DNA of 64,000 bases, from NCBI RefSeq assembly GCF_006517815.1, contig NZ_CP041198.1, forward strand, positions 1,488,001 to 1,552,000, given 5' to 3'. Both the position numbers and the translations under genes were made by a program. Within the stretch, counting starts at the first letter, position 1, and the number at the start of each line of letters is the position of its first letter. Source of the DNA: Pseudarthrobacter sp. NIBRBAC000502770 (lineage in GTDB: Bacteria; Actinomycetota; Actinomycetes; Actinomycetales; Micrococcaceae). This document shows positions 1-64,000 of this stretch, piece after piece. The notes below the pieces were generated by a model that saw only the letters and a program-made list of their open reading frames with translations, made no database searches and had not been told where the DNA came from.

Positions 1-342
1 GTCGGCGGGCGTCGACGCTGTGGGTCCGTACACCCCCGACGTTCCCGCATTGTTAACCCAGATATCCAGCGTTCCCCGGGCAACGGCCTCGTCGCGAAGC
101 GCCTCAACGTCAGCCAGTTCGGCGGTGTGGCAGCGGCATCCGGATGCCGCGATCCCCTCATCGAGCAGGCGGCGGACGGCCGCAGCAACGTCGTCCCCGG
201 ACCTGGCTGCAAGCACCACCGTTGCGCCGTGCAGGCCCAGCACGCGGGCCATGGCAAACCCCAGCCCCCGCGACGAGCCGGTCACCACCGCTACCCGGCC
301 GCGAAGGATGTCCTGGCCAGGCGCCGCCCGTTGGATCCGCAT
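1..342 (-). CDS. Short-chain dehydrogenase/reductase (SDR), N-terminal part
   Basis: The first 114 residues of an NAD(P)-dependent oxidoreductase that runs off the left edge of the window. The glycine-rich cofactor motif TGSSRGLG lies near residues 19-26 and the NNAG motif that stabilises the Rossmann core lies near residue 102. Both are classical SDR signatures and the spacing fits. The catalytic Ser/Tyr/Lys lie beyond the edge. The ATG at 342 is the only start after an upstream in-frame TAG. TAGGAC ends six bases before it, a near match to the leaderless -10 hexamer used by many neighbours. The substrate cannot be deduced. Confidence 0.85.
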   Translation of the reverse strand, partial: MRIQRAAPGQDILRGRVAVVTGSSRGLGFAMARVLGLHGATVVLAARSGDDVAAAVRRLLDEGIAASGCRCHTAELADVEALRDEAVARGTLDIWVNNAGTSGVYGPTASTPAD

Positions 343-387
343 CCCCTTGTCCTACGCCGTTACGGCTGTGGCGGCAAGGGTACCGGC

Positions 388-2973
388 TTAGTGGTCCGTG
401 CCGGGGGAAGCCGCCCGGAGCGCTGCCGCGAGGTAGGGGGCAGTGCGGCTGCTGCGGGAACGCGCGACGGCGGCCGGGCCGCCGGCGGCGACGATCCTGC
501 CGCCGGCGTCGCCACCGGCGGGCCCCAGGTCCATCACCCAGTCGGCGGCCGCCACTACATCCATGGCGTGTTCCACGACGATCACCGTGTTCCCGGCGTC
601 GACCAGGCGGTTCAGCTGTGCCATGAGGAGCTGGACGTCGGCCGGGTGCAGGCCGGTGGTGGGCTCATCCAGGAGGTACAGGGTGTGCCCCCGGCGTGCC
701 CGCTGCAGTTCCGTAGCCAACTTGATCCGCTGGGCCTCCCCGCCGGAAAGTTCGGTGGCAGGCTGGCCAAGACGAAGGTAGCCCAGGCCCACCTCCTGGA
801 GCGTCTTGAGGGACCGGGCGGCCGAGGGCACGCCGGCGAGGAAGCCAGAGGCAGCGTTGACCGTCATGCCCAGCACTTCGGCGATGTTCCTGCCCTGGTA
901 GGTGACCGCCAGGGTTTCCGGGTTGTACCGGGTTCCGTCGCATTCCGGACACGGACCGTAGCTGCCGGGAAGGAACAGGAGCTCCACGGCCACGAAACCT
1001 TCGCCCTGGCACGTCTCGCACCTGCCCCCTGCCACGTTGAAGGAAAAGCGGCCGGCCCCGAATCCCCGGCTCCGGGCAGCTCCGGTGGCGGCGAATTCCT
1101 TGCGGACCGCATCGAACAGGCCCGTGTAGGTTGCCAGATTGGAGCGCGGGGTCCGGCCGATCGGCCTCTGGTCCACTTTCACCAGGCGGTCGATCAGCTC
1201 CAGGCCGGACACGTACCCAACGGTCCCGGTTCCGCCCTGTTCCCCCGCGTCCTCGTCCGGCTCCTCGTCTGGTGTTCCGGTCCCGGCCTGCAGCACGGCG
1301 CCGGCGACATCGGCCAGGACCCGGCTGACCAGGGTGGACTTTCCGGAACCGGAGACCCCGGTGACCGCTGTCAGGACGCCAAGCGGAAAAGCCGCGTCCA
1401 GGTTCCGCAGGTTGTGCCGGTTGACGTCCCGCAGTTCCAGCCACCCGGCCGCTTCGCGCCGGGCACCTTGCCGGGCGCCGCCGTCGTCCGCTCCCTCCTG
1501 TGGGGCGCCTGGGAACAGGAACGGCCGTGTCACGGACTCCGGCACCTCATCGAGGCCCTGCACGGGGCCGCTGTAGAGCACTTTTCCGCCGTCTTCGCCC
1601 GCCCGCGGCCCCACGTCCACCAGCCAGTCCGCCCGGCGGACCATGTCCATGTTGTGTTCCACCACGAAGACGGAATTTCCTGACGACTTGAGCTGGTCCA
1701 GGACGGCCAGGAGGGGTTCCGCGTCGGCGGGGTGCAGGCCCGCCGACGGTTCATCCAGCACGTAGATGACGCCGAACAGCCCCGAGCGGAGCTGGGTGGC
1801 GATCCGCAGCCGCTGCATTTCCCCGGGCGAAAGCGTTGGCGTGGCCCGCCCCAGCGCAAGGTACCCCAGGCCCAGTTCCAGCAGCACGGTAATGCGCTGG
1901 AGCAGGTCGCGGGTGATGGCCACGGCCACTTCGTTGGACTCCGATGACTGCTTGCGGGATGCTGTCGCTGCCGCGGCCAGTGTGGTGGTGGGGCGGATGA
2001 TCGCGGCGAGTTCGGTCATGGGTACCGCGTTCAGCGCGGCGATGGTGTGGCCGGCAAAGGTCACCGCGAGGGCTTCGGGCCTGAGCCCGGTTCCGCCGCA
2101 CCGCGGGCACGGCCCGGTCTCCATGAAGCGCAGGACCTTTTCCCGCATGGCGGGGCTCTTGGAATCGAGCAATGTGTGCATGACGTAGCTTTTGGCACTC
2201 CAGAACCTGCCCTTGTAGGGCTTGGCCACGCGGTCCCGCTGGGGTGTCACCTCCACCACTGGCTGCTCTTCGGTGAACAGGATCCAGTCCCGCTGTTTCC
2301 TGGGCAACCGCCGCCACGGGACGTCCACGTCGTAGCCCAGGTGGGTCAGGATGTCGCGTAGGTTCTTGCCCTGCCAGGCACCGGGCCACGCGGCGATTGC
2401 CCCCTCACGGATGCTCAGCGAGGGGTCCGGGACCAGGGACGCCTCCGTCACGGTGTGCGCCGTGCCCAGCCCGTGGCATTCCGGGCAGGCGCCGGCAGCG
2501 GTGTTGGGGGAGAAAGCGTCCGAATCGAGGGGCGCCGCGCCCTCCGGGTAGCTGCCGGCGCGGGAAAACAGCATCCGGAGCGAATTGGACAAGGTGGTGA
2601 CCGTTCCCACGGTGGAGCGGGACGTTGCGGTTCCGCGGCGCTGCTGGAGGGCGACGGCGGGCGGCAGCCCGGTGATGAGGTCCACCTTGGGATTGTGGCC
2701 CTGCTGGATAAGCCGGCGGGCGTAGGGCGCCACGGATTCGAAGAACCGGCGCTGCGCCTCCGCGTAGATGGTGCCGAATGCCAAGGACGACTTGCCGGAA
2801 CCGGAGACGCCGGTGAACGCCACGATCGCGTCCCGCGGCACATCCACGCTGATGTTCCGCAGGTTGTTTTCTCGGGCACCGCGCACGCGGACGAATCCGT
2901 CTTCGGCGTGGGCCGCCGCGGGAGCGGAGGTGTTCAGCGCGGTCAATGTCCCGGTGTTCTGTTTGGCATGCAC
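388..2973 (-). CDS. Class II UvrA-like ABC ATPase (UvrA2 type)
   Basis: An 861-residue duplicated ABC ATPase of the UvrA family. Each half has a P-loop (GVSGSGKS near residues 55-62 and again in the C-terminal half) and a signature (LSPGEMQR in the first half, LSGGEAQR in the second). Zinc-type CxxC pairs are present (CPEC, CPRC, CETC, CPEC). Unlike the 973-residue UvrA at 55300, the stretch after the first signature-2 helices jumps straight to CPECHGLG. The UvrB-binding domain and its CPVC motif are missing, which defines class II UvrA. Family members are linked to DNA-damage tolerance or drug resistance, and without UvrB docking a classical excision role is unlikely. The start is GTG 2973, with TAGAGT seven bases upstream; the reading frame stays open for 43 more codons upstream but without family resemblance. 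Confidence 0.92.
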
Positions 2974-2980
2974 CGCTTCG

Positions 2981-2986
2981 ACTCTA
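2981..2986 (-). promoter_or_regulatory. -10 hexamer TAGAGT for the class II uvrA, leaderless type
   Basis: TAGAGT read on the minus strand ends seven bases before the GTG at 2973. There is no Shine-Dalgarno sequence, so the transcript probably begins at the start codon. Confidence 0.5.
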
Positions 2987-3125
2987 GTAGGCGTCCGTGC
3001 GTGGCCTGAACTTTCCGGGATCTGTCGGGACGGCGCAGACGGATTTACACTGAAGCATTCCGCGGCGCAGGCGGGGGAAGCGGACCGAAAACACAAGATC
3101 AACTACATAGGTGGAAGGGCCGGCC

Positions 3126-3950
3126 ATGGGCAACGCGTCGCAGGGAGCTAACAGGGCAGTATCCGAGGCCGCGTCCGCGAGCCGCAGCCCGGCAGTGCGG
3201 ATTCTGGCACGCGCCGGATTCGTTTTCATCGGCCTGGTGCACATCCTGATCGGGGCCATCGCGTTGCAGCTGACCAGGGGCCAGGGGGGAGAAGCCGACC
3301 AGTCCGGGGCGATCGGTGCCCTGGCTTCCAAGCCCGGCGGCGGCATCCTGCTGTGGGCCGGTGCTGTTGCGTGTGCCGCGCTGGCCCTGTGGATGGTCAG
3401 CGAGGCAGTTTTCGGGGCACGCACGGAGACTGACTCCAAAACGAAGCTGAAGAACGCAGCCAGCGCAGCGGGGAAGGCAGTGGTCTTCGGTTTCCTTGCC
3501 TTCACCTTTGCCGTCTTCGCCTCCGGCGGCAGCAAGAACTCCAGCCAGTCCGCCAGTGATTTCACCGCAAAGCTGATGGGAGCGCCGGCCGGGGTGGTTG
3601 TCCTGGTGGTGGTCGGCCTGGCGATCATTGGCGCCGGCGTCTTTTACGCGTTCCGGGGTGTCACCCGGAAATTCATGGAGGACCTGCAGGACCCGGTAAA
3701 CGCTCGGACGGCCGTGGAGTGGATCGGCACGATCGGCTACGCAGCCAAGGGCGTGGTGCTCGCCGTCGTCGGAGTCCTGATCATTGTGGCCGCCGCAACC
3801 GCGGACCCCTCCAAATCCTCAGGCCTCGACGGGGGGCTGAAGACACTCGGTTCGCAGCCGTACGGCGTGTTCCTCCTTGCTGCCATCGCCGCAGGGCTTA
3901 TCTGCTACGGCGTGTACTCCATGGCGCGTGCACGCTATGGAAAGTTCTAG
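3126..3950 (+). CDS. DUF1206 family membrane protein
   Basis: A 274-residue integral membrane protein with about six hydrophobic helices. The first runs across residues 25-45 ([20 protein letters not shown]). The repeated layout of helix pairs and the conserved arginine/glycine positions match DUF1206, a family common in actinobacteria and without an assigned function. ATG 3126 is preferred over the GTG at 3111 because GGAAGGG at 3112-3118 gives seven-base Shine-Dalgarno spacing. It is transcribed away from the class II uvrA across a 152-base divergent gap that also contains TACACT at 3046-3051, a possible -10 for this gene. Confidence 0.9.
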
Positions 3951-4016
3951 GGTCCCGGAGCCCGGCCAGGGGTACCTAATGCCCTAAACGTTCCTGTGGA
4001 GTCGCTGTGCATCCTG

Positions 4017-4044
4017 TTGATCCGGTCACCTTTGGCCCTAAAGT
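4017..4044 (+). promoter_or_regulatory. Probable sigma-A promoter of the SGNH hydrolase
   Basis: TTGATC (4017-4022) and TAAAGT (4039-4044) are separated by 16 bases, about 100 bases before the gene. The leader carries a small GC hairpin, GCCGGGC-acct-GCCCGGC, at 4093-4110, without a T tract. Confidence 0.5.
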
Positions 4045-4141
4045 AATCCCACAATTGCCTACGATGGGACACGGACAACAAGACGAACCGCTGCCGGGCA
4101 CCTGCCCGGCCACCCGGTAAATCCAGGCAGGAGGAGGCGCC

Positions 4142-4885
4142 ATGCAGGACAGCATGCTGCTGCACGGGCACCCCGCCCGGCTGTTGACGGCCGGGGTGGC
4201 CGCCATCCTCCTGGCCGTGACGTCGGGAAGCGCCGCCCAGACCCGGCCGACAGCCACCGCTTCACCCCTGGTCCGCGTTGTGGTGGTGGGGGACTCGCTG
4301 AGCACCGGCCATGGGACGTCCCCGCAGGAGGCGTGGCCGGCGCTGATGCGGACGGACCCTGGCGTGGCAGGGCTGGAAGTAGTCAACGCGGCCGAGGACG
4401 GCAGCGGCTACGTCAGCCTGGGCGACTACAACGGAACTTTCGGGACCCAGGTTGACGACTTCGTCACCCCGGACACCGGAATCGTGGTCTTCTTCGGTTC
4501 GGAGAACGACCTTGGCTATGCCTCCTCGGAGGTCGGCGACGCTGCGCTGGCGGCGATGGACAGGGCCGAGGCCCTTGCCCCGGAGGCGAGGATCATCGTG
4601 GTGGGGCCGCCGTCGTATACGTCGAATCCCGACCCCGGACTGGTGGATATCAGCGACCAGCTAAGGACCGCCACTGCGAGGGCCGGCGCAGAATTCGTCG
4701 ACCCAATCTCGGAAGGCTGGATCAGCGACGACTTTGACGACCTGATCGGCCCCGATGGCGACCACCCGACCGTCCTGGGCCAGCATTACCTGCTGGAGCA
4801 TATCGGGGCGTACCTTGAGCAGGCTGCGCCGGCGGCCCAGGCCGCGCTGGAAGGCCGCCAGGACCTGCACAAGCCGGCTGCCTAG
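4142..4885 (+). CDS. Secreted SGNH/GDSL-family hydrolase
   Basis: A 247-residue esterase/lipase-type hydrolase. Residues 1-40 form an export signal with a hydrophobic core (LLTAGVAAILLAVTSGSAA). The nucleophile block VVVGDSLSTG follows near residue 56, then an FFGSEND stretch that supplies the oxyanion Asn. The C-terminal DGDHPT carries the Asp-x-x-His pair. All four SGNH blocks are therefore in order. The start is fixed by AGGAGGAGG just upstream of ATG 4142. Expected outside the membrane as a deacetylase or esterase; the substrate is unknown. It is a single gene, convergent with the SCO1664-like gene that ends 15 bases downstream. Confidence 0.88.
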   Translation: MQDSMLLHGHPARLLTAGVAAILLAVTSGSAAQTRPTATASPLVRVVVVGDSLSTGHGTSPQEAWPALMRTDPGVAGLEVVNAAEDGSGYVSLGDYNGTFGTQVDDFVTPDTGIVVFFGSENDLGYASSEVGDAALAAMDRAEALAPEARIIVVGPPSYTSNPDPGLVDISDQLRTATARAGAEFVDPISEGWISDDFDDLIGPDGDHPTVLGQHYLLEHIGAYLEQAAPAAQAALEGRQDLHKPAA

Positions 4886-4899
4886 GATCCCGCGGGAGC

Positions 4900-5619
4900 T
4901 TAGACCAGCGGCCAGGGGTAGCGCATCCCCGTGTGGTCAACCGGAAGCACCATGTCCCGCAACAGGTGCTGCACCCTTCGCTGAAGGGCAGCCACTTCGG
5001 CAGGGTGGAGCAGCCCGGCCACCTCGGCCGGAACAGCGCCGGCCAGTGGACGGATGTCCTCCAGCAGGTGGTCCGGAATGGGGTCGCCGGCGAAGTCCCA
5101 GATTACGGTGCGCAGCTTGAAGGCGGCGGAGAAGCACAGGCCGTGGTCGATGCCCCAGATCCGCCCGTCGGTTCCGCGCAGCACATGACCGCTTTTCCGG
5201 TCCGTATTGTTCGCCACGTAATCGAACAAGGCCATCCGGGCCAGGTCGTCGTGGGTCTCCGGGGCGTCGGCATACAGGGTGAAATAGTGTTCCTGATGGT
5301 CCCCTTCGATGAACCACTGGAGCGACCCCACTCCAAGCGGGGCGTCCGTGCGCACCACCGTAGGGGGCACCAAGCCCCAGCCCAGCGCTTCGCTCAGATG
5401 GAACGCTGCGCACTCGCGGCGGTACAGGCCGGCGTCGAAATCCACCAGCGGCCGTTCTCCCGCCTCCGGCTTGTAGACGGCCCACGCCGAATCACCCTCG
5501 CAGGAAACCTCCGCGAGGAACGTGGCATTGCTTCCGCTCATGATGCGGCCCAGCAGCTCCACGCGGCCGTCGGTGAGGAGGGTCAGCTCCCGCGCGGACA
5601 CCGCATGCCCCATACGCAT
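4900..5619 (-). CDS. SCO1664 family protein (kinase-like fold)
   Basis: A 239-residue cytoplasmic protein matching the actinobacterial SCO1664 family, which is distantly related to phosphatidylinositol-kinase/HipA-like folds. Visible landmarks are WAVYKPEAGERPL near residue 46 (the candidate nucleotide-binding lysine), DYVANNTDRKSGHVL in the middle (like the kinase catalytic loop NNxDR) and WGIDHGLCF (like the metal-binding loop, Asp-His). The biochemical activity is not established. The start lies ten bases after the stop of the upstream histidine phosphatase, so the two are probably co-transcribed and coupled. ATG 5619 is used; ATG 5613 and 5604 are alternatives. In many actinobacteria a DUF3090 gene sits in this pair; none is seen here. 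Confidence 0.85.
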   Translation of the reverse strand: MRMGHAVSARELTLLTDGRVELLGRIMSGSNATFLAEVSCEGDSAWAVYKPEAGERPLVDFDAGLYRRECAAFHLSEALGWGLVPPTVVRTDAPLGVGSLQWFIEGDHQEHYFTLYADAPETHDDLARMALFDYVANNTDRKSGHVLRGTDGRIWGIDHGLCFSAAFKLRTVIWDFAGDPIPDHLLEDIRPLAGAVPAEVAGLLHPAEVAALQRRVQHLLRDMVLPVDHTGMRYPWPLV

Positions 5620-5629
5620 CCCGGCCTGG

Positions 5630-6259
5630 TCACGGCGACCTCAGACCGCTGAGGGGTTCCGACGTCGAATTCACCGTGAGCACGGCCGGTGCCTGCCCGT
5701 CAGTGTAGGAGATCACAGAGACCGACGCCGGGCTGATCATGATCCGTTGGAAGAGGTCCAGGTGCGTGCCCAGCGCGTGGGCCACGGCCGCCTTGATGGG
5801 GTCGGCATGGGAGAAACAAACCACGACGCCACCCCGGTGGGCGGCCCGAAGATCGTCCAGCGTCGCAACCATCCGGGCCTGCATCCCGGAGAAGCCTTCC
5901 CCGTTGGGAAACCGGAACGCGGACGGGTTGTGCTGGACGGTCTGCCACTCCGGCAGCGCAGCCAGTCCGGCGAGCGCCGCGCCGGTCCAGTCACCGAAAT
6001 CGCATTCAAGGAGCCCGGCTTCTTCCGTGACCGGCCGTCCGGTGCGCGCAGCCGTGGGCTCCGCAGTTTCCCGTGCCCGTTCCAGGGGCGACGAGTAGAC
6101 CGCCTCCACAGGCAGGCCGGCGAGCCGGCCGGCAGCGGCGTCAGCCTGCGCCCGGCCGCGTTCGGAAAGATGCAGGCCCGGGGCCCGGCCCGGCAGGACG
6201 GTGCCGGTGGTGGGCGTCTCGCCGTGGCGGACCAAAAGAATCAGTGTGCTTTCTGTCAC
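5630..6259 (-). CDS. Histidine phosphatase, MSMEG_4193 (phosphomutase-like) family
   Basis: A 209-residue member of the phosphoglycerate-mutase/histidine-phosphatase superfamily. The phospho-acceptor motif LVRHGET is at residues 9-15, the conserved SSPLERARETA follows near residue 57, and VVCFSHADPIKAAV near residue 145 carries the second catalytic His. The family fits acid phosphatase or phosphomutase activity on a small phosphoester; the substrate is unknown. It heads a two-gene unit with the SCO1664 homologue. The start is GTG 6259 with TAGGCT six bases upstream, divergent from the MoxR-type ATPase at 6339. Confidence 0.9.
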   Translation of the reverse strand: MTESTLILLVRHGETPTTGTVLPGRAPGLHLSERGRAQADAAAGRLAGLPVEAVYSSPLERARETAEPTAARTGRPVTEEAGLLECDFGDWTGAALAGLAALPEWQTVQHNPSAFRFPNGEGFSGMQARMVATLDDLRAAHRGGVVVCFSHADPIKAAVAHALGTHLDLFQRIMISPASVSVISYTDGQAPAVLTVNSTSEPLSGLRSP

Positions 6260-6265
6260 GGCTCA

Positions 6266-6332
6266 AGCCTAAGGCCAGCCGCACAGGAATCTGGCGGAAT
6301 CCCTCGATAAGCCGCGGGGCGGGGATTACCGT
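6266..6332. promoter_or_regulatory. Divergent leaderless promoter pair
   Basis: TAGGCT on the minus strand (6266-6271) lies six bases before the phosphatase GTG at 6259. TACCGT on the plus strand (6327-6332) lies six bases before the ATPase GTG at 6339. The two genes share an intergenic region of only 79 bases. Confidence 0.55.
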
Positions 6333-6338
6333 AGAGGG

Positions 6339-7727
6339 GTGACTGATCGCCCCGAAATTTACACCGTTGGTGAACTGCGTGCGGCCGGGTATGTCCTGAA
6401 GGACCTGAGGCATGAAATCCGGGACAACCTCCTCGCCGCCCTGGCTGCGGGGCGTGACCCGTGGCCCGGCCTGTACGGCTTCGGCCGGACAGTGGTTCCG
6501 CAGCTGGAGCGGGCACTGCTCGCCGGCCACGACGTCGTCCTCCTGGGGGAGCGCGGGCAGGGAAAGACCCGCATCCTCCGCACCTTGGCGGGGCTGCTGG
6601 ACGAGTGGTCGCCGGTCATCGAGGATTCAGAGCTGAACGAGCACCCCTTTGAACCCATCACCGAACAGTCACGCGCCCGGGCGCTGACCGAGGGGGACCG
6701 GCTGCGGGTGGCGTGGCGGCACCGTTCAGAGCGTTACGTGGAGAAGCTCGCAACACCGGATACGTCGGTGGCTGACCTCATTGGCGACGTGGACCCGATG
6801 AGGGTGGCCGAGGGCCGCCGCCTGGGGGATCCCGAAACCATCCATTACGGGCTGATCCCACGCTCCAACCGCGGCATAATTGCCATCAACGAGCTCCCCG
6901 ACCTCGCTGAACGCATCCAGGTGGCCATGCTGAACGTCATGGAGGAACGCGATATCCAGATCCGCGGCTACGTCCTGCGGCTTCCGCTGGACGTGCTGGT
7001 GGTGGCCTCTGCCAACCCGGAGGATTACACCAACCGTGGCCGGATCATCACGCCGCTGAAGGACCGCTTCGGTGCGGAAATCCGCACCCACTACCCGATT
7101 GAGCTGGAAGACGAAGTAGCGGTCATCCGGCAGGAAGGGCGGCTGGTGGCCGACGTCCCGCCGTTCATCCTTGAAATCCTGGCCCGCTACACCCGGGCGC
7201 TGCGGCAGTCCCCTGCCATCAACCAGGCCTCCGGCGTGTCGGCACGGTTCGCCATTGCCGGGGCAGAAACGGTGGCGGCAGCGGCCCTGCGCCGGGCCAG
7301 CCTGCGGGGCGAGGACCAGGCAGTAGCCCGGATCATCGACCTTGAGCCCGCCGTGGAGGTGCTGACGGGCAAAATCGAGTTCGAATCCGGCGAGGAAGGA
7401 CGGGAGGAGGGGATCCTGGACCACCTCCTCCGGACCGCCACCGCTGAAGCTGTCCGGGCCCACTTCCAGGGCCTGGACATGGGCCCCCTCGTGGCGGCCC
7501 TGGATGGGCACCGCACCGTCACCACCGGCGAACAGGTCACGGCACGGGAGTTCCTGGGCAACCTCCCGTCGCTGAACGGATCCGGCCTGTATGACGAAAT
7601 TGGGCGCCGCCTGGGTGCGGCCAACGACGGACAGCGGGCCGCCGCCGTCGAACTGGCCCTTGAAGGGCTGTACCTCGGCCGGCGGATCTCCAAGGAGTCC
7701 GACGACGAGGAAACCATCTACGGCTAG
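6339..7727 (+). CDS. MoxR/ChlI-type AAA+ ATPase
   Basis: A 462-residue AAA+ ATPase related to the magnesium chelatase I subunit. Walker A is GERGQGKT at residues 70-77. The Walker B position reads IAINELPDL near residue 190, with Asn in place of the usual Asp before the catalytic Glu. SANPEDYTNRGRI follows as the sensor-1 region and LKDRFGAEIRTHYP as the arginine-finger region. No other chlorophyll or cobalamin chelatase genes are present, so it is better read as the ATPase of a MoxR-VWA pair. Size and order resemble the M. tuberculosis Rv0958/Rv0959 pair. The GTG start has TACCGT six bases before it. The gene is 14 bases from its VWA partner and clearly in one operon with it. Confidence 0.9.
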   Translation: MTDRPEIYTVGELRAAGYVLKDLRHEIRDNLLAALAAGRDPWPGLYGFGRTVVPQLERALLAGHDVVLLGERGQGKTRILRTLAGLLDEWSPVIEDSELNEHPFEPITEQSRARALTEGDRLRVAWRHRSERYVEKLATPDTSVADLIGDVDPMRVAEGRRLGDPETIHYGLIPRSNRGIIAINELPDLAERIQVAMLNVMEERDIQIRGYVLRLPLDVLVVASANPEDYTNRGRIITPLKDRFGAEIRTHYPIELEDEVAVIRQEGRLVADVPPFILEILARYTRALRQSPAINQASGVSARFAIAGAETVAAAALRRASLRGEDQAVARIIDLEPAVEVLTGKIEFESGEEGREEGILDHLLRTATAEAVRAHFQGLDMGPLVAALDGHRTVTTGEQVTAREFLGNLPSLNGSGLYDEIGRRLGAANDGQRAAAVELALEGLYLGRRISKESDDEETIYG

Positions 7728-7741
7728 GCACAGGAGGCACC

Positions 7742-9745
7742 ATGGCCATCCACAGGAGGTCCGCCAGGTACGGCCGGTATGCCGGCGGTCCGGATCCGCT
7801 GGCCCCGCCCGTCGACCTGGCCGAGGCCCTGGACGCCGTCGCCGAAGACGTCATGGCAGGGTACTCGCCGCGGCACGCCCTGCAGGAGTTCCTGCGGCGC
7901 GGCGGACGCGACCGGGACGGCCTGGACGACCTTGCCCGGCGGGTGCAGCAGCGGCGGCGCGAGCTGCTGGGGCGCCACCGGCTGGACGGCACCCTGGACG
8001 AGGTGAAGAAACTCCTGGACACGGCCGTGCTGGAGGAACGCAAGCAGCTGGCGCGGGACGCCATGATGGACGACACGGACCGCGCCTTCCGCGAGATGCA
8101 GCTGGAGAACCTGCCGTCCTCCACGGCGGCGGCTGTCAATGACCTGGCATCCTACGACTGGCAGTCGAGCACAGCCAGGGAAGCTTACGACCGGATCAAG
8201 GACCTGCTGGGCCGCGAAATCCTGGACCAACGCTTCGCCGGCATGAAGCAAGCGCTGGAGAGCGCCACCGATGATGACCGGGCGGCCGTGAATGACATGC
8301 TCCGGGACCTCAACGAACTGCTGGCAAAACACCGTCGCGGGGAAGATACCCAGGCCGACTTCCAGGAGTTCATGGCCAAACACGGCCAGTTCTTTCCTGA
8401 GGACCCGCAGTCCGTGGAGGAACTGGTGGACGCCCTGGCCCAGCGCGCAGCCGCGGCCCAGCGCCTCCTGCAGTCGATGTCCCCGGAACAGCGCGATGAG
8501 TTGATGCGGCTGTCCGCCCAGGCCTTTGGGTCGCCCGGGCTGATGGCCCAGCTCAGCGAACTCGATGCCAGCCTCCAGGCCCTGCGTCCGGGGGAGGACT
8601 GGTCGGGATCGGAACGGTTCGAAGGGCAGGAGGGCCTGGGACTGGGCGACGGCACCGGTGTGCTGCAGGACATCGCCGAACTCGACGAACTGTCGGAGCA
8701 GCTGTCCCAGTCGTACAACGGTTCCACGCTCGATGACCTGGACCTCGACGCCCTGGCCCGGCAGCTGGGCGAGAACGCCGCGGTGAGCGCCCGTACCCTG
8801 GCGGAGATCGAACGGGCAATGCAGGAGGGCGGCTACCTTCGCCGTGGCGCCGACGGTGACCTCAGGCTGTCGCCACAAGCCATGCGGCGGTTGGGGAAGT
8901 CGCTGCTGCGCGACGCCGCCAAGCAACTCTCCGGCAGGCAGGGAAGCCGTGACACCAGGATGGCAGGTGCCGCCGGAGAACAGACAGGATCCAGCCGGCA
9001 GTGGGAGTTCGGGGACGCCGAACCGTGGGACGTCACCCGCACCATGACCAACGCCATCCGGCGCACCATGGCCGACGGCGGGGACCCGGCCCGTGGCCTG
9101 CGCCTCGCGGTGGGCGATATCGAAGTCTCGGAGACGGAGGCCAGGACCCAGGCCGCGGTTGCCCTGCTGGTGGACGTCTCCTTCTCCATGGCTGCAGAAG
9201 GGCGGTGGGTTCCCATGAAGCGGACCGCGCTGGCACTGCACCACCTGGTCTCCACCCGCTTCCGCGGTGACCGCCTCGAACTCATCACTTTCGGCCGCTA
9301 CGCCCAGTCCATGGACATCGGGGAACTCACGGCCCTGCCGGCCTTCCGCGAACAGGGAACCAACCTGCACCACGGCCTGCTCCTCGCCGGACGTTTCTTC
9401 CGCCGTCACCCATCCATGCAGCCGGTCCTGCTGGTGGTCACGGACGGCGAGCCAACGGCGCACCTCCTGCCGGACGGGGACTCCTGGTTCAACTGGCCTC
9501 CGGACGCAGAGACCATCCGCGCGACGGTTGCCGAGCTGGACCGCCTTGGCCGCGCCGGCGTCCAGGCCACCTTCTTCCGCCTGGGAAGCGACCCCGGCCT
9601 GGAGCGGTTTATCCAGCGGATGGCCCGGCGCCTGGAGGGCCGTGTTGTCGCCCCGGAGGTGGGCGACCTTGGTGCGGCGGTGGTGGGGGAGTACCTGCGT
9701 GCCCACGTCCGCAGCTTCTATGGCGACGCCGGATGGGAGCTTTGA
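7742..9745 (+). CDS. VWA-domain partner of the MoxR/ChlI ATPase
   Basis: A 667-residue protein. The long N-terminal two thirds are charged and helical, rich in Leu, Arg, Asp and Gln. A von Willebrand factor A domain occupies roughly residues 470-655. The metal-ion-dependent adhesion site is intact: DVSFS at 478-482, a Thr in the EQGTNLHHGL loop and the Asp of VVTDGEPTAH. This is the architecture of ChlD/CobT/BchD-like partners that act as substrate adaptors for the ATPase. The target is unknown; protein remodelling or metal insertion are the two precedents. ATG 7742 has a clear Shine-Dalgarno (AGGAGG at 7732-7737). Its 3' end overlaps the remnant of the convergent debranching-type pseudogene. 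Confidence 0.9.
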   Translation: MAIHRRSARYGRYAGGPDPLAPPVDLAEALDAVAEDVMAGYSPRHALQEFLRRGGRDRDGLDDLARRVQQRRRELLGRHRLDGTLDEVKKLLDTAVLEERKQLARDAMMDDTDRAFREMQLENLPSSTAAAVNDLASYDWQSSTAREAYDRIKDLLGREILDQRFAGMKQALESATDDDRAAVNDMLRDLNELLAKHRRGEDTQADFQEFMAKHGQFFPEDPQSVEELVDALAQRAAAAQRLLQSMSPEQRDELMRLSAQAFGSPGLMAQLSELDASLQALRPGEDWSGSERFEGQEGLGLGDGTGVLQDIAELDELSEQLSQSYNGSTLDDLDLDALARQLGENAAVSARTLAEIERAMQEGGYLRRGADGDLRLSPQAMRRLGKSLLRDAAKQLSGRQGSRDTRMAGAAGEQTGSSRQWEFGDAEPWDVTRTMTNAIRRTMADGGDPARGLRLAVGDIEVSETEARTQAAVALLVDVSFSMAAEGRWVPMKRTALALHHLVSTRFRGDRLELITFGRYAQSMDIGELTALPAFREQGTNLHHGLLLAGRFFRRHPSMQPVLLVVTDGEPTAHLLPDGDSWFNWPPDAETIRATVAELDRLGRAGVQATFFRLGSDPGLERFIQRMARRLEGRVVAPEVGDLGAAVVGEYLRAHVRSFYGDAGWEL

Positions 9746-11707
9746 TTTCTCCCATCGAGCCCGGCCTGCGAGATGAGTTCGGTCAGCCAGGGACGGTGTT
9801 CGCGGTGGAACGTCAGGCCCGCGGGCAAGCCCTGCACCGCGGCTTCGCTGCCAGTGATGTCGATAGTGATGCGGCCGCCGGCCAGGGGTGCGTTGGTGAT
9901 GTGCAGGTTCCCGTAGGACTAGGGCAGGGCCGGATCCATCCAGAAACCGCCTCGGGAGACGTGGGCGTCATACCGCATCAGGCAGGTGATCAGCATGATC
10001 GGCGTGGTGGCCGCCCAGGCCTGCGGGGAGCATGCCGTGGGGTAGGGCACCGGCTGGGCAACCTGCTCCCGGCTGAAGCCGCAGAACAGCTCCGGAAGCC
10101 GGCCGCCGGAAAAGTCAGCGGCTTCAAGCAGTGCGGTGGCGATGCGCTGGGCCTCATCGACGAATCCGTACCGCATGAGTCCCGCCGCGATGATGGCGTT
10201 GTCGTGCGGCCATACGGAACCGTTGTGGTAGCTGGCCGGGTTGTAGGCGCCCATATTGGAGGCAAGGGTCCGGACACCCCAGCCGCTGAACATTTCCGGA
10301 GACATCAGCCGTTCAGCCACAAGCGGCACCTTGTCGTCGTCAACGATGCCACGCCACAGGCACTGCCCCATATTTGATGCGCAGGCATCAACCGGCCGTT
10401 TGCGGCCGTCCAGGGCAACTGCAAAGTAGCCGCGGTCCGGCAGCCAGAATTCCTCGTTGAACCGTTCCTTCAACCGTGCCGCCTCGGCGGTGAGCCGGGC
10501 TGCCAGGGGTGCATCCCCGGCATCAAATGCCATCCATGCCCGGGACAGGAGCGCTGAGTAGACGAGCGCCTGCACCTCGCACAGCGCGATGGGCGGTTCG
10601 GCGATGGTTCCGTCCGCAAAATTGATCCCGTCCCAGGAGTCCTTCCATCCCTGGTTGATGAGGGGCTGGTCGTTGAGGCGCTGGTACTCAACGAACCCAT
10701 CGCCGTCTTTGTCGCCGTAGTTCCTGACCCAGTCCAGGGCGCGGTCGGCGTTGGGAAGGAGAGCGGCAATGGTGTCCTTGCCGGTCCGCCAGCGTCTGCA
10801 GGGTGCCCAAGGCCAGGGACGGGTCCACGGGAAGGGCCATTTCCGAAGCCCACAGCGAGTCACGACCGAACAGGGTCATGAACCAGGGGGCGCCGGCTGC
10901 CACCACGATCCGTTCCGGATGCTCGGGGTCTTCGATCCGGAGAGCGCCGAGATCGTCATAACTGCGCCGCAGCGTCCGTTCAATGGAACGGTTCGTCATC
11001 TGCAGTCTGGGGATTTTGGCAACCCATTCCTGGTGCCGCCGGTCACTCGGGGAGAGCCCGTGCCCGGCCGGGCGCCAAACGTTGTCCTGTCCTGCGGGTG
11101 CCACGCTCAGCCTCGTGGACCACTGGCCGTAGCCGGGAATCACGGCATGGTATGCCAACGCGCCGGCGGAGGCGACGGCGCCACGGCCCCTGACCAGGAC
11201 GGCCTTCCGCAGGTCCTGCCAGGCCGCACTGATGATCAGCGAATCGCCGTCGGCTCCGCGGGTGACGTCCCAGCGCCGCTGGACCCTTGCTTCCTTCACC
11301 TCGAACAGGTCGGCAAAGTCCGAATCGACGCCGACGGAAACGTTGCAGGCGACGGGAAGGCCCGAGTAGTTGCGGATGGTGATTTCCTCGACCACTCCGG
11401 CTGCCACTTCACGCAGGCGCTCCACGATCAAAGGGCTGTCCGCGTACCCGTCGGCCCGGGGAACGCGGCCGATGAACAGTGCCCGGTAGGGTTCCTTCGT
11501 TTCCGCCGTCAGTGGTTCGAGCGGCGAGCCGTTCACAGTCATACTCCATCCGGACAGGATGCGGGTGTCCTCATGGAATACGCCGTGGGGCAGGTCCGGG
11601 TGGATGTCCCCGTTGGCGGCGGAGATGCAAAAACATGAGCCTTCCACCAAGGTGACGGTTCCCGCGCCCACCGGCCCCGCCGCTGTGTCTGAATTCCACC
11701 CGGCCAT
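9718..11707 (-). pseudogene. Glycogen-debranching-type amylo-alpha-1,6-glucosidase, broken
   Basis: The first 310 codons from ATG 11707 (AAAGGAG upstream) give the N-terminal domain of the debranching family (LVEGSCFCIS, GVFHEDTRILSGW, then PWFMTLFGRDSLWASEMAL). Near 10775-10790 the frame changes: LGTLQTLADRQG is followed directly, in another frame, by KDTIAALLPNADRALDWV. Homologues have roughly 50-60 residues between these blocks (a GRILHEVR ... YYGSVDATPLF region), so this is a deletion with a frameshift. A second lesion is an in-frame TAG at 9919-9921. After it the same frame continues with SYGNLHITNAPLAGGR and further family-like C-terminal sequence, open to 9718. A working enzyme would be about 700 residues. 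Two independent lesions argue for real decay, although an assembly error at the deletion is possible. Confidence 0.87.
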
Positions 11708-11861
11708 GTCCGCTCCTTTGACGGCTGCGATGCCTCCGGCGGGATAGACGCTACGCCTGTGGAAGGGCTGATGAAAGGGGAGGCGGCACCCTTGTACGTC
11801 CCGTCCGGTCGGGCATAACATGGCCGGCACATCGATGCCGATCAGTCCTGAGGAGGCAGCC

Positions 11862-12497
11862 ATGGGCGCCGCACCAGCTGAAATGTCACCAGCGACACTG
11901 ATGGTGGACCTGATCATCTCCCTGGACGGGTATGCCTCCGCCGAGGGGTGGCCCGGGTGGTGGGGACTGGAAGGGCCGGAATACCTGGCGTGGCTCGGCC
12001 AGGAGTCGGCAAAGGAGTACACCTTCCTCCTGGGGGCGAACACTTACCGGCTGATGTACGGAATGTCTGCGCAGGCCGCGGCAGACCGGTCCGGTTTCTC
12101 CGAGGAGGAGGGCGCCAGTCTCACCGGGCTGTCCGCCGTGCCGAAATTCGTTTTCTCCTCCTCGTTGCACGCGCCGCTGGACTGGCCGAACTCGACCTTG
12201 GTCACCGGGGACGCGGTTGAGGCGGTCCGCGAACTGAAGCGCACGCAAAAAGGGCCGCTGAGTACCCTGGGAAGCATCAGCCTGGCCCGGTCGTTGCTGG
12301 CGGCCGGTCTCGTGGACAGGTTCCGGCTGGTGATCTTCCCTGTGATCACCGGGGCCACCGGCCGGGAGCGGATCTACGATGGCTACCCTGATGTCCGGCT
12401 GGAGATGGTGCAGAGCAGGACGTTCGACGGCAGGCTCCAGCTTCTCGAGTACGTACCCACGGTGCTCACCGGGCCGCCGGGCACCCGGAAACAGTGA
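11862..12497 (+). CDS. RibD_C/dihydrofolate-reductase family protein
   Basis: A 211-residue NADPH-binding reductase-type protein of the DHFR superfamily, similar to the C-terminal reductase domain of RibD. Landmarks are VDLIISLDGYASAEG near the start, FLLGANTYRLM (active-site helix) and LSTLGSISLARSLLAAGLVDRFRLVIFPVITG, the usual GS.xL cofactor loop and beta strand. ATG 11862 is chosen over 11820 because GAGGAGG lies five bases before it. Many stand-alone members have no known substrate. It immediately precedes the GTP cyclohydrolase II fusion, but a separate promoter-like AT-rich region separates the two. Its 5' end is divergent from the debranching-type pseudogene. Confidence 0.85.
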   Translation: MGAAPAEMSPATLMVDLIISLDGYASAEGWPGWWGLEGPEYLAWLGQESAKEYTFLLGANTYRLMYGMSAQAAADRSGFSEEEGASLTGLSAVPKFVFSSSLHAPLDWPNSTLVTGDAVEAVRELKRTQKGPLSTLGSISLARSLLAAGLVDRFRLVIFPVITGATGRERIYDGYPDVRLEMVQSRTFDGRLQLLEYVPTVLTGPPGTRKQ

Positions 12498-12507
12498 TGC
12501 GAAGAAA

Positions 12508-12560
12508 ATACTTGAAGGTTGAAGTACTTTGGGTTACCTTTAAGTTTAAGTTTCAAGTAT
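12508..12560 (+). promoter_or_regulatory. AT-rich promoter with inverted-repeat operators before the GCH II fusion
   Basis: The sequence shows ATACTTGAA (12508-12516) and its exact inverted copy TTCAAGTAT (12552-12560). An inner palindrome, TACTT-N8-AAGTA, lies at 12509-12526. A plausible -35 TTGAAG (12519-12524) and -10 TAAGTT (12541-12546) with a 16-base spacer lie between them. The base composition is strikingly AT-rich for this genome. TACT-N8-AGTA-like sites are reported for HxlR/DUF24 regulators such as YodB; the identity of the regulator here is inference. Confidence 0.55.
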
Positions 12561-12587
12561 CCACTGCCCGCGATCCCGGAGGCTCTT

Positions 12588-14465
12588 TTGACCGTCGCCA
12601 CCCATGCAGCCCCGCCGCCGGGTTCCCTCCCCTTGGCTACAGTCCGCACCAGCGTCACCGTGCCGCTGCGATTTCCTGACGGCTATGGCACGACGGCGGA
12701 GGTCCTCACCTTTCACGGCCTGGCGGACGGCAGGGAACACCTGCTGCTCGCCCTTGGACCCTGGGAACAGTCGCTGCTGGGACAGGGCTCCGGGGCCGGC
12801 GGCGCCGGCAGCGGGGCCCCGCTGGTCCGGCTGCACAGCGAGTGCATGACGGGTGACGTCTTCGGCAGCGAACGTTGCGACTGCGGACCACAGCTCCGGG
12901 AAGCCGTCGAAAGCATTGCCGCCACCGGGGGTTTCCTTCTCTACCTCCGGCAGGAAGGCAGGGGCATCGGCCTGTATTCCAAACTTGATGCCTATGCGCT
13001 GCAGGACCGGGGCCTTGATACCTATGACGCGAACCTCGCCCTGGGGCATGGTGAGGACGAGCGCGATTACACGGCGGCAGCCCAAATGCTCAACACCCTT
13101 GGCGCCACCACGGTTCGGCTGCTCAGCAACAACCCGGACAAGGCCAACCAGCTGGTTGCACTGGGAATTAATGTCCAGCAGCAGGTTCGCACCGGCGTCC
13201 ACCTTACGGAGGCCAACTCCCGCTACCTTGCCGCCAAGCGCGACCGCACCGGCCATACGCTGGAACTTGGCCGCGCCGTTGACCATTCCGTGCAGCCCGC
13301 TGCCGGGACCGTGGCGGGCCTGCCGGACATGCCGGCCCGGGTCGCCGCGCTGGTTCCGGGGCTGCGCGCCAGGGCGGAAGAGGCCGAGAGGCTACGCCGG
13401 CTGCCGGAGTTGACAGTACAGGAGCTGCAGGAGGCCGGCGTCTTCCGCATCCTGGCGCCCGCCGCTGTGGGCGGGTATGGGCTGGGTGCGCGCACCTATG
13501 CTGAAGTTGTCCGGGTCCTTGCCAGGGGATGCGCCTCCACCGCCTGGACTGCCGGCCACCTTGCCGAACACGCCTGGATGCTGGCCCGTTGGCCCCGCGC
13601 GGTGCAGGAGGAGGTCTTTGCGGGCGGCCAGGTACCCCTTGCCGCCGCGACGAGCGCCCCCGTGGGAATGGCGCGGAAGGTACCGGGCGGCTACGCCATT
13701 TCGGGCCACTGGAGTTTCGCTTCGGGTGTGATGCACTCGCGGTGGGCCCTGCTGGCCGTGCAGCTCAACGGTGCGCGGCTGCAGGCGCTGGTTCCTGTAG
13801 CCGACCTTGAACTGCTCGACGCCTGGCACACCGACGGGCTGCGGGGAACCGGCAGCAATGACCTCCATGCCGACGGACTCTTTGTTCCGGACCATCGCGT
13901 GGTGGAATGGGCACTGCTCAGCAGCCCGGAGAACCCCGGCAGCCTGATCCACCAGGACGCGCTCATCCACGCACCCATGGCCATGCTCCTGAATCTCGTG
14001 GCGCCCGCCGCGGCCCTGGGATCCGCCGAGTACGCCATGGAACTTTTCCGGGAGCAGCTCCTGGTGCCAAGGCAAAAGAACGGCATCGAAACGCGGCAGG
14101 CGGATTCAACCCTCGCCCAGGCGCGCTACGCCCGGGCGGCCGGGGCCTTGGCTGCGGCACAACTGCAGTGGCAGGCGGCCCTGTCCGTACTGCCCCCGGA
14201 GGGGCAGGCTGCTCCCGCATTGGCTGAGGATCAGCACGCCTCGTTCCGGCTCTCCCTCGCCCTCAGCGCCGAGGCCTCGCAGGAGGCGGTCCGGCTGGCG
14301 GTGGGCGGCTCAGGCGGCAGCGTGCACCGGCTCACACACCCGCTCCAGCGCATCCAGCGGGACATCGGCGTGCTCCTGAACCACCCAACCCTGGGCATCG
14401 ACGCCATCCTGGAGCAGTCGGGACGGGGCCTGCTGGGGCTGGGATTCAGCACGCAGTCCTTCTAG
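12588..14465 (+). CDS. GTP cyclohydrolase II fused to an HsaA-type flavin monooxygenase
   Basis: A 625-residue fusion. Residues about 15-235 are GTP cyclohydrolase II (RibA). The zinc cysteines are intact (C86, C97, C99 in SECMTGD...RCDCG), as is RQEGRGIGL, and Y136 and R159 correspond to the E. coli catalytic Tyr105 and Arg128. There is no dihydroxybutanone-phosphate synthase domain. Residues about 248-625 have the acyl-CoA-dehydrogenase-like fold of two-component (group D) flavin monooxygenases of the HsaA/HpaH type: ERLRRLPELTVQELQEAGVF, GHWSFASGVMHSRWALLA, DGLRGTGSNDLHADGLFVP and HPLQRIQRDIG. Such oxygenases need reduced flavin from a separate reductase, and a flavin reductase is two genes downstream. 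TTG 12588 is preferred because GGAGG lies five bases before it; TTG 12519 would place the start inside the operator region. The combined function is unknown. Confidence 0.88.
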   Translation: MTVATHAAPPPGSLPLATVRTSVTVPLRFPDGYGTTAEVLTFHGLADGREHLLLALGPWEQSLLGQGSGAGGAGSGAPLVRLHSECMTGDVFGSERCDCGPQLREAVESIAATGGFLLYLRQEGRGIGLYSKLDAYALQDRGLDTYDANLALGHGEDERDYTAAAQMLNTLGATTVRLLSNNPDKANQLVALGINVQQQVRTGVHLTEANSRYLAAKRDRTGHTLELGRAVDHSVQPAAGTVAGLPDMPARVAALVPGLRARAEEAERLRRLPELTVQELQEAGVFRILAPAAVGGYGLGARTYAEVVRVLARGCASTAWTAGHLAEHAWMLARWPRAVQEEVFAGGQVPLAAATSAPVGMARKVPGGYAISGHWSFASGVMHSRWALLAVQLNGARLQALVPVADLELLDAWHTDGLRGTGSNDLHADGLFVPDHRVVEWALLSSPENPGSLIHQDALIHAPMAMLLNLVAPAAALGSAEYAMELFREQLLVPRQKNGIETRQADSTLAQARYARAAGALAAAQLQWQAALSVLPPEGQAAPALAEDQHASFRLSLALSAEASQEAVRLAVGGSGGSVHRLTHPLQRIQRDIGVLLNHPTLGIDAILEQSGRGLLGLGFSTQSF

Positions 14466-14525
14466 GCGCCACGGCCGGAGTCACGGCTCCTGCGCAGCGG
14501 ACCAATTCCGTGTGAGGATCGAGTT

Positions 14526-15464
14526 ATGCCCCAGCGCCTCATGCTGCTCGACACTGCCTCCCTGTACTTCCGCGCCTTCTACGGGCTGCCGGACACCATC
14601 CGCCGCCCTGACGGGACGCCGGTCAATGCGGTCCGCGGGTTGCTGGACATGATCGCCCGCCTCAGCACGGACTACCAGGCCTCCCACCTTGTGGCCTGTT
14701 GGGATGACGACTGGCGGCCGCAATGGCGGGTGGACCTGGTCCCCACCTACAAGGCGCACCGGGTGGCCCGGGCCGTACCCGGCGGCACGGACGTCGAAGT
14801 GGTGCCTGAGGGCCTGGAAGCGCAGCTGCCCATGATCCGCCGGGCGCTGGAGCTGGCGGGCATCGCCATTGTGGGCGCGGCCGGGCACGAGGCCGACGAC
14901 GTCGTGGGCACCTACGCCAGCCACGCCAGCCTGCCGGTGGACGTGGTCACGGGAGACCGTGACCTCTTCCAGGTGTGCGACGACGCCCGCGGGGTGCGGG
15001 TGATATACACCGCCCGCGGCATGAAGAACCTCGAGGTCATCGTGGAAGAGACCATAGTGGCCAAGTACAAAGTCCTTCCGCAGCAGTACGCGGACTATGC
15101 CACGCTGCGCGGCGATGCCTCCGACGGCTTGCCCGGCGTGGCCGGGATCGGGGAGAAGACGGCCGCGTCGCTGCTGCTCAAGTACGGCACCCTGGAACGG
15201 CTGCTGGAGGCGGCGGAAGCGGACGACGGCGGGGTGTCCGGTCCCGTCCGGGCCAAGCTTTCCGCCGCTGCGGCGTACCTCCAAGCAGCCCCCGCCGTCG
15301 TCCGCCTGGTGCGGGACCTCAAGCTGCCCACCCTTGAACAGGCAGGCGCGCTGCTGCAGCCGGTGACCGGTGGCCGGCGCTCCGAACTCGAGCAACTGGC
15401 CATCGACTGGAATCTGGGCGGCTCGGTCCGCCGGCTCCTCGCCGCGCTGGACCAGCGGGCGTAG
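14526..15464 (+). CDS. Stand-alone 5'-3' exonuclease (PolA N-domain/FEN type)
   Basis: A 312-residue structure-specific nuclease equivalent to the N-terminal domain of DNA polymerase I. The metal-binding acidic residues are present: LLDTASLYFRAFYG at the N-terminus, GHEADDVVGTYA, DVVTGDRDLFQV, then the helix-hairpin-helix region RGDASDGLPGVAGIGEKTAASLL. Such free-standing copies accompany a full PolA in many actinobacteria, as here (polA at 30237), and probably help remove RNA primers or flaps. It starts 60 bases after the monooxygenase fusion. GAGGAT ends six bases before ATG 14526, a weak leaderless -10, so it may have its own promoter. Confidence 0.92.
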   Translation: MPQRLMLLDTASLYFRAFYGLPDTIRRPDGTPVNAVRGLLDMIARLSTDYQASHLVACWDDDWRPQWRVDLVPTYKAHRVARAVPGGTDVEVVPEGLEAQLPMIRRALELAGIAIVGAAGHEADDVVGTYASHASLPVDVVTGDRDLFQVCDDARGVRVIYTARGMKNLEVIVEETIVAKYKVLPQQYADYATLRGDASDGLPGVAGIGEKTAASLLLKYGTLERLLEAAEADDGGVSGPVRAKLSAAAAYLQAAPAVVRLVRDLKLPTLEQAGALLQPVTGGRRSELEQLAIDWNLGGSVRRLLAALDQRA

Positions 15465-15607
15465 TCCGCGGCCGGCGGGATGCCGATGACGCCGGATGTC
15501 CGGGCGTGACCTTTCGTTGCGGTCCGGGTCGGCGTGTTTCGGAGGGCTTGGGTGGCCCGGTTTGGTGATGGTTTGGTGGGGTAACGATCCAGACGAGAGG
15601 GCCCTCC

Positions 15608-16123
15608 ATGACAGTCACATCAGATCTTGCTCCCCGCCGGCTTCGGGATATTTTCGGAACATTCGCCAGCGGCCTGACCGTAGTCACCGGTTCCACCCCT
15701 GACGGGCCGGCCGGCTTCACCTGCCAGTCCTTTGCGGCACTGTCGCTGGACCCTCCGCTCGTAACGTTCAGCCCGTCCCGCACGTCAACCACCTGGCCCG
15801 TGCTGCGGAAGGCCGGTTCATTCACCATCAACATCCTCCCCGCGGAACACCGGCACCTCGCCGGTCAGTTCGCCCGCTCCGGGGCGGACAAATTTGCCGG
15901 CGTGGAACACGCACCCTCTCCGCTGGGCAATCCGGTGCTGGACAATGCGCTCGCCTGGATCGACTGCGACCTGCACGCAGAGTATGACGGTGGCGACCAC
16001 ACCATCGTGGTGGCGGCCGTGCGGCACCTCCATGCCCGACAGGACGCCGAACCATTGCTCTTCTTCAGGGGCGCCTATGCAGGTCTTGAGCCGTTGGGCC
16101 ACCTGCTCGAAGCCGCCCGCTGA
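15608..16123 (+). CDS. Flavin reductase family protein (HpaC/HsaB-like)
   Basis: A 171-residue FMN/FAD-binding split-barrel protein of the NAD(P)H:flavin oxidoreductase family. The N-terminal RDIFGTFASGLTVVTG, the flavin phosphate-binding GFTCQSFAALSLDPPLVTF and SFTINILP are typical. The residues before the C-terminus (LLFFRGAYAGL) match the usual end of the family, LVFHRGRYG. These enzymes supply free reduced flavin to group D monooxygenases. The obvious local partner is the oxygenase half of the fusion at 12588. GAGAGGG precedes the ATG with suitable spacing, and TAACGAT about 20 bases upstream could be a -10. Confidence 0.9.
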   Translation: MTVTSDLAPRRLRDIFGTFASGLTVVTGSTPDGPAGFTCQSFAALSLDPPLVTFSPSRTSTTWPVLRKAGSFTINILPAEHRHLAGQFARSGADKFAGVEHAPSPLGNPVLDNALAWIDCDLHAEYDGGDHTIVVAAVRHLHARQDAEPLLFFRGAYAGLEPLGHLLEAAR

Positions 16124-16167
16124 CGCGGGTTCCGCAAAACCGCACCCTTGCGCCGCGCCCACGTGGT

Positions 16168-16201
16168 AGTAAGCTTACTGAGCAATACTAGTAAGCTTGC
16201 T
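16168..16201 (+). promoter_or_regulatory. Tandem palindromic operators AGTAAGCTTACT / AGTAAGCTTGCT
   Basis: A perfect 12-base palindrome at 16168-16179 is followed by a one-mismatch copy at 16190-16201. The centres are 22 bases apart, two helical turns. TAGTAAGCTT-R-CTGA is conserved around both. They overlap the expected promoter of the membrane-protein gene that follows, with TACTAG at 16187-16192 as a possible -10. This is typical of cooperative binding by a TetR- or MarR-like dimer; the regulator is not in the window. Confidence 0.6.
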
Positions 16202-16227
16202 GATTAAAGTGGATGGGAGCAGGAGCC

Positions 16228-16542
16228 ATGGGCGCAATTTTCGGTACGGCCCTGTCACTGATGCTGACCGTGGGCGGGGCGGCAGTGGCCGCACTGGACG
16301 GCCCGGGCGCGGCCCGGCACTACCTCGCCGGCCACGTTCTGCTCGGAGTAGGAATTGGACTGATGATCGCCACCGCCATGCGGACGGCCGCCCGTTTCCT
16401 CATGGCACGGCCCACCCCGCCGGCACGCGGAACCATGGTGCCGGTGCCCGTGCCCGGGCCGTCCGTTGACGCGGCCCCGGTCACAGTCCTGCCCGTCCGA
16501 TCCGGACCTGCCGTCCCGCTCCGGGGCAGGCATGCCGCCTGA
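16228..16542 (+). CDS. Small two-helix membrane protein, unknown function
   Basis: A 104-residue protein. Two hydrophobic segments (residues 2-24 and about 32-54, LAGHVLLGVGIGLMIATAM) are followed by a tail rich in Pro, Val and Arg. ATG 16228 is chosen because GGGAG lies seven bases upstream; ATG 16213 would also fit. I do not recognise a family. Its stop overlaps the start of the next gene by 11 bases, so the two are translated together. Both lie behind a tandem operator, suggesting induction by a specific signal. Confidence 0.65.
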   Translation: MGAIFGTALSLMLTVGGAAVAALDGPGAARHYLAGHVLLGVGIGLMIATAMRTAARFLMARPTPPARGTMVPVPVPGPSVDAAPVTVLPVRSGPAVPLRGRHAA

Positions 16543-17107
16543 ACTGAAGCCGGCGGGGCCCTCGGTGGCCGCAGCGTCAACTCCCGCACCCCGCCGCCGG
16601 GTCCGCGCCCTGCTGGTTCTCTGCTGCGCCGTGGTCGCGTGCGCCCTCGTCGCAGGAGCGGCAGGAGCCCAGCCGGGCGGTACGGACGGCAATGTCCTGC
16701 GCGGTTTCCAGATCCGCGTGCTGAGCATCAGCCAGGCGGCGTCGGAAAACAGGATGGACGGCGCACTCGCCGCCCTGCAGGCGCTCGAGAAGGATCTCGG
16801 TGAAGCCGCCTCCGCAGGCCGCATTTCGGCCACCCGCTACCGCGGCATCGAGGATGCCCTCTCTGCTGTTCGGGCAGATATCGCCACGCAGGTTGCAGCA
16901 GCGTCCGCGTCCGCACCCGCCGTGGAGCAGAACACCCCCGTGGCGCCGGCGCTGGCTGACACCTCCCAGGAAGGGCCCGCCGCCGCGGAACCGGTAGTTC
17001 CGGCTGCTGCACCCGCACCCGCCGCCGCCAAGGACGCGCCCGGTTCAAAGCGATCGGACACCGCCAAGGAAGCCAGCGGCAAGGCCAAGGGCCAGGGCAA
17101 ACCCTGA
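16532..17107 (+). CDS. Secreted Ala/Pro-rich protein, unknown function
   Basis: A 191-residue protein. An Arg-rich stretch and a hydrophobic segment (ALLVLCCAVVACALVAGAAGA) look like a signal peptide with an AGA cleavage site near residue 49. A helical region follows (about residues 57-115, FQIRVLSISQAASENRMDGAL ending in ADIATQV), then a low-complexity Ala/Pro tail and a Lys-rich end. Similar proteins in Arthrobacter are often labelled mucin-associated or hypothetical surface proteins; the label says little about function. ATG 16532 is embedded in the 3' end of the upstream membrane-protein gene. Confidence 0.75.
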   Translation: MPPELKPAGPSVAAASTPAPRRRVRALLVLCCAVVACALVAGAAGAQPGGTDGNVLRGFQIRVLSISQAASENRMDGALAALQALEKDLGEAASAGRISATRYRGIEDALSAVRADIATQVAAASASAPAVEQNTPVAPALADTSQEGPAAAEPVVPAAAPAPAAAKDAPGSKRSDTAKEASGKAKGQGKP

Positions 17108-17137
17108 CCCGGTCGGAGGATTCGGCACAGGCCAAGG

Positions 17138-17143
17138 CAGAAT
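17138..17143 (+). promoter_or_regulatory. Leaderless -10 hexamer CAGAAT for hrpB
   Basis: CAGAAT ends six bases before ATG 17150. The second A and last T are kept, the first T is lost. There is no Shine-Dalgarno sequence. Confidence 0.35.
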
Positions 17144-17149
17144 GGACGG

Positions 17150-19753
17150 ATGATTCCTCCTGACGGCAGCCCTGCCGCCGGCACCTTCAATCTTTCTGCC
17201 ATCAGTGCCGGGCTCGCTTTCGAAGCCTCCCTGCCGGCACTCCAGCAGGCCTTGGCCAGGGGCGCCGTTGTTGTCCAGGCGCCCCCGGGGACAGGCAAGA
17301 CCACGCTCGTCCCGCCGCTGCTCGCAAATCTGCATGCCGGTGACGGCCGCGTCATCGTCACGCAGCCCCGGCGTGTCGCTGCCCGGTCCGCCGCCCGCCG
17401 CCTCGCCGCCCTCGACGGAACAGGCTTGGGCGGCCGCGTTGGTTACACGGTCCGCGGGGAACGTCAGGCCGGCCCCGGCACCCTGGTTGAATTCGTCACC
17501 CCGGGCATCCTGCTCCGCCGCCTGCTGGCGGACCCTGGCCTTGACGGGACGGCCGCCGTCGTCCTGGACGAAGTGCACGAACGCGGCCTTGAAACTGACC
17601 TGCTGGCCGGCATGCTGGCGGAGGTCCGTGCGCTCCGCGGCGACCTCACGCTGGTGGCCATGTCCGCAACGCTGGATGCAACCCGGTTTGCAGCGCTGCT
17701 CCGCGATCCCGACGACGGGTCCCCGGCCCCCGTCGTCGGCTGCCCGGCGGTAAATTATCCGCTGGAAGTCCACTGGCTCCCGGCTCCTGCCGCGCGGCTG
17801 GACGCAAGGGGAGTGACGCCCGCCTTCCTTGACCATGTTGCCGAGGCCGCCGCGGACGCCCACGTCCGTGCCCTGGGAAGAGACAGCGCCGTGGATGCGC
17901 TTGTGTTCCTGCCGGGCGCCCGGGAGGTCTCCCGGGTTGCGGCGTCCCTCCGCGGCCTGCTGGGCAGTGCCGTGGATGTGCTGGAACTGCACGGCCAGGT
18001 GGCAGCGGCGGAGCAGGACCGGGCCGTCGCGGGCCGGCGCCCCGGCGACGCCCCGCGGATCATCGTCTCCACCGATCTTGCCGAATCATCCTTGACGGTG
18101 CCCGGCGTCCGGCTGGTGGTGGACTCCGGGCTGGCCCGGGAACCGCGGCGGGACTCAGGCCGCGGCATGAGCGGGCTGGTGACGATTTCGTGTTCCCGGG
18201 CGTCCGCGGACCAAAGGGCCGGCCGGGCCGCCCGCCAGGGCCCGGGCCTGGTGGTCCGCTGCTACTCGCAACAGGCCTATGGGGCAGCCCCCGCCCACGT
18301 CACGCCGGAAATCAACGTGGCGGACCTGGCCGGCGCTCCCCTCACCCTGGCATGCTGGGGTGCGCCCGGCGGAAAGGGCCTTGAGCTGCCGGACGCACCG
18401 CCCCGCGGGTCCATGGACGACGCCGTCGAGGTACTCAGGGAGCTGGGTGCGGTGACGGGGGAAGGGCAGGTGACGGCCGCTGGCCGCGCCTTGGCCGCCA
18501 TCCCTGCCGATCCCCGGCTGGCCCGGGCATTGCTCGACGGCGGAACCTCCACCGGACGCCCGCTGGCCGCCGAGGTGGTGGCCGCCCTCACCGGGGACCA
18601 CCGCGCTCCCGGCGGAGACCTGCCCCGGCTGCTTGCCCAGCTCCGCGCGGACAAGGGCACCGCAGGGCGGCGCTGGGCGGAGGAATCCAGCCGGTTTGCT
18701 GCCGTGGCGCGGCGGCAGGGAGCGGGGGCCTCGACCATCGCGGCCACCACCAGCGGCCCTGAAGCTGTGGGCGCTGTCGTTGCCCTTGCCTTCCCCGACC
18801 GCGTGGCCCGCCGCGTGGCCGGCAGTGCGGACGCGGGGCAATACCTGCTGGCCTCCGGTACCCGGGCCGGCCTGCCCGCAGGCAGCACACTGTCAGACCA
18901 CGAATGGCTCGCAGTGGCTGAAGTGGCGAGGGCTGCGGGCCGGGATGCTGCGGGCACGGGCGCTGTGATCCGTGCTGCCGCACCCGTGACGGCCGCCACG
19001 GCCGCCGCGGCGGCCTCGCACCTGCTGACCGACACCGTGGACGCCGCGTTCGTGGGGGGCCGGCTGAGCGCGCGCAGGACCAGGCGGCTGGGCTCCATCA
19101 TCCTGTCGACAGCACCGGCGCGCCCCACCGCCGCGCAGGGAAGGGTGGCCGTGGCGGCCGCGCTCCAGTCCGAGGGGTTGGCGGCGCTGAGCTGGTCGGC
19201 GGCGGCGACCTCCTTGCGGCGCAGGCTTGACTTCCTGCACAGGGAGGCGGGAGAGCCCTGGCCGGACGTGTCGGACCCGGCCCTGCTGGACAGGCTGGAC
19301 GAATGGCTTGGCCCGGAGCTTGAGGAGCTTGCAGCCGGGAAATCAGTGGGCTCGATCGACCTGGCCAACCCCTTGGGCCGCCTCATGCCGTGGCCGGAGG
19401 CCGCCAGGCTGGATGTGCTCGCGCCCGAAATCCTCGAGGTCCCCAGCGGCTCCCGGATCCGGATCGAGTACCCGGAACCGGGCGACGCCGCCGCCCCTGT
19501 CGTTGCGGTGAAGCTCCAGGAGTGCTTCGGGCTGGCCGAGTCCCCGCGGCTGGTGGACGGCCGTGTCCCGGTCCTGTTCCACCTGCTGTCACCGGCCCGC
19601 CGGCCCCTCGCCGTAACGGCTGACCTGACCTCGTTCTGGGCCGGTCCCTACGGCCAGGTGCGTGGGGAAATGCGGGGCCGTTACCCCAAGCACCCGTGGC
19701 CCGAAGACCCGTGGTCGGCGCCCGCCACCGCGCGCACCAAACACCGCAAATAG
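17150..19753 (+). CDS. hrpB: ATP-dependent RNA helicase HrpB
   Basis: An 867-residue DEAH-type superfamily 2 helicase. Walker A is APPGTGKTT at about 44-52, motif Ia follows (TQPRRVAARSAA), then motif II LDEVHERG near 138-145, motif III SATLD near 170 and motif VI QRAGRAAR near 355. The C-terminal extension ends in the HrpB-specific block (LGRLMPWPEAARLDVLAPE ... ARRPLAVTADLTSFW). Length is normal for the family. In E. coli HrpB is dispensable; the actinobacterial role is not firmly known. It stands alone and reads toward a convergent small secreted-protein gene. Confidence 0.95.
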   Translation: MIPPDGSPAAGTFNLSAISAGLAFEASLPALQQALARGAVVVQAPPGTGKTTLVPPLLANLHAGDGRVIVTQPRRVAARSAARRLAALDGTGLGGRVGYTVRGERQAGPGTLVEFVTPGILLRRLLADPGLDGTAAVVLDEVHERGLETDLLAGMLAEVRALRGDLTLVAMSATLDATRFAALLRDPDDGSPAPVVGCPAVNYPLEVHWLPAPAARLDARGVTPAFLDHVAEAAADAHVRALGRDSAVDALVFLPGAREVSRVAASLRGLLGSAVDVLELHGQVAAAEQDRAVAGRRPGDAPRIIVSTDLAESSLTVPGVRLVVDSGLAREPRRDSGRGMSGLVTISCSRASADQRAGRAARQGPGLVVRCYSQQAYGAAPAHVTPEINVADLAGAPLTLACWGAPGGKGLELPDAPPRGSMDDAVEVLRELGAVTGEGQVTAAGRALAAIPADPRLARALLDGGTSTGRPLAAEVVAALTGDHRAPGGDLPRLLAQLRADKGTAGRRWAEESSRFAAVARRQGAGASTIAATTSGPEAVGAVVALAFPDRVARRVAGSADAGQYLLASGTRAGLPAGSTLSDHEWLAVAEVARAAGRDAAGTGAVIRAAAPVTAATAAAAASHLLTDTVDAAFVGGRLSARRTRRLGSIILSTAPARPTAAQGRVAVAAALQSEGLAALSWSAAATSLRRRLDFLHREAGEPWPDVSDPALLDRLDEWLGPELEELAAGKSVGSIDLANPLGRLMPWPEAARLDVLAPEILEVPSGSRIRIEYPEPGDAAAPVVAVKLQECFGLAESPRLVDGRVPVLFHLLSPARRPLAVTADLTSFWAGPYGQVRGEMRGRYPKHPWPEDPWSAPATARTKHRK

Positions 19754-19778
19754 CCGTGCTGCGGCGCCTGCCGCCGCG

Positions 19779-20003
19779 CTACGGCTGCTCGGGGATCCAG
19801 GACGGTGCCTCAACACCGGCGCCGGTCAGGTTGTCGCAGCGCACCAGTTGTGATCCGATCCGCTCCAGCGGGCACGGCACAAAGCTCGGTCCCGGGGCCT
19901 CGTCCGGGAATCCGAACGCTGGCCCGGCAGTGAACAGCGCGGCCACGAAGAGTAGGGCGGCAACGCCCTGGGTGCGTCGCGGTGAACGGAGTATGGCAGT
20001 CAT
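19779..20003 (-). CDS. Small secreted two-cysteine protein
   Basis: A 74-residue precursor. ATG 20003 has AAGGAGG seven bases upstream, a strong reason to accept it as a gene. Residues 1-32 form a signal peptide (Arg-rich start, then GVAALLFVAALFTAGPAFG). The mature part of about 42 residues has two cysteines (FVPCPLERIG, LVRCDNLTG) that could form one disulfide, and it ends in WIPEQP. No family recognised. It is divergent from the LuxR-type regulator at 20162, with about 160 bases between the starts, so that regulator may control it. Confidence 0.65.
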   Translation of the reverse strand: MTAILRSPRRTQGVAALLFVAALFTAGPAFGFPDEAPGPSFVPCPLERIGSQLVRCDNLTGAGVEAPSWIPEQP

Positions 20004-20161
20004 GATCCGGCCTCCTTGGCTCATTGTTGGACTGACACCCACACTCTCCGCTGTCCTCCTTCCCCCACATCCGGTATGCACCCTCAGAAGGGGGATCCCT
20101 ACTCCTCATCTTTGTGGCAGGCCACCCCTGTACTGCCGGCCGACTGTGGTGGGACGCTGTG

Positions 20162-23071
20162 ATGGTGGCCGGCAAGAACACTGGTGGCCCCTCCCTGGTG
20201 GGGCGCGACCAGGAGCTTACGGCGCTCACCGACATGATGGACGCCGTTCGGAGTGGCACCGCGCAGACCGCGGTTGTTTCCGGGGATGCCGGCGTCGGCA
20301 AGACGGCGCTGGTCCAGGCTGCGTGCGCTGCCGCGGGGCCTGGCGACGTAATCCTTCGCGGTGCCGCCCTGCCCTTGGGCGATGTGACCGTTCCCTACCT
20401 TGGCCTGCGGTCAGCCTTGCGTTCCGCCCCGTCCTATACGCCCGCCGTTCCGTTATCCGCGGCAATGGACGGCGGGTACGCCGGAAACGTGCCCCTGCTG
20501 GTGGACGACTGGCTGACCTCGGCCAGCGCCACTACTCCGGTCTTCCTGGTCATCGATGACCTGCATTGGGTGGACCAGGACACACTGGACGTCCTCATGT
20601 ACCTGGCGGGCGGACCGTCCGAGCGGCGCCTGGGAATCATCTGCACCCTGAGGGCGGGCGAACTCGGCGAAAGCCACCCCCTGCAGACGTGGCTGGCGGA
20701 CGTCCGGCGGCTGTCACAGGTCCGAATGCTGGATCTCGGCCCGCTGGACAGGCCGGCGACGGAGTCCCAGATAGCAGGCATCCTGGGGGCACCGCCGCCG
20801 CAGTCCCTCGTGACGGACGTGTTTGGCCGGACCGCCGGCAATCCCTACTTCACGGCCCTGCTGGTGGGCGGCCTTCCGGCCGGTACGGCCCAACTTCCCC
20901 AGGGGCTCCACGGCGACCTCAGGCAGGCGGTGCTTCGGTCCTGGCGTGGCTTGCCGCAGGGTGCGCGTAACCTGACCCGCCTTCTGGCGGTGGCCGGCCG
21001 GGCAGTGACGGAGCACGAATTGGCTGCCGTGGCAGCGGGCGAACAGTTGCAGGACAGCACCCGGGTGACGCTGTTTCTGCAGGCAGCATCCGCCCGCGGC
21101 ATCCTCGATCTGGGCCCGAACGGCACCTACTGGTTCCACCACCCCTTGATTGCCGAGGTGCTGGAGCTGGATGTGTCCGCGGACGAACGGAAGATCCGGC
21201 ACGCCGCGTTCGCCTCGATGTATGAGTTGCAGGCCAGCACGGACCCGGACCCCCAACTTCCGGCCGTCATCGCGGACCACTACTATTTCGCCGGGAACAG
21301 CCCCGCCGCATATCGATGGGCCCTGGCAGCCGGCGATCCGCTGACCGCTTCGGGTTCCGCAGCCGAGAGGCTCCGCATGCTCCAGCGGGCGGCGTCGCTT
21401 CACCATCAGATGTCCGGGGAAGAAAGGGCGCAGCGGGAGCTATGGGACCGGATCCGGGCGGCTGCCCAGACAACGGGGGCTTTTGCAGCTGAACTTGAGG
21501 CAGTGGATGCACTGCTGGCAGGGATGGACCTGTCGGCGGAACCCCTGGCCGCTGCGGAGCTGCTGATCCGCCGCACCCACCTGCGATATTCCACGGGGCA
21601 GGAGTTCTATGCCATGGACGGTGTCACCGAAGCGGTGAGGCTGTCCGGGGCTGCGCCGGAAAGCTGGCAGCATGCCTTCGCGCTGGCAGAGTTTTCCTAT
21701 GCATGCCAATGGAACGGCCTTCCGGGAGGGCCGGCGGCAGCGGCCAGTTCCCTGGAAGCGGCGCGGCGGGCCGGGCACCCCCGGGCATTGTCCTACGCGC
21801 TCACCGCATCCGCCATGGTGGCCGTCCGCGCCGATCTGCCGGACAGGGCGGCCCAGCTTGCCCGCCAGGGCGCCGCGGAAGCGCTCAAGGCGCACGATTT
21901 CTGGGGTTACGTTCACGCCATCAGCTGGCTGGGGAATGCCCAGGAGGCCTGGACCAGCGCCCTCTACGCGGACCTCATGCACGCGGGCAGGCTGGAGCTG
22001 GCTGCCTGCGGCGGCCCGCACACGTATGTGGCCAAGCTCGCGGCGGACGAAGCCGCCAGCCACCTGGTGGTGGGAAACTGGCGGGCGACCCAGGAGGCGT
22101 TGAGGATCGCGATAAACCTCGATCCCGGCCCTATGGGAGACGTCAGCGGGCGGCTCACGGCAGCCCGGCTTGCCCTCCTGCAGGGCCGCGGCGCCGAGGC
22201 CGCAGCCCACCTGGCGAGGGCGGAGGAAATCAATACGGACAGTGGCGCATTCGTGAACCTCAGCTTCGCCGCCGTCCGGGCGCAGGTGGAATCCGCCGTC
22301 GGGCATTTCCGGATGTCCTACGAATCCTCGCTGGCGGGTGCCATGCGGCCCGGCCCACCACCGACCATGTGCGAATGGCTGCTCCCGCTGGCCGCCCGTG
22401 CCTTGGCCGACCTGGCCCAACAGGCCAGGGACACCGGCTTCCCGCCGGACGGATTCGTTGCCGAGGCCCGACAGCTGAAGGAGCGGTTTCCTTCCGGGCT
22501 TTTCGAATCCGGTTCCCATACCGACCTGTACCGGCGCCAGACCACGGCCTTTTCGCTGTTGTATGAGGCCGAACTGGGCAGGGTCCGGGGGATATCTGGG
22601 AATGGTGGGTCCTGGGTCCTTGCAGCCGACGCCTTCAACGCCGGAAACCTGCCCTGGGAGGAAGCCTACTGCTGCAGGCGGGCCGTCGAAGCGATGCTGC
22701 TCCAGGGCCAGTCGGGGCGGCACCGGGCCCCAGCGCTCCTGCGGCGCGGCCTGGCATTGGCCCGTGAACTCCGGTCCGCTCCCGAACAGGAAGCCCTGGA
22801 GCGGCTCGCAGTACACGCCCACATCGCCGCTGACCCATTGCCGGCCGTTGGCGTTAAGCGGGCACACCTGCCCGGACTCACTCCGCGGGAACAGGTCATT
22901 CTCGAATTCGTGGTTGCCGGCAAGACATACAGCGAAATCGCGAGCGCCCTGGTCATCAGCGAAAAGACCGTCAGCTCGCACATCTCCAACATGCTGAGGA
23001 AGACCGGCGCAGGCAACCGCGTGGACCTGGCCAGGCTGGCAGGACTGGACGCGGTCACTCCAGGGAACTGA
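20162..23071 (+). CDS. LuxR-family regulator with AAA ATPase domain (LAL type)
   Basis: A 969-residue transcription regulator. An N-terminal STAND-type ATPase domain carries Walker A (GDAGVGKTALVQA, about residues 41-53) and Walker B (VFLVIDDLHWVD, near 125-136). A long helical repeat region that probably senses a ligand or partner follows. The last 65 residues form a GerE/LuxR helix-turn-helix (LTPREQVILEFVVAGKTYSEIA ... ISEKTVSSHISNMLRK). This is the MalT-like LAL architecture, usually an activator. ATG 20162 is used; the open frame reaches 20114. Its 3' end overlaps the convergent hydrolase gene by 17 bases. Targets are unknown; the divergent secreted peptide is a candidate. Confidence 0.92.
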   Translation: MVAGKNTGGPSLVGRDQELTALTDMMDAVRSGTAQTAVVSGDAGVGKTALVQAACAAAGPGDVILRGAALPLGDVTVPYLGLRSALRSAPSYTPAVPLSAAMDGGYAGNVPLLVDDWLTSASATTPVFLVIDDLHWVDQDTLDVLMYLAGGPSERRLGIICTLRAGELGESHPLQTWLADVRRLSQVRMLDLGPLDRPATESQIAGILGAPPPQSLVTDVFGRTAGNPYFTALLVGGLPAGTAQLPQGLHGDLRQAVLRSWRGLPQGARNLTRLLAVAGRAVTEHELAAVAAGEQLQDSTRVTLFLQAASARGILDLGPNGTYWFHHPLIAEVLELDVSADERKIRHAAFASMYELQASTDPDPQLPAVIADHYYFAGNSPAAYRWALAAGDPLTASGSAAERLRMLQRAASLHHQMSGEERAQRELWDRIRAAAQTTGAFAAELEAVDALLAGMDLSAEPLAAAELLIRRTHLRYSTGQEFYAMDGVTEAVRLSGAAPESWQHAFALAEFSYACQWNGLPGGPAAAASSLEAARRAGHPRALSYALTASAMVAVRADLPDRAAQLARQGAAEALKAHDFWGYVHAISWLGNAQEAWTSALYADLMHAGRLELAACGGPHTYVAKLAADEAASHLVVGNWRATQEALRIAINLDPGPMGDVSGRLTAARLALLQGRGAEAAAHLARAEEINTDSGAFVNLSFAAVRAQVESAVGHFRMSYESSLAGAMRPGPPPTMCEWLLPLAARALADLAQQARDTGFPPDGFVAEARQLKERFPSGLFESGSHTDLYRRQTTAFSLLYEAELGRVRGISGNGGSWVLAADAFNAGNLPWEEAYCCRRAVEAMLLQGQSGRHRAPALLRRGLALARELRSAPEQEALERLAVHAHIAADPLPAVGVKRAHLPGLTPREQVILEFVVAGKTYSEIASALVISEKTVSSHISNMLRKTGAGNRVDLARLAGLDAVTPGN

Positions 23072-23741
23072 TGAATTCAGCCACCGGCACGGCCAGTGAC
23101 GCTCCGACTTCGCCTGCCGGCCGTTTGTGACCAGCAACCGCAAACGAGTGGTCCCCGCCCTCGACCCACTGCAGGACGGCGTTGCGGCCGATGTGGGAGA
23201 CTACATCCTCGAGGATGTGCGGCGTGGCAAACGTGTCCCGGGTTCCCTGCAGGAACAGCATCGGAGTGGCCAACCCATACAAGTGTTCGTCACGCAGCTT
23301 GTCTGGTTTGCCGGGCGGATGGAGTGGATATCCCAGATAGACCAGGCCGGCCGCCGGCATTCCCGCCGCGACGGCCATTGACGCCATCCGGCCGCCGAAT
23401 GACTTGCCGCAGGCCACCAAAGGGCCGGTGTCGCCGCGCAGGGCAGCCTGATTCGCCGCGGCATCCATCACAGCCCGCCAGGTGGCGATGGCCACCGGAG
23501 GCCGGTCCGGGAACTTGCGGCCCGCTTCCCGGTACGGAAAGTTGAACCGGAGCGTGGCGAGGCCCAGGACGTTGAGCGCATCGGTGAAGCCGAGAAGAAA
23601 CGGGTCCTCCATACCGGCGCCGGCACCATGAGCCACCACGACGGTGGGTGCGTGGGGTGAAGGTTTGCCGGGACGGCCGTAGGCGGCCGACACTGTGCCA
23701 TCGCCCACGGGAATGGTCAGCTGCTGATCGGTTCCGGGCAT
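23055..23741 (-). CDS. Alpha/beta hydrolase, KANL3/Tex30-like
   Basis: A 228-residue alpha/beta-hydrolase. VVVAHGAGAGMEDPF supplies the oxyanion region. The nucleophile elbow is CGKSFGGRM (Ser in GxSxG), the acid is in LQGTRDTFA and the His in EGGDHSFAV, so the triad is complete. It belongs to the group annotated as dienelactone-hydrolase-like or Tex30. No secretion signal is present. The start ATG 23741 has CATGAT six bases before it and no Shine-Dalgarno. It is divergent from the primase-polymerase gene at 23810. Confidence 0.88.
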   Translation of the reverse strand: MPGTDQQLTIPVGDGTVSAAYGRPGKPSPHAPTVVVAHGAGAGMEDPFLLGFTDALNVLGLATLRFNFPYREAGRKFPDRPPVAIATWRAVMDAAANQAALRGDTGPLVACGKSFGGRMASMAVAAGMPAAGLVYLGYPLHPPGKPDKLRDEHLYGLATPMLFLQGTRDTFATPHILEDVVSHIGRNAVLQWVEGGDHSFAVAGHKRPAGEVGASLAVPVAEFISSLE

Positions 23742-23797
23742 GGGACCATCATGCCGGACCAGCGGGACAAATGGTCCAGCGTCCGCGCGGCGGGGTG

Positions 23798-23803
23798 TAC
23801 GTT
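23798..23803 (+). promoter_or_regulatory. Leaderless -10 hexamer TACGTT for the LigD-type polymerase
   Basis: TACGTT ends exactly six bases before ATG 23810, with no ribosome-binding site. Confidence 0.5.
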
Positions 23804-23809
23804 GTCCCC

Positions 23810-24847
23810 ATGGCGAGCGAACAAACCACCATTACCGTCCCGGGTCCCAACGGCGGGCGTGAGATGCGCATCTCCAGCCCCAACCGGGTTCTCTGGCCCG
23901 ACCTGGGCCTGACCAAGCTCGACCTCGCACGGTACATCTGCGACGTCGGGGAGGCGTTCATCGCCGCCAACGGGGACCGCCCCGTGTCGCTCCAGCGGTA
24001 CTCGGACAACATCGAGGGCGAGATGTTCTTCTCCAAGAACCCGCCGAGGGGAACGCCGGACTTCGTCCGGTCCGTGAAGGTGGTGTACCCCAGTGCCCGG
24101 TCCCATCCCCAGTTGGTCCTCGACGAGCCGGCGGCCGCCGTCTGGGCCGTGCAAATGAACACCGTGGTCTTCCACCCCTGGCCGTCCCGCGCCGGGAACA
24201 CCGACAATCCGGACCAGTTGCGCATCGATCTTGACCCACAGCCCGGAACCGACTTTGGCGACGCCGTGCCGGCCGCCCTGGTGCTCAAGGACGTCCTGTC
24301 GGAGGCAGGGCTGGAATCGTTCATCAAGACCTCCGGAAACCGGGGACTGCATGTCTACGCGCCAATCGAACCCGTGCATGAATTCCTGGACGTCCGGCAC
24401 GCAGTCATCGCCGCCGCCCGGGAGGTCGAACGGCGCATGCCGGACAAGGTAACCACGGCGTGGTGGAAGGAGGAACGCGGTCAACGGGTCTTCCTGGACT
24501 TCAACCAGGCCAACCGGGACCGCACCATCGCCGGCGCCTATAGCCCGCGGGCCCTTCCGCACGCCCCGGTATCCTGCCCCATCACCTGGGATGAACTCGA
24601 AACCGTTGATCCCAAGGACTTCACTGTCCTCACCGTCCCGGACAGGTTGAAAACCGTTGGTGACCCCTGGTCCCGGTTTGGCGGGAACCCCGGCTCCATT
24701 GGCACGCTGCTCGACTGGTGGGACCGCGACACCAAAGCGGGTTTGGGCGAGATGCCGTTTCCGCCGGACTATCCCAAGATGCCCGGCGAACCGCCCCGGG
24801 TGCAGCCGAGCCGCGCGAAAAAGCAGACTGACGCCAACAACGACTGA
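23810..24847 (+). CDS. Stand-alone LigD-type primase-polymerase domain
   Basis: A 345-residue archaeo-eukaryotic primase-type polymerase, equivalent to the polymerase domain of LigD. Landmarks are the N-terminal RISSPNRVLWPDLGLTK, the catalytic carboxylates in LRIDLDPQPG, SGNRGLHVYAPI with the conserved HVY strand, and FLDFNQANRDRTIAGAYSPR, which contains the third acidic residue. The family fills gaps and adds ribonucleotides in non-homologous end joining. Neither a ligase nor a Ku gene is in the window, so its partners are elsewhere. The C-terminal tail is Lys/Pro-rich. Confidence 0.93.
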   Translation: MASEQTTITVPGPNGGREMRISSPNRVLWPDLGLTKLDLARYICDVGEAFIAANGDRPVSLQRYSDNIEGEMFFSKNPPRGTPDFVRSVKVVYPSARSHPQLVLDEPAAAVWAVQMNTVVFHPWPSRAGNTDNPDQLRIDLDPQPGTDFGDAVPAALVLKDVLSEAGLESFIKTSGNRGLHVYAPIEPVHEFLDVRHAVIAAAREVERRMPDKVTTAWWKEERGQRVFLDFNQANRDRTIAGAYSPRALPHAPVSCPITWDELETVDPKDFTVLTVPDRLKTVGDPWSRFGGNPGSIGTLLDWWDRDTKAGLGEMPFPPDYPKMPGEPPRVQPSRAKKQTDANND

Positions 24848-24863
24848 CCCGCGCCCTCCAAAA

Positions 24864-24933
24864 CGGGGCACTTTGGCACGGACACGCCGGGCGCCGTCGG
24901 AAATTACGACGGCGGCCCCGCCAAAGTGCCCCG
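24864..24933. terminator. Nested palindrome between convergent genes, probable bidirectional terminator
   Basis: Outer arms CGGGGCACTTTGGC (24864-24877) and GCCAAAGTGCCCCG (24920-24933) are exact complements over 14 bases. Inside them CGCCGTCG (24892-24899) and CGACGGCG (24907-24914) form an 8-base stem with a seven-base loop. It lies between genes that end toward each other. No T tract is evident, so a repeat-family palindrome is the alternative. Confidence 0.55.
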
Positions 24934-24970
24934 GGAGCGCAGGGGTGGCCCGGGACTAACCGAAGCAGGT

Positions 24971-25591
24971 TTATTCGAAGCGGGAGGGGTCGCCCATGCC
25001 ACGGCGGACAACCTCGGCCACACCGCTGGAGAAGTCGACCACCGTGGTGGGCTCGGCGCCGCAGTCCCCGGCATCAATCACGGCATCGACCTGGTGGTCA
25101 AGGCGCTCCTTGATCTCCCAGCCCACCGTCAGCGGCTCCTCCTCGTCCGGCAGCAGCAGCGTGCTGGAGAGCAGCGGCTCACCCAGTTCGGCCAGCAGCG
25201 CCTGGACCACGCGGTTGTCAGGGATGCGCACGCCCACGGTCTTCTTCTTGGGGTGCAGCAGCCGCTTGGGAACCTCCTTGGTGGCGGGCAGGATGAAGGT
25301 GTAGCTTCCGGGTGTCACCGCCTTGATGCTGCGGAAGACGTCGTTGCCGATGTTCACGAACTGGCCCAACTGCGCGAAATCCCGGCAGACCAGCGTGAAG
25401 TGGTGCTTGTCGTCCAGGTGCCGGATGCTCCTGATCCGGTCCAGGGCTTCCCGGTTTCCCATCTGCGCACCCAAGGCGTAGCAGGAGTCCGTGGGGTAGG
25501 CGATCAGGCCGCCGTCGCGGATGATCTTCACCGCCTGGGCAATGGCGCGGGGCTGCGGGTCGTGGGGATGAACATCGAAAAATCTGGCCAT
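24971..25591 (-). CDS. Sua5/YciO/YrdC family protein, YciO subgroup
   Basis: A 206-residue protein of the threonylcarbamoyl-AMP synthase fold. GGLIAYPTDSCYALG near residues 27-41 is the nucleotide-binding block and KHHFTLVCRDFAQLGQFV replaces the classical KxR block. PGSYTFILPAT, VGVRIPDN and LLSSTLLLP follow. The sequence matches the YciO subgroup, whose role in tRNA threonylcarbamoylation is less certain than that of TsaC. The start ATG 25591 has TAGGCT six bases upstream. It faces the primase-polymerase gene across the palindrome at 24864. Confidence 0.9.
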   Translation of the reverse strand: MARFFDVHPHDPQPRAIAQAVKIIRDGGLIAYPTDSCYALGAQMGNREALDRIRSIRHLDDKHHFTLVCRDFAQLGQFVNIGNDVFRSIKAVTPGSYTFILPATKEVPKRLLHPKKKTVGVRIPDNRVVQALLAELGEPLLSSTLLLPDEEEPLTVGWEIKERLDHQVDAVIDAGDCGAEPTTVVDFSSGVAEVVRRGMGDPSRFE

Positions 25592-25597
25592 GCCCCG

Positions 25598-25603
25598 AGC
25601 CTA
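25598..25603 (-). promoter_or_regulatory. Leaderless -10 hexamer TAGGCT for the YciO gene
   Basis: Reads TAGGCT on the minus strand and ends six bases before ATG 25591. Confidence 0.55.
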
Positions 25604-25746
25604 CGTTCCCCGGGCCCCCACCGCACCATGCAGCAGGCCGGACAGGGGACCGTTCCCCCTACCGGTCCTCACCCGGATCGGGCAGGATGTTGTCTGCCCC
25701 GGGTTTCGGGCCCAGCAACTTCCGGCACTGTGAAGGAGATCCCAAC

Positions 25747-26178
25747 ATGCCCACGATCCTCAATCCCTACCTGAGCTTCCGCGATAATGCACGCGATGCC
25801 ATGAACTTCTACCAATCCGTGTTTGGCGGCGAACTGACGCTAAGCACTTTCGGCGACTTCCAAGCCAGCGAGGATCCAGCGGAAGCGGAGAAGATCATGC
25901 ACGGCATGTTGACCACCACCCAGGGCTTGGTGCTCATGGGCGCTGACACCCCGAACAGCATGGAGTACCACGCAGGATCTGCCATTTCGGTATCCCTGAG
26001 CGGCGACAACGAGGCGGAACTTCGCGGCTACTACGAAAAGCTCAGCGGCGACGGGGGAGCGGTGACAGTCCCCATGGAGAAGGCGCCGTGGGGTGACGTC
26101 TTTGGCATGTGCACGGACCGGTTCGGCGTCTCATGGCTGGTGAACGTCAACTCGGGGCAGGCAACCGCGGCACCGTGA
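25747..26178 (+). CDS. VOC-family protein, PhnB/glyoxalase-like
   Basis: A 143-residue vicinal-oxygen-chelate fold protein of the PhnB (DUF1338-unrelated, 3-demethylubiquinone-like) type. It has NPYLSFRDNARDAMNFYQSVFGG at the N-terminus, the central GADTPNSMEYHAGSAISVSL and the C-terminal WGDVFGMCTDRFGVSWLVNV. Members are often of unknown function, and the metal ligands are only partly conserved. AAGGAG at 25733-25738, eight bases before ATG 25747, fixes the start. Single-gene unit. Confidence 0.88.
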   Translation: MPTILNPYLSFRDNARDAMNFYQSVFGGELTLSTFGDFQASEDPAEAEKIMHGMLTTTQGLVLMGADTPNSMEYHAGSAISVSLSGDNEAELRGYYEKLSGDGGAVTVPMEKAPWGDVFGMCTDRFGVSWLVNVNSGQATAAP

Positions 26179-26276
26179 CCACCCGGCGGTAGCGGCTGGA
26201 GGGGTGCGGGGCCGGTTGCCCGCGGATCTTACCGGTGCTTCTTGAGGCCACGCCCCCGGACTGCGAGGATTAACGC

Positions 26277-26963
26277 GTGAGGTCCTTGATGGAGTTCCTG
26301 TCCGATAAATGGTGGATGGTGTTTCCACTGATGGCTTTTGCCGGCCGGTGGGCAGGGGGCTGGCGGCGTTCGGCGGAGCGCCGCCACCGGCGCCGGGTTG
26401 AACTCCATGCCCTCAAGAACCAGGCGGTGGAAGCCGAGGAGGCGTCGACGGCGGAGGTGCGCGCGCTGATGGCCACGCACGATGCCACCAACCGCCGTTG
26501 GCTGGAGTATGAGCTCGACGTGGGCAAACTCATCGACTTCCCCCTCATGACCGACGTCCGCGAACCCCTCACCGTGGCCTTCCTTCGCGCCAAACGGGAA
26601 GCCGACGGGCAGCGTCCAGCGAACGCCGAAGACCTGCGGTCCGTGTCCGGTCTGGACGCGTACCGGCAGGCGGTCAACAACTTCGCCGTGGCCCTCGACG
26701 TGGCCGAGCGTGAAGCGCGCCGCATCAGGGACAGCAAATTCAGTGGACCCGAACGTGAACGCCTTGCCACAGCCCGCAAACTGCTGATGATCGCTGAGAA
26801 CTCGGCAGCCACTCCCGCCGAACGGCAGGCAGCCTACAAACGGGTACGGCGCGAGCTGGACGGCCTCATAGCACTGCCGGACGTTACCCTCGCAGCACTC
26901 GAGGAGAAACTCGCCCCGGAACTGGACGCCGGTCCCCGGGCCGCGCAGCTCCACGGCGGCTGA
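26277..26963 (+). CDS. Hypothetical protein with N-terminal membrane anchor and helical body
   Basis: A 228-residue protein. A short hydrophobic segment (WWMVFPLMAFAGRWAGGW, residues 12-29) is followed by a basic stretch, then a strongly charged, predominantly helical body rich in Ala, Arg and Glu (for example the region from LKNQAVEAEEASTAEVRAL to about 210). It contains no recognisable catalytic motif. GAGG at 26265-26268 supports GTG 26277; ATG 26289 is possible. It looks like a membrane-tethered coiled-coil protein. It is 19 bases before the HAD-type gene and may share its transcript. Confidence 0.72.
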   Translation: MRSLMEFLSDKWWMVFPLMAFAGRWAGGWRRSAERRHRRRVELHALKNQAVEAEEASTAEVRALMATHDATNRRWLEYELDVGKLIDFPLMTDVREPLTVAFLRAKREADGQRPANAEDLRSVSGLDAYRQAVNNFAVALDVAEREARRIRDSKFSGPERERLATARKLLMIAENSAATPAERQAAYKRVRRELDGLIALPDVTLAALEEKLAPELDAGPRAAQLHGG

Positions 26964-26982
26964 GGCTGCCCGGGGCTGCGGG

Positions 26983-27489
26983 ATGGAGTGCACCCTCTAT
27001 CTGGACGTCGACGGAGTCATCTGTCCGTTCAGCCCCGAAGGGACCACCGGCTGGGGTTCCTCCTGGCAGCACGCCGACGCCGGGTTGCTGCCCGTAGCCT
27101 TCGCGGCCGAGCTCGTGGCAGGGCTGAACTCCCTGGCCCTGATGCCGGGACTGCGGTGCGTCTGGCTCACCAGCTGGGAGGAACTCGCGCCCCAATACCT
27201 GTGCCCCGCCATCGGACTCACGGGCGGCGGCTGGCCGTACCTGGCCGCAGACGGCGCAGCCGGCGGGACTGGCTGGTGGAAACTCCGCGCCATCCAGGAC
27301 GACGTCGAAGAAACCGGGCCGAGGGCGGTCGCCTGGGTGGACGACCAGCTCGCATTCGAGGCCGAAGCGCAACGATGGGCAGGTTTCCTGGGCCGGCGCA
27401 TCCTCACGGTCTCACCCCACCCACGGCACGGAATCACGCCCGCGGAACTCGACCGGATCCACGCATTTCTGGCCCGACCCGTGTTTTGA
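26983..27489 (+). CDS. HAD-like domain protein (Swiss-army-knife RNA-repair type)
   Basis: A 168-residue protein beginning with the HAD nucleophile motif YLDVDGVICPF (Asp-x-Asp-Gly). The Thr/Ser motif follows in CVWLTSWEE and the acidic motif in VAWVDDQLAF. This arrangement matches the small HAD domain described in Swiss-army-knife RNA-repair-type proteins, which occurs alone in many actinobacteria. Phosphatase activity is likely from the fold; the substrate is unknown. It ends inside the -35 of the next promoter. Confidence 0.75.
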   Translation: MECTLYLDVDGVICPFSPEGTTGWGSSWQHADAGLLPVAFAAELVAGLNSLALMPGLRCVWLTSWEELAPQYLCPAIGLTGGGWPYLAADGAAGGTGWWKLRAIQDDVEETGPRAVAWVDDQLAFEAEAQRWAGFLGRRILTVSPHPRHGITPAELDRIHAFLARPVF

Positions 27490-27513
27490 CCTCATGCCGT
27501 GGACGCGTACGAT
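27486..27513 (+). promoter_or_regulatory. Probable sigma-A promoter before pit
   Basis: TTGACC (27486-27491) and TACGAT (27508-27513) are separated by 16 bases. A second -10-like TATGCT lies at 27577-27582. TTGTG-N7-CACAA, a short inverted repeat, lies between them around 27534-27550. No clear PhoP-type GTTCACC repeats are seen. Confidence 0.45.
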
Positions 27514-27641
27514 CGATAAGGTTTCCCACCGGTTGTGCCAACAACACAAGTCATTCCACGCAAACAGCTGGTGAACTATGCTGTCCACGGCAGCCTGGTA
27601 CGAGAAACTGCTGAACGTCGACTCTGCAGATTGGGCAACAG

Positions 27642-28888
27642 GTGGATATCACCTTCATGGTGGCGCTGGTCATTGGACTGGCACTATTTTTCGACTTCAC
27701 GAACGGCTTCCACGACACCGCGAACGCCATGGCTACGCCCATCGCAACGGGTGCAATCAAGCCCCGGACAGCAGTGGCCCTGGCAGCCGTCCTGAACCTG
27801 GTGGGTGCTTTCCTGTCCACGGAGGTGGCCAAGACCGTTTCCGGCGGCATCATCCGCGAGGGGTCCGGAGGCGTGCAGATCACTCCCGAAATCATCTTTG
27901 CCGGGTTGATGGGGCCGTTCTGTGGAACATGGTCACATGGTTGAAGGGCCTGCCCTCCAGTTCCTCGCATGCCCTCTTCGGCGGACTGATCGGCGCCGCT
28001 GTCGTAGGAGCGGGCTTCAACTCGGTCAACTTTGAGAGCCTGCTGCAGAAGGTCATCCTGCCCGCGGTCTTCGCCCCCGTTATTGCAGGGCTTGCCGCCT
28101 ACGTATGCACCCGCCTGGCCTACGCCCTCACCGCACGCCAGGATCCCGAGACGGGGTCCAAGCTCACCCAGAAACGCGGTGGCTTCCGTACCGGCCAGGT
28201 CTTCACCTCCAGCCTGGTGGCGCTGGCCCACGGCACCAATGACGCACAGAAGACCATGGGCATCATCACGCTGGTGCTGATCGCTGCCGGCAGCCAGACG
28301 CCCGGCTCCGGCCCCCAGCTATGGGTGATCACCGCCTGCGCCCTTGCCATCGCCATCGGAACCTATGCCGGCGGCTGGCGGATCATTCGCACCATGGGCT
28401 CGGGCCTGACCGAGGTCAAACCCGCGCAGGGCTTCGCCGCCGAAACCAGCACCGCCTCTGCCATCCTTGCCTCCTCGCACCTCGGCTTTGCCCTCTCCAC
28501 CACGCAGGTGGCTTCGGGTTCCGTGATCGGCTCCGGCATGGGACGCCGCGGCACCACAGTCCGCTGGAACATGGTGGGCAAGATCGCGCTGGGGTGGCTC
28601 TTCACATTGCCGGCCGCCGGCGTCGTCGGCGCCCTGACCGCGCTGCTGGTGAAGACCGGCGTCGTTGGTGTCCTCATCGCCGCGATCGCCGGCACCGCGG
28701 CGGTCCTGTTCATGTTCTTCTACTCCCGCAAGTCTTCCGTGAGCCACCAGAACGCCGTCGAGGTCGAGGAAGCCGGCCAGGCCGTCCGGTTCGCCAAGAA
28801 GAAGGCCCTGGCGCGCGCCCGGGCGGAAGCAAAAGCCAAGGCGCAGGCTGACGCCAAAGCCAACAACTCCAAGGAGAATCAGCGATGA
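27642..28888 (+). pseudogene. pit: Inorganic phosphate transporter (Pit family), frameshifted
   Basis: From GTG 27642 the product begins as a normal Pit permease (VALVIGLALFFDFTNGFHDTANAM, the PHO4 signature). At 27911-27914 the run GGGG changes the frame: LMG continues as PFCGTWSHG and stops at 27944, while the next frame carries on with AVLWNMVTWLKGLPSSSSHALFGGLIG. Adding one G restores LMGAVLWNM and a 415-residue protein with about ten membrane helices, a second PHO4 motif (VALAHGTNDAQKTMG) and a Lys/Ala-rich tail. Pit carriers import metal-phosphate by proton symport. A one-base loss in a homopolymer could be a sequencing error, a true mutation or phase variation. The 3' part overlaps the next gene by four bases. 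Confidence 0.9.
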
Positions 28889-29106
28889 AGTGGTTGGAAC
28901 TCCTGACCGTTGCAGGCACCACGCTCGTGTCCGCGGCAATTGTGGTGACCCTCTACTCGCTTGGGGTCCGGTTCACCGCCATCGCCGGCGATGCCCAGCA
29001 GGCGTCCCCCGGGGTCAAACGCTCCATCGCGTACCTGTGCTTCGGGCTGTGCGGGGTGGCTGTGCTTCTCGGGCTGTACCTGATCATCCCGTACTTCACC
29101 AAGTAG
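28885..29106 (+). CDS. Small two-helix membrane protein coupled to pit
   Basis: A 73-residue protein with two hydrophobic helices (TLVSAAIVVTLYSLGV at residues 13-28 and LCFGLCGVAVLLGLYLIIPYF at 51-71) linked by a short polar loop. Its ATG overlaps the pit stop as ATGA, so it depends on pit translation through the frameshift region. Family not recognised, but the coupling suggests a subunit or regulator of the phosphate carrier. Confidence 0.75.
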   Translation: MKWLELLTVAGTTLVSAAIVVTLYSLGVRFTAIAGDAQQASPGVKRSIAYLCFGLCGVAVLLGLYLIIPYFTK

Positions 29107-29168
29107 CAGCCCCGGGGCTGGCGGCGCACACCATTGGCCGGCCTGTTGGCCCAGCAGGGCCTGCTGGC

Positions 29169-29174
29169 TAGGCT
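29169..29174 (+). promoter_or_regulatory. Leaderless -10 hexamer TAGGCT
   Basis: Ends six bases before ATG 29181; no ribosome-binding site is present. Confidence 0.55.
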
Positions 29175-29180
29175 GGGGCC

Positions 29181-29741
29181 ATGCCGCGCATCCAATACTT
29201 TGTGGCCGCGTCCCTCGACGGCTTCATTGCCACACCCACTGACGATCTCGACTGGCTGCTGCAGTTCGACGGTTTCGACGGCGGGACCGACAGTTACAAC
29301 GACTTCATGGCAGGTGTGGGCTGCATTGTCATGGGCGGGGAAACCTACGCCTGGCTGATGGAGCATGAACCCGGTACCTGGCCGTACGACGGTACGCCCT
29401 GCTATGTCTTCACCCACCATGAACACCGGGCACCGGACGGGGCAGACATCACCTTCGTGCGCGGGGACGTGCGGGAATTCACGGCAGACTTCCGCCAGGC
29501 GGCCCGTGGCCGGAACATCTGGGTGGTGGGCGGCGGCAAGCTGGCGGCCCAGTTCGCCGACGCCGGCCTGCTGGACGAGATCATCCTCTCCGTCATACCG
29601 GTGGTGCTGGGGGAGGGAAAGCGGCTGCTGCCCATGAAGGGCCCGACGCCGCCCCTGGAGTTGGCTGCCTCACGCACCCTGGGCCGGGGGATCGTGGAGT
29701 TGCGGTACCTTCTTCACCCGGCGGCCGGCCGGCAGTCCTGA
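29181..29741 (+). CDS. Dihydrofolate-reductase family protein
   Basis: A 186-residue RibD_C/DHFR-fold protein, the second in this window after 11862. It opens with RIQYFVAASLDGFIATPTDDLDWL, then VGCIVMGGETYAWLM (active-site helix), NIWVVGGGKLAAQFADAGLLDEIILSVIPVVLGEGKRL (cofactor loop and strand) and a C-terminal strand. The reductase fold is clear; the substrate is unknown. It converges on the PaaI-type thioesterase gene that ends 11 bases downstream. Confidence 0.88.
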   Translation: MPRIQYFVAASLDGFIATPTDDLDWLLQFDGFDGGTDSYNDFMAGVGCIVMGGETYAWLMEHEPGTWPYDGTPCYVFTHHEHRAPDGADITFVRGDVREFTADFRQAARGRNIWVVGGGKLAAQFADAGLLDEIILSVIPVVLGEGKRLLPMKGPTPPLELAASRTLGRGIVELRYLLHPAAGRQS

Positions 29742-29752
29742 GGCCGCGCGCG

Positions 29753-30217
29753 TCAGCCGGCGTTGTCCCGCAGCAGGTTGGTGATCCGCGCCGTTGAGAG
29801 GCGCCGGCCCTGGGCGTCGGTCATGACGATTTCGTGGGTGGCCAGGGTCCGGCCCAAGTGGACCGCCGTGCAGGTGCCCGTCACCAGGCCCGTAGCGATG
29901 GACCGGTGATGCGTGGCGTTGACTTCGATTCCGACGGCGTGGCGTCCCGGCCCCGCGTGCATGCCGGAGGCGAAGGAGCCCAGGGTTTCGGCGAGGACCA
30001 CGTGCGCGCCGCCGTGCAGGATTCCGGCCACCTGCGTGTTGCCTTCCACCGGCATGGTGGCGACCGTGCGTTCCGGGCTCATCTCCAGGAAATGGATCCC
30101 CATCTTGACCACCAGGGCACCGACCCCGAAGGCGCCCAGCCAGTCATGCATATGGTCGGGGATCCCGGCGGCCGCCAGCTCTTTGGCGAAAGGGCCCGGC
30201 GTGAAATTGTCTGTCAT
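29753..30217 (-). CDS. PaaI-type hotdog thioesterase
   Basis: A 154-residue acyl-CoA thioesterase of the hotdog fold. The family block NTQVAGILHGGAHVVLAETLGSFAS gives the active-site HGG motif and the catalytic Glu/Asp position. The later GIEVNATHHRSIATGLVTGTCTAVHLGRT strand is typical of the PaaI/YbgC-like subgroup. ATG 30217 lies only 20 bases from the divergent polA start, and the same intergenic bases must carry both promoters. Cytosolic; the substrate is an aryl- or acyl-CoA, not determined. Confidence 0.9.
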   Translation of the reverse strand: MTDNFTPGPFAKELAAAGIPDHMHDWLGAFGVGALVVKMGIHFLEMSPERTVATMPVEGNTQVAGILHGGAHVVLAETLGSFASGMHAGPGRHAVGIEVNATHHRSIATGLVTGTCTAVHLGRTLATHEIVMTDAQGRRLSTARITNLLRDNAG

Positions 30218-30223
30218 GGCAAC

Positions 30224-30229
30224 TAGGCT
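30224..30229 (+). promoter_or_regulatory. Leaderless -10 hexamer TAGGCT for polA
   Basis: Ends seven bases before GTG 30237. It supports this start over ATG 30216, which lies upstream of the hexamer and inside the divergent gene's start region. Confidence 0.5.
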
Positions 30230-30236
30230 GGCACCT

Positions 30237-33077
30237 GTGAGTGAAACAACCAAACCGGCTCCCTTCCCGTCCCAGGCCATCGATGAGGGGGCTGCCGGGC
30301 AGCGCCCCGCCGACGCCCTAAAGCCTGCAGTGACGAGCGTCGCCCCCGCCGCCGGCGGGTCTGTTTCAGCCACCGAAGCGCCGGTGGTTCCCATCACCAG
30401 CCAGCCGCGGCTGCTGGTCCTTGATGGCCACTCGATGGCCTTCCGTGCCTTCTTCGCGCTGCCGGCGGACAAGTTCTCCACCTCCAACGGCCAGCACACC
30501 AACGCCATCCACGGCTTCACCTCGATGCTGATCAACCTCATCAAGGAGCAGCAGCCCACCCACATCGCGGTCGCGTTCGACGTCTCTGACGAATCCACCC
30601 ACCGCAAGACCGAGTACAGCGAGTACAAGGGCGGCCGGAACGAAACCCCCCGTGAAATGAGCGGCCAAATCGACCTCATCGGCCAAGTCATGGAGGCCTG
30701 GGGCATTAAGACCATCAAGATGCCCGGCTACGAGGCCGACGACATCCTGGCCACCCTGGCTGCCATGGGCGAGAAAGCAGGGTTCGAGGTTTTGCTCGTA
30801 TCCGGAGACCGGGACGCATTCCAGCTCATCACGGACAACGTCTTCGTGCTGTACCCGCGCAAGGGGGTCAGCGACATCCCGCGGATGGATGCTGCCGCCA
30901 TCGAGGCGAAGTATTTTGTCAGTCCGGGGCGCTACTCCGACCTCGCCGCCCTGGTGGGGGAGACGGCGGACAACCTTCCCGGTGTTCCCGGGGTCGGACC
31001 CAAGACCGCAGCCAAGTGGATCAACCTCTACGGCGGCCTCGAAGGCGTCCTGGAACACCTCGATTCGATCGGCGGTAAAGTGGGCGATGCCCTGCGGGAG
31101 AATGTTGACGCCGTCAAGCGCAACCGCCGGCTGAACCAGCTCCACACCGACCTCGAGCTCCCCGTCACCCTCGACGACCTCTACCAGCCACGCCCTGACC
31201 AGGCCGCCATCGAGGACCTCTTCGACCAGCTCGAGTTCAAGGCCATCCGCGGCCGGTTATTTGCCCTGTACGGCGACGCAGACACCCCCGCCGCGGAGCG
31301 CGAAAGCATCGAAACCCCGAATTACAGCACCCCTGCCGGTGCCGCGGAGCTGGCCGCGTTCCTGGCCGGCGGCACCGGGCAGCGGTCAGCGCTGGCCGTC
31401 GACCTCGTGCCCGGCCGGATCGGGGAGGACGCTGCAGGGGTGGCAATTGTCCGCGGGGACGCGGCAGTCTATGTCGACCTTGCCGGCCAGGACGCTGAAA
31501 CCGAAAACGTGCTGGCCACATGGCTGCGCGATCCCGGGGCGCCCAAGGTGATCCACGGTTTCAAAGCCGCGCTCAAGGCACTTTCGGCCCGAGGACTGGA
31601 GCTGGAGGGCGTCGTGGACGACACCTCCATCTCCGGCTACCTGATCCAGCCGGACCGGCGCACGTACGAACTGGCTGAACTCGCCCAGCACCACCTCAAC
31701 GTGGGCATACCGGCCACCACGGCCAAAGCGGGTCAACTGGAGCTGTCCTTCGACGGCGAGGACACCGCCGCTGCCGACGCCCTGGTCCAGGCCGGCGCCG
31801 TGGTACTGGCCCTGAGCCGCTACTTCGAGGACGAACTCAAGGACCGCCGCGCCGAGGAACTCCTGTCCACCCTGGAGCTGCCGGTCAGCCGCGTCCTGGC
31901 GGACATGGAACTCGCCGGCATCGCGATCGACATGGACAAAATGGAAGAACAGCTCGCCGATTTGGCGCGGGTGATCGACCAGGCCCAGGAACAGGCATTC
32001 GCCGCCATCGGCCACGAGGTCAACCTGGGCTCGCCCAAGCAGCTCCAGACCGTCCTGTTCGACGAGCTCCAGCTCCCCAAAACCAAGAAGATCAAGTCCG
32101 GCTACACCACGGACGCCGCATCGCTGAAGAACCTGCTGGAGAAGACCGGGCATGAGTTCCTGGTCCAGCTCATGGCGCACCGGGAGGCCGCCAAGCTGCG
32201 GCAGATGATCGAGTCGCTGAAGAAGTCCGTGGCCGAAGACGGGCGGATCCACACCACCTACGCCCAGAACGTGGCAGCTACCGGCCGCATCTCGTCCAAC
32301 AACCCCAACCTGCAGAACATCCCCATCCGCAGTGAGGAAGGCCGCCGCGTGCGCGGCATCTTCGTGGTCAGCGACGGGTACGAGTGCCTGCTGTCAGCTG
32401 ACTACTCGCAGATCGAGATGCGCATCATGGCACACCTTTCCGGCGACGCAGGCCTGATCCAGGCCTACAAGGACGGCGAGGACCTGCACCGGTTCGTCGG
32501 CTCCAATATCTTCCACGTCCCCACGGACCAGGTCACCAGTGCCATGCGCTCAAAGGTCAAGGCCATGTCCTACGGCCTGGCCTACGGACTGACGTCCTTT
32601 GGCCTGTCCAAGCAGCTCGAGATCTCCGTCGATGAGGCCCGCACCCTCATGAAGGACTACTTCGACCGCTTCGGCGCCGTCCGGGACTACCTCCGTGGAG
32701 TAGTGGACCAGGCCAGGGTGGACGGCTACACGGCCACCATTGAAGGCCGCCGCCGCTACCTGCCGGACCTCACCAGCACCGACCGCCAGCTGCGCGAGAA
32801 CGCCGAGCGGATCGCGCTCAACAGCCCCATCCAGGGGTCCGCCGCCGACATCATCAAACGCGCCATGCTGGGCGTCCACGCCGAACTTCAGTCCCAGGGG
32901 CTGAAATCGCGGATGCTGCTCCAGGTCCACGATGAACTGGTCCTCGAAGTGGCCGCCGGTGAACGCGCAACCGTCGAGAAACTCGTCACCGAGCAGATGG
33001 CTGCCGCAGCCGACCTCAGCGTGCCGCTGGAAGTGCAGATCGGCGTCGGCCCCAGCTGGTACGACGCCGGCCACTAG
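30237..33077 (+). CDS. polA: DNA polymerase I
   Basis: A 946-residue three-domain polymerase. After a variable N-terminal stretch of about 55 residues comes the 5'-nuclease domain (LLVLDGHSMAFRAFFAL, GYEADDILATLA, GDRDAFQLI, VPGVGPKTAAKW). A degenerate 3'-5' exonuclease domain follows, where the expected Asp-x-Glu is replaced (ALAVDLVPGRIG), so proofreading is probably lost as in other actinobacterial PolA. The polymerase domain has motif A DYSQIEMR (D722), motif B KAMSYGLAYG and motif C VHDEL (D899). It acts in Okazaki-fragment maturation and repair synthesis. Divergent from the PaaI gene. Confidence 0.97.
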   Translation: MSETTKPAPFPSQAIDEGAAGQRPADALKPAVTSVAPAAGGSVSATEAPVVPITSQPRLLVLDGHSMAFRAFFALPADKFSTSNGQHTNAIHGFTSMLINLIKEQQPTHIAVAFDVSDESTHRKTEYSEYKGGRNETPREMSGQIDLIGQVMEAWGIKTIKMPGYEADDILATLAAMGEKAGFEVLLVSGDRDAFQLITDNVFVLYPRKGVSDIPRMDAAAIEAKYFVSPGRYSDLAALVGETADNLPGVPGVGPKTAAKWINLYGGLEGVLEHLDSIGGKVGDALRENVDAVKRNRRLNQLHTDLELPVTLDDLYQPRPDQAAIEDLFDQLEFKAIRGRLFALYGDADTPAAERESIETPNYSTPAGAAELAAFLAGGTGQRSALAVDLVPGRIGEDAAGVAIVRGDAAVYVDLAGQDAETENVLATWLRDPGAPKVIHGFKAALKALSARGLELEGVVDDTSISGYLIQPDRRTYELAELAQHHLNVGIPATTAKAGQLELSFDGEDTAAADALVQAGAVVLALSRYFEDELKDRRAEELLSTLELPVSRVLADMELAGIAIDMDKMEEQLADLARVIDQAQEQAFAAIGHEVNLGSPKQLQTVLFDELQLPKTKKIKSGYTTDAASLKNLLEKTGHEFLVQLMAHREAAKLRQMIESLKKSVAEDGRIHTTYAQNVAATGRISSNNPNLQNIPIRSEEGRRVRGIFVVSDGYECLLSADYSQIEMRIMAHLSGDAGLIQAYKDGEDLHRFVGSNIFHVPTDQVTSAMRSKVKAMSYGLAYGLTSFGLSKQLEISVDEARTLMKDYFDRFGAVRDYLRGVVDQARVDGYTATIEGRRRYLPDLTSTDRQLRENAERIALNSPIQGSAADIIKRAMLGVHAELQSQGLKSRMLLQVHDELVLEVAAGERATVEKLVTEQMAAAADLSVPLEVQIGVGPSWYDAGH

Positions 33078-33140
33078 GCTTCACGCCCGCCCAGCAGGCG
33101 GCCGGTGCGTTTGTGCTGGTCAAGCGCCGGATCCATTGGC

Positions 33141-33146
33141 TAGGCT
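33141..33146 (+). promoter_or_regulatory. Leaderless -10 hexamer TAGGCT for the Eis-like gene
   Basis: Ends seven bases before ATG 33154. Confidence 0.55.
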
Positions 33147-33153
33147 CGGGTAA

Positions 33154-34452
33154 ATGGGCGATCTGAGCGGAAACTATGAAATCCGGCGCTTTCCCGCCGT
33201 GTCCAAAGGCAACGAAGGGTACGCGGAGGCCGAAACCTGGGCCAAGGCCGTTGGGTTCGGTTTCCACGACTCCACCCGAACGCCCGAACACCGGGAGCGG
33301 TCCCTTGCCACCTACGAGGTCGATGGCCGGATCTTCACCGGGGCTTACCAGACCGGTCCCGTGGCCCCGTCCTCGCTGCCTGCCGAGGTGCCCGTTGCCA
33401 CGTTCGGGACCTTCCGCAAGACCCTGAACATTGGTTTCGGCCGCATGCTGGAGACGCAGATGGTCACGGCCGTGACCGTCCGCACTTCGCACCGCCGGCG
33501 CGGCCTCCTGCGCCGCATGATGACCGAAGACCTCCAGGCTGCCAAGGACGACGGCGTCGCCATGGCAGCGCTGACAGCCTCGGAGGGCAGCATTTACGGC
33601 AGGTTCGGCTACGGCGTCGCAAGCCTCGAGCGCACCGTGAAGGTGGACACCACGGGCCGGTTCACCCTGCGGCACACGGCCACGGGCGCCGTGGAAGTGG
33701 CGGACCCCAAAACACTGCTGGACGTGGCTCCCGCCGTGTTCGAACGCGTCCACCGGCACACGCCCGGGTCCCTCGGCCGGCAGGAATGGTACCGGCACCT
33801 GGCCTCCGGGTCGCTGGGACGCGACGGCAAGGAAGATCCCGCCATCAAGGTGGCGCTGCACTACGGCCCGGACGCAACCATCGACGGCTACGTCTCCTAC
33901 AAGTTCCTTGGCTGGGACACCACCCCCTACACGGTGGAAGTGGTGGACCTTGTGGCCGCCACCGACCACGCTTACCTCGAACTCTGGCAGTACCTGGCGG
34001 CCATCGACCTCGTTGAACGGGTTACCTGGAACGAGGCCCCGGTGGATGATCCCCTCGCCTGGGCCCTGGCTGACCCCCGCTGCATCGACGCCTCGGACAG
34101 CCGCGATATGCTCTGGCTCAGGATCCTCGACGTTCCGCAAGCCCTCGCTGCGCGGCACTACCCGGCCGATGGCCGGCTGGTCCTCAACGTCGATGATCCG
34201 CTCGGCCTCACGCCGGGGATTTTTGCCCTGACCGTGGAGGGCGGCCAGGCCGCCGTCGAACGCCTCCCCGACGGCACCGCCGCCGATCTCGAACTGGGGG
34301 TCGCCGCGCTGTCCTCGATCTTCCTCGGTGGTGTGTGCCCGGTCACCCTGAAGGCTGCCGGCGCCATCAGCGAGCTGCGGCCGGGGGCCGCCCTTCGGGC
34401 GCGCCAGATGTTTGCGGTGGAACGGGCGACGCACTGCCTGACCCACTTCTGA
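33154..34452 (+). CDS. Eis-like GNAT N-acetyltransferase
   Basis: A 432-residue acetyltransferase with the three-part Eis architecture. An N-terminal GNAT domain has the acetyl-CoA motif VTVRTSHRRRGLLRRMM and SIYGRFGYGVAS. A central second GNAT-like domain has no CoA motif. A C-terminal sterol-carrier-like domain ends in a free-carboxylate Phe (HCLTHF), which in Eis acts as the catalytic base. M. tuberculosis Eis acetylates aminoglycosides and other amines; the natural substrate of environmental homologues is unknown. Its stop lies just before the rpsA promoter. Confidence 0.9.
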   Translation: MGDLSGNYEIRRFPAVSKGNEGYAEAETWAKAVGFGFHDSTRTPEHRERSLATYEVDGRIFTGAYQTGPVAPSSLPAEVPVATFGTFRKTLNIGFGRMLETQMVTAVTVRTSHRRRGLLRRMMTEDLQAAKDDGVAMAALTASEGSIYGRFGYGVASLERTVKVDTTGRFTLRHTATGAVEVADPKTLLDVAPAVFERVHRHTPGSLGRQEWYRHLASGSLGRDGKEDPAIKVALHYGPDATIDGYVSYKFLGWDTTPYTVEVVDLVAATDHAYLELWQYLAAIDLVERVTWNEAPVDDPLAWALADPRCIDASDSRDMLWLRILDVPQALAARHYPADGRLVLNVDDPLGLTPGIFALTVEGGQAAVERLPDGTAADLELGVAALSSIFLGGVCPVTLKAAGAISELRPGAALRARQMFAVERATHCLTHF

Positions 34453-34477
34453 GCCCCGTCCCGGCTCCCCGCCCGCT

Positions 34478-34507
34478 TTGACCCCCATTGCCGGCAGCGA
34501 CTAGAAT
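34478..34507 (+). promoter_or_regulatory. rpsA promoter
   Basis: TTGACC (34478-34483) and TAGAAT (34502-34507) are separated by 18 bases, giving a leader of about 175 bases before the rpsA ATG. The leader (34515-34687) includes a CACGTG palindrome and GC-rich complementary stretches, but I cannot define a known element in it. Confidence 0.7.
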
Positions 34508-34687
34508 GAACGGGCGTGTACCACGTGCACGCGCTTGCGGTCCCCTAAAGACGGCATTGAAAGCAATCCACAAATCAGGATGACCCGGGGAATCCATCGG
34601 ATTCACCGAGAATCGCGCCTGCGTTCCATAACGCGGGCGCGCCGGTTTGCCTGACCGACTAACTATCCACAACGGAGCCCCTACTAC

Positions 34688-36163
34688 ATGACCATCACCT
34701 CCACCGAGAAGCCCGGTACCCCCGTAGTCGCGATTAACGACATCGGTACCGCTGAGGACTTCCTCGCAGCTGTCGACGCCACCATCAAGTACTTCAACGA
34801 CGGAGACCTCGTCGAAGGTACCGTCGTCAAGGTCGACCGCGATGAAGTCCTGCTCGACATCGGTTACAAGACCGAAGGTGTCATCCCCTCCCGCGAGCTG
34901 TCCATCAAGCACGACGTTGATCCCGGGGACGTTGTCTCCGTTGGCGATCAGGTCGAAGCCCTGGTGCTCACCAAGGAAGACAAAGAAGGCCGCCTGATCC
35001 TCTCCAAGAAGCGTGCTCAGTACGAGCGCGCCTGGGGCGACATCGAGAAGGTCAAGGAAGAAGACGGTGTCGTCACCGGTACCGTCATCGAGGTCGTCAA
35101 GGGTGGTCTTATCCTCGACATCGGCCTGCGTGGCTTCCTGCCCGCATCCCTCGTCGAGATGCGCCGTGTGCGCGACCTTGCTCCGTACATCGGCCAGCAG
35201 ATCGAAGCCAAGATCATCGAGCTGGACAAGAACCGCAACAACGTTGTGCTGTCCCGCCGTGCATGGCTCGAGCAGACCCAGTCCGAGGTCCGCTCCACGT
35301 TCCTCAACAAGCTGGAAAAGGGCCAGGTTCGTCCCGGCGTCGTTTCCTCCATCGTCAACTTCGGTGCATTCGTGGACCTGGGCGGCGTAGACGGCCTCGT
35401 CCACGTTTCCGAGCTCTCCTGGAAGCACATCGACCACCCGTCCGAGGTTGTCGAAGTTGGCCAGGAAGTCACCGTCGAGGTTCTCGAGGTCGACCTGGAC
35501 CGCGAGCGCGTCTCCCTGTCGCTCAAGGCTACGCAGGAAGATCCGTGGCAGACCTTCGCCCGCACCCACGCCCTCGGCCAGGTTGTTCCGGGTAAGGTCA
35601 CCAAGCTCGTTCCGTTCGGTGCGTTCGTCCGCGTCGAAGACGGCATCGAAGGCCTGGTCCACATCTCCGAGCTCGCCGTGCGCCACGTTGAGCTGGCCGA
35701 GCAGGTTGTCTCCGTTGGTGACGAGCTGTTCGTCAAGGTCATCGACATCGACCTTGAGCGCCGCCGTATCTCGCTGTCCCTCAAGCAGGCCAACGAGGGC
35801 GTCGACGCCGACAGCACCGAATTCGATCCCGCTCTGTACGGCATGGCCGCAGAGTACGACGAAGAGGGCAACTACAAGTACCCCGAGGGCTTCGACCCCG
35901 AGTCCAACGAATGGCTCGAGGGCTACGAGAACCAGCGCGCCGCCTGGGAGCAGCAGTACGCTGACGCCCAGACCCGTTGGGAAGCACACAAGAAGCAGGT
36001 TGCCCAGCACGCTGCCGACGACGCTGCAGCTGCAACCTCCGGTGACAGCGATTCCGGTGCTACCAGCTACTCCTCCGAGCCTGCTGCCACCGACACCGGT
36101 GCCGGCACCCTGGCTTCGGACGAGGCACTTGCTGCCCTGCGTGAGAAGCTGACCGGCAACTAA
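34688..36163 (+). CDS. rpsA: 30S ribosomal protein S1
   Basis: A 491-residue S1 protein with four S1 RNA-binding domains (about residues 37-108, 125-192, 209-280 and 295-370). They are recognised by repeated blocks such as VVKVDRDEVLLDIGYKTEGVIP, VNFGAFVDLGGVDGLVHVSELSW and VPFGAFVRVEDGIEGLVHISEL. Actinobacterial S1 has four rather than six domains, so the length is normal. An acidic, Ala/Ser/Thr-rich tail of about 115 residues follows. Codon use is visibly more biased (GTC, ATC, AAG) than in neighbours, as expected for high expression. It has its own sigma-A promoter and a perfect terminator. Confidence 0.98.
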   Translation: MTITSTEKPGTPVVAINDIGTAEDFLAAVDATIKYFNDGDLVEGTVVKVDRDEVLLDIGYKTEGVIPSRELSIKHDVDPGDVVSVGDQVEALVLTKEDKEGRLILSKKRAQYERAWGDIEKVKEEDGVVTGTVIEVVKGGLILDIGLRGFLPASLVEMRRVRDLAPYIGQQIEAKIIELDKNRNNVVLSRRAWLEQTQSEVRSTFLNKLEKGQVRPGVVSSIVNFGAFVDLGGVDGLVHVSELSWKHIDHPSEVVEVGQEVTVEVLEVDLDRERVSLSLKATQEDPWQTFARTHALGQVVPGKVTKLVPFGAFVRVEDGIEGLVHISELAVRHVELAEQVVSVGDELFVKVIDIDLERRRISLSLKQANEGVDADSTEFDPALYGMAAEYDEEGNYKYPEGFDPESNEWLEGYENQRAAWEQQYADAQTRWEAHKKQVAQHAADDAAAATSGDSDSGATSYSSEPAATDTGAGTLASDEALAALREKLTGN

Positions 36164-36191
36164 TTGCCGCCGCCCGGACTTCCCGGGCTGA

Positions 36192-36230
36192 CACAGTGGG
36201 CCCCCGCGAAAGCGGGGGCCCACTGTGCTT
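36192..36230 (+). terminator. Intrinsic terminator after rpsA
   Basis: A perfect 16-base stem (36192-36207 with 36212-36227) closed by a GAAA tetraloop and followed by CTTTA. It begins 28 bases after the rpsA stop. Confidence 0.9.
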
Positions 36231-36305
36231 TAAGGCGCCCGCCGTGCATTCCGGGCAATAGGCGCCTGGCGCCCTGGCCGCCGTCCGGACGGGCCCTCCA
36301 CCGCG

Positions 36306-36806
36306 CTAAAGGTCGACGACGGCGAGGACCGTCCCGTCGCCGTCGTGCGTCAGTGCCGCGCCTGCTGCGGTGAGCAACCGCTGGGCGCTGAGGTTCCCGG
36401 ACAGGGTACGCGCCGTGACGCGCTTCAGGCCTGCCCGGCGGGCCTCCGCCAGGACGAGGTCCAGGGCGGCACCGCCGATCCCCTGGGAACGGAAGCTCCG
36501 GCCAAGCCAGATACCGGTCTCCGCAGAGGGGATCCCGGCCGTGGGGTCGCGCCTGAGCCGGACGGAGCCGGCAATGCAAGAACCGTTGAAGACGGCCCAG
36601 GACTTTTCCGCCGTAGGACCGTCCAACCCGGCGGCTGCAGCGCGGTGGTAACCGTAGAACCAGGCCGTGCGCTCGAGGTTCCAGCCAGGGCCGCCCAGCG
36701 GGGGCGCCACTTCATCAGGCGAGGCGTCGCGTTTGGCCAGTTGGAGCAGCCGGTCAGCCACTGCCTCATCCACGTCCGCCAGGGTCACATCAGTCGAGGG
36801 GCTCAT
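36306..36806 (-). CDS. GNAT N-acetyltransferase (RimJ/RimL-like)
   Basis: A 166-residue acetyltransferase. The central strand AVFNGSCIAGSVRLRR is followed by the acetyl-CoA block TGIWLGRSFRSQGIGGAALDLVLAEA (Arg/Gln-x-x-Gly-x-Gly/Ala), and the C-terminal KRVTARTLSGNLSAQRLLTAAG resembles ribosomal-protein or amino-acid acetyltransferases. The substrate is unknown. Its start overlaps the end of yigZ by 17 bases, so it is co-translated with it. Confidence 0.85.
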   Translation of the reverse strand: MSPSTDVTLADVDEAVADRLLQLAKRDASPDEVAPPLGGPGWNLERTAWFYGYHRAAAAGLDGPTAEKSWAVFNGSCIAGSVRLRRDPTAGIPSAETGIWLGRSFRSQGIGGAALDLVLAEARRAGLKRVTARTLSGNLSAQRLLTAAGAALTHDGDGTVLAVVDL

Positions 36807-37479
36807 CGATCCATTCCGTCCCGTCGGGAGTAAGCTCGGCGGCGCCTGCCGTCAGTTGGAGCAGCCGGTCAGCCGCGGCAGCAATGGCGGCAGCGTTGTC
36901 AGCCACCGCAATCCGCAGCACCGCGTGCCGGTCCTGGTAGCTGGTGTCAGCCATGACCATACCCGCGGCGCGCAGATCGTTCTCCAGCCGCCCCGCTGCC
37001 GCGTGCGGAACGGCGGTGGAACAGATCCGGCGCCTGCTGCGCCGCACAAGGGGCGCCACGTCCAAGGCTGTCGAGATTGATTCCGAATACGCCCGGACCA
37101 GGCCGCCGGCGCCGAGCAGGACGCCGCCGAAATAGCGGACGACGACGGCACTGACGTCGCTGAGGTCGGCCACCCCCGTGGCGGTTTCCCTTTTCAGCAG
37201 GGCCTCGAGCATGGGGATGCCGGCAGTCCCGGCGGGTTCGCCGTCGTCGCTCGAACGCTGGACGGTCCGGTCCGGCCCGATGACGAATGCAGAGCAGTGG
37301 TGGCGGGCATCGTGGAACTCGCGGCGAAGGCCGGCCACCAGATCACGGGCTGTGTCTTCCGTGCCCGCCCTCCGGAGGACCGTGATGAACCTGGAGCGCT
37401 TGACCTGAAGTTCATTCCGGACGTCCCGGCCCGCTGCCAGCGTGGTGTAGGAGGTGGCCCGGCTCTCTTGCTCCTGCAT
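36790..37479 (-). CDS. yigZ: YigZ/IMPACT family protein
   Basis: A 229-residue protein. The N-terminal UPF0029 domain (about residues 18-130) has the family signature DDGEPAGTAGIPMLEALL and VVVRYFGGVLLGAGGLVRAYSES. A C-terminal DUF1949-like domain follows. Homologues relate to the eukaryotic translational regulator IMPACT; the bacterial function is uncertain. ATG 37479 has TAGACT seven bases before it. Confidence 0.93.
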   Translation of the reverse strand: MQEQESRATSYTTLAAGRDVRNELQVKRSRFITVLRRAGTEDTARDLVAGLRREFHDARHHCSAFVIGPDRTVQRSSDDGEPAGTAGIPMLEALLKRETATGVADLSDVSAVVVRYFGGVLLGAGGLVRAYSESISTALDVAPLVRRSRRRICSTAVPHAAAGRLENDLRAAGMVMADTSYQDRHAVLRIAVADNAAAIAAAADRLLQLTAGAAELTPDGTEWIDEPLD

Positions 37480-37486
37480 CCGGCCC

Positions 37487-37492
37487 AGTCTA
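37487..37492 (-). promoter_or_regulatory. Leaderless -10 hexamer TAGACT for yigZ
   Basis: Reads TAGACT on the minus strand, ends seven bases before ATG 37479, and lies at the very end of the ABC permease gene. Confidence 0.5.
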
Positions 37493-38770
37493 ATGGGGTG
37501 CCGGCGGGTGTTGTTCCTCGCCCGAACGGCGATGGAAGGTACTCATGATGGAGAGTTTCCCCGTGTATTGGATGGAGCCGTAGCGGAACAAATGAATGGC
37601 CAGGCGCATGACCAGGATTCCCACGATGAACAGCTCGGCAATGGTGACCACTGATTCAACCGGGCCGAGCGTGCCGAAGCCATTACGGAGCATCGCGGTT
37701 ACCGGGGCCGACAAGGGGAAATACGTGAACACCTGGACAATGGGGGAGTGCGGGTCGCTGAGGATGAGGCTGATGGCATAGAAGGGCACAAAAATGAGGG
37801 CCATCAGCGGACCAAAGATGACCCCGGCTTCCTTGGCGTTCGGCATCACTGCGCCAATCGCGCCCAGTACGGCGGTGAAGAGTGTAAACCCGCCCAGCAG
37901 GAGCAGTGCCCCCACCAGCAGCGGCCCCGGTTCGAAGACGATCTCCCTCAGATCGATGTCCGGAAGCGAAAGCCGCTCGCGGAAGAAGGCATACCCAACC
38001 ACGATTGGGGCCAGGAACACGGAAATCTGCACCAGGCCAACCAGCAGCAGGGAAATGATCTTGCCCACGATCAGGGTGGTGGGATTCAGCGTAGTGAGGA
38101 TCATCTCCGTGACCCGGTTTTCCTTCTCCTCCAGAGTGCTGTTCAGCATCTGGTTCGAGAGCAGGATGATCGTGATGTAAAACAGCACAAGGAACATCAG
38201 GGGCGGCACAGCGGCTCCGAAACCGCCGGAGACCTGGCCGTCCCGATAGGTTTCCGTCTCCACCTTGATGTTGCCGCCGGAGGCCGCGGTGATGGCTGCG
38301 GAACCGATCTTGGCCTGCGCTGACAGGGCCAGGAGCTGTTTGGCGACCGCCTCGTATTTGCCGTTGTCGAATACGCCCTTGTCAGCACCGTAAACCTTCA
38401 CTGCCTCCGTGGCAGGATTGGCCGGGAAGGCGAAAAAGGCTTCGATGCGTCCCTCCTTCACCTCACGGGCCCCGTCGGTGGAGCTGTCCGCCCTGGTGCC
38501 GCCCATTGCGGCGGCAACCTGGTCCGGGATGATTCCCGACCTGTCCGTATAGCTGAATGCCAGGGCAGCGTTTTTCTGCGCATCGGCGGAGGCGCTCCTT
38601 GAGCTGTTGCTGATGAAGAGCAGCCCGAAGATGATGGCCATAACCACCGGAATAGCCAGGGTCGCGATCCAGAACCGCGGCTTTTTGATGGTGCGGACAA
38701 ACTCGAAGCCCACCACGGTGCCGAGGTTGTGGCGGCTGGGGGAGGATTTCCTGGCCGGTGTCGTCGTCAT
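37490..38770 (-). CDS. ABC-2 type transporter permease (NatB-like)
   Basis: A 426-residue membrane protein. It has one helix near residues 35-55 (FWIATLAIPVVMAIIFGLLFI), a large outer domain of about 140 residues, then five or more helices (PPLMFLVLFYITIILLSNQM, TTLIVGKIISLLLVGLVQISVFLAPI, LLVGALLLLGGFTLFTAVLGAIGAVM and so on). This layout is typical of NatB/YhaP-type exporters. It contains the EEKENRVTEMILTTLNP coupling loop. It begins two bases after the stop of the ATPase gene, so the pair is one transporter; known relatives extrude sodium or peptides. Confidence 0.9.
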   Translation of the reverse strand: MTTTPARKSSPSRHNLGTVVGFEFVRTIKKPRFWIATLAIPVVMAIIFGLLFISNSSRSASADAQKNAALAFSYTDRSGIIPDQVAAAMGGTRADSSTDGAREVKEGRIEAFFAFPANPATEAVKVYGADKGVFDNGKYEAVAKQLLALSAQAKIGSAAITAASGGNIKVETETYRDGQVSGGFGAAVPPLMFLVLFYITIILLSNQMLNSTLEEKENRVTEMILTTLNPTTLIVGKIISLLLVGLVQISVFLAPIVVGYAFFRERLSLPDIDLREIVFEPGPLLVGALLLLGGFTLFTAVLGAIGAVMPNAKEAGVIFGPLMALIFVPFYAISLILSDPHSPIVQVFTYFPLSAPVTAMLRNGFGTLGPVESVVTIAELFIVGILVMRLAIHLFRYGSIQYTGKLSIMSTFHRRSGEEQHPPAPH

Positions 38771-38772
38771 GG

Positions 38773-39711
38773 TCAAACCCTTCCGGCCGCGTGCTGTTCG
38801 CCGTATACCTGGATAAAGATCTCCTCAAGGGAGACCCTGGAGGTGGTAAAACCGCTGACCGGCAGTCCAGCGGCAACCAGCTCCCGAAGGACTGCCGCTT
38901 CATTGCCGCCGGGCCGCGGGACGAGTTCAGCGCGGCCGCCTCCCTGCCGGACCACGTCGTACAGCGTTGAGGAGGGCAGGACCTGGTCTCCCGCATAGGA
39001 AAGACGGTAGACCGTGCCGCCGAATTGATCCTGGACGTCAGCTACCGTCCCATAGGCGCGGGAGGTGCCGTCCTTGAGCAGCACCACCCGGTCGCAGAGG
39101 CGCTCCACTTCCTCCATCTGGTGGGTGACCATGATCACCGTTGCCCCGCCGCGCTTGTGTTCCTCGATGATGTCCATCAGCAGGCGGCGGTTTACCGGGT
39201 CGAATCCCTTTGTAGGCTCGTCCAGGATCAGGAGTTCGGGGTCGTTCATGATGGTGACGCCGAGCTGCACCTTCTGCTGCTGGCCGCTGGAGAGTTTGTC
39301 CAGGGTCATGGTTGCCTTGTCCGCCAGCTGGACGCGTTCCAGGTATGCCAGGGACCAGCTGCGGGCCTGCGATTTGCCCAGGCCCTTGAGCCGGCCGAAA
39401 TACACCATGACATCCAGGACAGGTTCCTTCTTGTAGAGGCCCCGTTCTTCCGGAAGGTACCCCAGCCGGGTCCCATCACCGGGTTCGAAGGGCTTTCCGT
39501 CGATGTGCAGAACTCCGGACGTCGGCTGGTAGATGCCCAGGAGGGCGCGGAGGGTCGTGGTCTTTCCCGAACCGTTGCTGCCAAGGAACCCGAATGTCTC
39601 ACCTGCCTGGACATCGAAGGACAGGTTCCGAATCACGGTGGTGTCACCGAAATCCATCCGGAAATCCTCGATATGGACCAGCGGCTCCGCGGCCGCACCC
39701 CCTGCAGTCAT
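38773..39711 (-). CDS. ABC transporter ATP-binding protein (NatA-like)
   Basis: A 312-residue ABC ATPase. Walker A is GSNGSGKTTTLRALLG near residues 41-56, the signature is LSSGQQQKVQLG, Walker B is LLILDEPTKGFD and the H-loop is VTHQMEEVERL. A C-terminal extension of about 85 residues (DUF4162-like) is normal for this subfamily. It energises the permease that follows. ATG 39711 has TAGGCT six bases before it and is divergent from coaE. Confidence 0.95.
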   Translation of the reverse strand: MTAGGAAAEPLVHIEDFRMDFGDTTVIRNLSFDVQAGETFGFLGSNGSGKTTTLRALLGIYQPTSGVLHIDGKPFEPGDGTRLGYLPEERGLYKKEPVLDVMVYFGRLKGLGKSQARSWSLAYLERVQLADKATMTLDKLSSGQQQKVQLGVTIMNDPELLILDEPTKGFDPVNRRLLMDIIEEHKRGGATVIMVTHQMEEVERLCDRVVLLKDGTSRAYGTVADVQDQFGGTVYRLSYAGDQVLPSSTLYDVVRQGGGRAELVPRPGGNEAAVLRELVAAGLPVSGFTTSRVSLEEIFIQVYGEQHAAGRV

Positions 39712-39717
39712 GCCTTC

Positions 39718-39762
39718 AGCCTATCCGCATTGGCACCGGATGCAGCTGCGGCTAAGTAGGGT
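39718..39762. promoter_or_regulatory. Divergent leaderless promoters, ABC ATPase and coaE
   Basis: TAGGCT on the minus strand (39718-39723) lies six bases from ATG 39711. TAGGGT on the plus strand (39757-39762) lies six bases from GTG 39769. Confidence 0.55.
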
Positions 39763-39768
39763 GGGGGT

Positions 39769-40983
39769 GTGCTGAGAATCGGGTTGACGGGCGGGATCGC
39801 CTCAGGGAAGTCGGTGGTGGCCGCGCATTTGTTGGAACGCGGCGCCGTGCTGGTTGACGCGGATGCGCTGGCCCGGGAAGTTGTGGAGCCCGGGACTGAA
39901 GGGTTGCAGCGCATCGCGGAGGAGTTCGGGGCAGGGATGCTCGACGACGGCGGGCGGCTGGACCGCGCCCGTCTGGGCGCGGCGGTCTTCGGCAATCCAG
40001 AGCGCCTCGCCGCCTTGAACGCCATCGTCCACCCACTGGTGCGCGCCCGCGCCGCCGCCATCACGGCCGCGGCGCCCGGTGACGCCGTGGTGGTCCAGGA
40101 CATTCCCCTCCTGGTGGAGACGGGCCAGGGCAGCAGCTTCCATCTGGTGGTGGTCGTCGATGCACCGGACGACGTGCGGCTGCAGCGCATGCTCGAGCAC
40201 CGGGGAATGACCAGGGAAGCAGCGCGTGCCCGGATGGACGCCCAGGCCACGCGCGGTGACCGGCTGGCCGCTGCCGATGCCGTCCTGGACAACTCCGGTA
40301 CGGTGCAGCACCTGCTGGTCCAGGTGGACCGGCTCTGGGACGGGCGGCTGGTCCCCTTCGCCCGCAACCTGGCTGCGGGCCAACGGGCCGCCCGGAATGG
40401 CGGCCCGGTCCTGGAACCGCACCGGGCTGACTGGGCGCAGCAGGCGGCCCGGATTGGGGCCCGGATTGCGGCGGCCGCCCCGGAGCAGATTTTGGCAGTG
40501 GACCACATCGGATCCACGGCTGTTCCCGGCCTCTCCGCCAAGGACGTCATCGACCTCCAGGTGGCTGTGCCGGACCTTGCGGTCGCCGCTGCGATCGCAC
40601 CACTGCTGTCCGCTGCAGGCTTTCCGGCGGTACGGGACGTCGAAGCCGACACTCCCAAGCCCAACGCCCCGGACCAGGGCGAATGGTTGAAGCGGTTCCA
40701 CGCCAACGCAGACCCCTGCCGCGCCGTCAATGTGCACGTGCGCGCGCACGGTTCGGCTGGATGGCGGTACGCGCTCATGTTCCGCGACTGGCTGCGGAGC
40801 GATCCCTCGGCCCGGAGCCTCTATGAAGGGCACAAGGCGGAGCTTGCGGCGGAGCACGCGGGCCCGGACAGCACCAGGTCCTACGCGGAGGCCAAGGAAC
40901 CGTGGTTCACTGACGTCGCCTGGCCCCTGATGGCGGCGTGGGCCAGAGCCACCGGGTGGGAACCGCCGTCGTACGGTTCCTGA
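39769..40983 (+). CDS. coaE: Dephospho-CoA kinase fused to GrpB/UPF0157 domain
   Basis: A 404-residue two-domain protein. Residues 1-195 are dephospho-CoA kinase (P-loop GGIASGKS at 8-15, LVDADALAREVVEPG, PLLVETG, CoA-binding region), which makes the last step of CoA synthesis. Residues about 210-400 are a GrpB/UPF0157 nucleotidyltransferase-like domain (DHIGSTAVPGLSAKDVIDLQV, then VNVHVRAHG). The fusion is the usual actinobacterial form; the extra domain is reported to aid folding or regulation in mycobacteria. GTG start. Confidence 0.95.
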   Translation: MLRIGLTGGIASGKSVVAAHLLERGAVLVDADALAREVVEPGTEGLQRIAEEFGAGMLDDGGRLDRARLGAAVFGNPERLAALNAIVHPLVRARAAAITAAAPGDAVVVQDIPLLVETGQGSSFHLVVVVDAPDDVRLQRMLEHRGMTREAARARMDAQATRGDRLAAADAVLDNSGTVQHLLVQVDRLWDGRLVPFARNLAAGQRAARNGGPVLEPHRADWAQQAARIGARIAAAAPEQILAVDHIGSTAVPGLSAKDVIDLQVAVPDLAVAAAIAPLLSAAGFPAVRDVEADTPKPNAPDQGEWLKRFHANADPCRAVNVHVRAHGSAGWRYALMFRDWLRSDPSARSLYEGHKAELAAEHAGPDSTRSYAEAKEPWFTDVAWPLMAAWARATGWEPPSYGS

Positions 40984-41050
40984 CCCCGCTCCACGCCTGG
41001 CGGATGTTCGCCCGTAACGGATTGGACCCATCACTGTCGGTGCCCGGCGG

Positions 41051-41056
41051 TAAATT
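41051..41056 (+). promoter_or_regulatory. Leaderless -10 hexamer TAAATT for uvrB
   Basis: Ends six bases before ATG 41063, with no Shine-Dalgarno sequence. Confidence 0.5.
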
Positions 41057-41062
41057 AGATTC

Positions 41063-43177
<2,115 letters not shown>

Positions 43178-43205
43178 CGTCCGCGGGCGGGTGTCCGGCT
43201 TGGGG

Positions 43206-43211
43206 TACAGT
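43206..43211 (+). promoter_or_regulatory. -10 hexamer TACAGT for the terC leader
   Basis: TACAGT sits just before the riboswitch and would start the transcript near 43218; no convincing -35 box is seen. Confidence 0.45.
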
Positions 43212-43212
43212 T

Positions 43213-43346
43213 AAAGGACGTAGGGGAGTATCCCAAGCGCTACGATCGTCAACACGCAGGGCATAGTTGCCCTGCCGGGCGTAGCGGGCCGCCACATCAG
43301 CACAAAGTGCACAGGCTGGCCGGAGAGACTTACACCATTTTGTGTA
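43213..43346 (+). ncRNA. Manganese (yybP-ykoY) riboswitch upstream of terC
   Basis: The leader contains the family's conserved pieces in order: AGGGGAGTA (43222-43230), CGTCAACACG in the middle (43247-43256) and GGCCGGAGAGACTTA at the closing side (43318-43332). The intervening segments are GC-rich and complementary. It is followed by a short hairpin TACAC-catttt-GTGTA (43331-43346) and then AAAGG before the GTG start, so control is probably translational. The Mn2+-sensing yybP-ykoY RNA commonly precedes TerC/MntP-type exporter genes; the match is by eye and not by covariance search. Confidence 0.82.
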
Positions 43347-43365
43347 CCCTGCGAAAGGCTTTCCC

Positions 43366-44394
43366 GTGCTCGATTTGCCCCTGTGGTTTGAGGTTGGCTC
43401 ATTTGCCGTCCTCGGCCTGATTCTCCTGGTTGACCTTCTCCTGGTGGTGCGGCGGCCGCACGAACCGTCCATGAAGGAAGCCGGCCTGTGGGTGACCTTC
43501 TATGTCACCCTTGCCCTGGCATTCGCCGGAGCCATGTTTGCATTTACGGGGCCCGAATTTGGCAGCCAGTTCGTCGCAGGCTGGGTAACCGAGTACAGCC
43601 TCAGCATCGACAACCTGTTCGTCTTCATCATCATCATGGCCAGGTTCTCCGTGCCCAGGAAGTACCAGCAGGAAGTGTTGATGGTGGGCATCATCATTGC
43701 GCTCATCCTGCGCGGCATCTTCATCATGCTCGGCGCCATCGTCATCGAGCAGTTCAGCTGGGTGTTCTACATCTTCGGCGCGTTCCTGCTGTGGACAGCC
43801 TGGAAGCAGGCCCAGGACGAGGGTGAAGAGGAAGAGGACCGGGAGAACCCGCTGATTGCGAAGATCCGCAAGGTCATCCCGATGTCGGAGAAGTTCGACG
43901 GCGGCAAGCTGCGTACCGTGGTCAACGGCAGGAAGGTCTTCACTCCGATGGTGATCGTCTTCATCACCATCGGCCTCACTGACCTCTTGTTCGCAGTGGA
44001 CTCCATCCCTGCGATCTTCGGCCTCACCCAGAGCCCCTTCATTGTCTTCACCGCCAACCTCTTCGCGCTGATGGGCCTGAGGCAGCTCTACTTCCTGCTC
44101 GGTGGCCTGATGAACCGGCTCATTTACCTCAAGCACGCCCTGTCCTTCATCCTGGCGTTCATCGGTGTCAAGCTTGTCCTGCACGCCATGCACGTCAACG
44201 AGCTTCCCTTCATCAACGGCGGACACCACATCGAGTGGGCACCTGAAATCCCCACGTTCGTCTCGCTCGCAGTGATTGTGGGCACCATCGTCGTTGCGGT
44301 TATCGCCAGCCTGCTCAGCTCCAAGGCCCAGGCTGCCAAGATCGATCCGCGCCTCGAAGAGGACGCCCGGAAGAGCCACAGCGACGCCGAGTAG
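43366..44394 (+). CDS. TerC family membrane protein, probable Mn2+ exporter
   Basis: A 342-residue protein with about nine hydrophobic helices. The two family motifs with buried acids are present: TEYSLSIDNLFVFIIIMARF near residue 75 and TIGLTDLLFAVDSIPAIFGLTQSP near residue 205. A charged cytoplasmic loop (QDEGEEEEDRENP) lies between them. GTG 43366 is chosen over GTG 43342 because AAAGG lies seven bases before it. Relatives (Alx, MeeF, YkoY) export manganese and help metal loading of secreted proteins. Location behind a manganese riboswitch supports that role. An intrinsic terminator follows. Confidence 0.92.
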   Translation: MLDLPLWFEVGSFAVLGLILLVDLLLVVRRPHEPSMKEAGLWVTFYVTLALAFAGAMFAFTGPEFGSQFVAGWVTEYSLSIDNLFVFIIIMARFSVPRKYQQEVLMVGIIIALILRGIFIMLGAIVIEQFSWVFYIFGAFLLWTAWKQAQDEGEEEEDRENPLIAKIRKVIPMSEKFDGGKLRTVVNGRKVFTPMVIVFITIGLTDLLFAVDSIPAIFGLTQSPFIVFTANLFALMGLRQLYFLLGGLMNRLIYLKHALSFILAFIGVKLVLHAMHVNELPFINGGHHIEWAPEIPTFVSLAVIVGTIVVAVIASLLSSKAQAAKIDPRLEEDARKSHSDAE

Positions 44395-44418
44395 GCACGC
44401 ACCCGCCTCTTTACATCA

Positions 44419-44455
44419 AGGTAATCCCGGCCCCCACGGCCGGGATTACCTGTTT
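44419..44455 (+). terminator. Intrinsic terminator after terC
   Basis: A perfect 14-base stem (44419-44432 with 44438-44451), five-base loop, followed by GTTTAA. Confidence 0.85.
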
Positions 44456-44523
44456 AAGCCTCCGCAGGACGCATCGATCCGCACCTCGGTCCGCACCCCC
44501 TGTGGCATGGGCAGAGGCAGGAC

Positions 44524-44529
44524 TATGCT
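44524..44529 (+). promoter_or_regulatory. Leaderless -10 hexamer TATGCT for the MFS gene
   Basis: Ends six bases before ATG 44536; no ribosome-binding site. Confidence 0.5.
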
Positions 44530-44535
44530 CGAACC

Positions 44536-45879
44536 ATGGTCCGCACGATTCCGATGGATCCGGGCGCGCGACGGGTGCAGCGGCGAACCGTCCTGCTGTT
44601 GAGCGTGGCCCAGGTGTTTGGTGGGCTGGGGACCGGATCAACCGTGTCCATCGGCTCCATCCTGGCCGTGGAACTCTCGGGTTCCAGCGCCTGGGCGGGT
44701 TCGGTGGCCACCGTGATGACCCTGGGCGCCGCGGCGTCGGCCCTGCCGTTGGCCTCGCTGGCTGAACGCCGTGGACGGCGGGCTGGGCAGGTGGCCGGCC
44801 TCTCGGCTGCCTTGGCCGGCGCAGTCCTCATGGTCCTGGCCGTTGTATCCGGGCTTTTTGTCCTGCTGGTCCTGGGGTCGGTGGGTATTGGCATCGGCAC
44901 GGCAGCGAGCCTGCAGGCGAGGTTTGCCGCCGTGGACCTGGCCACCGCCGAACACCGCGGCCGGGCATTGTCCACCGTGGTCTGGGCGGTGACGGTTGGT
45001 GCCGTCGCCGGACCCAACCTCATCCAGCCCGGAACGGTCGTGGGAACACTCCTGGGCCTTCCTCCCATCGCGGGCCCGTTCGTGATTTCCGGGGCCGGCC
45101 TCCTCATCGCCGCGGTGCTCCTGTTCGCCGGCCTGCGGCCTGACCCGCTCCTGCTGGCACGGCAGCTTGCAGCGGCGTCCATCGTGCCAATTGTGCCCGG
45201 GGAAGGGGAACGCCCGGCCGCAGCCGCGCCACGCAGCCGGGGGTCGCTTCACCGCGGCCTAAAGGCCATTCGCGGTTCCCGGACTGCGCTGCTCGCGGTT
45301 TCGGCCGTCGTCGCAGCCCACGCCGTCATGGTCGGGGTCATGTCCATGACGCCACTCCACCTGCAGCACCTGGTGGAAGGGCCGGGCCAGCACGCGGGCC
45401 ACATTGCCGCTGGCGACGTACTGGTCATCATCGGTTTCACCATCTCCCTGCACATCGCCGGGATGTTCGCGCTGTCTCCGTTGATGGGGTGGCTGACCGA
45501 CAGGGCGGGGAGGCTGGAGACCATCATTATTGGCTTCATGCTGCTGATCGCCGCCGTCGCGGTGGCCGGCCTGGGGGAGTCCTCAACCGGCGCGGTGGCG
45601 GTGGGACTGGTCCTGCTGGGCATGGGTTGGTCTGCTGCGACGATCTCCGGCTCCACGCTGCTGGCCGAAAGCGTCGGCAGGGAAGTCCGTGTGGCCGTGC
45701 AGGGCGTGTCCGACATGCTGATGGGCGCAGCAGGTGCCGTAGGCGGGGCGGCGTCCGGGCTGGTCCTGGGCTACGCCGGCTACCTCGGCCTGAACCTGCT
45801 CGGCGGACTGGCCGGAGCAGCCGTCCTGGGTGCCGCCGTCGTCACCCGGACATCACGCCGGCGGTCGGCGGCCGCCTGA
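44536..45879 (+). CDS. Major facilitator superfamily transporter
   Basis: A 447-residue carrier with twelve hydrophobic segments. The cytoplasmic loop 2-3 motif is LASLAERRGRRAGQVAG (the DxxGRR-like signature) and its second-half echo is MGWLTDRAGRLETII. A long central loop (residues about 205-240) separates the halves. It resembles drug/proton antiporters, but no substrate can be named. Its 3' end overlaps the convergent peptidase gene by 27 bases. Confidence 0.9.
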   Translation: MVRTIPMDPGARRVQRRTVLLLSVAQVFGGLGTGSTVSIGSILAVELSGSSAWAGSVATVMTLGAAASALPLASLAERRGRRAGQVAGLSAALAGAVLMVLAVVSGLFVLLVLGSVGIGIGTAASLQARFAAVDLATAEHRGRALSTVVWAVTVGAVAGPNLIQPGTVVGTLLGLPPIAGPFVISGAGLLIAAVLLFAGLRPDPLLLARQLAAASIVPIVPGEGERPAAAAPRSRGSLHRGLKAIRGSRTALLAVSAVVAAHAVMVGVMSMTPLHLQHLVEGPGQHAGHIAAGDVLVIIGFTISLHIAGMFALSPLMGWLTDRAGRLETIIIGFMLLIAAVAVAGLGESSTGAVAVGLVLLGMGWSAATISGSTLLAESVGREVRVAVQGVSDMLMGAAGAVGGAASGLVLGYAGYLGLNLLGGLAGAAVLGAAVVTRTSRRRSAAA

Positions 45880-47202
45880 GCGTGCCATGCCCAGCAGGCG
45901 GGCAAAAATCCGCTCACCGTCGTCGGCGATCCCGTCATGATGGAAGTCGGCGGTCTCCCAGACCTGCAGCCCGTTCACGGCGGCTGCCGTCTGGAGGGAC
46001 AGATCCCGGTCCACGTAGATGTCATCCGTGTATACCGCCGCCGCGGCCGGAATGGTGTTGGCCGCCAGCACCCGGGGGTCGTAGAGCGGCTTCCAATCCT
46101 GCTTGGCTGCCAGCAGGTCAGCCACCTCCCGCAGCGGCTCCAGTGCGGGGTCCTGTTCGAAGTACCACGGGTACACCATTTCGCCGGTCAGGAGCAGTGG
46201 TTCGGCGTCAGGCCTGAACCAGGGGTTCTCGCCGAGGATCCGCCAGGCTGACCAGTTGGTGGCCTGGTCCTGGCCGTAGATGGACTCGTGCATCAGCGCA
46301 TACAGCGGGTTGGACCGTCGTGAGACCACCCCCTGCAGCTGCTCCAGGAAAGTGTCCGACAGCCGGGGGACGCCGGACGTCTCCACGAACGCGTCCTCCA
46401 GCAGGTAATGGAGGCTGTCCACGCGGGTGTTGCCGCCCAGGAATGCGCCTGCCATCTGGAACCGCCCCACCGTGAGCGGGCTCCCGTCAGGCATGAATTC
46501 GGAGGTGCTTCGGAGGTGGCGGGCGATTCTCTCAACCGTAGCCCTGTCCTCCGGATACCAGGTGAAGTACTCATCGTTACGGGCCGCGACGCGCTGGTAG
46601 GTGGCCCGGTACACGTCATCCGCGCTGCCTGAGAGCGGCGCCAGCCCGCCGGTGATCAGCACCTCCTGCAGTCCCTCCGGCGCAAACGACAGGTAGGTCA
46701 GGGCGCAGAAGCCGCCGTAGCTCTGGCCGTAAACGGTCCAGGCGGGCGAGCCCAGCGCGTGGCGGATCAACTCGGCGTCCGCCACGATCGAGTCAGCGCG
46801 GAAGTGCTCCAGGAATGCTGCTTGTTCAGCGGCGGTCCCACGGCCGGGCAGGGTGTTGCGGTCAAGGGGGGTGGAGAGCCCGGTGCCGCGCTGGTCCAGC
46901 ATCAGGATACGGAAGTCCTGCGCTGCGGCCTTGCTCCAGCCGCCCAGGGAGCCAAACCGGTTGCCGCGCCCGCCCGGGCCGCCCTGCAGGAAGAGGAGCC
47001 AGGGAAGTTGCGCGGCGGCCTCCGGGGTGTGGGCGGCGGATACGTACTCACGGGCGAAAACCGTGATGGCCTCGCCGGCGGGCTCGGCATGGTCCAGGGG
47101 GACAGTGAAATAGTGCTCCACCGTGCGCATCCCGCGGAATTCGTGCGTCGCCCTGACCTCATGTCCCGCAGCGGGGGCTGATGCCCTGCGCACGTCAGCC
47201 AT
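45853..47202 (-). CDS. Prolyl aminopeptidase-like alpha/beta hydrolase (S33)
   Basis: A 449-residue peptidase of family S33. LLFLQGGPGGRGNRFG carries the oxyanion HGGPG-like motif (here LQGGPG), LMLDQRGTGLSTPL is typical, and the nucleophile elbow is VYGQSYGGFCAL. The His is near the end, in ETADFHHDGIADDGE. The length fits the two-domain proline-iminopeptidase group that releases N-terminal proline or small residues. No signal peptide, so cytosolic. Its start overlaps the end of the upstream acetyltransferase by eight bases. Confidence 0.9.
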   Translation of the reverse strand: MADVRRASAPAAGHEVRATHEFRGMRTVEHYFTVPLDHAEPAGEAITVFAREYVSAAHTPEAAAQLPWLLFLQGGPGGRGNRFGSLGGWSKAAAQDFRILMLDQRGTGLSTPLDRNTLPGRGTAAEQAAFLEHFRADSIVADAELIRHALGSPAWTVYGQSYGGFCALTYLSFAPEGLQEVLITGGLAPLSGSADDVYRATYQRVAARNDEYFTWYPEDRATVERIARHLRSTSEFMPDGSPLTVGRFQMAGAFLGGNTRVDSLHYLLEDAFVETSGVPRLSDTFLEQLQGVVSRRSNPLYALMHESIYGQDQATNWSAWRILGENPWFRPDAEPLLLTGEMVYPWYFEQDPALEPLREVADLLAAKQDWKPLYDPRVLAANTIPAAAAVYTDDIYVDRDLSLQTAAAVNGLQVWETADFHHDGIADDGERIFARLLGMARSGGRRPPA

Positions 47203-47701
47203 GGGCGGCAGCGGGAGCGGAGGTTGCCTGGCCGAAACGGTCCAGTGCCACGCCCGTCAGGCGGAACGTGGTCCAACCGTCCATGGGCCGCGCGCCGAGG
47301 CTGCGGTAGAAGTTGATGGAGGGCTCATTCCAGTCCAGCACGCTCCATTCCACCCGCGCGTAGCCCTTCTCCACGGCAATCGCCGCCAGGTGCTGGAGGA
47401 GGGCCTTGCCGTGCCCTTCGCCGCGGGCAGCGGGGCTGACGTACAGGTCTTCCAGGTAGATCCCGTGCACGCCCTCCCACGTGGAATAGTTCAGGAACCA
47501 CAACGCAAAGCCCTGCACCGCGCCGGCACTGTCCTCGGCCATGGTGGCAAAGACGCGCGGGTTCACGCCGAACAGGGCCTGCTCCAGCATTTCCGGGGTG
47601 TTCCGGACGGCGTCGGGTTCCTTTTCGTAACGCGCCAGCTCGTGGATCATCCGGAGGATGGCGGGTACGTCTTGCAGGGTTGCGGGGCGGATTGAACTCA
47701 T
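47195..47701 (-). CDS. Diamine-type GNAT acetyltransferase (SSAT-like)
   Basis: A 168-residue acetyltransferase resembling spermidine/spermine N1-acetyltransferase. SIRPATLQDVPAILRMIHELARYEK opens it. GIYLEDLYVSPAARGEGHGKALLQHLA is the CoA-binding block, and VEWSVLDWNEPSINFYRSLGARPMDGWTTFRL is the distinctive SSAT-like C-terminal region. The likely substrates are polyamines or related amines. ATG 47701 has TAAGCT six bases before it. It heads a two-gene unit with the peptidase. Confidence 0.9.
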   Translation of the reverse strand: MSSIRPATLQDVPAILRMIHELARYEKEPDAVRNTPEMLEQALFGVNPRVFATMAEDSAGAVQGFALWFLNYSTWEGVHGIYLEDLYVSPAARGEGHGKALLQHLAAIAVEKGYARVEWSVLDWNEPSINFYRSLGARPMDGWTTFRLTGVALDRFGQATSAPAAAHG

Positions 47702-47707
47702 TGTCCG

Positions 47708-47713
47708 AGCTTA
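47708..47713 (-). promoter_or_regulatory. Leaderless -10 hexamer TAAGCT
   Basis: Reads TAAGCT on the minus strand, six bases before ATG 47701. Confidence 0.5.
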
Positions 47714-47765
47714 CCGCCGGGTCCGCCGCGCCCGCCGCAGCGCATGCACCGGCCCAGTCCGGGGG

Positions 47766-50303
47766 CTAGAGCCGGTTCACGACCGTCACCCTCACCACGG
47801 CCGTTCCGGTCGCGTCGGAGTCCGCCAGGTCCACCTCTGCCGAGATGCCCCAGTCGTGGTTGCCGGCAGGGTCGTCGAAGATCTGGCGCACCTTCCAGGT
47901 CCCGCGTTCTTCGGTGATGATCAGCAGACCGGGGCCACGCGCGTCCGGCCCCGTCCCGATGTCGTCGTGTTCATCAAAGTAGTCATCCAGCGCATCCTCC
48001 CAGCGCTCGGCACCCCAGCCCGAGGCGCCGTCGAGCTCTCCCAACGCAGTGGCGTCCTCATCGGCGAACAGCTCCACGCGGCGGAACATCTCGTTCCGTA
48101 CCATGACCCGGAAGGCGCGGATGTTGGAGGTCAGCGACGGCGGCGGGGGTGGTGGAGCGTCGTGCGGCGTGGGCATCACACCGGACGCCAGCTCTTCCCA
48201 CTCGTCGAGGAGGCTGGAGTCCACCTGCCGGACCAATTCCCCGAGCCAGGCGGTCAGGTCCGCCAGGTCCTCACGAAGCATGTCCTGCGGCACCGTCTGC
48301 CGGAGTGCCTTGAAGGCGTCCGCGAGGTACCGCAGCACGATGCCCTCCGACCTGGCCAGTCCGTAGAACTGGACGAATTCGCCGAAGTTCATCGCCCGCT
48401 CGTACATATCCCGGACCACGGACTTGGGGGCGAGCTCGAAGTCGCCCACCCATGGCGCGGCCTTCCGGTATACCTCGAACGCCTCGCCAAGGATTTCCGC
48501 GAGCGGCCGGGGGTAGGTGACCTCGTCCAGCATGGCCATCCGCTGGTCATAGTCGATGCCGTCGGCCTTCATGGCCGCCACAGCTTCGCCGCGGGCCTTC
48601 TTCTGCTGCGCCGAGAGGATCTGCCGGGGTTTCTCCAGGGTCGCCTCGATGACGGACACCACGTCCAGGGCGTACGACGGCGACTCCGGGTCAAGGAGGT
48701 CCAGTGCGGCAAGGGCGAAGGGGGAGAGCGGCTGGTTCAGGGCGAAGTTGGGCTGCAGGTGTACCGTCAGGCGGACTGTGCGGCCATCCGGGCCCTGTTC
48801 CTCCGGCGGGATCCGCTCGATGACTTCGGCGGCGAGGAGTTCGCGGTAGATTCCCAGCGCCTTCTTCATGAGCCGCAGCTGGGAGGAGCGCGGCTCATGG
48901 TTTTCGGTGAGCAGCCGCCGGGCGGCGGCGAAGGGGTCGCCGGGCCGTTCCATCAGGTTCATCAGCATGGCGTGCGTCACCGTGAAGCTGGACGTCAGTG
49001 GGTCGGGGACGGATTCCACCAGCCGTTTGAATGTCGGCTCCCCCCAGGACACAAAACCTTCGGGCGGCTTTTTCCTGACCACCTGGCGGAGCTTTTTCTG
49101 GTCGTCACCGAACTTTGCCGTGGCCTTCGCCATGGCCTTGACGTTTTCAATCACGTGCTCGGGCGCCTGGACCACCACCGTCCCGGCGGTGTCGTAACCC
49201 GCCCTGCCGGCACGGCCCGCAATCTGGTGGAACTCGCGTGAGTTGAGCAGCCGGGTGCGGACGCCGTCGTACTTGCTCAGGGCGGTGAGCAGCACGGTGC
49301 GGATGGGGACGTTGATGCCCACGCCCAGCGTGTCCGTCCCGCAAATAACCTTCAGGAGTCCCGCCTGGGCCAGCTGTTCCACCAGCCGGCGGTACTTGGG
49401 CAGCATGCCGGCGTGGTGTACACCGATTCCGTGCCGCACCAGCCGGTTCAGCGTCTTGCCAAATCCGGCGGCGAACCGGAAATTGGCAATGAGGTCCGCG
49501 ATCTTGTCCTTTTCCTCCCGGGTGCAAACGTTGATGCTCATCAGGTTCTGGGCGCGGTCGATCGCCTCAAGCTGGCTGAAGTGCACCACATAGACCGGCA
49601 CCTGCCTGGTGGACAGCAATTCCTCCAGCGTCTCGTGGACCGGGGTCTGGTGGTAGTAGTAGTGCAGCGGAATGGGCCGCTCCGCAGAACTCACCGTGGT
49701 GGTGGCGCGGCCCGTGAGCGCCGTGAGCCCCTCCTCGAACCGGCTGACGTCACCCAAGGTTGCGGACATCAGGAGGAACTGTGCCTGCGGAAGCTCCAGG
49801 AGCGGGACCTGCCAGGCCCAGCCGCGCTGCGGGTCGGAGTAGAAATGGAACTCATCCATGACCACCGCGCCCAGCTCCGCCGCGGAGCCCTCCCGCAGCG
49901 CGATGTTGGCCAGGATCTCGGCCGTGCAGCAGATGATGGGCGCATCCTGGTTGACCCCGGAATCACCGGTGATCATGCCGACGTTCTCCGCGCCGAAGAT
50001 GTCGCAGAGCGCAAAGAACTTTTCGGACACCAACGCCTTGATGGGCGCGGTGTAGTAGCTTCGCCGGCCCTGGGCCATGGCCTGGAAGTGCGCGGCGATA
50101 GCCACCAGCGACTTACCGGATCCCGTCGGAGTGGCCAGGATGACGTTGGCCCCGGTTGCCAGCTCCATGATCGCCTCGTCCTGTGCCGGGTACAGGGACA
50201 GGCTCCGGGACTCGGTCCAGTCCACAAAGCGGCTGTACAGGGCGTCGGGGTCGACGGCGGCGTTGGGGACGGACAGATCGCTCAGCTGGTCAACGAGTTT
50301 CAT
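47766..50303 (-). CDS. DEAD/DEAH-box helicase with DUF3516 (Ski2-like)
   Basis: An 845-residue superfamily 2 helicase. Walker A is ATPTGSGKSL near residues 51-60, motif II is VMDEFHFYSD, motif III LMSATLGD and motif VI QIAGRAGRAGYD. The C-terminal half matches DUF3516, found with this helicase type across actinobacteria. It is related to Ski2/Mtr4-like RNA helicases; the substrate is unknown and an RNA-decay role is inference. The start is ATG 50303, with TAAGGT eight bases upstream, divergent from tam. The last 100 residues are acidic with a proline run. Confidence 0.93.
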   Translation of the reverse strand: MKLVDQLSDLSVPNAAVDPDALYSRFVDWTESRSLSLYPAQDEAIMELATGANVILATPTGSGKSLVAIAAHFQAMAQGRRSYYTAPIKALVSEKFFALCDIFGAENVGMITGDSGVNQDAPIICCTAEILANIALREGSAAELGAVVMDEFHFYSDPQRGWAWQVPLLELPQAQFLLMSATLGDVSRFEEGLTALTGRATTTVSSAERPIPLHYYYHQTPVHETLEELLSTRQVPVYVVHFSQLEAIDRAQNLMSINVCTREEKDKIADLIANFRFAAGFGKTLNRLVRHGIGVHHAGMLPKYRRLVEQLAQAGLLKVICGTDTLGVGINVPIRTVLLTALSKYDGVRTRLLNSREFHQIAGRAGRAGYDTAGTVVVQAPEHVIENVKAMAKATAKFGDDQKKLRQVVRKKPPEGFVSWGEPTFKRLVESVPDPLTSSFTVTHAMLMNLMERPGDPFAAARRLLTENHEPRSSQLRLMKKALGIYRELLAAEVIERIPPEEQGPDGRTVRLTVHLQPNFALNQPLSPFALAALDLLDPESPSYALDVVSVIEATLEKPRQILSAQQKKARGEAVAAMKADGIDYDQRMAMLDEVTYPRPLAEILGEAFEVYRKAAPWVGDFELAPKSVVRDMYERAMNFGEFVQFYGLARSEGIVLRYLADAFKALRQTVPQDMLREDLADLTAWLGELVRQVDSSLLDEWEELASGVMPTPHDAPPPPPPSLTSNIRAFRVMVRNEMFRRVELFADEDATALGELDGASGWGAERWEDALDDYFDEHDDIGTGPDARGPGLLIITEERGTWKVRQIFDDPAGNHDWGISAEVDLADSDATGTAVVRVTVVNRL

Positions 50304-50311
50304 TGACTTCA

Positions 50312-50317
50312 ACCTTA
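50312..50317 (-). promoter_or_regulatory. -10 hexamer TAAGGT for the DUF3516 helicase
   Basis: Reads TAAGGT on the minus strand, eight bases before ATG 50303, slightly longer spacing than the other leaderless boxes. Confidence 0.4.
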
Positions 50318-50399
50318 GTGCCACGTTGAGGCCGCATAGGGCGCTCCGGGAGGGTTAGGCTTCGCCTTGCCCGTGTGCGTGCTAGAACCTGGAGAATTC

Positions 50400-51179
50400 A
50401 TGAAATGGGACCCCGCAAAGTACGTCCAGTTCGATGACCACCGGAACCGGCCGTTCTTCGACCTGACCGGCCGGATCCATGCCGACCGTCCCGCACGGGT
50501 CGTTGACCTCGGCTGCGGTCCGGGGAACCTGACCGCGTCCCTGGCCGAACGGTGGCCCGAAGCCCAGGTGGTTGGACTGGACTCGTCTGCCGAGATGCTG
50601 GCACGCGCGGCCAGGCTGGCAGAGGTCGTTCCGGGCCTGTCCTTTGAACAGGCGGACATCGCAACCTGGATGCCCACCGGGGAGACGGACGTCGTGGTCA
50701 GCAACGCAGCCCTGCAGTGGGTGCCCGGCCACCGGGATCTGATGCGCCGGTGGCTGGACGCCCTCCGGCCGGGAGCCTGGTTTGCCCTGCAGGTGCCCGG
50801 AAACTTCAACGCCCCGTCACATTCCCTGATGCGGGAGCTCGCAGCGTCTGACCGCTGGTCAGGCAAGCTGGGCGGCGTGCTGCGGGGCGGGGAAACCGTG
50901 GGGGAGTCGGGGGACTACCTGAACATCCTGCTCGACGCCGGCTACGCCGCGGATGCCTGGGAAACCAGTTACCAGCAGGTCCTGCAGGGGCCCGACCCCG
51001 TACTCGAGTGGGTCCGCGGCACCGCACTGCGCCCGGTCATGGGCGTCCTCGGAAGCGAGGATGCCGGGCGCTTTGAATCCGAGTACGCGGCGGCCCTGCG
51101 GGAAGCTTATCCGAGCGGACCCCACGGCACGGTCTTCCCCTTCAGGCGGATCTTCGCCGTGGGCCGGAAGAGGGGTTAG
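50400..51179 (+). CDS. tam: Trans-aconitate 2-methyltransferase-like protein
   Basis: A 259-residue SAM-dependent methyltransferase. It begins MKWDPAKYVQFDDHRNRPFFDL, which is characteristic of Tam. Motif I is RVVDLGCGPGNLTASL, then VVGLDSSAEMLARA, DIATWMP, DVVVSNAALQWVPGH and LRPGAWFALQVPGNF. Tam methylates trans-aconitate, a by-product that inhibits aconitase. CTGGAG lies eight bases before ATG 50400. TAGGCT at 50355-50360 would give a leader of about 35 bases. Confidence 0.92.
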   Translation: MKWDPAKYVQFDDHRNRPFFDLTGRIHADRPARVVDLGCGPGNLTASLAERWPEAQVVGLDSSAEMLARAARLAEVVPGLSFEQADIATWMPTGETDVVVSNAALQWVPGHRDLMRRWLDALRPGAWFALQVPGNFNAPSHSLMRELAASDRWSGKLGGVLRGGETVGESGDYLNILLDAGYAADAWETSYQQVLQGPDPVLEWVRGTALRPVMGVLGSEDAGRFESEYAAALREAYPSGPHGTVFPFRRIFAVGRKRG

Positions 51180-51318
51180 CACCGGCCCTCCCAACGTGTT
51201 TTCGGACCAGTCACAGCGTGTGACAGCAGCTGAAAGTGATCTGGCTTACAATGGCGACTGTAGTTCAGGGGTCAAGCCGCTGGCCCCTGGTCGGCCGTAG
51301 GCATGTACAGGGGGTATT

Positions 51319-53064
51319 TTGCTGGTCGGACTCATGAGGCGGCAGCTTGCCGGCCAACGCGGGCACGTATGGGCGATCATCGTCCTCCAACTGGTCCAGG
51401 CAGCGGCCAACCTGCTGCTGCCCACCGTGAACGCGGCCATCATCGATGACGGGATCGTGGCCGGCCAACCCCAGGTGATCTCCCGGCTGGGTGCGCTCAT
51501 GGCTGCCATCGCGGTGGTGCAGGCGGCAGCCGCCATTGCTGCCTGCTATGTCGGCGCGCTTGTTGCGATGAAGATCGGGCACCGATTGCGGGCGGACATC
51601 TTCAACCGGATCCAGTCCTTCTCCTCGCAGGATGTGGCCCTGTTCGGAACCCACAGCCTGACCACCCGCGCCACGAACGACGTCCAACAGATCCAGGCGT
51701 TCGCCCTGCTGGTCTTTACCATGCTCTTCGCCGGGCCGGCCATGGGCATCGGCGGGATCGTCCTGGCCGTCCAGCAGGATGTGGCCCTGTCCGCGGTGGT
51801 AATCGTCATTGTTCCGCTCCTCCTGCTGATCATGTACTCGATCGTCCGGCGCCTCATCCCGCTCTACCGGGAGGGGCAGGACCTGCTGGACCGGTCAGGC
51901 GGCATCCTGCGCGAACAGATCATCGGGACGGATGTGATCCGGTCCTTTGTCCGCCAGGGCCATGAAATGCGGCGGTTTGCGGACACCAACGCCCGGCTGA
52001 CCGCCAACAATCTGCGGTCGGCGCTTCTGGTAGCCGGAATGCTGCCCATGATCATGCTGGTGGTCAACATCAGCTCGGTGGCCGTGGTGTGGTTCGGCGG
52101 CCACCGCATCCAGGCGGGGTTGATGAACCTCGGCGCCCTCACGGCTTTCATCGCCTACATCATGCAGATCCTGCTGGCCATCATGATGTCAATGTATGTG
52201 CTGATGACGGCGCCGCGGGCCTCCGCTTGCGCCGAACGCATCCAGGCAGTGCTGGATACGGAGCCGTCCGTCAGCAGCTCGGCCGCGGCCGGCGCGCAGC
52301 CCCGGGTGGACACAATTCAGCCGGCTGCTGTGTCTTTCCAGGGCGTCGGCTTCGCCTATCCGGGAGCTGAGGCCCCCGTGCTTGCGGAGATCAGTTTTAC
52401 CGCCGCTGCCGGCACCACCACCGCAATTGTCGGCTCCACCGGAAGTGGCAAGACAACGCTGCTGAACCTGATCCCCCGTTTCCTCGACCCCACCGAGGGC
52501 AGCGTCACCCTGGCCGGCCACGACGTCCGGAACCTGTCCCTGGACCAGCTCCGCGCAGCCATGGCCATGGTGCCCCAGCATTCCCACCTGTTTACCGGGA
52601 CGATCGCCGACAACCTGAGGATGGCAGCACCCGCAGCCCCCGACCACGAGCTCTGGGCGGCACTGGAGTCGGCGCAGGCCATGCGGTTCATGGGAGACCT
52701 TCCACTGGGGCTTGCCACCCCTGTCGGACAGGGTGGGGCCAGCCTTTCCGGCGGCCAGCGGCAACGGCTGTGCATCGCCCGCGCCTTGGTGCGGAAGGCG
52801 CCCGTCTACCTTTTCGACGACAGCTTCTCGGCCCTGGACTACGACACGGATACCAGGTTGCGGCGCGCCCTGGATGGGGCGCTTGCCGATGCAACCGTCA
52901 TCATCGTGTCCGAACGCATCTCGGCCGTGGCAGGCGCAGACCTCATCCTGGTGCTGGACGACGGCCGCCTCGTTGCCCAGGGCACCCACCGCGAGCTGCT
53001 GGAAACGTCGGCCACCTACCGGGAAATTGCCGAATCACAGCTCGCGCTGGACGGCACCCTGTGA
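51319..53064 (+). CDS. ABC exporter half, degenerate NBD subunit
   Basis: A 581-residue half-transporter with six membrane helices (about residues 1-310) and one ATPase domain. Walker A is GSTGSGKTT at 372-380 and the signature is LSGGQRQRL. The catalytic glutamate after Walker B is Asp (LFDDSFSALD, D501) and the H-loop histidine is Glu (VSERIS, E532), so its own site cannot hydrolyse ATP normally. This is the pattern of heterodimeric exporters such as BmrCD or TM287/288. The start is TTG 51319, preceded by GGGGG. It overlaps the second subunit as GTGA. Confidence 0.93.
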   Translation: MLVGLMRRQLAGQRGHVWAIIVLQLVQAAANLLLPTVNAAIIDDGIVAGQPQVISRLGALMAAIAVVQAAAAIAACYVGALVAMKIGHRLRADIFNRIQSFSSQDVALFGTHSLTTRATNDVQQIQAFALLVFTMLFAGPAMGIGGIVLAVQQDVALSAVVIVIVPLLLLIMYSIVRRLIPLYREGQDLLDRSGGILREQIIGTDVIRSFVRQGHEMRRFADTNARLTANNLRSALLVAGMLPMIMLVVNISSVAVVWFGGHRIQAGLMNLGALTAFIAYIMQILLAIMMSMYVLMTAPRASACAERIQAVLDTEPSVSSSAAAGAQPRVDTIQPAAVSFQGVGFAYPGAEAPVLAEISFTAAAGTTTAIVGSTGSGKTTLLNLIPRFLDPTEGSVTLAGHDVRNLSLDQLRAAMAMVPQHSHLFTGTIADNLRMAAPAAPDHELWAALESAQAMRFMGDLPLGLATPVGQGGASLSGGQRQRLCIARALVRKAPVYLFDDSFSALDYDTDTRLRRALDGALADATVIIVSERISAVAGADLILVLDDGRLVAQGTHRELLETSATYREIAESQLALDGTL

Positions 53065-54875
53065 CGGCAGGGGAGCCGGAAGCCAAGGAAAAGGAGTACA
53101 GGTTCTGGCCGACTGCGCGCAGGCTCCTTGGCCTCCTGGTGCCCTTCCGGCTGCAGATGCTCGGGGCCGTTGGAGCCACTTGCGCCTTCGCTGTCCTCAA
53201 CGTGGCAGCCCCAAAGTACCTGGGTGACGCCACCGACGAAGTGGTGGCCGGCGTCCTGCAGGGCAGCCTCGACCAGCGGCTCGGAGTCCTGCTGGCAGCG
53301 GTGGCCCTGATGTACGTGTTCGCATCCCTGTTCAACTGGATGCAGGGGGCGTTGACCGCGCGGGCCGTGCAGGGGCTCATGTACGGGCTGCGCGCGTCCG
53401 TGGAGGAAAAGCTGCACCGACTCCCGTCCACTTACTTCCGGGGAAGGTCCCGCGGGGACGTGCTGAGCCGTGCCACCAACGACATCGACAACATCGCCCA
53501 AGCACTGAACCAGGTCCTGACACAGCTCATCGTCTCCGTCCTGATGCTGTGCGGCTCGCTGGCCATGATGCTGTGGATCTCGCCGCTGCTCGCGGCCATC
53601 GCCATTGCCACTGTCCCCGTCTCCACGCTGATCACCGTCCTGGTGGCCCGGCGGTCCCAGGAGCACTTCGCCCGGCAGTGGACCGAGACCGGCGAACTAA
53701 ACAGCCACGTCGAGGAATTCATCAGCGGCCATGAAGTCATCAAAGCCTTCGGCCGCCAGGAACACGCGGCGGACGTCTTCAGCCGCAGCAGCCGACGCCT
53801 GGCGCTGGCTGCCACCAAGGCGCAGTATGCGGCCGGGGTGGTCCAGCCGCTGATGGTGCTCATGTCCAACCTCAACTACATCCTGGTCGCGGTGGTGGGG
53901 GCCCTCCAGATCATCGCTGGAGCCATGACCATCGGCGGAGTCCAGGCGTTCATCCAGTTCAGCCGGTTGTTCAGCCAGCCCGTCGGACAGATCGGCGGCC
54001 TGCTGAACGTGATGCAGTCCTGCGCTGCATCGGCGGCAAGGGTTTTCGTGCTCCTGGACGCGGGCGAGGACGCCCCGGAGCACGCCGGCCAGAGCACCCG
54101 CGCCCCGGCCGGCGGCCGCATAGTCTTCGACGACGTCACGTTCGGCTACCCAGGGGCTGTGCCCGCCGTGCGCAACCTCACCTTCGCCGTGGAGCCCGGC
54201 CAGGCGGTGGCGATCGTGGGACACACCGGTGCAGGCAAGAGCACCGTGGTGAACCTCCTGATGCGCTTCCTGGAACCCGCATCCGGCACCATCACCATGG
54301 GGGGCCGGGACATCGCGGCAATACCGCGCGACCAGCTGCGGGCCCACTTCGGTGTGGTCCTCCAGGATTCCTGGCTCTTCGACGGCAGTATCCGGGAAAA
54401 CATCGCCTACGGACTGCCCGGCGCGCCGGACGCGGCGATTGTCGCAGCCGCGGAAGCCACCCACGCCGACCGCTTCATCAGGTCCCTGCCGCACGGCTAT
54501 GCCACGGTGCTGGAAAACGGAGGGGAGCCACTCAGCCAGGGCCAGCGGCAACTCCTTACCATCGCCAGGGCACAGCTGGCCGGGCGCGCCGTCCTGGTGC
54601 TGGACGAGGCAACCAGTTCCGTTGACTCCAGGACGGAACTGCTCATCCGCCAGGCGATGCAGCGTCTGCGCGACGGACGGACCAGCTTCATGATCGCCCA
54701 CCGTTTGTCCACCATCCGGAACGCTGATCTAATTCTCGTCATGGACCACGGACGCATCGTCGAACAGGGCACGCACGAAAGCCTGCTCGGCGCCGACAAT
54801 TACTACGCGAAGCTTTACGACGCCCAGTTCGCCGAACGGGACGGCCGCAACGAGGTCCTGGAGGGCGGCCTGTGA
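53061..54875 (+). CDS. ABC exporter half, catalytic NBD subunit
   Basis: A 604-residue half-transporter, six membrane helices followed by an ATPase with consensus chemistry: Walker A GHTGAGKST, Walker B and glutamate VLDEATSSVD (E516), H-loop IAHRLS (H547). Its signature is altered, LSQGQRQLL rather than LSGGQ. Together with the partner this leaves one good site (this Walker A/B plus the partner LSGGQ) and one degenerate site. GTG 53061 overlaps the upstream stop by four bases and its own stop overlaps the GntR start. Substrate likely a drug or lipid; not determinable. Confidence 0.95.
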   Translation: MTAGEPEAKEKEYRFWPTARRLLGLLVPFRLQMLGAVGATCAFAVLNVAAPKYLGDATDEVVAGVLQGSLDQRLGVLLAAVALMYVFASLFNWMQGALTARAVQGLMYGLRASVEEKLHRLPSTYFRGRSRGDVLSRATNDIDNIAQALNQVLTQLIVSVLMLCGSLAMMLWISPLLAAIAIATVPVSTLITVLVARRSQEHFARQWTETGELNSHVEEFISGHEVIKAFGRQEHAADVFSRSSRRLALAATKAQYAAGVVQPLMVLMSNLNYILVAVVGALQIIAGAMTIGGVQAFIQFSRLFSQPVGQIGGLLNVMQSCAASAARVFVLLDAGEDAPEHAGQSTRAPAGGRIVFDDVTFGYPGAVPAVRNLTFAVEPGQAVAIVGHTGAGKSTVVNLLMRFLEPASGTITMGGRDIAAIPRDQLRAHFGVVLQDSWLFDGSIRENIAYGLPGAPDAAIVAAAEATHADRFIRSLPHGYATVLENGGEPLSQGQRQLLTIARAQLAGRAVLVLDEATSSVDSRTELLIRQAMQRLRDGRTSFMIAHRLSTIRNADLILVMDHGRIVEQGTHESLLGADNYYAKLYDAQFAERDGRNEVLEGGL

Positions 54876-55252
54876 CCGCCCCGGACGGGTTTCCAGGATC
54901 CTGGCGTCCCAACCCTGCCAGCAGCGTGGCGCTGTTCGAACAACTACGTCTCCAGGTGATCCACCTGGCGGACAACGGTGCGCTGGCGCCCGGCACCAGG
55001 CTCCCCGCCGTCCGCGCCCTCGCAGAGAAACTCGACGTCGCCCCGCACACCGTCGCCAGGGCATACAAGGAACTGGAGGCTGCCGGCGTCGTGGCCACCC
55101 GGGGCCGGCACGGGACAGTGGTTTCGGCCCGGGACGAGCGGCTCGGGGACCTCTCGCAAGCGGCCGCCGCGTACGCCGCCGTCGCCAAATCCCGGGGTGC
55201 CAGCTTCGCCGAAGCCGTGAAGCTGCTGGCTGCCGCTTACGATGTTCCCTGA
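54872..55252 (+). CDS. GntR-family regulator, YtrA subgroup
   Basis: A 126-residue regulator. The winged helix-turn-helix (LRLQVIHLADNGALAPGTRLPAVRALAEKLDVAPHTVARAYKELEAAGVV, about residues 25-75) is followed by only about 45 residues, the short helical tail of the YtrA subgroup. YtrA proteins usually repress the ABC operon they lie in. It overlaps the exporter gene as GTGA, so it is made with it. A target operator would be expected before 51319, where a CAGCTGAAAGTGATCTGGC region lies, but I see no clear inverted repeat. Confidence 0.9.
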   Translation: MTAPDGFPGSWRPNPASSVALFEQLRLQVIHLADNGALAPGTRLPAVRALAEKLDVAPHTVARAYKELEAAGVVATRGRHGTVVSARDERLGDLSQAAAAYAAVAKSRGASFAEAVKLLAAAYDVP

Positions 55253-55270
55253 GGGCGGAACCGTCAGTGT

Positions 55271-55286
55271 TCGAAAAAGTTTTCGA
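55271..55286. promoter_or_regulatory. SOS-box-like inverted repeat before uvrA
   Basis: TCGAAAA-ag-TTTTCGA is a 7+7 inverted repeat ending two bases before the uvrA -10. It matches the Gram-positive LexA box CGAAC-N4-GTTCG except for one inner base in each arm (CGAAA-N4-TTTCG). Confidence 0.45.
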
Positions 55287-55287
55287 T

Positions 55288-55293
55288 TAGCAT
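55288..55293 (+). promoter_or_regulatory. Leaderless -10 hexamer TAGCAT for uvrA
   Basis: Ends six bases before GTG 55300. No ribosome-binding site. Confidence 0.5.
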
Positions 55294-55299
55294 TATGGG

Positions 55300-58221
55300 G
55301 TGCCTAAAGCCTTAGCTGAAGAAACCCCTGCCCCCTCCACTTCCCTTGCCGTCCCTTCTGCTGCCCCGCAGCGGCCGGACCTCTCCCGCCTCGTGGTGAA
55401 GGGCGCGCGGGAGCACAACCTGCGCAACGTGGACCTCGACCTGCCGCGCGACGCCATGATCGTCTTCACCGGCCTCTCCGGTTCCGGCAAGTCCTCGCTG
55501 GCGTTCGACACCATCTTCGCGGAGGGCCAGCGGCGCTACGTCGAATCGTTGTCCGCCTACGCACGCCAGTTCCTTGGCCAGGTGGACAAGCCTGACGTCG
55601 ATTTCATCGAGGGCCTGTCCCCGGCGGTGTCGATCGACCAGAAATCCACCAGCAAGAACCCGCGGTCCACGGTGGGCACCATCACCGAGATCTACGACTA
55701 CATGCGCCTGCTGTGGGCCCGCGTCGGCAGGCCGCATTGCCCCGTTTGCGGTGAGCCGGTATCCAAGCAGACCCCGCAGCAGATCGTGGACCAGCTCCTG
55801 GAACTCGACCAGGGCACCCGTTTCCAGGTCCTGGCGCCGGTGGTCCGCGGACGCAAGGGCGAGTTCGTGGACCTCTTCAAGGAACTCAGCGCCAAGGGCT
55901 ACTCCCGGGCGCGCGTCGACGGCAACCTCGTCCAGCTGAGCGATCCGCCCAAGCTGGGCAAGCAGTTCAAGCACACCATTGAGGTGGTGGTGGACCGACT
56001 CGTGGTCAAGGACGGGATCAGCCAGCGGCTCACCGATTCCATCGAGACCGCCCTGGGCCTGGCCGAAGGCCGCGTCCTCGCCGAATTCGTGGACGTTGAA
56101 GCAGACGCGCCGGAACGCATCCGGGCATTCTCGGAAAATCTTGCCTGCCCCAATGAGCACCCCCTCGCCATCGACGAGATCGAGCCCCGCTCCTTCTCGT
56201 TCAACAACCCGTTCGGCGCCTGTGCTGCCTGCAGCGGAATCGGCACCCGGCTGGAAGTGGATGAGGAACTCATCGTTCCCAACCCTGAACTGTCCCTCTC
56301 GGAGGGTGCCATCGCCCCGTGGTCGCTGGGCACTGCCACCACCGAATACTGGAACCGGCTCCTGGAAGGCCTGGCCAAGGAAGTCGGCTTCTCCATGACC
56401 ACGCCGTGGGAGAAGCTGGGCAAGGACGTGCGGCAGACCGTCCTGCACGGCAAGGACCACAAGGTGGTTGTGCAGTACCGCAACCGCTTTGGCCGCGAAC
56501 GCAAGTACAGCACCGGCTTCGAAGGTGCCATCCAATACGTCCACCGCAAGCACGGCGAGACTGATTCCGACTGGGCCCGCGACCGGTACGAGGAATACAT
56601 GCGGCAGGTTCCCTGCCCTGCCTGCAACGGCGCACGCCTCAACCCGGCATCCCTGTCGGTATTGATCAACGGCAAGTCCATCGCCGAGGTCGCCGCCCTT
56701 CCCATGCGGGACTGTGCGGAGTTCCTGAACAACCTGGTGCTGACCGGACGCGAAGCCCAGATCGCCCACCAGGTCCTCAAGGAGATCCAGGCCCGCCTGA
56801 CTTTCCTCCTGGACGTCGGCCTGGAGTACCTCAACCTCGAGCGTCCGTCCGCGACCCTCTCCGGCGGCGAGGCACAGCGCATCCGGCTCGCCACCCAGAT
56901 CGGCTCGGGACTGGTGGGCGTCCTCTACGTTCTCGATGAGCCCTCCATCGGCCTGCACCAGCGGGACAACCGCCGCCTCATCGAAACCCTGACACGGCTC
57001 CGCGACATGGGAAACACCCTCATCGTCGTCGAGCACGACGAAGACACCATCCACGTGGCCGACTGGATCGTGGACATTGGGCCCGGCGCCGGGGAACACG
57101 GCGGCCAGGTAGTCCATTCCGGCACCTACAAGGAACTGCTGGACAACCGGGACTCGCTGACCGGCGACTACCTTTCCGGCCGCAAGGCCATCGAGGTACC
57201 GAAGAAACGCCGGAAGTACGACAAGAAGCGCGAGATCAAGGTGGTAGGCGCGCGGGAGAACAACCTTGTCAACGTTGACGCCGCCTTCCCGCTGGGACTG
57301 TTCACTGCGGTGACCGGCGTCAGCGGTTCGGGCAAGTCAACACTGGTCAACGAGATCCTCTACAAGGTGCTGGCGAACAAGCTGAACGGTGCCAAGCAGG
57401 TGGCCGGGCGGCACAAGACAATCCATGGCCTGGAGCACCTGGACAAGGTGGTCCACGTGGACCAGAGCCCCATCGGCCGCACCCCGCGCTCCAACCCGGC
57501 CACGTACACGGGCGTTTTTGACAACATCCGCAAGCTTTTCGCCGAGACCACCGAGGCAAAGGTACGCGGCTACCTTCCTGGCCGGTTCTCTTTCAACGTC
57601 AAGGGCGGCCGCTGCGAGGCATGCTCGGGTGACGGCACCCTGAAGATCGAGATGAACTTCCTGCCGGACGTGTATGTCCCGTGCGAAGTGTGCCACGGAG
57701 CCCGCTACAACCGGGAAACCCTGGAGGTTCACTACAAGGGCAAGACCATCGCCGATGTCCTCAACATGCCCATCGAGGAAGGTGCCGAATTCTTCGCCGC
57801 CTTCTCACCCATCGCACGCCACCTGAACACCCTGGTGGATGTGGGACTGGGCTACGTCCGCCTGGGCCAGCCGGCCACCACCCTCTCCGGCGGTGAGGCG
57901 CAGCGCGTCAAGCTCGCAGCAGAACTTCAGAAGCGGTCCAACGGCCGCAGCATCTATGTCCTGGACGAGCCCACCACGGGCCTGCACTTCGAAGACATCC
58001 GGAAGCTGCTCATGGTTTTGCAGGGACTGGTCGACAAGGGCAACACGGTGATTACCATCGAACACAACCTCGATGTCATCAAGAGCGCCGACTGGCTGGT
58101 TGACCTCGGACCGGACGGCGGTTCCGGCGGCGGCCAGATCGTTGCGGCAGGAACGCCGGAGCAGGTGGCCAAGTCCACCACCAGCCACACCGGCAAATTC
58201 CTGGCAGAAATACTCGGCTGA
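55300..58221 (+). CDS. uvrA: UvrABC excision nuclease subunit A
   Basis: A 973-residue class I UvrA. It has two ABC halves with Walker A motifs [14 protein letters not shown] and [14 protein letters not shown] and two signatures ([24 protein letters not shown]). The UvrB-binding domain (about residues 150-265) begins after CPVC at 147, and the zinc modules CAAC, CPAC, CEAC and CEVC are present. It is the damage-recognition subunit for UvrB (41063) and UvrC (59752). It follows the GntR gene by 47 bases but has its own -10 and SOS-like palindrome, so it is probably a separate, damage-inducible unit. Confidence 0.98.
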
Positions 58222-58300
58222 CCGGACGAAACCACAGCGAAGTATTCCGCAACGGGAATGCGAGTTTCAGGCACTCCTGCTGTCATGAGAAACTAACCCG

Positions 58301-59017
58301 GTGACTTCAACAACAGTGCCCGTGATCTTTGACCTGGACGGCACTCTTGTCGATCCCGCCGGTGGAATAACCGAGGGGATTGCCTCAGCCCTCCGCGGGC
58401 TGGGGCTCCCGGTTCCCGGCCAGGACCTGCTCCATGCGATGATCGGCCCCAAGTTGAGCGACTCCCTGCTTAACGTGGCCAACGTCCCGGCGGAACACCT
58501 TGACGAGGTTGTCCGGCTCTACCGCGAGTACTACGTCGCCAAAGGTATTGCGCAGAGCCGGCTGTACCCGGGCATCCGCGGTATCCTCGAGTCCTTTGCT
58601 GAGGCAGGCCGGCCCGTGGCGGTGGCAACCCAGAAGCCCCAGCGGCTGGCACGCAAAGTGCTGGCGCACCACGGCATCGACGGCTTTTTCCACGGCATCC
58701 ATGGCTCGGCTGATGACGAGACAGCCGTGGAAGGCGTTCCGCTGGGAAAGACCCAGATCATCGCCGCTGCCCTGCGAAACCTCGATACCCAGCACGCCAT
58801 TATGGTGGGCGACCGCGCCCAGGACGTGTCCGGAGCCATCGCCAACGGGCTTGACTGCATCGGCGTTGTCTGGGGATTCGCCCCGGACGGGGAATTGGAG
58901 GAAGCCGGATCCGTGGCCGTTGTCAGTACGGGGGATGAGCTGGTGGCGGTCATTGAGAGGCTGCAGGCTGTCCACACCTCGGCCATGAGCGGGGTGGGCA
59001 ACGATGGAAATGTTTGA
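58301..59017 (+). CDS. HAD hydrolase, phosphoglycolate-phosphatase-like
   Basis: A 238-residue HAD phosphatase. The nucleophile motif VIFDLDGTLVDP is at residues 8-19, motif II PVAVATQKPQ near 105, the conserved Lys in GVPLGKTQII, and motif IV MVGDRAQDVSGA near 168. A C1 cap with MIGPKLSDSL helices fits the Gph/PpaX group that acts on small phosphoesters. The start is GTG 58301; GAAACT six bases upstream is a weak -10. Its end overlaps plsC by 14 bases. Confidence 0.9.
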   Translation: MTSTTVPVIFDLDGTLVDPAGGITEGIASALRGLGLPVPGQDLLHAMIGPKLSDSLLNVANVPAEHLDEVVRLYREYYVAKGIAQSRLYPGIRGILESFAEAGRPVAVATQKPQRLARKVLAHHGIDGFFHGIHGSADDETAVEGVPLGKTQIIAAALRNLDTQHAIMVGDRAQDVSGAIANGLDCIGVVWGFAPDGELEEAGSVAVVSTGDELVAVIERLQAVHTSAMSGVGNDGNV

Positions 59018-59672
59018 TGCCGTCCGCTGGACCACGCGCAACCTGATCGGCGGCACTTGCCGGCCCACCGTCGTCGGACTTGAAAACGTTCCGTCCGACG
59101 GCCCCTTTATCGTGGCGCCCAACCACCTCTCCTTTTTTGACAGCGTCATCGTCCAGGCGCTGATGCCCCGTCCGGTGGCTTTCTTCGCCAAGGCCGAGTA
59201 CTTCACCACGGGCGGCGTCAAGGGCAGGGTCATGAAAGCCTTCTTCGAGTCCGTGGGCTCCATTCCCGTCGAGCGCGGCGAACAAGCCGCCAGCGTCCAG
59301 GCGCTGAAGACCCTGCTCGACATCCTCGAGGCCGGACGCGGAATCGGCATCTACCCCGAAGGGACCCGCTCCCGGGACGGCATCCTGTACCGTGGCCGCA
59401 CCGGCGTCGGCTGGCTCGCGCTCACCACCGGGGCCCCCGTGATTCCCGTTGGCCTGATTGGGACCGAGAAGCTCCAGCGCGCCGGGGAAAAGGGCGTCCG
59501 GCCCCAGCACTTCACCATGAAGGTGGGGGAGCCGCTGTACTTCGACAAGACGGGACCGGACCACTCGCTGCCGGCCCGCCGTGAGGTTACGGACCGGATC
59601 ATGGATGCGATCGCCGCCCTCAGCGGACAGGAGCGGTCCGCCAGCTACAACCAGAGCAAGTCAGCAGAGTAG
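59004..59672 (+). CDS. plsC: 1-acyl-sn-glycerol-3-phosphate acyltransferase
   Basis: A 222-residue acyltransferase. The catalytic HX4D is NHLSFFDSVI near residue 35, the substrate block is SIPVERG near 90, IGIYPEGTRSRDG supplies the EGTR motif near 115, and APVIPVGLIGTEK follows. It makes phosphatidic acid for membrane phospholipids and would be associated with the membrane face. The overlap with the HAD gene and position before uvrC repeat the usual actinobacterial order. ATG 59004 lies inside the HAD reading frame. Confidence 0.92.
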   Translation: MEMFDAVRWTTRNLIGGTCRPTVVGLENVPSDGPFIVAPNHLSFFDSVIVQALMPRPVAFFAKAEYFTTGGVKGRVMKAFFESVGSIPVERGEQAASVQALKTLLDILEAGRGIGIYPEGTRSRDGILYRGRTGVGWLALTTGAPVIPVGLIGTEKLQRAGEKGVRPQHFTMKVGEPLYFDKTGPDHSLPARREVTDRIMDAIAALSGQERSASYNQSKSAE

Positions 59673-59739
59673 TCCGGTGCTCCGGGCTGCCCGGCCGGTG
59701 CGGATGCGCCGGCCGGCAAGGACACCCGGCTGGACTCAG

Positions 59740-59745
59740 TAGACT
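59740..59745 (+). promoter_or_regulatory. Leaderless -10 hexamer TAGACT for uvrC
   Basis: Ends six bases before GTG 59752. Confidence 0.5.
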
Positions 59746-59751
59746 TGATAG

Positions 59752-61752
59752 GTGGCAAATCCAGCAAGTTACCGGCCCAAGACTGGTGAAATCCCCACCA
59801 ACCCGGGCGTCTACCGGTTCCGTGATCCGCACGGCCGGATTATCTACGTGGGCAAGGCCAAGAGCCTCCGGTCCCGCCTGAACTCCTACTTCGCCAATCC
59901 GGCCGGGCTGCTGCCGAAAACCTATGCGATGGTCCATGCAGCCAGCAGCGTGGAGTGGACCGTGGTGGGCAGCGAGCTTGAGTCGCTGCAGCTCGAATAC
60001 ACCTGGATCAAGGAATTCAAGCCGCGCTTCAACGTGGTGTTCCGGGACGACAAGACCTATCCCTACCTTGCCGTGACCATGAGTGAGAAGTACCCCCGGG
60101 TGCAGGTCATGCGGGGGGACAAACGGAAGGGAACCCGCTACTTCGGCCCCTACACCGCCGGCGCCATCCGGGAAACCATGGACACCCTGCTCCGGGTCTT
60201 TCCCGTCAGGAGCTGCAGCGCCGGCGTCTTCAAACGCGCCCAGGCCAGCGGGCGGCCATGCCTGCTGGGCTACATCGACAAGTGTTCCGCGCCCTGCGTT
60301 GGACGGATTTCGCCAGAGGACCACCGGGCCCTGGCCGACGATTTCTGTGCCTTCATGGGCGGCGAAGCCAAGAGGTTCATCAACAAGCTGGAAAAGCAGA
60401 TGTCCGACGCCGTGGCGAAGCTCGACTACGAGCACGCCGCCCGGCTGCGCGACGACATCACCGCGCTGCGGAAGGTATTCGAACGCAATGCCGTGGTGCT
60501 GTCCGAGGACACCGACGCCGACGTCTTCGCCCTGCACGAGGATGAGCTGGAGGCTGCTGTCCAGGTGTTCCACGTCCGCGGCGGCAGGATTCGCGGCCAG
60601 CGGGGCTGGGTGGTGGAAAAGGTGGAAGACTTCACCACTCCGGACCTGGTGGAGCACCTGCTGCAGCAGGTCTACGGGGAGGACGGCGACACGCACGGCC
60701 GGCTGCCGCGCGAGGTTTTGGTTCCGGTAGCGCCGAGCAACCTGGAAGACCTGGCCACCTGGCTGGCGGGGATCCGCGGGGCCAAAGTGGACATCCGGGT
60801 GCCCCAGCGCGGGGACAAGGCGGCGCTGATGTCCACGGTCCGCGAAAACGCCGAACATGCACTCAAGCTCCACAAGACACGCCGCGCCGGGGACATCACC
60901 GTCAGGTCGCAGGCCCTGCAGGAGTTGCAGGAAGCCCTGGACCTCCCCGTCCCCCTGCTCCGGATCGAATGTTTCGACGTCTCCCACGTCCAGGGCACCA
61001 ATGTGGTGGCTTCCATGGTGGTGGTCGAGGACGGACTGCCGAAGAAGTCCGACTACCGCAAGTTCTCCATCACCGGGGCCGCGGCCGCCGACGACACTGC
61101 CGCCATGCATGACGTCCTGACCCGCAGGTTCCGCCACTACCTCCAGGACAAGTCGGCGCAGGTGGACGAAGCGGTGTTGGAAGCCGACGGCCAGGACCCG
61201 GCACCGGGCACTGCTGCCCTGGACACCACCACTCCGGCGCCCAAGGCCAAGTTCGCCTACCCGCCCAACCTGGTGGTGGTGGATGGCGGCCAGCCGCAGG
61301 TTAACGCAGCGGCCCGCGCCCTGAAGGACCTGGGCATCGATGATGTGTACGTGGTGGGCCTGGCCAAGCGGCTCGAGGAAGTATGGCTTCCGGACAGCGA
61401 CTTCCCGGTGATCCTGCCCCGTACATCCCAGGGCCTGTACCTGCTCCAGCGGATCCGTGACGAGGCGCACCGCTTCGCCATCACGTTCCACCGGCAGAAG
61501 CGCGGCAAGGCCATGACGGTGTCCGCGCTGGACGCCGTCCCAGGCCTTGGCGCCTCCAAGCGCAAGGCCCTGCTGGCACACTTCGGATCGGTCAAGGGTG
61601 TGAAGGCAGCCACTGCGGAGGAGCTCGCCGAGGCGAAGGGCATTGGCCCTGCCCTGGCCGGGGCCATCGTCAGCCATTTTGCCACAGAGGGTCCCGAGGC
61701 CGTGACGGTGCCCGCGATCAACATGGCGACCGGCGAAATCATTGAAACTTAG
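59752..61752 (+). CDS. uvrC: UvrABC excision nuclease subunit C
   Basis: A 666-residue nuclease. The N-terminal GIY-YIG domain ([25 protein letters not shown], about residues 19-43) makes the 3' cut. The UVR pair ([28 protein letters not shown]) near 205-235 binds UvrB. The RNase H-like half ([19 protein letters not shown] and [13 protein letters not shown]) makes the 5' cut. A tandem helix-hairpin-helix ends the protein ([34 protein letters not shown]). A short low-complexity insert ([17 protein letters not shown]) lies near residue 490. Full length. Confidence 0.98.
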
Positions 61753-61819
61753 CTAGGGTAAAGGGCGGGCCCTGCCATCGCGGGGACCGGCAGGACAACG
61801 AGGAAACGGGGCAGGCTCC

Positions 61820-62740
61820 ATGGCAGACACGACGGCGGAATCCGGAGGCAACGACGGGCTGGAGCCCGTCAAGCCGCTCGAAGCGGAACTGCTGGTGGTC
61901 ACCGGGATGTCCGGCGCCGGACGAAGCACCGCCGCGGACGCGCTGGAGGACCACGGCTGGTACGTCGTGGAGAACCTGCCGCCGCAGATGCTTGGCACGC
62001 TCGCCGAGCTCGTCTCCCACGCCCCGCAGTCGATTCCCCGGCTGGCAGTGGTCATCGATGTCCGCAGCAAAGGCCTGTTTGCGGACATCCGGGCGGCGCT
62101 GGGCGCCCTCGCAGCCAGCGGCGTCACTTTCCGCGTCCTGTTCCTCGACGCCAGCGACAACGTCCTGGTCCGGCGGTTCGAACAGGGCCGCCGGCCGCAC
62201 CCCCTCCAGGGCGGCGGCCGGATCCTGGACGGCATCGCAGCCGAACGCGAGCTGCTGCAGGAACTGCGCGACAGCTCCGACGTCGTCCTCGATACCTCCA
62301 ACTACAACGTCCACGGGCTGGCCACCGCCATCACGGAACTGTTCAGTGAAACCGGCCCGGTGGCGCTGCGGCTCAACGTCATGAGCTTTGGCTTCAAGTA
62401 CGGGCTCCCGGTGGATGCGAACTATGTCGCCGACGTCAGGTTCATCCCCAACCCGCACTGGGTACCGCAGCTCCGTCCGCAGACGGGCCTGGACAAGGAT
62501 GTCAGCGACTACGTCCTGGAGGCCGAGGGAGTCAAGAACTTCGTGGACCGCTACGTCCTCGCCCTGGAACCAGTCCTGGAGGGGTACCGCCGGGAGAACA
62601 AGCACTACGCCACCATCGCCGTCGGCTGCACCGGCGGCAAGCACCGCTCCGTTGCTGTGGCAGTGGAACTTTCAAAGAAGCTCGCACAGTACCCGCGGGT
62701 CACGGTGACTACCGCGCACCGGGATCTGGGCCGAGAGTAA
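61820..62740 (+). CDS. rapZ: RapZ/YvcJ nucleotide-binding protein
   Basis: A 306-residue P-loop protein. [19 protein letters not shown] near residues 31-49 is the Walker A region, with Arg in place of Lys as in many actinobacterial members. The C-terminal half has [32 protein letters not shown] and the binding block [21 protein letters not shown]. coli RapZ directs decay of a small RNA; actinobacterial homologues bind GTP and their role is less clear. GAGG and GGGGCAGG lie upstream of ATG 61820. Its stop overlaps yvcK as TAATG, so translation is coupled. Confidence 0.95.
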
Positions 62741-63759
62741 TGGCACTGTTCACCGGAGCCCTGCCCCTGGTGCCGCCGGCCGCTGGTAAGGGCTCGGGCC
62801 AGCAGGACAAGGGTCCCAACGTCGTGGCCCTGGGTGGCGGGCACGGCCTGGCGGCCTCACTGTCGGCACTGCGCCTGCTCACCTCCGAGCTCACGGCTAT
62901 CGTCACGGTAGCGGACGACGGCGGCTCGTCCGGGCGCCTGCGCGAAGAGTACGGCGTCCTCCCGCCGGGAGACCTGCGCATGGCTTTGTCCGCGCTCTGC
63001 GACGACACCGACTGGGGACGCACCTGGCGCGACGTCATGCAGCACCGGTTCCGCGCCGGGAAGGGCCCCGGCGGCTCCCTGGATGAGCACGCCATGGGCA
63101 ACCTGCTGATCGTTACGCTGTGGGAGCTGCTCGGTGACGCCGTCGCGGGGCTCAAATGGGCCGGTGCGCTGCTGGGCGCCCGTGGCCAGGTCCTGCCCAT
63201 GTCCACCGTCCCGCTGACCATCGAAGGCGACGTCAGGGTTACCGCCCCGGACGGCGGGACAGCCCTGCAGACCCTCCGCGGCCAGGCCCGCTGCGCAGTG
63301 GCCGGATCGCTGGAGGAGGTCCGGCTCCTGCCCCCCGCCGCGCCGGCCTGCCCTGAAGCCTTGACGGCAATCGAACTGGCGGACTGGGTGGTCCTGGGGC
63401 CGGGTTCCTGGTACACCTCCGTCCTGCCGCACCTGCTCCTGCCGGAGATGCGGCAGGCACTGTGCAGCACCCCCGCCAAACGCTGCCTCACCATGAACCT
63501 CGCCACGGACACCAAGGAAACCACCGGAATGACCGCGGCCGACCACCTCCACGTCCTCCGGCGCTACGCCCCTGAGTTCAGCGTGGACGTGGTCCTGGCC
63601 GATCCGGCGTCCGTGCCCGACCGGCAGGAGTTCGAGAAGGCCGCCGGCATGATCGGCGCGGAGGTTGTCTTGGGTAAAGTAGGGGCGTCGGGACGCCGCC
63701 CCGTCCACGAGCCGCTCAGGCTGGCCACGGCGTACCAGGACATTTTTGGGAACAGTTAG
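62740..63759 (+). CDS. yvcK: YvcK/CofD-like protein (gluconeogenesis factor)
   Basis: A 339-residue CofD-fold protein. VVALGGGHGLAASLSALRLL near residue 27 is the phosphate-binding motif. TVADDGGSSGRLREEYGVLPPGDLRMALSAL is the family signature, followed by GNLLIVTLWEL and VLGPGSWYTSVLPHLLLPEM. B. subtilis YvcK binds UDP-GlcNAc and affects cell-wall synthesis and carbon flow; a similar role is expected. It sits between rapZ and whiA in the conserved order. Confidence 0.95.
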   Translation: MALFTGALPLVPPAAGKGSGQQDKGPNVVALGGGHGLAASLSALRLLTSELTAIVTVADDGGSSGRLREEYGVLPPGDLRMALSALCDDTDWGRTWRDVMQHRFRAGKGPGGSLDEHAMGNLLIVTLWELLGDAVAGLKWAGALLGARGQVLPMSTVPLTIEGDVRVTAPDGGTALQTLRGQARCAVAGSLEEVRLLPPAAPACPEALTAIELADWVVLGPGSWYTSVLPHLLLPEMRQALCSTPAKRCLTMNLATDTKETTGMTAADHLHVLRRYAPEFSVDVVLADPASVPDRQEFEKAAGMIGAEVVLGKVGASGRRPVHEPLRLATAYQDIFGNS

Positions 63760-63768
63760 GAAGGTGCC

Positions 63769-64000
63769 ATGGCACTGACAGCATCGGTCAAAGAAGAACT
63801 GTCCCGTTTGGACATCAAGAAGTCCTCAGTGCGCAAGGCTGAGGTTTCCGCAATGCTCCGGTTCGCCGGGGGGCTGCACATCATCTCCGGCAGGATCGTG
63901 ATCGAGGCGGAAGTGGACCTGGCGTCCACCGCGCGCCGGCTCCGCGCCGCCATCGCGGAAGTCTACGGACACCAGAGCGAGATCATCGTAGTGTCCGCCG
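63769..64000 (+). CDS. whiA: WhiA, sporulation/cell-division regulator, N-terminal part
   Basis: The first 77 codons before the right edge of the window. [49 protein letters not shown] matches the N-terminal LAGLIDADG-like domain of WhiA. AGGAAGG at 63758-63764 precedes ATG 63769. WhiA is a DNA-binding regulator of division genes in Streptomyces and is present in non-sporulating actinobacteria. Its C-terminal helix-turn-helix lies outside the window. Confidence 0.95.

Follow-up and report, generated by a model that had tools for sequence, protein, structure and literature searches.

A second GTP cyclohydrolase II fused to a group D flavin monooxygenase behind conserved palindromic operators suggests joint control of flavin supply and use

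GTP cyclohydrolase II (GCH II), the first enzyme of vitamin B2 synthesis, converts GTP to DARPP, formate and pyrophosphate. We asked why, in a stretch of 64,000 nucleotides from Pseudarthrobacter sp. NIBRBAC000502770 (hereafter the window), this enzyme shares a single open frame with a flavin monooxygenase. The first-pass annotation had offered two answers, namely that a GCH II product is the substrate of the oxygenase or that the cyclohydrolase supplies flavin for it, and had assembled a small pathway from two neighbouring genes, a RibD_C-like reductase and a flavin reductase. The fusion gene and its parts are as follows.

12578..12582, + strand: putative ribosome-binding site GGAGG, from the sequence
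12588..14465, + strand: RibA2–Mox fusion gene, open frame of 625 aa with TTG start at 12588
12588..13283, + strand: GCH II (RibA2) half, residues 1–232, by PF00925 and invariant catalytic residues
13284..13337, + strand: variable linker, residues 233–250, by low column conservation
13338..14462, + strand: group D flavin monooxygenase half (Mox), residues 251–625, by PF02771 and PF08028, the HsaA profile and solved relatives

The TTG, which follows GGAGG as read from the sequence, aligns by eye with an ATG in most relatives. In the RibA2 half, Pfam GTP_cyclohydro2 (PF00925) covers residues 28–200 (E = 2.7e-52; 177.1 bits against a cut-off of 23.3), and the NCBIfam model for GCH II RibA (NF001591) is passed with 245.1 bits against 148. 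The equivalog-domain model TIGR00505 is passed by the genome's canonical copy and missed by the fusion (180.7 bits against 205.85), and we therefore assign RibA2, a divergent RibA lineage by its profile scores, to GCH II at family level only. Cys86/97/99, Tyr136, Asp157, Arg159 and Lys185 do not vary across an alignment of 121 fusion proteins, made up of the query with its 120 listed matches; by E. coli RibA, we take the cysteines to be the zinc triad and the Tyr and Arg to be catalytic in the fusion. Mean column conservation in the fusion alignment is 0.87 over residues 20–230, 0.50 over residues 231–252 and 0.81 over residues 253–620.

In the Mox half, the N-terminal and C-terminal acyl-CoA dehydrogenase-like domains both pass their cut-offs (PF02771, residues 261–336, 34.6 bits against 22.9; PF08028, residues 472–599, 48.9 against 22.7). 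The NCBIfam HsaA profile matches residues 251–595 with 214.9 bits (E = 1.4e-63), below its equivalog cut-off of 450, and the HpaH C2 profile gives 152.8 bits, under its cut-off of 650. Relatives with solved structures are HsaA, XiaF, Rv3094c and HpaH C2, which we take to be hydroxylases acting on aromatic or other large substrates. Ser423, Arg591-Asp592 and His599, presumably the conserved group D monooxygenase residues with assigned roles, show no variation among 65 aligned fusions and relatives of our own choosing. The first-pass description of one 625-residue frame joining RibA to an HsaA/HpaH-type oxygenase, with intact GCH II residues and a complete oxygenase half, is confirmed.

A homologue search in which 7,994 candidates were scored gave at least 2,788 matches; all of the best 120, which were listed, are annotated with both domains, and the fusion is therefore neither a chance event nor an assembly error. 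The source names of the listed full-length homologues are GCH II RibA or GTP cyclohydrolase, which hides the oxygenase. Among 198 genomes of the genus, 76 carry mox and 122 do not. The gene is uninterrupted in 63, where it lies in a fusion-size frame (52 genomes), beside a separate ribA2 (7), with an assembly gap (1) or with ribA2 wholly or partly lost (3). In the adjacent two-gene form, ribA2 and mox each have their own stop and start codons; in six of these seven genomes the ribA2 stop and the mox start, located by eye, lie 16–34 bases apart or overlap by a few bases, and in the seventh the distance is of the same order. The fused and split forms interleave on both trees, whose forks are weak. 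Halves can also be lost separately, which counts against the reading favoured below: mox is broken with RibA intact at 7 of 9 decayed loci examined, and the reverse holds for the three genomes with ribA2 loss. No unfused mox beside a stand-alone RibA2 was seen at loci L020–L083, and no plasmid record had a place covering 80% of the fusion protein. The first-pass annotation had asked whether homologues might always split into unrelated loci; they are fused or adjacent. Gene neighbours vary by lineage, with no biosynthetic gene set moving with the fusion gene, and our open-access literature search, mostly of abstract openings and with subscription papers outside its scope, returned no description of a RibA–Mox fusion.

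RibA2 is the second GCH II of this genome. A complete rib operon (ribD-E-B-A-H) with its own RibA lies elsewhere, and the fusion RibA falls in a clade separate from canonical RibA. Of 43 loci with relatives of RibA2, 12 have an adjoining RibD-family gene; a RibD-type deaminase adjoins 3 of 12 such loci. Riboflavin genes also stand beside related oxygenases in other actinobacteria. The Pseudonocardia plasmid pBCI1-2 clusters RibBA (both domains), a flavin reductase and a group D oxygenase with fumarylacetoacetate hydrolase and VOC genes, and on a Rhodococcus opacus plasmid a group D-type oxygenase is followed directly by a DHBP-synthase gene. For an aromatic cluster of R. ruber and R. jostii, PMC6498646 lists an acyl-CoA dehydrogenase type 2, RibBA and an NADH-FMN oxidoreductase. 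Against this pairing, the oxygenases of these clusters are only about 31–33% identical to Mox, and the R. erythropolis relative, one of three annotated plasmid relatives inspected, has no riboflavin gene nearby.

The following genes flank the fusion in the window.

11862..12497, + strand: RibD_C-like reductase gene (PF01872), a neighbour judged to be outside the unit
14526..15464, + strand: 5'-3' exonuclease gene (PF02739/PF01367), a neighbour judged to be outside the unit
15608..16123, + strand: HsaB-like flavin reductase gene (PF01613), a plausible electron donor in a separate transcription unit

The proposed small pathway fared unevenly. RibD_C-like homologues above 60% identity, a threshold that leaves out 6 of the 129 genomes with a match, do not co-occur with mox across the 198 genomes (Fisher P = 0.23), nor do all 129 (P = 0.45). 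Of the 76 genomes with mox, 12 have the RibD_C-like gene no more than 4 kb away; in 15 genomes, only 2 of which have mox, it lies within 6 kb of the close flavin reductase. We rejected a pathway including it for want of co-occurrence. The exonuclease gene, absent from the first-pass description, separates the fusion from the flavin reductase gene and is found near the fusion in 11 of 15 loci (L005–L019). The flavin reductase itself scores 193.8 bits on the HsaB profile, below the cut-off of 230. Its close orthologue (at least 80% identity, which leaves out 56 of 89 genomes) does not co-occur with mox in the 198 genomes (P = 0.43), so its role as a dedicated neighbour is not upheld, and only 10 of the 76 mox genomes have a homologue no more than 4 kb from mox. 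All flavin reductase homologues together, however, do co-occur with mox (present in 50 of the 76 mox genomes and in 39 of the other 122; P = 4e-6), and for that reason we retain the reductase as the likely donor to Mox, acting in trans.

Two operator-like palindromes, absent from the first-pass description, occupy the gap that separates the RibD_C-like gene from the fusion.

12508..12527, + strand: operator site 1, ATACTTGAAGGTTGAAGTAC, 16/20 to the palindrome
12541..12560, + strand: operator site 2, TAAGTTTAAGTTTCAAGTAT, 33 bp from site 1, 16/20 to the palindrome
12512..12540, + strand: putative promoter, by eye, with -35 TTGAAG (12512-12517), a 17-bp spacer and -10 TACCTT (12535-12540)

Among the distinct promoters compared, 49 of 49 have at least one operator and 45 of 49 have two, spaced 32–33 bp apart in 44 of the 45, against 23 of 2,450 shuffled sequences; the consensus was derived from these same 49 promoters, and this count is descriptive only. 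Genes elsewhere provide independent tests. In this genome the operator also lies upstream of a VOC gene (glyoxalase/dioxygenase superfamily) and an F420/NADP reductase gene. Upstream of VOC it forms a near-invariant block that all 30 loci examined retain, the one in this genome among them (shuffled, 2 of 1,500); at the F420/NADP reductase 20 of 30 loci retain it, again counting this genome (shuffled, 1 of 1,500), the 10 homologues without it counting against the regulon. A MarR gene (at least 63% identity) is present in 33 of the 198 genomes, co-occurs with mox (P = 3e-7) and in 24 of these is no more than 3 kb away from it. These 24 are among the 76 mox genomes and do not include the window's own. 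In 5 of 6 genomes seen, a MarR gene diverges from the F420/NADP reductase with a 20/20 operator between them. Given the conservation of the palindromic operators and the linkage of a MarR gene to mox in relatives, the fusion promoter is predicted to be MarR-controlled.

Several observations weigh against this regulon. In the window, the fusion has no MarR gene as a neighbour; the genome's best match (46%) lies far away and has an upstream site of only 13/20. One genome (G244) has the MarR–reductase pair without the operator. The nitroreductase site is weaker (at least 15/20 in 19 of 30 loci, at least 14/20 in 29 of 30), the nitroreductase-family protein passes the malonic semialdehyde reductase cut-off, and the VOC protein is far under every dioxygenase cut-off. 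No operator was found upstream of the canonical rib operon, nor, at 15/20 or better, upstream of the window's flavin reductase. An Rfam scan of the window at gathering scores revealed no FMN riboswitch and no other known RNA. The palindrome resembles what we take to be the RosR site of Corynebacterium glutamicum. We set this likeness aside as evidence, as PMC7764795, in the part accessible, offers a single RosR site.

The reading we favour, and consider rather probable, is a unit under MarR control in which more flavin and an aromatic hydroxylase that uses it are made available at the same time. We infer a MarR-type repressor that, bound to the two palindromic operators over the -35 box and transcription start, would keep the gene off until an inducer releases it, the likeliest being aromatic compounds such as quinones or hydroquinones; the inducing signals are probably quinone-like or aromatic. 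The RibA2 half would then feed extra GTP into riboflavin synthesis, with the remaining steps performed by the normal rib operon and flavin supply as the presumed benefit, and the Mox half would use reduced flavin from a reductase encoded elsewhere to hydroxylate a putative aromatic substrate. The halves would be two separate activities linked by co-expression of cofactor supply and cofactor use, and the covalent join would be one state of a two-gene unit, with no need for channelling. Of the two answers first proposed, supply of flavin by the cyclohydrolase is thus preferred; action of the oxygenase on a GCH II product gained no positive support.

The join itself may be without function, a possibility we place somewhat short of even: adjacent genes under one promoter would have merged by loss of the ribA stop and drifted between fused and split states. 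The interleaving of both forms on the trees, the variable linker and the short stop–start distances or overlaps (by eye) in six of seven split genomes agree with such drift, although a fusion-size frame in 52 of 63 genomes with uninterrupted mox indicates that fusion, once present, is at the least well conserved. This account covers the join only and is compatible with co-regulation, so its odds and those of the favoured reading are not exclusive. That the fusion is the cell's ordinary riboflavin GCH II is scarcely credible despite its intact GCH II residues, given the separate clade of its RibA and the rib operon with its own RibA. As sole riboflavin GCH II, a case the first-pass annotation had asked to have checked, it is refuted for this genome by that complete operon.

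Action of Mox on the GCH II product or its formylated intermediate, passed across within the fusion to yield an altered pyrimidine, pterin or flavin-like compound, is unlikely. Mox persists in 3 genomes that lack an intact RibA, RibA persists in 7 where mox is broken, neighbours are lineage-dependent with no accompanying biosynthetic set, related oxygenases next to RibBA occur in ring-cleavage clusters, and the solved relatives hydroxylate aromatic or other large molecules. In its favour, fusions can mark consecutive steps; PMC4921024 links unstable riboflavin intermediates to fusions, and a study of 8-azaguanine (PMC7109123) considered ring opening by a GCH and used E. coli RibA to prepare its intermediate. 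A variant in which, under electrophile-type MarR control, the product is oxidised to an as yet undescribed pyrimidine- or flavin-derived redox compound directed against quinones seems more improbable still. Slightly less credible again is RibA2 as a stress sanitiser of oxidised guanine nucleotides rather than a flavin supplier: E. coli GCH II can hydrolyse 8-oxo-dGTP (as cited in PMC6092379) and the regulon resembles a redox or electrophile regulon, yet members of the RibA2 lineage adjoin RibD-family genes, and RibBA, with its second riboflavin domain, adjoins a related oxygenase.

The favoured reading suggests that Arthrobacter-group soil bacteria switch on cofactor supply and cofactor use together: a spare first enzyme of vitamin B2 synthesis is fused to an oxygenase of flavin-using type behind a conserved switch. 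If true, the synthesis of a vitamin-derived cofactor and its use would be tied directly at the genetic level, and a second GCH II, joined to an enzyme of flavin-using type, would be under a repressor common to detoxification-like genes. Taken with the RibBA genes that adjoin related oxygenases elsewhere among actinobacteria, it would point to a recurring pairing of flavin supply and ring hydroxylation, and the operator would offer a handle for finding the inducer.

RibA2 shares with GTP cyclohydrolase II its family, zinc cysteines and active-site Tyr and Arg, and differs in being a second copy in its own clade, oxygenase-fused, behind a MarR-type operator and below the TIGR00505 cut-off. Mox shares domains and the GTGS region with HsaA and HpaH C2, and the C-terminal RD...H block with XiaF and Rv3094c, but scores below both equivalog cut-offs and mostly lacks an adjacent reductase. 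The clusters of Pseudonocardia pBCI1-2, R. ruber Chol-4 and R. jostii RHA1 have in common with it a GCH II gene, a flavin reductase, an acyl-CoA-dehydrogenase-like oxygenase and ring-cleavage genes; theirs are separate genes, with RibBA in place of RibA, an oxygenase of only about 33% identity and no fusion. Riboflavin genes are linked to another function in lux–rib operons, and the SoxRS-controlled ribA of E. coli is neither a second copy nor fused. Its place in that regulon, with GCH II raised by redox stress, is given in PMC6092379, and COG3236 N-glycosidase fusions join a riboflavin gene to another function (PMC4921024). In the COG3236 and lux–rib cases a damage-control function or luciferase takes the place that a group D oxygenase has here. 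The quinone regulons of Bacillus subtilis and Staphylococcus aureus contain dioxygenases and nitroreductases, with an FMN-linked monooxygenase also under QsrR (PMC6798810); the MhqR operator quoted there, TATCTCGAA-aTCGAaATA, differs by eye from the fusion palindrome. In the MhqR/QsrR regulons, as in the predicted fusion regulon, genes of the dioxygenase superfamily, the nitroreductase family and monooxygenases come under MarR-family control; the former belong to another phylum, and the fusion regulon differs in including a GCH II gene.

We confirmed that ribA2-mox, in which the first-pass annotation had seen a GTP cyclohydrolase II (GCH II; RibA) joined in a single frame to a group D flavin monooxygenase (Mox), is a real and complete fusion of 625 residues carrying both domains. 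Its start codon, a TTG at window position 12588, aligns with the ATG of most relatives and has GGAGG five bases to its 5′ side.

12588-14465 (+): ribA2-mox, the fused gene
Residues 28-200 of the fusion: RibA domain (profile match)
From about residue 250 of the fusion onward: acyl-CoA-dehydrogenase-like oxygenase (profile match)
12508-12527: near-palindrome 1, a predicted operator upstream of ribA2-mox
12541-12560: near-palindrome 2, a predicted operator upstream of ribA2-mox

Solved relatives of the GCH II half are GCH II enzymes, and those of the oxygenase half include HsaA, XiaF, Rv3094c and HpaH C2. Both domains were annotated in all 120 matches listed of 2788, and across 121 aligned fusion proteins (query included) the zinc cysteines, Tyr136, Asp157, Arg159 and Lys185 of GCH II are invariant and a variable linker separates two well conserved halves. 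No description of a GCH II–oxygenase fusion was found in the open-access papers searched, covered largely at title and abstract level.

Across 295 family genomes, all listed matches spanning both halves came from the window's genus (9 of its 24 sampled genomes), and the list showed stand-alone close relatives of RibA (62–73% identity) in two other genera. Within the genus, again among the matches listed, 76 of 198 genomes carry a mox orthologue or remnant; mox is uninterrupted, with nearly the whole query covered, in 63 of the 76, and 52 of these 63 have an open frame of at least 600 residues around it. The fusion itself was checked at the DNA level in the fetched loci only (50 locus rows, some duplicates). 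Inspection of all 11 shorter-frame genomes revealed ribA2 and mox as adjoining separate genes in 7, an assembly gap between the halves in 1 and whole or partial loss of ribA2 in 3. A broken mox was seen in 13 genomes (sequencing error could account for some of the single frameshifts), and ribA2 was intact in 7 of the 9 inspected. The unit is therefore an accessory ribA2-mox pair, mostly fused and losable one half at a time. Because fused and split forms interleave on trees, the covalent join of RibA2 to Mox may be neutral.

The window's genome encodes two GCH II genes, ribA2-mox and a canonical copy that sits inside a complete ribD-E-B-A-H operon, which rules out ribA2-mox as the housekeeping GCH II. 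The ordinary rib cluster of an Arthrobacter is reported to be induced under mild drought (PMC9608346). On a midpoint-rooted tree with long branches and an unsettled bootstrap, the RibA half nests in a RibA2 group that leaves canonical RibA outside (support 99/98) and has stand-alone members in Actinoplanes, Catellatospora, Streptomyces and two other genera of the family. A RibD-family gene lies near stand-alone RibA2 in 12 of 43 loci (L020–L062): seven, in Streptomyces, are of about 380–420 residues, the one scanned (L053) having a reductase domain and then a deaminase, and the other five are short (222–271 residues, judged by length only). In the other two genera (L122–L133), a RibD-type deaminase stands 3′ of RibA2 in 3 of 12 loci. 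These neighbours suggest that the RibA2 lineage tends to feed the pyrimidine route of riboflavin synthesis.

Stand-alone RibA2 also appeared in further settings. Five Streptomyces loci (L048, L049, L051, L052 and L053) combine it with a same-family MarR gene and a long RibD-family gene. In several of loci L020–L029 (Plantactinospora, Actinoplanes and relatives), genes that by eye resemble those for a 6-pyruvoyl-tetrahydropterin synthase, a dehydrogenase, a glycosyltransferase and a methyltransferase were seen near RibA2, a possible undescribed pathway. A plasmid of Streptomyces sp. NBC_01216 (L188, 5959–6624) holds RibA2 within a biosynthetic-looking cluster of lantibiotic dehydratase, AMP-binding, ATP-grasp and condensation-domain proteins. 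On Paenarthrobacter ureafaciens plasmid pCZY (L187, 14959–15675), which comes from a nicotine culture, RibA2 has no mox annotated nearby and nests within a split-form clade on the tree.

The two near-palindromes overlie the inferred −35 box and the stretch just 3′ of the inferred −10 box. We collected 49 distinct ribA2 promoters from the fetched loci (33 from fused and 7 from split genes, 7 from loci with a broken mox, and 1 each from a locus with a gap and a locus with damaged ribA2) and found at least one predicted operator (at least 14/20 matching positions) in 49 of 49 and two in 45, spaced 32–33 bp apart in 44 of the 45, against a site in 23 of 2450 shuffled promoters; this count is a description rather than a test, because the consensus was read from the same promoters. 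At a threshold of at least 15/20, a predicted operator lies directly 5′ of stand-alone RibA2 in 17 of the 43 loci L020–L062, with a further one of the 43 (L052) having it 5′ of the adjoining MarR gene, and in 6 of the 12 loci L122–L133. The 21 distant loci L063–L083 contained 4 operator-like sites, none 5′ of ribA. A dedicated MarR gene (at least 63% identity) was present in 33 genomes, of which 24 have it no more than 3 kb from mox, or 24 of the 76 mox genomes (co-occurrence P = 3 × 10−7; such P values, here and below, are guides only, since related genomes are not independent). The window's genome lacks it, its closest MarR being 46% identical. One genome (G339; L324, 7153–7172) has a further 17/20 operator-like site just 3′ of mox.

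The proposal that the neighbouring genes complete a pathway fared unevenly. The RibD_C-like gene upstream did not co-occur with mox, either above 60% identity (123 genomes, P = 0.23) or across all 129 genomes with a match (P = 0.45); in 12 of the 76 mox genomes the two genes are no more than 4 kb apart. For the downstream flavin reductase, co-occurrence held for all homologues (89 genomes; 50 of 76 with mox versus 39 of 122 without, P = 4 × 10−6) but not for close orthologues (33 genomes, P = 0.43). Of the 76 mox genomes, 10 have a reductase homologue at most 4 kb from mox and 16 have one at most 15 kb away; in the two genomes opened (G339 and G397) the reductase is upstream of the unit, not downstream. 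Fifteen genomes place the RibD_C-like gene no more than 6 kb from the close reductase, and just 2 of these 15 carry mox. The RibD_C-like gene is thus background, and a reductase of the downstream type could reasonably donate the electrons, in most cases from a gene at another place in the genome. Separately, a glycogen-debranching-type gene in the window appears broken (9919–10863 and 10688–12043, minus strand), its GDE_N_bis N-terminal and C-terminal glycosidase domains lying in different overlapping frames; either decay or a sequencing error could explain this.

Among three annotated plasmid relatives of Mox, chosen by rank, two have a riboflavin gene adjoining or near the oxygenase. Pseudonocardia plasmid pBCI1-2 (L328, 6919–11959) carries in a row RibBA (both domains), a flavin reductase, a group D oxygenase, a fumarylacetoacetate hydrolase and a VOC gene, which may form a cluster for aromatic catabolism that provides its own flavin; on a Rhodococcus opacus plasmid, a DHBP-synthase gene directly follows the oxygenase. 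The R. erythropolis plasmid relative has a flavin reductase, and no riboflavin gene was found there. These cases are few and rank-chosen, yet independent of the window's lineage. A published aromatic cluster of R. ruber Chol-4 and R. jostii RHA1 includes a type 2 acyl-CoA dehydrogenase, RibBA and an NADH-FMN oxidoreductase (PMC6498646). In another genus of the family, Mox relatives (38% identity) occupy a cluster with genes named by reading as thiolase, second monooxygenase, acetoacetyl-CoA-synthetase-like and fumarylacetoacetase-like, and the close RibA2 on the nicotine-culture plasmid pCZY lies near adenylate-forming-enzyme and enoyl-CoA-hydratase genes; both settings fit aromatic or heterocyclic compounds.

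Allowing up to 3 mismatches, the operator pattern matched the window's genome 6 times forward and 5 times reverse, covering 7 places in all, and a reversed-pattern control gave 1 match of each kind. Two places are the ribA2-mox sites, one, close to ribonucleotide reductase genes, could be a chance match, and another precedes what we take to be a MATE-type exporter gene. Further predicted operators precede these genes.

G000:C2:1961151-1962023 (window's own genome): VOC-family (glyoxalase/dioxygenase superfamily) gene, predicted operator at 1962078-1962097
Window's genome: F420/NADP reductase gene
Window's genome: RutE-like nitroreductase-family gene

At 30 loci per gene, mostly best-matching and including the window's own genome (from 60 VOC, 34 F420-reductase and 60 nitroreductase rows), the predicted operator was kept before the VOC gene in 30, before the F420 reductase gene in 20 and before the nitroreductase gene in 29 at 14/20 or 19 at 15/20, against a background of 16 in 1664 windows of 230 bases, taken from loci with the ribA2 promoters among them. 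The VOC gene occurs in 60 of 61 sampled genomes, and its upstream region is poorly conserved apart from the operator. A same-family MarR gene is present in 197 of 198 genus genomes; of the six in which it was seen divergent from the F420 reductase gene, five (G303, G312, G332, G334 and G343) have a 20/20 operator between the two and G244 does not.

In the mechanism we propose, an aromatic or electrophile inducer would lift a MarR repressor, and the fusion protein would be made; its RibA2 half would pull GTP into flavin synthesis, and its Mox half would use reduced flavin, with a reductase supplied from elsewhere, to hydroxylate an aromatic compound. The benefit is most likely matched flavin supply and use, with substrate and inducer both putative. 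In a review of flavin monooxygenase engineering, overproducing the enzymes of the FADH2 pathway is presented as effective for raising FADH2 (PMC10958861), and E. coli ribA is listed as a SoxRS member (PMC6092379). The quinone regulons of B. subtilis and S. aureus are described as composed of dioxygenases and nitroreductases, with an FMN-linked monooxygenase also in the S. aureus QsrR regulon (PMC6798810). The gene kinds are similar but the operator sequence differs, so the ribA2-mox operator set may work like these regulons without being one of them.
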